A stretch of DNA of 21,937 bases from a virus, in IMG/VR virus record IMGVR_UViG_3300001450_000375, positions 1 to 21,937 of that record; one strand, given 5' to 3'. This document shows positions 1-21,937 of this stretch, one piece after another. The notes beneath the pieces are model-generated. The model saw nothing but the letters and a program-made list of their open reading frames with translations. It was not told the DNA's origin and searched no databases. How positions within the stretch are numbered: position 1 is the first letter of the stretch; each line of letters begins with the position of its first letter. The translations under genes were made by a program, and so were the position numbers.

Positions 1-90
1 AGTAAACCCATTTTTCTTAAAATGCTCTACATGGTCTTCTGAACATTTTATAATAGTTTCGCCTTTTTTCATAGTAACATTTTTAGCCAT
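1..90 (-). CDS. Partial small phage protein, unknown function
   Basis: The ATG at 90 shares one base with the stop of the upstream tail-terminator gene (TAATG), so it is translationally coupled. The 30 visible codons read MAKNVTMKKGETIIKC and continue to ...EHFKKNGFT without a stop, leaving the window at base 1. The short pattern (repeated Lys/Thr, then a helix ending in KKNGF) resembles the small conserved proteins often placed between tail terminator and tail tube genes in marine phages. I cannot assign a function. The reading frame and coupling are seen directly; the family resemblance is from memory. Confidence 0.6.
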   Translation of the reverse strand, partial: MAKNVTMKKGETIIKCSEDHVEHFKKNGFT

Positions 91-533
91 TATGCACTCC
101 CTCTAGTAAATTCATAAATAACCCTTGCTGTTATTCTTACACCACCATATGGATAAATTGTACCCTCGTCTGTTGATGCTTCTATTATTTGGGTATCTAT
201 AGCATTACCATTTCTAGTTATATCATTATCTAAAGTTTCTTCAACAACTTCTATAATTTGATTTCTAACAGTATCTATATTTGTTGCTGTGCCTTTACCA
301 AAAGCAACTATTAAAAAATCTATTGTACCCCTATATGAACCTGCACCAGTAACACCCATACTTGAAACTTCCCTTGTTTCATCACCACTTTGAATAAACA
401 TTGCAGGAAATTGTGCATCACTTAGTTCTTCAACCTCAAAAGGTTCTCTAGTAATCTTTTTAAACTCAATAGGACTTGTAACAGCATCAAGTTTAGAAAT
501 TATATCACTAGCTATGTTTTCTCTTTTGCTCAT
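90..533 (-). CDS. Tail terminator / tail completion protein
   Basis: 147 residues, the usual length for gpU-like tail terminators, which form a ring that caps the tail tube and joins it to the head. The pattern fits that group: an N-terminal helix, then a strand region with FPAMFIQSGDE, a glycine-rich loop, a strand IDFLIVAFG, a helix with IIEVVEETLDND, and a TDEG...PYGGVRITARVIYEF C-terminal strand. The start at 533 overlaps the stop of the preceding gp10-like gene by four bases (ATGA). Position after the capsid and connector genes supports the role. A head-side completion protein of similar fold is the main alternative. Confidence 0.7.
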   Translation of the reverse strand: MSKRENIASDIISKLDAVTSPIEFKKITREPFEVEELSDAQFPAMFIQSGDETREVSSMGVTGAGSYRGTIDFLIVAFGKGTATNIDTVRNQIIEVVEETLDNDITRNGNAIDTQIIEASTDEGTIYPYGGVRITARVIYEFTRGSA

Positions 534-1000
534 AATCTCATTTCTTTAAAATAGAAATTCTGAAATTCTTTTATTATTTTATCTTCTTCTTTGTTACCTA
601 TAGCAAAAAAAGGTCTTTTTGTCTTTCTTTTACCTACTCCAAAACTATCATGGTAACTAGCAATTTTTTCTCTTTCCTTATTTGCAAAGAATAATGTGCT
701 TTTTAATCCACCAGTTTTGAAGTCTAAACTCCTAAACATTTTGCCACTATCGGTTAAATCAACAGAACCTGTTTGTCTACCCCTCTTTTTTCGGCTTCTA
801 ACAGTAGAAGGTGCATATGATCGCATATTACCCCCATCTGGAAGTTTCCCACTTTGTGTCCTCTTTGTAATCATTAATATAGCCATATTAGAAACTCTAT
901 TAAGTGATTTAGTTATTACTGCCTTTTGTTTTCTACTAATTTTCTTTAGTAGATTAGTTATTTCTATAGAATTTACGTTAACTTTGACATCAACTGCCAT
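530..1000 (-). CDS. HK97 gp10-like / virion morphogenesis neck protein
   Basis: 156 residues, basic. After an N-terminal helix-rich region (to about residue 50) come motifs typical of HK97-gp10-like and phage virion morphogenesis proteins: LPDGGNMRSYAPSTVRSRKK (about 53-72), VDLTDSGKMFRSLDF (80-94), and a C-terminal IASYHDSFG...RPFFAIG segment (112-134). These proteins sit in the neck or tail completion complex. It lies between the head-tail adaptor and the tail terminator, the expected order. It starts in a TAATG overlap with the adaptor gene and overlaps the next gene by ATGA, so all three are probably translated together. Confidence 0.72.
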   Translation of the reverse strand: MAVDVKVNVNSIEITNLLKKISRKQKAVITKSLNRVSNMAILMITKRTQSGKLPDGGNMRSYAPSTVRSRKKRGRQTGSVDLTDSGKMFRSLDFKTGGLKSTLFFANKEREKIASYHDSFGVGKRKTKRPFFAIGNKEEDKIIKEFQNFYFKEMRL

Positions 1001-1476
1001 TATCTGACTAATCTTAAATAATGTAATGCTTCTTTTTCACTATCGCTAACAGTACCCCCACCATCTTCATCATATTCAACACCATCTCGCAGGATAGCTT
1101 GGAATTCTTCTTCATATCTATCTCTATAGAAATCTATTTGAACTTGGAATGTGTCTTTGCCCTCGCCTGTGTCTGGGTCTTTCCATTTAGTTAAAATTGG
1201 ATAAGCATATTTCCATAAAGTCAAATAAACAACTGATTGTGTCCATTGTGAATTAGTTAGTTTGCTATTAGTCATTTCAACAGATGTAATCTTAGTAATA
1301 TCTTTGTATCTGATTTGGTGTCTATATCTTTCCCACCATTCTTCCCTAACTCGCCTAAGAACATCATTTTCAGCAAATTGTAATTGATCGCCAAAATCAG
1401 AAACCCCAAAACCTAGAATATCTGGTTGTATCTTTTGTAAATTAGCATTAGCAACTGCAAATTCAGATGTAGCCAT
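1000..1476 (-). CDS. Head-tail connector / adaptor protein
   Basis: 158 residues. The N-terminal half is helical (DILGFGVSDFGDQLQFAENDVLRRVREEWWER), followed by a helical segment with WTQSVVYLTLWKYAYPIL, which recalls gp6/gp15-type adaptor proteins that dock below the portal. The acidic, glycine-rich C-terminus (about residues 134-146) is probably flexible. It sits immediately after a small post-capsid gene (TAAATG junction) and before the gp10-like protein, where adaptors are normally found. The call rests on position plus the general helical pattern; no catalytic motif is expected. Confidence 0.6.
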   Translation of the reverse strand: MATSEFAVANANLQKIQPDILGFGVSDFGDQLQFAENDVLRRVREEWWERYRHQIRYKDITKITSVEMTNSKLTNSQWTQSVVYLTLWKYAYPILTKWKDPDTGEGKDTFQVQIDFYRDRYEEEFQAILRDGVEYDEDGGGTVSDSEKEALHYLRLVR

Positions 1477-1668
1477 TTATGTGTCCTTTTTTTGGGATTT
1501 TTTATTTTCTTCTGGTTTTTGCCACTCACTATCAACTTTTGGTTGTGGCTTTGGTTGTGCTTTAGACTCAACGTAAGGTTTCCACCCTCTTAATGTCCAA
1601 GTCTTTAAATTAGCTTCATAATCAACTTTAGTTCTTTCGATAATTTTATTTCCGTTAGTTAATTTCAT
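1477..1668 (-). CDS. Small post-capsid protein, Pro/Lys-rich tail
   Basis: I place the start at the ATG at 1668 because AGAGG lies five bases upstream. The frame extends back to a GTG at 1710, but that start lies inside a hairpin. The 63-residue product has an N-terminal globular part, MKLTNGNKIIERTKVDYEAN followed by ...TWTLRGWKPYV, and a low-complexity Pro/Gln/Lys tail. Small proteins with a VDY...W...GWKP motif occur next to capsid genes in other marine phages, but I know of no function. It lies between the major capsid and adaptor genes, so a virion role such as capsid decoration or head completion is possible. That is inference. Confidence 0.65.
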   Translation of the reverse strand: MKLTNGNKIIERTKVDYEANLKTWTLRGWKPYVESKAQPKPQPKVDSEWQKPEENKKSQKKDT

Positions 1669-1690
1669 AATTACCTCTTTCTTGTAGTAA

Positions 1691-1711
1691 GGTGAGGGAT
1701 TAACCCCCACC
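1691..1711 (-). terminator. Hairpin after the major capsid gene
   Basis: Read on the minus strand this is GGTGGGGG, loop TTAAT, TCCC..CACC-type right arm: an 8-bp stem with one G-U pair and a 5-nt loop. It is very GC-rich for this genome. It starts 15 bases after the capsid stop codon. No T-run follows, so it is not a classic intrinsic terminator. It could cause partial termination or protect the 3' end of the capsid mRNA. Confidence 0.5.
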
Positions 1712-1726
1712 CTAAAGATTATATTA

Positions 1727-2572
1727 TTATGATATTATGCTTGAATTCACATGAAGTTCAACACCATAAGAATCATGTATCTCACCAACACCATATACTG
1801 CTGTTGCTACGATTTCTGTTCCTCTAAGTGAAGCATCTCTTTGTGTTTCAATCTTAATGTCTTGCATCATAGCTAAAGCTAAAGCATCTTTGTGGAAAAT
1901 ACCTACTTTATAATTTCCTGCTGTACCTGTATTAGCCATATTAGCTGATTCAAAGATTTGCATACCTGCAAGTCTACCTACATATCCACTTCTTAACGCT
2001 TCATTAGAAATGTCTGTATCGATACCTGCAAACGTATTTGTTAAACCAGATTTAAGATCATAACCAACATGAGGGTGAACAACTGCATAACATTCGCTAG
2101 TGTCTAAACCATTTGCTCTAAGAACTGCACCTGCATTAAATATAGTTGCAGGTGATAGAACTGTTGAAGAACTACCTGCTGTTACAGAAAAACCATCAAA
2201 CAAAGCTAATAAATCTGTGTCTATTTTCTTTGCGATAGCATTTCCAAATAACTGCCCTATATCAGAAGCCACATTTCTTGAAGCTGAATTCTGTGCTAGA
2301 TCAGTTAAGGTTGTCATAATTCCAACTTCTGATGCTGTAATAGTTACAGAACTTGGGTTAATAGCTGTGTTAGCTAAATCCGTTGCATCTGCTACTGCTG
2401 ATGCTGACACTTGAGCATATACAGGAACTTCTATTGATTTTCCTCCACCTGCTATTGTGTAGTTTTTAACTAAATTCTTCATTAATGATTTTTCATTAAC
2501 TACAAATTGTGCTTCTGCTATAATTTCCGTATATAACTCGGAAATGGTGGAGGAGGTTGTTTCATTTGCCAT
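1727..2572 (-). CDS. Major capsid protein, HK97 fold
   Basis: 281 residues, typical for an HK97-type coat protein without a long delta domain. The N-terminus is the usual helical arm (ISELYTEIIAEAQFVVNEKS), then VPVYAQVSAS, a long acidic and Ala-rich spine-helix region (AIAKKIDTDLLALFDGF, about 113-129), a P-domain-like segment AVVHPHVGYDLKSGL, and a C-terminal strand ending in GVELHVNS. Codon use looks constrained, with many Ala/Thr/Gly codons. AAAGGA lies upstream of ATG 2572. The scaffold gene precedes it and connectors follow, the canonical head-module order. It should be the most abundant virion protein. Confidence 0.9.
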   Translation of the reverse strand: MANETTSSTISELYTEIIAEAQFVVNEKSLMKNLVKNYTIAGGGKSIEVPVYAQVSASAVADATDLANTAINPSSVTITASEVGIMTTLTDLAQNSASRNVASDIGQLFGNAIAKKIDTDLLALFDGFSVTAGSSSTVLSPATIFNAGAVLRANGLDTSECYAVVHPHVGYDLKSGLTNTFAGIDTDISNEALRSGYVGRLAGMQIFESANMANTGTAGNYKVGIFHKDALALAMMQDIKIETQRDASLRGTEIVATAVYGVGEIHDSYGVELHVNSSIIS

Positions 2573-2609
2573 TTTTAAATCCTTTCAGAGATTTTTTTAT
2601 TTATTAAAA

Positions 2610-3299
2610 TTAATAATCGTAGGCTTTACTATCTCTTTGCCTTTTATATTCAGCATAGATTTTTCTGTCCTCTGGATTATTCATGTCTAACTCCGAAATA
2701 TTTAAAGTCTTATTCGTATCTGACTTACCCACATTTGACACCGAGCCAGAACCACTAGGGGTAGCACTAACGAAGTGAGGGTTTTGTGTTAAAAACTCTT
2801 GTACTAATTCATCTGTACTTAAAAGTTCACCCAATTTATTGTATCTTGCTAATCCACTTTTATCAAGTATTTCTACATTTCCAGTTTCATTTAGCTTAAT
2901 ACTATCTTTTAAAAGTTCAACAACTTGATCTGGATTAATAGCTTTATTCCTAGATGCTGACGATAATAAAGACTTATTTATCTTAATATCTTTTAGCTGA
3001 CTTTCTAAATTTGATTTCTCTTTATTAAACTCTTGGGTTCTAGTTTTAAGTATTTCCTCAAACTCACCCTTTTGAATTCTTTGTTTTTCTTCTAGTTCTT
3101 TTTGTGTCTTTACAGCAGTTATAGCTATATCTAAATCTTCAACACCTAGCTTTTTATACATAGAACCCCTTTCTTTGGCTAATCGTCTTTCAACAATACT
3201 ATTAACATCATCTTGCGTGAATGTTTGCCCTGTTGTTTCTTGTACTTGTGGTGCTTCTTCTTGAGTTTCAGCAGTTTGTTCTACTTGATTTTCTTCCAT
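2610..3299 (-). CDS. Capsid scaffolding protein (DUF4355-like)
   Basis: 229 residues, acidic and Glu/Gln-rich. The first 30 residues are a charged low-complexity region (MEENQVEQTAETQEEAPQVQ), then FTQDDVNSIVERRLAKERG, a hallmark of DUF4355-type scaffolds, then a long predicted coiled coil with ELEEKQRIQKGEFEEIL (about 65-115). The C-terminus is basic (YAEYKRQRDSKAYDY), suitable for binding capsid protein. A strong GGAGG box lies before ATG 3299. The gene sits directly upstream of the major capsid gene, as scaffolds do. No protease gene was recognised in the window, so how it leaves the prohead is open. Confidence 0.78.
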   Translation of the reverse strand: MEENQVEQTAETQEEAPQVQETTGQTFTQDDVNSIVERRLAKERGSMYKKLGVEDLDIAITAVKTQKELEEKQRIQKGEFEEILKTRTQEFNKEKSNLESQLKDIKINKSLLSSASRNKAINPDQVVELLKDSIKLNETGNVEILDKSGLARYNKLGELLSTDELVQEFLTQNPHFVSATPSGSGSVSNVGKSDTNKTLNISELDMNNPEDRKIYAEYKRQRDSKAYDY

Positions 3300-3341
3300 T
3301 TAAACCTCCATATTGGTAGTATCTTTATAACAGCTTTTTCT

Positions 3342-3536
3342 TTAATTTTCAATAACCTCGTTATTTCTGGGGGTTATTTGTATTTGTGATATTATTTCTT
3401 CTATATCATTTATAATATATTGCTCATCTAAACTTAAATCATTAAACAATAATCTAATTTTTTCTACATCTTCTGATGTTAGGTTTTCACCCTGTTCTTG
3501 CAATGTTTCGGTAATTATATCAAGGGATTTTGTCAT
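3342..3536 (-). CDS. Small acidic helical protein, unknown
   Basis: 64 residues, strongly acidic and Ile/Leu-rich (LTSEDVEKIRLLFNDLSLDE). It looks all-helical with no membrane segment. The start at 3536 lies within the end of the minor head protein gene (17-base overlap), with AGGA seven bases upstream. It sits between the minor head protein and the scaffold, so it is co-expressed with head proteins and may be a small assembly factor. I do not recognise the family. Confidence 0.6.
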   Translation of the reverse strand: MTKSLDIITETLQEQGENLTSEDVEKIRLLFNDLSLDEQYIINDIEEIISQIQITPRNNEVIEN

Positions 3537-5556
3537 CTTTTATTTCCTGTAAAATTTTTAAAAATTCTGGTGCAACTAATTCCTCTTTTCCCCTGTAATA
3601 AAGTGAAAAGTTTTCAACAAACCATTCTCTAGTATTAGTTGTTCCGTATTGTGAAGGTGAATGATCTTTTATCCCCCTTACTTTGTTTAATCTATCCTCT
3701 AGTGGTCGGTTTACTTGTGTCCATGCAGGTTCAGTTCCAGATACTGGACTTGTTCTAATATCCTTAATTTTATATTGTTGATGTATATGATGACCCATTT
3801 CATGATAAAATGTGGCTCTAAATTGTTCTACATTATCATTTTCAAAACTTTTAGCTGACCAAGGGCGAGCAACAATGGTATCACCCCTTTTCCAATTTGA
3901 TACAGGTGCAATTAATTTATTATTTATTTTTTTATTTATATCATTAATTTCAGATTTTATTGATCTACTTTGTCTTTCTAAAATTGATAATTTGTAATTT
4001 AATTCATTATAATTTTGTCTTGTAAACTTACCAGTTTCACTAAAAGTTCCACTACCTAATGTTCTCCAATCCCAAGCATCACTAACCCCCAATTCTTCGT
4101 ATATTTCGTATTTTTTAGCACTTAATTTAACATATTCATCTTCAAGTTTTAACTTTTGATCTTCAAACTTGTTTAAAGTCTTAGCATCTAATGGCTTGTC
4201 ACCTATTCTTTTTGCTCCATTTTGTGCAAATCTAAGTTGAATACCCATAGTACCATCACCCATATTTGCTAAAAATGATCTTTCGTTTTTAGAGCCTTTT
4301 ATACCTCTAATCATGGGGACATTGAATTTTTTACATAATTCTTCTGCTTCTGGCATCATGGCATTAATCATTGATAGTTCTCTATCACCTAATTTTGTAC
4401 CAGATACTTTTCCAAAATTATTTACATTTGAACCTCTATAATGACCAATATTTTTATTTAAATACCTATCGTCTTTACTAGCATCACTAAAAACCTTGTT
4501 TAATCGCTTTGTGGCTTCGCTTGACGATAATATCTGAATAGTTTGTTCTGTTACTCCCTCACGACTAATAGGGGTAAATATATCTGTTTGATCTACAACT
4601 GGTGGTGGTGGTGCTTCCTCAACTACTGGTTCATCTGGCACTTCATCAACTGTTTCTTCACCCCATGAAGGGTCTGTGGGTATCCAAGTGTGTCTACATC
4701 TATAACCACCCCTAACAATAAAAGGGTCACCAGTAGACTTTCCTGCCCATGACCTATTGTTCCACATTTTCCTAATTTGTTCTTCTGTGAGTGTCTTATT
4801 AAGCATATCAACACAAAATGGTCTACTATCCCTAACTAATGTACCAGTATATGTGAAATGATTTAACCCAGATGCTTTAGCTTTCGCTACTGTAAACTGC
4901 CCATGAAACTGCATTACCGAATCATGTGCTATCTGACTTGCATAACGTCTAAGGTTGTTTCCTGCCCTATCACTCGCATACTGTGTATGAAGTTTTCTAA
5001 CTGCTTCTTCTACTTGTGCTTTCTTTGCACTATCAAATTTATTCTCGTTAACAAAATCAACTAATTCATTAATCTCGCTAGTATTTGATGATTTATAAAC
5101 TCCATTGATATGTGATTTGATATTACTAACCATATCGTTAAATGGTCTACCTGCTATTGTACTTTGGTAAACCTCATCATTAATTACCTTTAAAAATCGT
5201 TCTGCTATATCTTCAAAACCACTAAATGACTGGGTTTTCAAGGCATTGATGGTGGCTAAATCTACATCTGTTAGGTTCTTAAACTTTGCAGGAATAGGCA
5301 TTTTCCCAAAAGTATCTAAAGTTTCTTTGGCAATTTTATTATAGTCATCATTAATTAGTAGATCAGCTTCATTTAAAAAGGTTCTTTCAATTATGGCTCT
5401 TAGTCTGGGTTGTAATTGAATAGCTAATCTTTGAGAAACCAAGTTACCTTTTGTGGCTCTAGTAATTTCATTAATAACGTCATTCTCTAGCCTGTACAAT
5501 ACATCAATTATACGTTGTTCATGTTGATCGGCTAATTTTTCTAAAATTCTTGACAT
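3520..5556 (-). CDS. Mu gpF-like minor head protein with zinc metallopeptidase-like C-terminus
   Basis: 678 residues, two-part. The N-terminal half is a phage Mu F-like head morphogenesis domain: helices to about residue 190, then IAHDSVMQFHGQFTVAKA (209-226), YTGTLVRDSRPFCVDMLN (236-253) and GGYRCRHTWIP (283-293), the standard end of this fold. A Pro/Val/Glu-rich linker (about 300-325) follows. The C-terminal part has FYHEMGHHIH with an HExxH zinc site (H585, E586, H589), and about 55 residues later NTREWFVENFSLYY, where E644 or E648 could be the third ligand, as in gluzincins. Proteins of this first type sit at the portal vertex. The peptidase could mature the head or act after injection; activity is inferred from the motif only. 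It follows the portal and precedes the scaffold. Confidence 0.85.
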   Translation of the reverse strand: MSRILEKLADQHEQRIIDVLYRLENDVINEITRATKGNLVSQRLAIQLQPRLRAIIERTFLNEADLLINDDYNKIAKETLDTFGKMPIPAKFKNLTDVDLATINALKTQSFSGFEDIAERFLKVINDEVYQSTIAGRPFNDMVSNIKSHINGVYKSSNTSEINELVDFVNENKFDSAKKAQVEEAVRKLHTQYASDRAGNNLRRYASQIAHDSVMQFHGQFTVAKAKASGLNHFTYTGTLVRDSRPFCVDMLNKTLTEEQIRKMWNNRSWAGKSTGDPFIVRGGYRCRHTWIPTDPSWGEETVDEVPDEPVVEEAPPPPVVDQTDIFTPISREGVTEQTIQILSSSEATKRLNKVFSDASKDDRYLNKNIGHYRGSNVNNFGKVSGTKLGDRELSMINAMMPEAEELCKKFNVPMIRGIKGSKNERSFLANMGDGTMGIQLRFAQNGAKRIGDKPLDAKTLNKFEDQKLKLEDEYVKLSAKKYEIYEELGVSDAWDWRTLGSGTFSETGKFTRQNYNELNYKLSILERQSRSIKSEINDINKKINNKLIAPVSNWKRGDTIVARPWSAKSFENDNVEQFRATFYHEMGHHIHQQYKIKDIRTSPVSGTEPAWTQVNRPLEDRLNKVRGIKDHSPSQYGTTNTREWFVENFSLYYRGKEELVAPEFLKILQEIKDDKIP

Positions 5557-5559
5557 ATT

Positions 5560-5847
5560 TTATAATGGAAAGTCTTTTTTCCATGCCCTAATAGACCAGT
5601 AAGCAGGTGATAATGTTTTTTGTCCTTTAACTTCTTTTAGAACCCCACCCATTCTAGCTAAAAAAGACTTTTGCCTAGCAGGTATATTTTTCTTTATAGT
5701 CATACCTCTAGCACCGAATGTAACTTTCTTAACATTACCATTTGATTTGTTTTTAACATAAACACCAAACTTTTTTCTTTTAGATTCGGTTGCTGATAAT
5801 CTAAATGGTTTATTAAGTGATACGTTTTTCCCTCTATATAATGCCAT
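5560..5847 (-). CDS. Small basic head-module protein (YWSxRAW type)
   Basis: 95 residues, rich in Lys and Arg. The core reads KKVTFGARGMTIKKNIPARQ then KSFLARMGG and ends AYWSIRAWKKDFPL. This recalls a widespread phage family with a pattern like VRFGDP...RRxSFRARHxC...YWSCKxW located near portal and head genes. Here the conserved cysteines of that pattern are absent (MGG and YWSI replace them). It lies between a zinc-ribbon gene and the minor head protein. A role in head assembly or DNA packaging is suggested only by position. Family match is from memory at moderate confidence. Confidence 0.65.
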   Translation of the reverse strand: MALYRGKNVSLNKPFRLSATESKRKKFGVYVKNKSNGNVKKVTFGARGMTIKKNIPARQKSFLARMGGVLKEVKGQKTLSPAYWSIRAWKKDFPL

Positions 5848-5882
5848 GCTAAGTCCTTGATTTTGCTGGGTTATTCCCAGGA

Positions 5883-6005
5883 TTATTGCCTATCTTTTAA
5901 TCTTTCATTAACTATTGCCTTACATACTGGGCATACATAAACGTCTTTTATTTTCTCTATGAGATACACCTTACAAACCACACATATTTTTTTAGGCTTT
6001 TCCAT
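5883..6005 (-). CDS. 40-residue zinc-ribbon protein
   Basis: A short frame from ATG 6005 to TAA 5883. The product begins MEKPKKICVVCKVYLIEK and continues ...DVYVCPVCKAIVNERLKDRQ. Two CxxC knuckles (C8/C11 and C25/C28) spaced 14 residues apart form a complete zinc-ribbon signature, so this is unlikely to be a chance frame. The frame stays open a little upstream with a TTG alternative. It lies between two small basic head-module genes. Such ribbons bind nucleic acid or protein; which one cannot be told here. Confidence 0.72.
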   Translation of the reverse strand: MEKPKKICVVCKVYLIEKIKDVYVCPVCKAIVNERLKDRQ

Positions 6006-6015
6006 ATCCAATTCA

Positions 6016-6279
6016 TCATTTTCTTTTTCTTTTACTCGCCCTTAAAATTATATCTTTATCAAATGAACCAGACCTGCCACGACTAATTAGTTTGTTTACT
6101 CTAGCCATTGCCCATGCTGACATTGGAATTCTAGGTCTTGAGCCAGATGAAAGAAACGCACCTTGTCCTCTACGAAAACTAGCTTTTAAATCTGTTAAAT
6201 TAAATAATTTTGATTTCTTTGCTTTGGCTCTAAGTGTTGAAACTGTTTTAGCTGATAATGGTTTTCTTTTTATTGCCAT
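6016..6279 (-). CDS. Small basic phage protein, RGQGA...SSGSRP motif
   Basis: 87 residues, very basic. It carries FRRGQGAFLSSGSRPRIPMS followed by AWAMARVNKLISRGRSGSFD. This matches my memory of small proteins common in marine phages and some large viruses with the order RGxGAxxSSGxRP...WAxARVxS. It starts in a TAATG overlap with the upstream 58-residue gene. Position between portal and minor head protein suggests a virion or packaging role. The conserved Trp and the glycine/serine loop hint at a defined fold, but no biochemical function is known to me. Confidence 0.75.
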   Translation of the reverse strand: MAIKRKPLSAKTVSTLRAKAKKSKLFNLTDLKASFRRGQGAFLSSGSRPRIPMSAWAMARVNKLISRGRSGSFDKDIILRASKRKRK

Positions 6280-6455
6280 TATGCCCTGTTCCTTTTCTTT
6301 AAGAGTGCCATAGGTATTCTAGCACCTGCTTTATACAATGCACTTATTTGTTTTAATAAGTTTGCCCTTGCACTTCTTTTAGAACCTTTTAACCCAGATA
6401 GGTATTTCTTAGGTATTTTGGTCTTTTTATCTTTAGGAACTTTCTTCTTCGCCAA
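6279..6455 (-). CDS. 58-residue basic protein with TTG start
   Basis: No ATG opens this frame near its 5' end; the only suitable start is TTG at 6455, inside the last codons of the portal gene, after which the frame runs to TAA 6279. The product, (M)AKKKVPKDKKTKIPKKYLS then GLKGSKRSARANLLKQISAL and YKAGARIPMALLKKRNRA, is extremely basic. The YLSGLKGSKRSAR pattern recurs in small marine-phage proteins beside the RGQGA type. The stop forms TAATG with the next gene. The good family-like pattern and perfect coupling make it a likely gene although its start is unusual. It may bind DNA in the head. Confidence 0.65.
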   Translation of the reverse strand: MAKKKVPKDKKTKIPKKYLSGLKGSKRSARANLLKQISALYKAGARIPMALLKKRNRA

Positions 6456-7854
6456 CTGTTTGACCCTCTACTTCGGTTGTCTGGAATTGTCCTCTAACAG
6501 TTCTAACAGCATCTATTTCTTCATTAATAGTTTTCATGGTTTCATTATCATCTATAACAGCTTCTGCTATTTGTTTTTCTATTTCTTTATTGAAAGTTTC
6601 TGATTTTATGCCACTAGCTTTTGCCATTTGTAAATATTGTAGGTCATTCGCCCAATCTCTTATGTCAAATGTATCTGGATAGTTAATCTTTCCTGTCCAT
6701 TCTTTATCTAACCATCTAGCAAATAAACCCCATATTTGTTCTTCTGCATTTTCTAAATAATCTGCTTTTTCTGATAATCTCGCATTTAATAATTGAAATT
6801 CTGTTTGTAAGGCTATTCCACTTGCTATCTGTGAACCTGTTGCCCTAACTGAACCCATGTGCGTTATTCTATCAATAGCATCAACTTTGCTTTGTATGCA
6901 CTTCATTATTCCGTCTAGGTTTTGACCACTAGGCTGAATGATATAAGGCTTCAATGCAGGGTCTAAATCTTCTGGGATTTCTATTATAGCACCTGCACCT
7001 GCACTAGCTTCAACATTAGGTGTTTTAACTAAACTAGGGTGGTTAGCTAATCTGATTAACTGCTCTTTCTCGGAATAATCATTATAAATAGATTGCTGTA
7101 AAAATGCTACATCTGCTAAATCACTTATACCAATAGGTCGCTTATTACCTCTAAGATTATAGACATTTATAGCAGGTATTACACCTAATGGATTAGGCAC
7201 TTCTTCTAATAGCTTAAATTTGCCTTCTAAATATTCTTTATTATAATCTTCAACCTCATATGTACTAACAGTTTCTTCTGTAAATACTTTAATGATTGCT
7301 CTTTCTGAATTTATATCTTCAACAACTACCAATAAGTCTAAATAAAATCTTCCACTAGCAGACCTTGCATAATTCCAATTAACAATATTTTCTGGTGTAT
7401 ATATTGAAACATAAGGTCTTATATCTTGTGCAAGTTCTTCTGCTCTAGTTTTAGCATTTGATTGTGGTTTATCAACTATTACCCAACAGTTACCATAAAT
7501 ACTAGCGTTCTGTTGCACTTCTCGCATTACAGTATTAAATGATCTACCATCTAAATCAGCATCTTCAATAAATGACTGTAATTGTGGGTCACCATCTAAT
7601 GTTCCGTAATCTCTTGAAGGTGGCACTCTCCATAAAAAACTTGTGTATATCTGAACAACATTTTTACAATGATTGTCTAATGGGGTATGTCTTATTCTTT
7701 GTTCATATTCCTCTGGGGATTCTAAAACGTATCTGTGCAGATAATAACCATTTTTATAATCATTACCCCCTAAGTAACTACGAATATAAAACTCCCAATT
7801 ACTTATATTTGCTTCCCATAAATCATGTTTTTGTTGTAGAAATTCCCTGTTCAT
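6433..7854 (-). CDS. Portal protein (DUF4055-like)
   Basis: 473 residues from ATG 7854. The frame extends to a GTG at 7863, but the ATG has AGAGGTGGAG just upstream and forms TAATG with the terminase stop. Features of DUF4055 portals: N-terminal YYLHRYVLESPEEYEQRI, LDNHCKNVVQIYTSFLWRVP, the wing region with IYTPENIVNW, the YNLRG...PIGISDLADVAFLQ segment, and a long C-terminal helical stem with SGIALQTEFQLLNARLSEKA. The dodecameric portal is the DNA entry gate that docks the terminase and connectors. It follows the large terminase directly, the classic arrangement. Its end overlaps the TTG-started gene by 23 bases. Confidence 0.9.
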   Translation of the reverse strand: MNREFLQQKHDLWEANISNWEFYIRSYLGGNDYKNGYYLHRYVLESPEEYEQRIRHTPLDNHCKNVVQIYTSFLWRVPPSRDYGTLDGDPQLQSFIEDADLDGRSFNTVMREVQQNASIYGNCWVIVDKPQSNAKTRAEELAQDIRPYVSIYTPENIVNWNYARSASGRFYLDLLVVVEDINSERAIIKVFTEETVSTYEVEDYNKEYLEGKFKLLEEVPNPLGVIPAINVYNLRGNKRPIGISDLADVAFLQQSIYNDYSEKEQLIRLANHPSLVKTPNVEASAGAGAIIEIPEDLDPALKPYIIQPSGQNLDGIMKCIQSKVDAIDRITHMGSVRATGSQIASGIALQTEFQLLNARLSEKADYLENAEEQIWGLFARWLDKEWTGKINYPDTFDIRDWANDLQYLQMAKASGIKSETFNKEIEKQIAEAVIDDNETMKTINEEIDAVRTVRGQFQTTEVEGQTVGEEESS

Positions 7855-9071
7855 TAACTCCACCTCTTAGGTTGGCTAGGTGCAAAATTACGTCTTAGTG
7901 GAAAATTAAACTCTATTAAATAGCCTAAAGCATCATTCATGTGATCGTAACCACTATCTTTATCTGGTACATGAGTTCCCTCTTTGTATATCTGTCTTTC
8001 TATGCTTTTAATCACATTTTTGCAAGATTTAACAATAAACAGACTATTTTTTCCATTAACATTTTTTAATTTTGCATTAACTGCATTAATTCTATCCCTA
8101 ATTAAAGGTGCTGTATTTTTACATTTTACATCAAAATTAGCATTTTTCAAGATACTTAAATCAGTTAATCCACCTGCTGACGTTTTTCTTTGTCTAGCAC
8201 TAGGGTCTGGATAAACAACTATCTGTTTATTATTGTATCTATTTCTTATTTCCTCACACATTTCTTGAGTATTTGAGGAATATATTTGTATCTCATCAAC
8301 AACTATAATTGTTTCATTAAGTATAATACAAACTACAGCACTCATAGGGTCTACATTAAAATCTAATCCAATATGTAAAACTGCTGTTTCTTTCTCATAT
8401 TTTTCAATAATATTACTTTGTCTATTGAAGTTGTAATAAATCATTCCAGAATAATTAACAAATGTAGCTTCATATTCCTGTTGAAATGTTCTTATATCTA
8501 AATCTTGCTTGGCTTGCTCGACTTCATCTTCATCTACATTACCACCCTCAATAGTGGTATATTTAAAACTTGCCCACTCTTTATTGGTTTCACCTTGCTT
8601 AAATAGTTCATATGACCAGTTTCCAAACCCTCTTGGACTTCCACAGAATAGAGCATGACCTTTTGTATCTGATAATGTAGGTCTAAGAACTTCAAACCAT
8701 GCTTCTTTATTTACGTCTGCAAATTCATCAATACAAAGAAAGTTTAATCCAACACCTCTTAATGATTGCTCATTATCACTTCCTCTAAGTGTTATCTGGC
8801 TATTATTCTTTAATGTAATTGTTAAATCACTATGGTTTATATTCTTAACCCATTTATGATATATCATTTTTTCTTTTAATACGTTCCAACATATGGCTTT
8901 AGCTTGTCTATAAGTTGGGGCAACATACCAAACTCTTTGATTAGGCTTACTGGCAAACTTAGCTAATTCATTAATTGCTAAAAATGTTTTCCCAAACCTT
9001 CGACCAGTAACAAGAACCCTAAACCTTGATTGATCACTTATTACTTTCTTTTGGGGTTTAGTTAATGCCAT
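7854..9071 (-). CDS. Terminase large subunit
   Basis: 405 residues with both halves of a packaging motor. ATPase: Walker A GRRFGKT (23-29), Walker B FLCIDE (111-116, acidic pair D115/E116), and coupling motif FCGSPRG (142-148). RNase H-like nuclease: GLDFN (D237), VYPDP (D289) and GYDHMNDALGYL (D376, D380) supply the metal ligands. It cuts concatemeric DNA and drives it into the prohead through the portal. The length is on the compact side. Start and stop both form TAATG overlaps with the small subunit and portal genes, which keeps the three packaging proteins coupled. Confidence 0.95.
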   Translation of the reverse strand: MALTKPQKKVISDQSRFRVLVTGRRFGKTFLAINELAKFASKPNQRVWYVAPTYRQAKAICWNVLKEKMIYHKWVKNINHSDLTITLKNNSQITLRGSDNEQSLRGVGLNFLCIDEFADVNKEAWFEVLRPTLSDTKGHALFCGSPRGFGNWSYELFKQGETNKEWASFKYTTIEGGNVDEDEVEQAKQDLDIRTFQQEYEATFVNYSGMIYYNFNRQSNIIEKYEKETAVLHIGLDFNVDPMSAVVCIILNETIIVVDEIQIYSSNTQEMCEEIRNRYNNKQIVVYPDPSARQRKTSAGGLTDLSILKNANFDVKCKNTAPLIRDRINAVNAKLKNVNGKNSLFIVKSCKNVIKSIERQIYKEGTHVPDKDSGYDHMNDALGYLIEFNFPLRRNFAPSQPKRWS

Positions 9072-9376
9072 TAATCAGATGACCATATCAAAGGTTCTTC
9101 TAATTCATTCTGTTCTATCTTATCTTGCTGACCTAACATATTCTTTCCCAGAAAGATTTGCATTGTCACATTACCATTTTCTGCTGATGCCCATTGAAGT
9201 TGTCTTAACCTCATTTTTTGTTCTGCCCTACCTTTTGTCAGAAATTCCGAATAACTCTTTTCTAATAGGTCTGCTGAACAACCAAAAAAGTCACCCATTT
9301 CTTTATTAGTACAACCCAATTTAGCTAATTTAGATAATTGTTTAGTGTCTATAATATATTTTTTTGGTCTTGCCAT
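9071..9376 (-). CDS. Terminase small subunit
   Basis: 101 residues. The N-terminal part has a helix-turn-helix typical of small terminases: LSKLAKLGCTNKEMGDFFGC followed by SADLLEKSYSEFLTKGR. Then come RLRQLQWASAENGNVTMQIF and LGKNMLGQQDK, a common signature in which the protein oligomerises and recruits the large subunit. It recognises the packaging start site on the DNA. It begins the late head module after about 150 non-coding bases and ends in a TAATG overlap with the large subunit. Length and order agree with the family. Confidence 0.88.
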   Translation of the reverse strand: MARPKKYIIDTKQLSKLAKLGCTNKEMGDFFGCSADLLEKSYSEFLTKGRAEQKMRLRQLQWASAENGNVTMQIFLGKNMLGQQDKIEQNELEEPLIWSSD

Positions 9377-9529
9377 TCCTATTTACCCCATAGTTAGGTA
9401 ATAAAGATTTATCTAATAATTACTAAAAAAGCTACATATTTTTATATTTTATACAAATTAGGCTTGATTTAAGAGCCATACAGCATAGTTAAACAAAGCC
9501 TGTGGTATGATTAGAACCTTTAATTAGTC
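9377..9529 (-). promoter_or_regulatory. Non-coding gap before the terminase genes; possible late promoter or pac region
   Basis: About 150 bases with no convincing gene. On the minus strand the AT-rich middle contains TTTGTATAAAAT, a -10-like sequence lacking a good -35 box. A weak GGCTT...AAGCC dyad lies upstream of it. The position, between the last early gene and the small terminase, is where a late promoter or packaging recognition site would be expected. Nothing in the sequence proves either. Confidence 0.3.
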
Positions 9530-9820
9530 TTAATTACCTAGTGACTTTGCAGTAGGATAATCATAATTTGCATTTTTAGCAGTCATTCCAGATGGTTGAA
9601 CCCCTATAGTTTTATCTTGCTCAAATTTAACACCCATATAAAAATCCATATAACTGGCATATTTAAATGAACCTTCTCTATCTTTATCTGAAAGTTCTTT
9701 TGAAACATCTTCAAACTTTTCTTCATTTTTAATATCAAGTTTTTTACTTTCTTTTTTAGTTTCCTTAAATACTTTTTTCAAATCGTAATAACTATTTTTA
9801 ATTTTGCTTTTGGTATACAT
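9530..9820 (-). CDS. Hypothetical 96-residue Lys-rich protein
   Basis: The first 70 residues are highly charged and helical (YYDLKKVFKETKKESKKLD), then come YMDFYMGVKFEQ and a short polar C-terminus. No motif or membrane segment is recognised. TTGGAGG lies upstream of ATG 9820, and the start directly follows the stop of the upstream gene (TAAATG). It is the last gene of the early block before the terminase gap. The function is unknown. Confidence 0.6.
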   Translation of the reverse strand: MYTKSKIKNSYYDLKKVFKETKKESKKLDIKNEEKFEDVSKELSDKDREGSFKYASYMDFYMGVKFEQDKTIGVQPSGMTAKNANYDYPTAKSLGN

Positions 9821-10021
9821 TTAATTTCCTCCAATCTTATATTCTTTAATTAACTCTAGCAATTTTAAACCATCATCAAAACCTTTTTTATAATATGCAG
9901 ATGAATTATTCCTTGGGTCTGGTTTTTGGTTTAGTATTCCATCAAACATACCATCTTTATAAAATGTTAAATATGTTGCTCTTTTCTTTTCTAAAGGGTT
10001 TGTTATGTCTATTACATTCAT
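9821..10021 (-). CDS. Hypothetical 66-residue protein with paired YxxGxxDG motifs
   Basis: The start is ATG 10021; the frame continues back to TTG 10033, but that TTG belongs to the TTGGAGATT ribosome-binding box shared by five early genes. The product has two similar segments, YLTFYKDGMFDGI and YYKKGFDDGLKLL, flanking a polar loop (KPDPRNNSSA). Such short repeats of aromatic-x-x-Gly-x-x-x-Gly are seen in small ribosome modulation factor-like proteins, but the match is too weak to name. Unknown function. Confidence 0.6.
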   Translation of the reverse strand: MNVIDITNPLEKKRATYLTFYKDGMFDGILNQKPDPRNNSSAYYKKGFDDGLKLLELIKEYKIGGN

Positions 10022-10022
10022 T

Positions 10023-10238
10023 TTAATCTCCAAAAAATTCTAATTGTTCTTTATCGTTAATTATTATGTTTTTATTTTTACTATTAATTAGCTTATAAAC
10101 ATCTTTTTCTGTTAATTCTCTTGATCTGAGTGTTTGATATAGCTTATTATTTATTTTTTTTACATCTGACATTAAAGTTTCATAAACATTATCTGCTTGT
10201 TCCTGTTCTTCTGGTGTTAAACCATTATCTAAAAACAT
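10023..10238 (-). CDS. Hypothetical 71-residue acidic helical protein
   Basis: Begins MFLDNGLTPEEQEQADNVYE and appears entirely helical, with mixed charge and no Cys, signal or membrane segment. AAAGGTC lies upstream of ATG 10238. It ends one base before the ATG of the next small gene and lies within the DUF3310-to-terminase group. No family recognised; a host-modulating early protein is possible but unproven. Confidence 0.55.
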   Translation of the reverse strand: MFLDNGLTPEEQEQADNVYETLMSDVKKINNKLYQTLRSRELTEKDVYKLINSKNKNIIINDKEQLEFFGD

Positions 10239-10280
10239 TTATATGACCTTTAATTAAACTCATTGTGGATATTAATAATC

Positions 10281-10496
10281 TCACATTTCATATTGGCTTA
10301 TTAATTTATTTAAATACCATTGTGCTTTTTTTAAATCTTCAACACCATTTTTATGTTTAAATCTCCAAATGTACTTTGTTATATTCCCTTGTAGATATGC
10401 AGGAAAATCATCACCTAACATAGCTTCTATAGCATCAATACATTCAATTTCTGATGTGTTGTAATGTGTTGGATTATTAATCATGTCATTCATCAT
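10281..10496 (-). CDS. DUF3310 family protein (phage nucleotide kinase-like annotation)
   Basis: 71 residues from ATG 10496, chosen because it forms TAATG with the DUF1376 stop; a GTG at 10505 is in frame but less likely. The sequence follows the family closely: NPTHYNTSEIECIDAIEAM, then QGNITKYIWRFKHKNGVEDL and KKAQWYLNKLI. DUF3310 proteins are small, common in phages, and often labelled nucleotide kinase-like, although their activity is not established. It is cotranslated with the replication protein, which fits a part in DNA metabolism. Confidence 0.85.
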   Translation of the reverse strand: MMNDMINNPTHYNTSEIECIDAIEAMLGDDFPAYLQGNITKYIWRFKHKNGVEDLKKAQWYLNKLISQYEM

Positions 10497-11380
10497 TATA
10501 CCCAACTACCCATTTCCAAGTAATTAATTGCATCTTCTTTTGTAAAATGACCCTCTTTAATGGCTCTTTCAACGTCATATGGGTGTTGTTTTGCATATTT
10601 GGCAATAAAGCTACTACCTTTTTTATTTCTCACAGCTTCTTTAAAAACTTTTAACCTATTATCATAAGGTTCAACAGCACTACTAACTGATTTAGGTTGT
10701 TCATCTAAATACTTTTTAGCTGATAACCAGAAAGCAGGTTGTTTAGCAAATTGTTTATCTTCAATAGAACTATAATATTTATTATACATATCTGCTAGTT
10801 CTTCTGCTTTTTCTATCCATTCTGGTTCAATATTAACAAAGTTTTTTTCTGCTATTCCCTTACTAACTTTATTAGAAACCTTATTCCAAAACTTATGAAA
10901 AAAGGGATTATAACTTATCTTACTTGTTTTGGTAGGATAGGTGGTAGGGGTAGGGGTAGTGGTAGGGGGGTTTGTGCTAGGGGGTGTGCTAGGTTCTACT
11001 CTAGGTTCTATACTAGGTTTTTTTGGTCTACCACCTAACTTGCCATTCTGTTTTGATGCTTCCATTCTCTTAGTTATGAACAAATATTCTTGTAGTTGTC
11101 TTTCATTTTGGTAATGATTATTTACTAAAACAAAGAATTCTTTAATAACTATTTCACAACTTTCTTTTTCACTTTCTGAAATGCAATTTGCTATTCTTTG
11201 ATATTTCATGACTTCATTAGGTATTCCAGAACATCTTTTATTCCAGTTCCAACAAAGTAGTCTAATATATATGCCTATTTCCTCATTAGATAAGGCTTGA
11301 GTACCTGCAATAAAATCTTCTGTGAAAAGATACCATGCTTTTAATTTCTCTTTAGGCTTTGAATTTTCGTCTATAAACAT
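10496..11380 (-). CDS. DUF1376 (YdaU-like) replication initiation protein
   Basis: 294 residues from ATG 11380, which has the early box TTGGAGATCA nine bases upstream; the frame reaches TTG 11392. Residues about 13-95 form a DUF1376 domain: LKAWYLFTEDFIAGTQALSN followed by EEIGIYIRLLCWNW and IPNEVMKYQRIA. Next is GKLGGRPKK, a Pro/Thr/Ser linker (about 118-152) encoded by 12-nt repeats, and a helical C-terminal domain with PAFWLSAKKYLDEQP. Proteins of this class act like initiator or helicase-loader proteins in phage replication. Its neighbours (exonuclease, HTH protein, SSB) support that. The repeats inside the gene may be the origin. Confidence 0.82.
   Translation of the reverse strand: MFIDENSKPKEKLKAWYLFTEDFIAGTQALSNEEIGIYIRLLCWNWNKRCSGIPNEVMKYQRIANCISESEKESCEIVIKEFFVLVNNHYQNERQLQEYLFITKRMEASKQNGKLGGRPKKPSIEPRVEPSTPPSTNPPTTTPTPTTYPTKTSKISYNPFFHKFWNKVSNKVSKGIAEKNFVNIEPEWIEKAEELADMYNKYYSSIEDKQFAKQPAFWLSAKKYLDEQPKSVSSAVEPYDNRLKVFKEAVRNKKGSSFIAKYAKQHPYDVERAIKEGHFTKEDAINYLEMGSWV
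10931..11018 (-). repeat. 12-nt tandem iteron-like repeats inside the DUF1376 gene
   Basis: On the minus strand about seven degenerate 12-nt units run in tandem: CCTAGTATAGAA, CCTAGAGTAGAA, CCTAGCACACCC, CCTAGCACAAAC, then CCCCTACCACTA-like units. The plus-strand CTAGG core recurs at 10977, 10989, 11001 and 11013, exactly 12 bases apart. They encode a four-residue periodic linker (PSIE, PRVE, PSTP, PSTN, ...). The region is strikingly G-rich on the plus strand compared with its surroundings. The arrangement resembles iterons of the lambda origin, which also lie within the initiator gene. Confidence 0.7.
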
Positions 11381-11405
11381 TGTGATCTCCAAATCTATTT
11401 AGTTT

Positions 11406-11434
11406 ATTATAATCCCTCTAGGCTAAAACCTAAA
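11406..11434 (-). promoter_or_regulatory. Possible promoter upstream of the DUF1376 gene
   Basis: On the minus strand a perfect TATAAT (11406-11411) is preceded at 17 bases by TTTAGG (11429-11434), a poor -35 box. It overlaps the hairpin at 11411-11440. In so AT-rich a genome a chance -10 is quite possible. Confidence 0.3.
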
Positions 11435-11444
11435 GGGATTTTTT
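11411..11444 (+). terminator. Intrinsic terminator reading on the plus strand
   Basis: AATCCCTCTAGG, loop CTAAAA, CCTAAAGGGATT: a 12-bp stem with one G-U pair, followed directly by TTTTTT in the plus direction. It sits in the gap between the exonuclease and DUF1376 genes, both on the minus strand. In the minus direction there is no T-run. So it would stop antisense transcripts rather than the operon itself. Confidence 0.6.
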
Positions 11445-11447
11445 GGT

Positions 11448-12239
11448 TTAATATCCCCAGACTTCTTTTCTGGCATTTAAAACAGTTTCTTCTTTCCATA
11501 TCCAATTATCTGGGTTTGGTATCAAAGAGTTTTTAACGTCATCTGGACTATTTACAGTTTTTAAGTAATTACCCATCACTTCAACTATATGTTCACATAT
11601 TTTCATAGGCATAACATAATCATCTAATGACATAGCAATATATTCAGCATCTTTAGTTTTAGTTGGGTTTTTAAGATACCATAATATCTGCTTTGCATTA
11701 GTAGCCTTTTGATAAATAGATTGTTGCATAGCATGGGAAATACTTATCTTTTGAGGTAAAAGTTTAGATGTTTTCAAATCAATAAAAAAATCTTCTTTAG
11801 TATTTTTATCTTCAAAATGAAAATCAGTATATCCTATAAATGGAATACCTTTTATTTCAACTTCTACCTTTTTTTGATAGTTTAGTAATGTCCACCTATA
11901 AGCATATTCTTGAAATGTCTTAACACCTAATTCTAATAATGGTACTAAGTTTGCTCTTTCATCATCTACTTTAGGGTCATTTATTTGTAAACAATTAGCA
12001 TCATATTCGGCTATCATCTTTTGACTAGCTTCTTCAATAGGCATACCATGAAGAAACATATTGATACCAGATTCCACAACTTGCCCTCTAATAGCTGGTG
12101 CAGAAGTTGGGAATTGATAACCAAATATTCGCCTTAATGCCCATCTCTCACGATAAAAAGCAAATTCATTAAGATGACTAAATGACAATGGAAGTAAACC
12201 CTTTCCATAATCATTAAACTTTTCAAAATGCTCTATCAT
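11448..12239 (-). CDS. PD-(D/E)XK exonuclease (RecB/Cas4-like)
   Basis: 263 residues. The nuclease core is readable in order: RGQVVESGIN with a candidate motif-I Glu (E56), GYTDFHFED (D139), FFIDLKTSK with D154-x-K156, and QQSIY (Q172 to Y176), the QxxxY motif of the RecB/Cas4/AddB group. This group degrades one strand of duplex DNA to make recombination substrates. No Fe-S cysteine cluster is seen. In phages such exonucleases work with SSB and annealing or replication proteins, which fits SSB and the DUF1376 gene nearby. The start overlaps the upstream stop by ATGA. Confidence 0.85.
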   Translation of the reverse strand: MIEHFEKFNDYGKGLLPLSFSHLNEFAFYRERWALRRIFGYQFPTSAPAIRGQVVESGINMFLHGMPIEEASQKMIAEYDANCLQINDPKVDDERANLVPLLELGVKTFQEYAYRWTLLNYQKKVEVEIKGIPFIGYTDFHFEDKNTKEDFFIDLKTSKLLPQKISISHAMQQSIYQKATNAKQILWYLKNPTKTKDAEYIAMSLDDYVMPMKICEHIVEVMGNYLKTVNSPDDVKNSLIPNPDNWIWKEETVLNARKEVWGY

Positions 12240-12481
12240 ATCTTGTCAATCCACTCTTGAAGATGTTTTTTATTTTCAAGAACTTGGACTTTTAAATCAA
12301 AACATTGGTCATGAACATTACTAACCCTGCCAAATTTTAGGATATATTGGTCAAGAGCAAAAACTAGTTTATCCATTACACAAATATCATTTAAATGTTT
12401 TGTTATTGCAGATTGTTTTTCATTATCTTGATCTGCTTCTATTTGGTTTAATTCTTCTCCAAGATTATATTTATATGACAT
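12236..12481 (-). CDS. Hypothetical 81-residue protein upstream of the exonuclease
   Basis: Begins MSYKYNLGEELNQIEADQDN and continues as a largely helical, soluble protein with LVFALDQYILKFGRVSNVHD. No motif recognised. It is coupled on both sides: TAATG with the HTH gene and ATGA with the exonuclease gene. That tight link suggests a partner or modulator of the exonuclease, which is inference. Confidence 0.6.
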   Translation of the reverse strand: MSYKYNLGEELNQIEADQDNEKQSAITKHLNDICVMDKLVFALDQYILKFGRVSNVHDQCFDLKVQVLENKKHLQEWIDKI

Positions 12482-12720
12482 TAATCTTTCTCCTTTAACA
12501 ATGTATCGTTTAACAATGTGTATTGAGCATAGGTTTTGCCATTTTCATAAATATTATTAGTGACAATATTATAACCTTCATTCCTAAGAACAAAAATTCT
12601 ATCAGCTAATCTAAAGCTTCCGTACTTTTGTAATGCTTCTAATGGTGTTATTGATTTACCACTTTTTAAGTGATTAAGTATATTTGACTTTTGTGTATTT
12701 GATCTTTGTGTATTTGACAT
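12481..12720 (-). CDS. Small winged helix-turn-helix protein (HTH_39-like)
   Basis: 79 residues. After a repetitive Asn/Thr/Gln/Ser N-terminus (NTQRSNTQKSN) comes a DNA-binding core: ILNHLKSGKSITPLEALQKY, GSFRLADRIFVLRNEGYNIV and a wing NGKTYAQYTL. This matches a small helix-turn-helix family (HTH_39) often located by phage replication genes. It may regulate the early operon or assist replication. The repetitive N-terminus is encoded by a 15-nt tandem repeat that covers the start codon, a possible site for self-regulation. AGGA precedes ATG 12720. Confidence 0.75.
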   Translation of the reverse strand: MSNTQRSNTQKSNILNHLKSGKSITPLEALQKYGSFRLADRIFVLRNEGYNIVTNNIYENGKTYAQYTLLNDTLLKEKD

Positions 12721-12722
12721 AA
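12678..12722 (-). repeat. 15-nt tandem repeats over the HTH gene start
   Basis: Three plus-strand units start at 12678, 12693 and 12708: GTATATTTGACTTTT, GTGTATTTGATCTTT and GTGTATTTGACATAA. The last contains the start codon of the HTH gene. All share TATTTGA. They could be an operator, or simply a coding repeat for the NTQ(R/K)S pattern. Confidence 0.65.
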
Positions 12723-12731
12723 TAATCCTTT

Positions 12732-13088
12732 CTATAAATTACGTTTTGCCATTTCCCTCTCATTAACAACCTTAGTTCTTAGGTCATCACGAAAGGCTTT
12801 GAAGGATTCAAATCTAATTTTAGACTGATTCCTCTTTTTTAAGGTTATTCCGTATCTATCAAAATAATCCTTAAACTTTGTGTCCGAATAAATTAAACCA
12901 TTTAATTCGGTCATATTTTTATAATTACCTTTTCTGCTGTAGTAAATAGTTAATTCTGCAACAATCATTTTTTCTTCTTTTTTCATTAATTCTACAGCAG
13001 TATCTAAATCAGCAAATGTAATACCTAATTCTTCTTGCTGATAAGATAGTTTGTTAGGTTCAAAATCTGCTAAATAAATATCACTCAT
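12732..13088 (-). CDS. Hypothetical 118-residue protein next to SSB
   Basis: Begins MSDIYLADFEPNKLSYQQEE; the middle holds LDTAVELMKKEEKMIVAELT, and the C-terminus is basic (FRDDLRTKVVNEREMAKRNL). It appears helical with a central NYKNMTELNGLIYSD segment and no membrane part. It is coupled to SSB by a TAATG overlap. Proteins of this shape beside SSB occur in other phage recombination modules, but I do not recognise a named family. A role in recombination or replication is inferred from position. Confidence 0.6.
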   Translation of the reverse strand: MSDIYLADFEPNKLSYQQEELGITFADLDTAVELMKKEEKMIVAELTIYYSRKGNYKNMTELNGLIYSDTKFKDYFDRYGITLKKRNQSKIRFESFKAFRDDLRTKVVNEREMAKRNL

Positions 13089-13447
13089 TAGAATGGTATT
13101 TCATCATCAAGATCATTACTTGGAATATTGTTAGTTGAAGCATTTACAGGTTTTGAACCAAAAGAAAAGCTATTAACTCTTAACATTAAAATAGTTTTAA
13201 CCACTCCTTTTATTTCATATTCTTTAGTTGATAATTCACCATTAACAAATATTTGCTGACCTTTTACAAGGTGTTTTACTGCACCCTCGCCTTGTTTACC
13301 CCACAAAGCACAATCAACCCACATTGTCTTTTTATTGTCACCATAACCAACATTTGTTCCTATAGCGAAGTTACAAACCTTATAACCAGATACTTCTTTT
13401 AATTCAGCATCTTTACCAATTCTTCCGTCAAAACTACACATATTCAT
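13088..13447 (-). CDS. ssb: Single-stranded DNA-binding protein
   Basis: 119 residues. The OB-fold pattern is clear: FDGRIGKDAELKEVSGYKVC, NFAIGTNVGYGDNKKTMWVD, CALWGKQGEGAVKHLVKGQQ and IFVNGELSTKEYEIKG. After a short Asn/Ser/Pro-rich linker it ends DLDDEIPF, the acidic tail through which bacterial-type SSBs recruit partners. It protects single-stranded DNA in replication and recombination. A GGGAG box precedes ATG 13447. It is shorter than cellular SSB, as usual for phage versions. The tail may engage host proteins or the neighbouring exonuclease. Confidence 0.93.
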   Translation of the reverse strand: MNMCSFDGRIGKDAELKEVSGYKVCNFAIGTNVGYGDNKKTMWVDCALWGKQGEGAVKHLVKGQQIFVNGELSTKEYEIKGVVKTILMLRVNSFSFGSKPVNASTNNIPSNDLDDEIPF

Positions 13448-13461
13448 GTTATTACTCCCTT

Positions 13462-13647
13462 TTATTCTTCACTTATGCTAATGACTTCTAGTTCATTTAA
13501 TAAGGTTTGATAATCTCGCCTTTTAGCAATATTTTTCCACCTTTTTTCGGCTTCTTCATAGTTTCTAGCTTTAATATTAACATTGTAATATTTTGTTTCC
13601 TTACAATGGATTACAAATTCAGAAAGTTTTACTTCATTTTTGATCAT
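13462..13647 (-). CDS. Hypothetical 61-residue protein
   Basis: Begins MIKNEVKLSEFVIHCKETKY; then NVNIKARNYEEAEKRWKNIA and a Leu/Ile/Glu-rich tail. The pattern of two strands followed by a helix with an A/NYEEAEKxW motif is common in small phage proteins that look like the N-terminal part of DpnD/PcfM-type folds, a weak resemblance. It overlaps the HNH gene end by 14 bases. No function assigned. Confidence 0.55.
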   Translation of the reverse strand: MIKNEVKLSEFVIHCKETKYYNVNIKARNYEEAEKRWKNIAKRRDYQTLLNELEVISISEE

Positions 13648-13933
13648 ATAAATTACCCCACTCTTTATAATAAATTTTTTCTTTTAACTTTTCTTTCCAT
13701 TCCTCATTTATAGATTTATCTTTATGTGCCAAATCATGACATGATCTGCAAACTGGGAATAAATTATCAATCCTATTTAATCTGTTGTTTTTAACCCCAC
13801 CCATGCCTTTAGGTATTAAGTGGTGTATATCTACAGCTTGTTTTCTAAAGCACCCCCAACAGATGGGAATATGACTTTCATCATACCCCCAAAAGTCGGC
13901 AAATAGTTTTTTATAATTTTTTAAGGTTTTCAT
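13634..13933 (-). CDS. HNH endonuclease
   Basis: 99 residues from ATG 13933; a GTG at 13942 in the same frame is an alternative. It has a complete HNH treble clef: CWGC (C25, C28), DIHHLIPKGMGG (H37, H38), NRIDNLFPVC with N57, and CRSCHDLAH (C62, C65, H66). The four Cys bind structural zinc and the His residues cut DNA. Unlike packaging-associated HNH proteins, which lie beside terminases, this one sits in the recombination block between the Gln/Asn-rich protein and SSB. It could be a free-standing nicking enzyme. It overlaps the upstream gene by 23 bases. Confidence 0.87.
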   Translation of the reverse strand: MKTLKNYKKLFADFWGYDESHIPICWGCFRKQAVDIHHLIPKGMGGVKNNRLNRIDNLFPVCRSCHDLAHKDKSINEEWKEKLKEKIYYKEWGNLYDQK

Positions 13934-14396
13934 TAAAAGCACTCACAGCATTTTTTGTTAATTTTTCAATATCCTCGACACTAAAATGTCCAGAACCCAT
14001 AGACCTGCCAACAATACCAGTAACAAAAATATCCATTCTTTGGGTATCGCCTTTATTGAAACCATTATTTTGTTGTGGTGGTTGTGGTGAATTTAATGCT
14101 TGAATAGTTGGTGAGTTCCACCCACTATTATCAACAACATTTCCTAATGTTTGAGGTGCATTATTTTGCTGAACATTATTATCAGCAATTTGAACATCTT
14201 TAACATTAGTGTATTGGTTGCCATTTGCTGACGTTTTAACATTCATTACAGTATAATTGATAGCATCACCAGAATTGGGCATAGGGTTCATAACTACACC
14301 CCTATAGTACAATCTAGTTCCATCAATTAGATTTATTGAATAGTTAGGAACACCATCTTTAGTATTATCATAAATTTTATCTATTATATTAGCCAT
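13911..14396 (-). CDS. Two-domain early protein with Gln/Asn/Pro linker, unknown
   Basis: 161 residues. The N-terminal 65 residues look beta-rich (YSINLIDGTRLYYRGVVMNP, then INYTVMNVKTSANGNQ), followed by a flexible Gln/Asn/Pro linker (to about residue 115) and a conserved-looking C-terminus, MDIFVTGIVGRSMGSGHFS then VEDIEKLTKNAVSAF. I have seen the FVTGIVGRxMGSG...LTKxA pattern in other marine-phage replication regions but know no function. A short OB-like domain plus linker suggests a DNA-binding accessory protein. AGAGGG lies upstream of ATG 14396. Confidence 0.65.
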   Translation of the reverse strand: MANIIDKIYDNTKDGVPNYSINLIDGTRLYYRGVVMNPMPNSGDAINYTVMNVKTSANGNQYTNVKDVQIADNNVQQNNAPQTLGNVVDNSGWNSPTIQALNSPQPPQQNNGFNKGDTQRMDIFVTGIVGRSMGSGHFSVEDIEKLTKNAVSAFNENLKKL

Positions 14397-14404
14397 TTTA
14401 CCCT

Positions 14405-14710
14405 CTATTTATTTAGTACACTATAACCACGACCCTCAAGACATCTATTAACGAAGTCTGAACGAGTGTTTAATTTTGGACTTAACCACAATACTTTCCA
14501 CCTAAGATTATTATAGATGGTTTTACCTATGTTCCAACCAGAACTAGTCTGATCTTCAACTAGGCTTTTACAAGTAAAATAGTCATCATGAAATCTGTTC
14601 ATATCGCCTTTGATATTTGCAGATGATTTTCCCCTGCTATCTACTATTGGCATTGTAGAACACCCCCCTATAGACACCAGAACGAAAATTATTGAAATTG
14701 TTTTATACAT
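14405..14710 (-). CDS. Phage-encoded lipoprotein
   Basis: 101 residues from ATG 14710, preceded by the early box TTGGAGATCA. The N-terminus MYKTISIIFVLVSIGGCSTM is a lipoprotein signal: one Lys, a hydrophobic stretch, then the lipobox IGGC with the lipidated Cys at 17. The mature part contains two Cys (FTCKSL and NRCLEG) and ends RCLEGRGYSVLNK, like many small proteobacterial outer-membrane lipoproteins with a C-terminal Cys...GRGY. It is in the early block, far from lysis genes, so a spanin role is unlikely. Superinfection exclusion or another envelope change in the infected host is plausible but unproven. Confidence 0.8.
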   Translation of the reverse strand: MYKTISIIFVLVSIGGCSTMPIVDSRGKSSANIKGDMNRFHDDYFTCKSLVEDQTSSGWNIGKTIYNNLRWKVLWLSPKLNTRSDFVNRCLEGRGYSVLNK

Positions 14711-14761
14711 TTTTTTGATCTCCAAATCATTATTAAACCTACATTATTTTTTTGGTTAAAT

Positions 14762-14854
14762 CTACAAAAAAAACATTATTAGACAAAAACCTATAGTTAC
14801 AAAAACCATACATTCCAAAAGAAAAACACCATAATTTTTAAGAATATTAATCAT
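14762..14854 (-). CDS. 30-residue single-pass membrane peptide
   Basis: A short frame from ATG 14854 to TAG 14762: MINILKNYGVFLLEC, then a continuous hydrophobic run MVFVTIGFCLIMFFL. AGAGGT lies seven bases before the ATG, and the start overlaps the upstream stop as ATGA, so it should be coupled to that gene. The whole peptide is one short cytoplasmic end plus one transmembrane helix. It precedes the lipoprotein gene, so the two could act together at the envelope. The coding call rests on the ribosome site and hydrophobic pattern, not on homology. Confidence 0.6.
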   Translation of the reverse strand: MINILKNYGVFLLECMVFVTIGFCLIMFFL

Positions 14855-15048
14855 TTTGTTACCTCTTTAATCATAACAATTTTATCAAAACTTAAATTAT
14901 GGTCTATATATGCTTGGTCTTTAAGTTCATATTTTTCACATTCTCTATCTGGATAATCAGCAGTATTTACAGTTTTTAAAACACTTTTAGTTTTAACACC
15001 TTTGCCATTGTTCCAGACAAACCAAGATATTTTCCAAGTTCTTTCCAT
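14851..15048 (-). CDS. Hypothetical 65-residue protein
   Basis: Begins MERTWKISWFVWNNGKGVKT and looks like a small beta fold (alternating strands with a Trp-rich start), then ECEKYELKDQAYIDHNLSFD and a final strand KIVMIKEVTK. No family recognised. It starts in a TAATG overlap with the upstream gene and its stop overlaps the 30-residue membrane peptide start. Confidence 0.6.
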   Translation of the reverse strand: MERTWKISWFVWNNGKGVKTKSVLKTVNTADYPDRECEKYELKDQAYIDHNLSFDKIVMIKEVTK

Positions 15049-15284
15049 TAATTTTCCCCTTTTAATTTTTCTAATACTAATTTATTTAGATTATATCTAA
15101 TCCCATAGATTAAATTTAGTTCTGCTTTTTCTTTATCTTTGTCTAGTTGCTCTTTATTGATTTCTCTAGCTTGATTAAGCATTTCTGAATACTCCTTAAC
15201 CAAACCATAATATTGAGCCACAGACATATTCAGAACCCTAGCAGTATAAAGTTCTGTATTTCCAATTTTTGGTAGATTATTCAT
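15048..15284 (-). CDS. Hypothetical 78-residue charged helical protein
   Basis: The first part, MNNLPKIGNTELYTARVLNM then SVAQYYGLVKEYSEML, resembles a short DNA-binding-like helical segment. The rest is a charged helix (REINKEQLDKDKEKAELNLI) likely to form a coiled coil. TAATG junctions on both sides couple it to the OB-fold-like gene upstream and the small beta protein downstream. Function unknown. Confidence 0.58.
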   Translation of the reverse strand: MNNLPKIGNTELYTARVLNMSVAQYYGLVKEYSEMLNQAREINKEQLDKDKEKAELNLIYGIRYNLNKLVLEKLKGEN

Positions 15285-16273
15285 TAGTTTGCTCCCTTAA
15301 TAATATCACCATTATTATCGACATTAAGACTTTTAAGAACCTTAATTCTTTCTAGTCTAGTTTGCTTAATACATAGCTTTTCAAAGTTCATAGGTCTGTA
15401 TTTGTTATGCTCTTTGACCTTACCAGTAACTACAATCTTATGATTTTCTTTTACTGGTGAGTTCCATTCTAATCTGTTCTTATCAGCTAAATCAGCAGAA
15501 CCTTTATAGACAAAGATGTTTCCATCATTATCTGACATTGTGTAAATGTTGACATAATTCCATTGTGTAGAATAACCAGTAATTTTATTAACAGTTAATT
15601 CAACTTCAACCTTATCGCCAACATTACCAACAAAGTTTGTTTTCTTAGCTTGTTGAATGGCTTTACCTTTCCAACCTTTAGTAACTAAAGAAATGATTTT
15701 AGCTTTTTGAAAAAGTGTTCTTTTCATTTTATGCAATTCATTTTCTTTTAGTTTATTTGCCAAAAACTTTTTTTCTTTAAAGTTCATTAAACTATCTTTG
15801 GATATTTGCATTTTTGTTTCTAGTGCAATATTAAAGAAACCTCTTAGCTTATGCTTACTTTCCCAAGAAAATCTATCTGACATTTTACGAACCCATGCAA
15901 TATCGTCTTTGATTTTCTCGTATCTGATTTTTTCAGATTTTTCTTCTGCAATTTCTTCTGGGGTTCTAAAGTCATAAGGGTTTTGTTTACTAGGCTCTTT
16001 AGCTAAATAAAGACCATTAATAACCCTTTGTTTTTTACAAAATGCTTTAGCCTTTTCTTGGGCATTATGAAAGTCAATCGCAAGGTTTACAAGATGTTGG
16101 GTTTTATATTCAACCCTAGCTATAGGAACACCACCCTCTGCTTTACCCCATACTGTTTCTTTCCAGTTAGCATAAAGAGAATATAATTTATCTTCCTTAC
16201 CCAAACCAACAAAAAGAGATGTGATAGTATCACACCCCCCAACAAAATCTTTTGCCATTTCTAAATTGTTCAT
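15284..16273 (-). CDS. Large early protein with a C-terminal OB-fold-like domain
   Basis: 329 residues from ATG 16273, which follows a GGGGGTGG box; a GTG at 16279 is in frame. The N-terminal 200 residues are helical and basic (RFSWESKHKLRGFFNIALET, LHKMKRTLFQKAKIISLVTK). The C-terminal part reads VGDKVEVELTVNKITGY, then DNDGNIFVYKGSA and IVVTGKVKEHNKYRPMNFEK. That order (GD-V, D-DGN-F-Y, then G-VK-H--Y) is a pattern I associate with an OB-like domain in several phage proteins. It suggests a nucleic-acid-binding role in early replication or recombination. The exact function is unknown. Confidence 0.65.
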   Translation of the reverse strand: MNNLEMAKDFVGGCDTITSLFVGLGKEDKLYSLYANWKETVWGKAEGGVPIARVEYKTQHLVNLAIDFHNAQEKAKAFCKKQRVINGLYLAKEPSKQNPYDFRTPEEIAEEKSEKIRYEKIKDDIAWVRKMSDRFSWESKHKLRGFFNIALETKMQISKDSLMNFKEKKFLANKLKENELHKMKRTLFQKAKIISLVTKGWKGKAIQQAKKTNFVGNVGDKVEVELTVNKITGYSTQWNYVNIYTMSDNDGNIFVYKGSADLADKNRLEWNSPVKENHKIVVTGKVKEHNKYRPMNFEKLCIKQTRLERIKVLKSLNVDNNGDIIKGAN

Positions 16274-16282
16274 ATCCACCCC

Positions 16283-16474
16283 CTATTTATGTGAAACATT
16301 GTTGGTTTCGATCATCTTTTTGATCTTATGACAAGCAACCCCAATAGCTTTAAGTTCGTTGTCTAATTCAAAATTTTTAAGAAATGGGTAATCCAGATCA
16401 TAGATTATTTTTTCAATATCTGAAATTTTGTAGTGCATATCTATATTTTTTTTTGTGTTAGTTAAATTTGTCAT
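16283..16474 (-). CDS. Hypothetical 63-residue early protein
   Basis: Starts at ATG 16474, with TTGGAGATCAAA immediately upstream; the frame runs back to the TTG of that box at 16486. The product (MTNLTNTKKNIDMHYKISDI, then EKIIYDLDYPFLKNF) is helical with a conserved-looking ACHKIKKMIE near the end. No motif. It is the second gene after the early promoter region. Confidence 0.55.
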   Translation of the reverse strand: MTNLTNTKKNIDMHYKISDIEKIIYDLDYPFLKNFELDNELKAIGVACHKIKKMIETNNVSHK

Positions 16475-16499
16475 TTTGATCTCCAATTTATTATTATTA

Positions 16500-16721
16500 T
16501 TATTTATTAGCTACTGCAATTCCTGCATGATAAAGAGCATACAATTTTGTATTTGGAACTTTGCCATACTTTGTATAACCATCAGTATAACCATTTAAAG
16601 CAAACTTATAACCACTTTGAAAAGTAGCTGATGTAGTTCCAAGACCATGTAAATCCATTGGATTTTGTGTAATTGCATGGTCATAAACTCTTTGTACATC
16701 TTTGTTTGTAATCTTTTTCAT
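16500..16721 (-). CDS. First early gene: hypothetical 73-residue protein
   Basis: Starts at ATG 16721, six bases after GGAG in the box TTGGAGATTAGT; the TTG of that box at 16733 is in frame but not the likely start. The product contains NPMDLHGLGTTSATFQSGYK and FALNGYTDGYTKYG, giving Gly-Tyr repeats and mixed helices. No family recognised. As the first gene behind the divergent control region it should be expressed earliest, so a host takeover or regulatory role is possible. Confidence 0.58.
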   Translation of the reverse strand: MKKITNKDVQRVYDHAITQNPMDLHGLGTTSATFQSGYKFALNGYTDGYTKYGKVPNTKLYALYHAGIAVANK

Positions 16722-16743
16722 ACTAATCTCCAATAACTAATCT

Positions 16744-16773
16744 TAATAACCTAATATTTATTCTAGGTTATTA
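16744..16773 (-). promoter_or_regulatory. Perfect inverted repeat in the early leader (operator or leader hairpin)
   Basis: TAATAACCTA, a 10-base spacer, then TAGGTTATTA: perfect 10-base arms whose centres are 20 bases apart, two DNA turns. It lies between the candidate early promoter and ATG 16721. It fits a dimeric repressor site. It could also fold as a hairpin in the leader RNA. Confidence 0.6.
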
Positions 16774-16838
16774 CAAGTGCTTTTTTAACTTTTTTTAAAT
16801 TATTTTCAAACTATTGTTAATTATGGCTTTATTTGATA

Positions 16839-16849
16839 CTATCTGATAG
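16839..16849 (-). promoter_or_regulatory. Short palindrome at the predicted transcription start
   Basis: CTATCTGATAG is a perfect 5-base dyad around one T. It begins seven bases downstream of the minus-strand -10 box, so it overlaps the likely start of transcription. This is a good operator position, though palindromes of this length can arise by chance. Confidence 0.4.
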
Positions 16850-16855
16850 AAAGTA

Positions 16856-16884
16856 ATTATACTCTGATCTCCAATCGTTGTATA
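16856..16884 (-). promoter_or_regulatory. Sigma70-like early promoter
   Basis: On the minus strand TATACA (16879-16884, four of six matches to the -35 consensus) is followed after 17 bases by a perfect TATAAT (16856-16861). Transcription would start near 16849 and run into the early block. The spacer carries an extra copy of the early ribosome-binding box (16866-16874) with no start codon after it. Confidence 0.6.
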
Positions 16885-16889
16885 AATAG

Positions 16890-16968
16890 GGGGTAAATTA
16901 TTATTTCTTTGATGTACTTAAATAAATCGCAGTATTTATAGGAAGTGAAACAGAAGTAGGTTTACCCC
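16890..16968 (+). promoter_or_regulatory. Inverted pair GGGGTAAA / TTTACCCC before the nuclease start
   Basis: GGGGTAAA at 16890-16897 can pair with TTTACCCC at 16961-16968, the latter ending two bases before ATG 16971. If a plus transcript starts upstream of 16890, pairing would close the initiation region of the nuclease gene. The pair could also be a protein site. No convincing plus-strand promoter was identified; TTGATG at 16909 with TATTTA downstream is a weak candidate. Confidence 0.4.
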
Positions 16969-16970
16969 TT

Positions 16971-17333
16971 ATGACTAAAGAATCAGACATTCAAATAGCT
17001 TGTAATCAATATCTAAACATCTTAGCTAATACCTATTATTTCCGTCATTTTCATGTGCCAAATGAGGGTAAAAGGTCTATTTCATATCATGCTAAAATGA
17101 AGAAAATGGGTTTGAAATCTGGCTGTCCAGACATAGTTGTTGAGTATCCACAAGGTAGGGTTTTATATATCGAACTTAAAAACGAAAAGGGTAGATTATC
17201 TGATAATCAAAAATTGTGGGCAGTACAATCTAAAGGACTAGGAACACCTCACTTTATAGTCAAGGGGGGTTTAACCGAATGTTTAGACCAAGTAAAACAA
17301 ATCATTGAAACAAACATTCCCATGAGGTGTTGA
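16971..17333 (+). CDS. VRR-NUC family nuclease
   Basis: 120 residues, the usual size for a stand-alone phage VRR-NUC protein of the PD-(D/E)XK superfamily. Motifs: HVPNEGKRS (28-36), MGLKSGCPDIVV with D54, YIELKNEKGRLSDNQK with E68-x-K70, and a final strand PHFIVKGGL. This family includes Holliday-junction or flap-type nucleases. It is the only plus-strand gene in the window. ATG 16971 is the only start in frame after a TAG; the nearest purine-rich box (AAGTAGG) is about 11 bases away, so initiation may be weak. It ends before a plus-strand terminator. A role in resolving replication intermediates is likely, with separate timing from its neighbours. Confidence 0.9.
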   Translation: MTKESDIQIACNQYLNILANTYYFRHFHVPNEGKRSISYHAKMKKMGLKSGCPDIVVEYPQGRVLYIELKNEKGRLSDNQKLWAVQSKGLGTPHFIVKGGLTECLDQVKQIIETNIPMRC

Positions 17334-17381
17334 GGATTGCCTAGTACACTTTATCCTTCTAGTGGGCAAAAGTCGCTGTAC

Positions 17382-17420
17382 TGCCCTTAAATAGCCCTTA
17401 AAGGGCATCTTATTTTTTCT
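17382..17420 (+). terminator. Terminator after the VRR-NUC gene
   Basis: TGCCCTT (17382-17388) pairs with AAGGGCA (17401-17407), and TTTTTT follows at 17413-17418 on the plus strand. An alternative partner, GGGCA at 17364-17368, could compete for the left arm. In the minus direction the same dyad is not followed by a T-run, so late minus-strand transcripts may read through. Confidence 0.55.
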
Positions 17421-17520
17421 TTCTGTTTCTATATGTTAACTTTTTCATTGCTGAATTTTTCATTAATTTACCATTAGGCATATAATGATACCCCTTGGGT
17501 GCTTTTTTTCTTTTAGCCAT
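17410..17520 (-). CDS. 36-residue basic protein (GYHYMPNGKLMK motif)
   Basis: A short frame from ATG 17520 to TAA 17410 giving MAKRKKAPKGYHYMPNGKL then MKNSAMKKLTYRNRKKK. The GYHYMPxGxLM motif recurs in small proteins of marine phages, which is why I believe it is coding. It shares TAATG with the upstream gene and is the last gene before the inverted nuclease cassette. Function unknown; the high charge suggests nucleic-acid or membrane-surface binding. Confidence 0.62.
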   Translation of the reverse strand: MAKRKKAPKGYHYMPNGKLMKNSAMKKLTYRNRKKK

Positions 17521-17705
17521 TATTTTTTCTTCTTCTTAACTGGCTTTTTCTTTTTTTTCATAGGCTTAGATTTCATTCCATATCCTTTGTGCATTTCTTG
17601 TTCCTTTCTTTGTTTATTGTGTAGTGTCGTTACATGAAGATTATAAAAATAATTTCCAATCTTATTAAAAAACTTAGCTAATGTTAGCCAATGCCACAAC
17701 ATCAT
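17520..17705 (-). CDS. 61-residue protein with Lys-rich tail downstream of holin
   Basis: Starts at ATG 17705 (a second ATG at 17702 is adjacent) in an ATGA overlap with the holin gene. The N-terminus MMLWHWLTLAKFFNKIGNYF is amphipathic and aromatic; the C-terminus HKGYGMKSKPM is followed by runs of Lys. The KGYGM...MKKKKK ending is common in small marine-phage proteins. Coupling to the holin suggests a lysis accessory, perhaps membrane-associated, but it lacks the features of a spanin. Confidence 0.6.
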   Translation of the reverse strand: MMLWHWLTLAKFFNKIGNYFYNLHVTTLHNKQRKEQEMHKGYGMKSKPMKKKKKPVKKKKK

Positions 17706-18109
17706 TTTTTCATATTCTCCCTTGCAACACCTTTTGACTTCTCAAAACTTCTCATTCCACCCAATCCCAATAACGAAAGTGTTAAAGTCATAAGTTCAGA
17801 AGTGGCTAATTTTGGTAAAGCTATTTCTGGCAACCATATTGCTGTTGCCCATTCAGCTATAGGCATTATAAAAAATTGTGTTAATAGACCTAATGCACAA
17901 ATCCACATTATAGCAGGTCTTGCACCTGCCACAAATAAACTAGGGTGTTTAGCTTGTGCTGTATTAGCTTCAATTTGACCTTTTGCCAATTCTTGAGCAT
18001 GACGAGATGCTAATGTTGCCAAGTCGTGAGCCAACTTATTTTTTTGGTCTTTATCTTCTATAAACTTACCAACTAATTTTGATACTGGTGCTATTAGTGA
18101 TGTTAACAT
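17702..18109 (-). CDS. Holin, 3TM family
   Basis: 135 residues, matching the Holin_3TMs family seen in alphaproteobacterial phages and gene transfer agents. An N-terminal amphipathic helix (LIAPVSKLVGKFIEDKDQ) and charged stalk (HAQELAKGQIEANTAQAKHP) precede the family signature HPSLFVAGARPAIMWICALG (55-74). Membrane segments lie at about 66-84 and 103-120, and the protein ends with GLGGMRSFEKSKGV. It permeabilises the inner membrane at lysis to release the endolysin. It follows the lysozyme gene by about 45 bases. Confidence 0.9.
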   Translation of the reverse strand: MLTSLIAPVSKLVGKFIEDKDQKNKLAHDLATLASRHAQELAKGQIEANTAQAKHPSLFVAGARPAIMWICALGLLTQFFIMPIAEWATAIWLPEIALPKLATSELMTLTLSLLGLGGMRSFEKSKGVARENMKK

Positions 18110-18153
18110 TTTATAACCCTTTCTCCAGGTAAATACCCTTATAAATCAATGAC

Positions 18154-18588
18154 TTAGATACTTTTCCTCATCTTCTGTATCAACCTATCCCATCTGTTTG
18201 TAGTCTGATTATATGCTCTACTATCTTTCATTTCAACAATAGCTTTTTCAATATCATTATCTTGCAATGCTTTTTTAAATTTCTTGAACTGGTTTAGCTT
18301 TGGCAAACCTAATTGAAATGACATATGAGTTACACATTCTTTAACATTATCGTCTAAATCCATACCTTCATAAAAGGTTTCAGCATCTTGAATGGATACA
18401 CCTAAATCTAAAACAAATAGTTCTGTTGCTCTTTGTTCTGTTATTGGGTTCATTAGTTCTTCTTTTTCATCATCTTTTATCAAATGCCCACAACCTATTG
18501 TCCAAAAACCTAAATGATCTTGGTAAGGCTCTAGCACCAAATGACCTTCTTCCCTCATTATATCGTCTTTTAAACTCTCTAAATCCAT
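18154..18588 (-). CDS. Endolysin, GH24 lysozyme
   Basis: 144 residues, close to phage T4-type lysozymes. The catalytic region reads MREEGHLVLEPYQDHLGFWT followed by IGCGHL: E14 is the acid, D24 and T30 the partners of the E-(8)-D-(5)-T triad. The E to D distance is one residue longer than usual. Conserved helices follow (ITEQRATELFVLDLGVSIQD). No signal peptide or SAR helix is present, so export depends on the holin encoded next. It cuts peptidoglycan glycan strands. It shares TAATG with the upstream EF-hand membrane protein gene. Confidence 0.9.
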   Translation of the reverse strand: MDLESLKDDIMREEGHLVLEPYQDHLGFWTIGCGHLIKDDEKEELMNPITEQRATELFVLDLGVSIQDAETFYEGMDLDDNVKECVTHMSFQLGLPKLNQFKKFKKALQDNDIEKAIVEMKDSRAYNQTTNRWDRLIQKMRKSI

Positions 18589-18917
18589 TATTTAACCCCA
18601 TTCTTTTTAGCCATTTGATTAAACCCTATAAAAGAACCAATAACACCCATGTTTGATAATACCCATATTTCAGCAATGCCAGATAAATGGTCTATTCTTT
18701 CCATAGGCAATAATGGTGTCATTAATACAATTATAAAAATAGTTACAGATAAAGCACTAAACCAAACTAAATATCTTTGTTGATCTTCTTTTTTATCTCT
18801 ATTTTCTAATAAAATAAGTTTTTCACGCATTTCAAACTCTTGATCTGAAATTATATTATCCCCATTAGTATCTAGTTCTTCAAACTTTGAACCCTTTTGT
18901 AATTTCTTCTGTGTCAT
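18588..18917 (-). CDS. EF-hand protein with two membrane segments
   Basis: 109 residues. A canonical EF-hand loop, DTNGDNIISDQE, occupies 16-27 with ligands D16, N18, D20, S24 and E27. A charged helix follows, then membrane segments at about 51-70 (VWFSALSVTIFIIVLMTPLL) and 82-100. Proteins with this order occur near lysis genes in marine phages. Calcium binding is predicted, function is not known; sensing ions in the lysis system is a speculation. It is coupled to the lysozyme (TAATG) and to the upstream membrane gene (ATGA). Confidence 0.75.
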   Translation of the reverse strand: MTQKKLQKGSKFEELDTNGDNIISDQEFEMREKLILLENRDKKEDQQRYLVWFSALSVTIFIIVLMTPLLPMERIDHLSGIAEIWVLSNMGVIGSFIGFNQMAKKNGVK

Positions 18918-19138
18918 TTCATAACCTCATTTAATCCAAAAACTTCAAAAATCATAAAGGTAAAAAACAATAATAAAATTCCACCTGCTATCAGTTTACC
19001 AGAAAAATTAGTTGAGCCTATTTTTATTGCTACAAATTCATTTCCTAAAATTCTTAAAATTAATTCAAAACTATTATCATTTATTTTTAAATCTAATGGT
19101 TTTTCATACATTTTATCTACATCTAATTTTTTTTCCAT
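18914..19138 (-). CDS. Small single-pass membrane protein
   Basis: 74 residues. A charged N-terminal half (MEKKLDVDKMYEKPLDLKIN) is followed by a strand-like ILGNEFVAIKIGS, then a C-terminal transmembrane helix at about 49-67 (LIAGGILLLFFTFMIFEVFG). It is coupled on both sides: TAATG with the upstream gene and ATGA with the EF-hand gene. No family recognised; it may be part of the lysis or envelope set. Confidence 0.62.
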   Translation of the reverse strand: MEKKLDVDKMYEKPLDLKINDNSFELILRILGNEFVAIKIGSTNFSGKLIAGGILLLFFTFMIFEVFGLNEVMK

Positions 19139-19344
19139 TAGTATACCTTTACTTTATCACTATCTATTTGAGGAACTAATTTACAAATACATTTATATGT
19201 TTCTGAACCATCTTTTGACATAAAATTTTGATCGCTTAACTTTTCTGCATAATAACTACAATCATTAACAGATTTAAAATAAATTGTTGAAGCATTTTTT
19301 TCACTTGGTTGCATAGCACAATATAATAAAAATGCAGTTATCAT
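19138..19344 (-). CDS. Small Cys-containing exported or membrane-linked protein
   Basis: 68 residues. The N-terminus MITAFLLYCAMQ is short and hydrophobic, then STIYFKSVNDCSYYAEKLSD, CICKLVPQ and the ending DSDKVKVY. The order FKSxxDCxYYA...C-C...VKVY recurs in my memory of marine phage proteins near lysis genes. Four Cys residues suggest disulphides in the periplasm. The function is unknown. It overlaps the upstream gene by ATGA. Confidence 0.62.
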   Translation of the reverse strand: MITAFLLYCAMQPSEKNASTIYFKSVNDCSYYAEKLSDQNFMSKDGSETYKCICKLVPQIDSDKVKVY

Positions 19345-20111
19345 TTGGCTATGCTCCGTAAACTTTCCATGATTTGATCTATTGATGGTTCTTTACTGTT
19401 TAATTTATCATATTGACATTTATATTGCTTTGGGCAACCAATACTCAAATCTGCAAAATCTAAATCAAATCGTTTATTAGCACCCTCGTATATACAAGCT
19501 AATTTATCTTTATAAACTTTTTGTTTTTTTAATCGGCAAGTTGTCATTTTTGGTAAAATAATTGTCCCATTGTTTATTTTTTGATTTCTGGTTAAATCTT
19601 TAGGTTTGTATGTATAACCATCAGCATATGCTTTAAATGCCACTACAAAACTAATTATAATTACTGCTATAACACAAAAGATAATTCCTATTGTTTGCAA
19701 TGTATCAAGAAATTCTTTTTGTTGTTGTCTTGCTTCTATTCTTTGTATTCGGCTTGCTTCTTTAGCTTCACTTATTCTATTGGCTCTTTCAGAAATAATT
19801 TGATCCCATGTTGATGGATAACCTGCTTGTGTGGGAAATCTAAGATTGATTATTTGCCTTAACTCGGCTCTTTTTTCTTCTAACAATTTCATGTTAATAA
19901 AATCATCTGCTGACTTTTCCACAGAACCAAACTGTTCAGCAATAGACATACCTTTACCTTTACTTTTATTCATCTGGTCAGCACCAGTAAAAAAGCCATC
20001 AATTTGTTTTGCTATACCAGAAATGTCATTTACTGTTGATATATTTGATTTTATAAATTCAACGGATTTTTGAACTAATGCTATGCCTGTGAGTATTTCA
20101 GCAACGACCAT
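19341..20111 (-). CDS. 256-residue membrane-anchored protein with Cys-rich C-terminal domain
   Basis: The first 130 residues are helical and cytoplasmic in character, including ADDFINMKLLEEKRAELRQI, INLRFPTQAGYPSTWDQIIS and an Arg/Gln-rich helix. One transmembrane helix lies at about 139-160 (QTIGIIFCVIAVIIISFVVA). The C-terminal domain has four Cys (192, 206, 226, 232), suggesting two disulphides in the periplasm. Proteins with the RLRxxLNLRF/TW helix followed by a membrane anchor are frequent near marine phage tail-fibre or lysis genes. I cannot assign a function. Confidence 0.65.
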   Translation of the reverse strand: MVVAEILTGIALVQKSVEFIKSNISTVNDISGIAKQIDGFFTGADQMNKSKGKGMSIAEQFGSVEKSADDFINMKLLEEKRAELRQIINLRFPTQAGYPSTWDQIISERANRISEAKEASRIQRIEARQQQKEFLDTLQTIGIIFCVIAVIIISFVVAFKAYADGYTYKPKDLTRNQKINNGTIILPKMTTCRLKKQKVYKDKLACIYEGANKRFDLDFADLSIGCPKQYKCQYDKLNSKEPSIDQIMESLRSIAK

Positions 20112-20117
20112 ATTGCT

Positions 20118-20285
20118 CTATCTCACAAGTAAACCTATTAATAATAATACTATGGCTGAAACAGAAGAAATCATATAAACCTCTATCCTCTTGATGCGTA
20201 AGATGCTTTCTCTCCACCTCTCATCAGAAACAGCTATATGTTTTTCTAAAGTTACATGAATTTCTTGTAAAGTTGGTTTTGCCAT
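20118..20285 (-). CDS. 55-residue XhlA-like membrane protein
   Basis: A short frame from ATG 20285 to TAG 20118: MAKPTLQEIHVTLEKHIAVS, DERWRESILRIKRIEVYMIS and a terminal hydrophobic helix SVSAIVLLLIGLLVR. The order of charged helix with RIKRIE followed by one C-terminal membrane helix resembles small XhlA-type lysis proteins. AAGGCGAG lies just upstream and the ATG abuts the previous stop. It is likely a lysis or membrane accessory; the family name is tentative. Confidence 0.72.
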   Translation of the reverse strand: MAKPTLQEIHVTLEKHIAVSDERWRESILRIKRIEVYMISSVSAIVLLLIGLLVR

Positions 20286-20534
20286 TTAACTCGCCTTTGA
20301 ATCTTCCATTCTTTTAATAGTTTCATCATTTTGTAAAGATAATAACAGGTCTTTTTTATAAACTTGTTTTGCTTTTTCATAAATATCAATTTTTCTTACT
20401 AATAAAGCTAATTGATTTATTTCATTTTGACAAAAACTTATTTGATCTATTAAGGCTTTCTGGTCATCTTTTAGGTTTTCTGTTGAAAATTCTTTTCCAT
20501 CAATACTAAGAATGTTTGATTTTTGTTCACTCAT
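20286..20534 (-). CDS. Small coiled protein, DUF6447-like
   Basis: 82 residues from ATG 20534, which shares TAATG with the upstream gene; TTG 20540 is in frame but unlikely. The pattern LSIDGKEFSTENLKDDQKAL, then a helix QISFCQNEINQLALLVRKID and IYEKAKQVYKKDLLLSLQ, recalls DUF6447, a short family seen in marine phages near fibre genes. It should fold as a strand pair and a long coiled coil. Function unknown. Confidence 0.68.
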   Translation of the reverse strand: MSEQKSNILSIDGKEFSTENLKDDQKALIDQISFCQNEINQLALLVRKIDIYEKAKQVYKKDLLLSLQNDETIKRMEDSKAS

Positions 20535-20863
20535 TACCAAGATACTCCTGTTGCTGTAATAGGTGTCTGTGCTTCAGATATTTGATTTGATACGTTCAAC
20601 TCAGAATTAGCTATGCCATCTGCACCTAACTTGTCTTTAACAAATTGTATTGCATCTGCTTCTGCTACAGAACTAAATGCCTTAAATGTCTGACTGCCAA
20701 GTTCAACACTAACAGTTTCACTCATAGAGCCAGTATGTGCTGTGCCATCCACTGTTTCTGTGCCATCAAGTTGGTATCTTATTTCTGTTATAACATCAGA
20801 CTTATCGCCCATTGTTATCTGTCTTTCCATGTCAACTATTGACCATGTATATGTTATTGCCAT
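20534..20863 (-). CDS. Beta-rich protein downstream of tail fibre (DUF7936-like)
   Basis: 109 residues. Begins MAITYTWSIVDMERQITMGD then VITEIRYQLDG, a two-strand pattern typical of small marine-phage proteins next to tail fibres. The middle holds SETVSVELGSQTFKAF and the end ITATGVSW. No Cys or membrane segment. GGGAGAAC precedes ATG 20863, 12 bases after the fibre stop. It may be a virion or fibre-associated protein; the family call is from memory. Confidence 0.68.
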   Translation of the reverse strand: MAITYTWSIVDMERQITMGDKSDVITEIRYQLDGTETVDGTAHTGSMSETVSVELGSQTFKAFSSVAEADAIQFVKDKLGADGIANSELNVSNQISEAQTPITATGVSW

Positions 20864-20875
20864 TATGCGTTCTCC

Positions 20876-21937
20876 CTATATAGCCGATATGATAAAGGCT
20901 AATAATTCACTGTACCTTATACCTAATCTAGTTCTTTCTGTGTAGCCTTCGGTAGCTTCTTGTTTGGTATCTATATATGTGTAAGCATCTTTAGCTTCTA
21001 TACCTTTTTCTTCATTTGCTTCTACTGCATCTACAGTCATTTCTTTTTGCCACCAAGTATCTGAACAGAACATTGCATACTTACTTGCATCTAAACTTTC
21101 TGCTGTAAAAGCATCTTGTAAGTCTTGTGCTATAATACCAAAGTGAGTTCTTGCATCATCACCTTTTTCTGCAACCTTATCTTTCCATCTAAACTTTCTC
21201 ATAAGACCTTTAGCAACAACAGCAACTCGTTTTTCTGCATCTGTTGGTTCTTCTATGTCTTGTTTATCATTTCTATCTGATGTTTGTATTGTGCCATTGG
21301 TTGCCCTTACGTCATCAAATCTATAAGAAGGGTGTCCTAAATCCATAACATTATCTTCTAACGCTCCACTTTCATTAGTTGGTATTAATTCTTGGTCAGA
21401 CACAGAAATACCTGCTCCTCTATTACAAGTAAAGTACATATTACTTGAATCATCTACACCTATTTTTCCTCTTACACCATTGTCTTTTCTAAACTCAATA
21501 TAATCACCATTGTCGGAAGTTCTGTTTATAAATATAGCTGTATTGGATGCTCTATTCAAAGCTATTGTTCCAGATGCTTCAAGTTCAATTCCTGAAACAT
21601 TTGAAGTGTTGCTAGTTTTTCCTATCAATAAAGTACCTGCACCAGACATATCAAATCGTGCCGCTTCTATAGTAGAACCACCATCATTACCTGCAAAAAT
21701 TATATCTCCATTACTCTGTAAATTTGCAATTTTTCCATTTGTACCATCACTTGAAAGGAAAAGGTCAGCACCAGAACCAAGTTGAATGTTATTGTTATCA
21801 GCAATTTTAATATCATGACCAAATATAGCAGTACCTGCATCTGACATATCAAGTCTCATAGCTTCTATACCACTACTAGCATCATTTCCTCTGAAGATTA
21901 TGTCTTTATCTGAAACACTACTTTGAATTACAAAATC
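20876..21937 (-). CDS. Tail fibre/spike C-terminus with S74 self-cleaving chaperone (partial)
   Basis: 353 residues are visible and the frame is open at the right edge, so the N-terminus is missing. The shaft has imperfect repeats: DIIFRGND...IEAMRLDMS and DIIFAGND...IEAARFDMS, about 80 residues apart, with AGTAIFG and AGTLLIG. The C-terminal chaperone begins near LGHPSYRFDDVRATNGTIQT, and SDRNDKQDI supplies the Ser and, five residues on, the Lys of the peptidase S74 dyad. GIIAQDLQDAF and the final RYSELLAFIISAI are also typical. The chaperone trimerises the fibre and then cuts itself off just before the Ser. The fibre presumably binds the host surface. Confidence 0.9.
   Translation of the reverse strand, partial: DFVIQSSVSDKDIIFRGNDASSGIEAMRLDMSDAGTAIFGHDIKIADNNNIQLGSGADLFLSSDGTNGKIANLQSNGDIIFAGNDGGSTIEAARFDMSGAGTLLIGKTSNTSNVSGIELEASGTIALNRASNTAIFINRTSDNGDYIEFRKDNGVRGKIGVDDSSNMYFTCNRGAGISVSDQELIPTNESGALEDNVMDLGHPSYRFDDVRATNGTIQTSDRNDKQDIEEPTDAEKRVAVVAKGLMRKFRWKDKVAEKGDDARTHFGIIAQDLQDAFTAESLDASKYAMFCSDTWWQKEMTVDAVEANEEKGIEAKDAYTYIDTKQEATEGYTERTRLGIRYSELLAFIISAI

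Follow-up and report, generated by a model that had tools for sequence, protein, structure and literature searches.

The locus examined here raises the question of why the DNA in the middle of a phage gene encoding a DUF1376 protein should be repetitive, and whether that repetition serves the protein or the DNA itself, possibly as an origin of replication. The window, that is, the whole stretch of DNA analyzed, is a 21.9-kb IMG/VR phage record (21,937 nucleotides) carrying genes for terminase, SPP1-type portal, capsid, SSB, lysozyme and nuclease, nearly all of them on the minus strand. A preliminary description of this DNA had proposed that tandem 12-nt repeats within the gene form a candidate origin.

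The DUF1376 Gene and Its Product

The gene spans 10496..11380 on the minus strand (ATG at 11380-11378) and encodes 294 aa of a putative replication initiator or primosomal protein. Pfam analysis confirmed that the repeats lie inside a DUF1376 gene, the product matching DUF1376 (PF07120) at 44 bits against a curated cut-off of 30.1 (E 3e-11); it also matched PHROG 9327, annotated as “primosomal protein,” at E 1.7e-25. The N-terminal domain (residues 1-112; 11045..11380, minus strand) is predicted to be winged-helix-like, with an AlphaFold pLDDT of about 80-95 over residues 21-110, and is presumably the DNA-binding part. It is followed by a linker of about residues 119-157 (10910..11026, minus strand), the DNA of which carries the repeat element and was followed through the codon choice of homologues; AlphaFold assigned these residues a pLDDT <50 and thus predicts them to be disordered, in agreement with the flexible linker described previously. 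The C-terminal helical region (10499..10909, minus strand), with helices spanning residues 159-287 at mixed confidence, would be the part that recruits a helicase or primosome.

Comparison of the N-domain with solved structures resulted in weak winged-helix matches (Z <6), among them ORC2 and Cdc6 (replication winged helices), plasmid initiators and DnaD. The matches to 4pql (Z 5.2), 4pt7 (Z 4.8) and DnaD 2vn2 (Z 4.2) were found among many unrelated winged helices, and these predicted-structure scores are too low and do not establish kinship with the matched initiators. A Foldseek search with the predicted structure gave no match with E <1, a sequence search of solved structures gave nothing meaningful, and Pfam searches up to E 0.1 detected no lambda O (Phage_rep_O), RepA_N or other Rep family in the protein. 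In Vibrio phage Seahorse and in an Obolenskvirus, a DnaB-type helicase gene directly follows the related gene.

Other features of these genomes were recorded as well. A hairpin, ATCCCTTTAGG-TTTTAG-CCTAGAGGGAT, lies at 11412-11439 (minus strand), 32-59 nt ahead of the DUF1376 start codon, and many relatives also have it upstream of the gene, partly with pair-preserving changes; its T run is on the opposite strand, as in a terminator of antisense transcription. Positions 3520-5556 (minus strand) encode a phage head-type protein with a C-terminal HExxH (HEMGHHIH) metallopeptidase-like segment, where the sole Pfam match is weak and under its cut-off. In contig G004 (L157:1-16000 plus L158:1-15956), an MT-A70 family adenine methyltransferase gene (L158:4579-4920, minus strand) is situated just downstream of the DUF1376 gene. 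The first 50 bases of this contig recur about 100 bases before its end, and G004 may therefore represent an entire genome, about 31.9 kb in size.

Architecture of the Repeat Element

On the coding strand, the linker DNA of the window reads CCTAGTATAGAA CCTAGAGTAGAA CCTAGCACACCC CCTAGCACAAAC CCCCCTACC ACTACC CCTACC CCTACC ACCTATCCTACC. Module 1 (10970..11017, minus strand) consists of four 12-nt units with the core CCTAG, starting at 11017, 11005, 10993 and 10981. These cores occupy 10977-10981, 10989-10993, 11001-11005 and 11013-11017 on the minus strand at a spacing of exactly 12 nt, which is the regularity noted previously, seen here as CCTAG. Module 2 (10931..10970, minus strand) begins with the C-rich block CCCCCCTACC (10961-10970) and continues in 6-nt nCTACC/CCTACC units, with its first CCTA starting 15 nt after the start of the last CCTAG. 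TRF analysis likewise delimited a 12-nt array at 10989-11019 and a 6/18-nt array at 10931-10968. Since this other half of the tract is phased at 6 nt, the “about seven 12-nt units” of the preliminary description proved to be an overcount; four such units were found, and 10931-10970 is made up of 6-nt CCTACC/CCCCTA units. Just downstream, an A+T-richer stretch (10871..10930, minus strand) may be an unwinding region, its contrast being modest (family averages of 71-76% A+T, vs. 67% for the gene and 45-48% for the element).

Among the tandem arrays detected by TRF in the window and in G004, none other stands out as a competing origin. A second CCCCCCTACC in G004 was considered and rejected, as the long gene that contains it is unrelated and has no repeats. 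Scanning the window for Rfam families and tRNAs returned nothing.

Repetition and Conservation Beyond the Needs of the Protein

In order to distinguish repetition of the DNA from that imposed by the amino acid sequence, the linker peptide was re-coded synonymously with the codon usage of the phage. Of 5000 such trials for the window, 5 reached an equally high 12-nt autocorrelation, 7 contained four CCTAG and none had as many 12-nt-spaced 5-mers, bearing out the earlier view that a Pro/Thr linker alone does not demand such strict repetition. Repeated 6-mer pairs numbered 35 in the window linker vs. 8.3 after recoding (0 of 1000 trials as high), while the iteron segment of lambda O, used as a positive control, gave 14 vs. 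0.9 and a lambda O control segment gave 0.

Homologues were collected from IMG/VR (80 genes), with more obtained via an alignment query, and words were counted in the linkers of 33 dereplicated genes and compared with 500 simulations. CCTAG was observed 73 times (13.5 expected, simulation maximum 22), CCCCTA 88 times (3.3 expected, maximum 11) and CCTACC 80 times (3.8 expected, maximum 11), whereas outside the linkers, in 8 times as much sequence, the same words occurred only 3, 3 and 0 times, respectively. Codon choice followed the same pattern, with ACC used for 151 of 212 Thr codons in the linkers vs. 23 of 300 in the remainder of the same genes, and with a constancy of codon choice that was threefold higher in linker columns (23.3 vs. 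7.5). The non-repeated words AAAAAACCTAGC and AACCCCCCTACC were also fixed among genes only 60-70% identical in protein. The repeats are real and are conserved as DNA.

The number of 12-nt cores varies from 1 to 5 among homologues, so a strict 12-nt array is not universal. The preliminary description had stated that homologues keeping the linker and losing the repeat units would refute it, and this is found only in part: in 17 of the 55 dereplicated genes one CCTA alone precedes the C-rich block, but the block and the spacing to it are retained. In all ten genomes tested (the window, eight longer relatives and HTVC112P), the linker was the densest or joint-densest CCTA site. In a few relatives (L052, L056, L057, L116 and L058), the linkers contain CCCTAACCCTAACCCC runs, which as DNA are telomere-repeat-like.

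One DNA Sequence in Two Reading Frames

The word CCTAGnnnAAACCCCCCTACC is a single DNA sequence read in two codon frames, as PSQNPPT or as NLDKTPL. In one group of genes CCTAGCCAAAACCCCCCTACC is translated as PSQNPPT, and in the other CCTAGATAAAACCCCCCTACC is translated as (N)LDKTPLP; the frame differs between the groups because one upstream unit is 11 nt instead of 12 nt long, with a compensating length change downstream. The distance from the last CCTAG to the CCTA of the C-rich block is 15 nt in most genes of both frame groups. Between the 32 frame-0 and the 23 frame-2 genes, average identity is 70% for the DNA of the 21-mers and 12% for the peptides. A tree built without the linker requires at least 13 frame changes, some of which may reflect exchange of the whole linker by recombination. 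Genes with cleaner 12-nt units, CCTARACCATAA, were found at L137 and L143-L145 and are read in frame 2.

When 2.9 million viral contigs were scanned for CCTAGnnnAAACCCCCCTACC, among the matches listed 80 of 80 lay on the coding strand of DUF1376-family genes, 62 of them in frame 0 and 18 in frame 2. The exact 21-nt pattern was absent from the GTDB genome collection (host chromosomes). With frame switching included, the homologues thus bore out the proposal that the repeats are kept as DNA beyond what the protein needs, and we regard the reading of one DNA in two frames, as deduced from these alignments, as the strongest evidence for conservation at the DNA level. That the same DNA is kept even where the protein reads another frame suggests that the tract is probably the site at which the phage starts copying its genome.

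Extension to the HTVC112P Clade

The DUF1376 protein of Pelagibacter phage HTVC112P is 26-30% identical, and the linker in its clade is a 6-nt CCTA array (CCTATACCTATACCTAAACCTATACCTAAT). CCTA was observed 163 times in 32 linkers of this clade (59 expected, simulation maximum 73), a count that overstates independence because the set was not dereplicated. Pro was encoded by CCT in 162 of 165 linker codons vs. 46 of 114 elsewhere, and the HTVC112P linker is the densest CCTA place in its genome. CCCC was observed 2 times vs. 2.0 expected; because C runs are not enriched in this clade, the feature held in common is the CCTA word with its 6/12-nt phase rather than C-richness.

Alternative Explanations for the Conserved Tract

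It is nearly certain that the tract is a cis-acting element. Nucleotide-level, strand-specific conservation is expected from any cis role, and the element might accordingly be an operator through which the protein regulates its own gene, a packaging or recombination site, or a Rho-loading mRNA signal, the last being in line with the C-rich, G-poor coding strand of the window's clade. We consider such a role unlikely. In the HTVC112P clade the CCTA words are not accompanied by C runs, contrary to a C-rich RNA signal, and any RNA signal in a mid-gene tract would be masked by ribosomes. Packaging sites are usually near terminase genes, and the terminase genes of the window are 1.5 kb or more away. 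A structural signal formed by a template-strand G-quadruplex appears even less plausible, to the point of being hardly credible: the tract does contain four G runs of at least 4 on the plus strand of the window (runs of 4-6), but a four-run G3+ pattern was present in just 16 of 55 homologues, and the HTVC112P clade shows no enrichment of C runs.

A different possibility is that the tract has no function, and that a Pro/Thr-rich linker which slips in length and is homogenized by recombination between phages only looks conserved. The linker lengths are indeed variable, and distances in the N- and C-domains are discordant for some pairs (r = 0.48), so that exchange across the linker does happen. 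This explanation is nonetheless quite improbable, since it accounts neither for non-repeated AAAAAACCTAGC and AACCCCCCTACC remaining fixed at 60-70% protein identity, nor for DNA words and spacing that stay while the frame switches, nor for the same word in the HTVC112P clade, which has no close DNA kinship. Some pairs, L125 and L117 among them, are closely related in one domain but distant in the other, which suggests exchange of domains across the linker. Also very unlikely is the idea that clustered rare codons slow translation at the domain boundary; ACC, CCC, AGC, AAC and CTA are minority codons in the phage, yet other rare codons are avoided (ACG in 0 of 212 Thr and CCG in 2 of 264 Pro codons, with Arg encoded only by AGA and Leu nearly only by CTA), and rarity predicts neither the 12-nt words nor the same word in a second frame. 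The G-quadruplex, rare-codon and slippage explanations were thus found wanting on homologue counts, codon choice, frame switching and the HTVC112P clade.

A Candidate Origin Within a Putative Initiator Gene

We consider it likely that the element is the replication origin of the phage, bound by the product of its own gene; this reading rests on the layout that it has in common with lambda O and pSK41 Rep. In lambdoid phages, iterons and an A+T-rich tract lie in the middle of gene O (PMC7466680). In pSK41-type plasmids, Rep boxes are placed centrally in rep, encoding the linker between a winged-helix N-domain, which binds the Rep boxes, and a DnaD-like C-domain (PMC5703833). By analogy with lambda O at its origin and pSK41 Rep at the Rep boxes, the linker DNA would act as the origin through CCTA direct repeats that are 12/11-nt phased and then 6-nt phased and C-rich; the winged-helix-like N-domain of the DUF1376 protein would bind these repeats, the adjacent duplex would open, and the C-terminal domain would recruit a helicase or primosome. 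The candidate origin put forward in the preliminary description gains from the conservation of the DNA but not from the GC skew it had suggested as a check, which tracks gene orientation and maps no origin; GC3 skew across same-strand genes likewise showed no consistent switch.

The likeness to lambda O lies in mid-gene direct repeats whose translation separates an N-terminal, DNA-binding domain (presumed in the DUF1376 protein) from a C-terminal one (PMC7466680), as well as in the response of the lambda iterons to the recoding test; in lambda the repeats adjoin an A+T-rich tract (PMC7466680), and here the neighboring stretch is modestly A+T-richer. In contrast, the lambda iterons are 18 bp, four in number (six in Stx phages) and in a fixed frame, whereas here 12/11-nt CCTA units with 1-5 cores are joined to a 6-nt C-rich array and read in two frames, and the DUF1376 protein has no Pfam kinship to lambda O. 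With pSK41 RepA_N, the element has in common repeats that are central in the initiator gene and code for an interdomain linker (PMC5703833), and the weak N-domain matches include 4pql, 4pt7, 4pta and 5kbj (listed as DNA-binding protein, initiator and Rep-DNA complex); it differs in the lack of a RepA_N Pfam match, in low structural scores and in the repeat sequence.

Among DUF1376 phage proteins (PHROG 9327 and others; HTVC112P gp14, Obolenskvirus and Vibrio phage Seahorse), the N-domain is homologous, and the HTVC112P clade also has a CCTA-word linker; the linkers of Obolenskvirus, Seahorse and Microcystis were inspected at the protein level only. In the papers searched, no origin or repeat element is described for the HTVC112P gp14, Obolenskvirus or Seahorse proteins, and the open literature searched, outside of which most subscription journals lie, describes no origin in a DUF1376 gene. 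Initiator genes with an internal origin are already known; the novelty of this candidate lies in its repeat words, its two-module syntax and its frame switching.

Implications for DUF1376 Phages

On balance, we favor the broader view that DUF1376 phages have a family of origins in which the CCTA DNA, and not the protein, is conserved through frame switches, and which extends to HTVC112P-type pelagiphages. Because the CCTA words persist through these switches, as 12-nt iterons and, at an almost constant distance, a 6-nt C-rich array, the linker itself may be a by-product of the origin. It would then be an unusually plain example of how a DNA signal inside a gene shapes part of the encoded protein. 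Most uncultivated marine phages have no assigned origin, and GC skew is no guide to one here; a word diagnostic of the origin would locate it in a phage family seen in hundreds of marine contigs, and the origin reading would suggest a function for a family known as a “domain of unknown function.”
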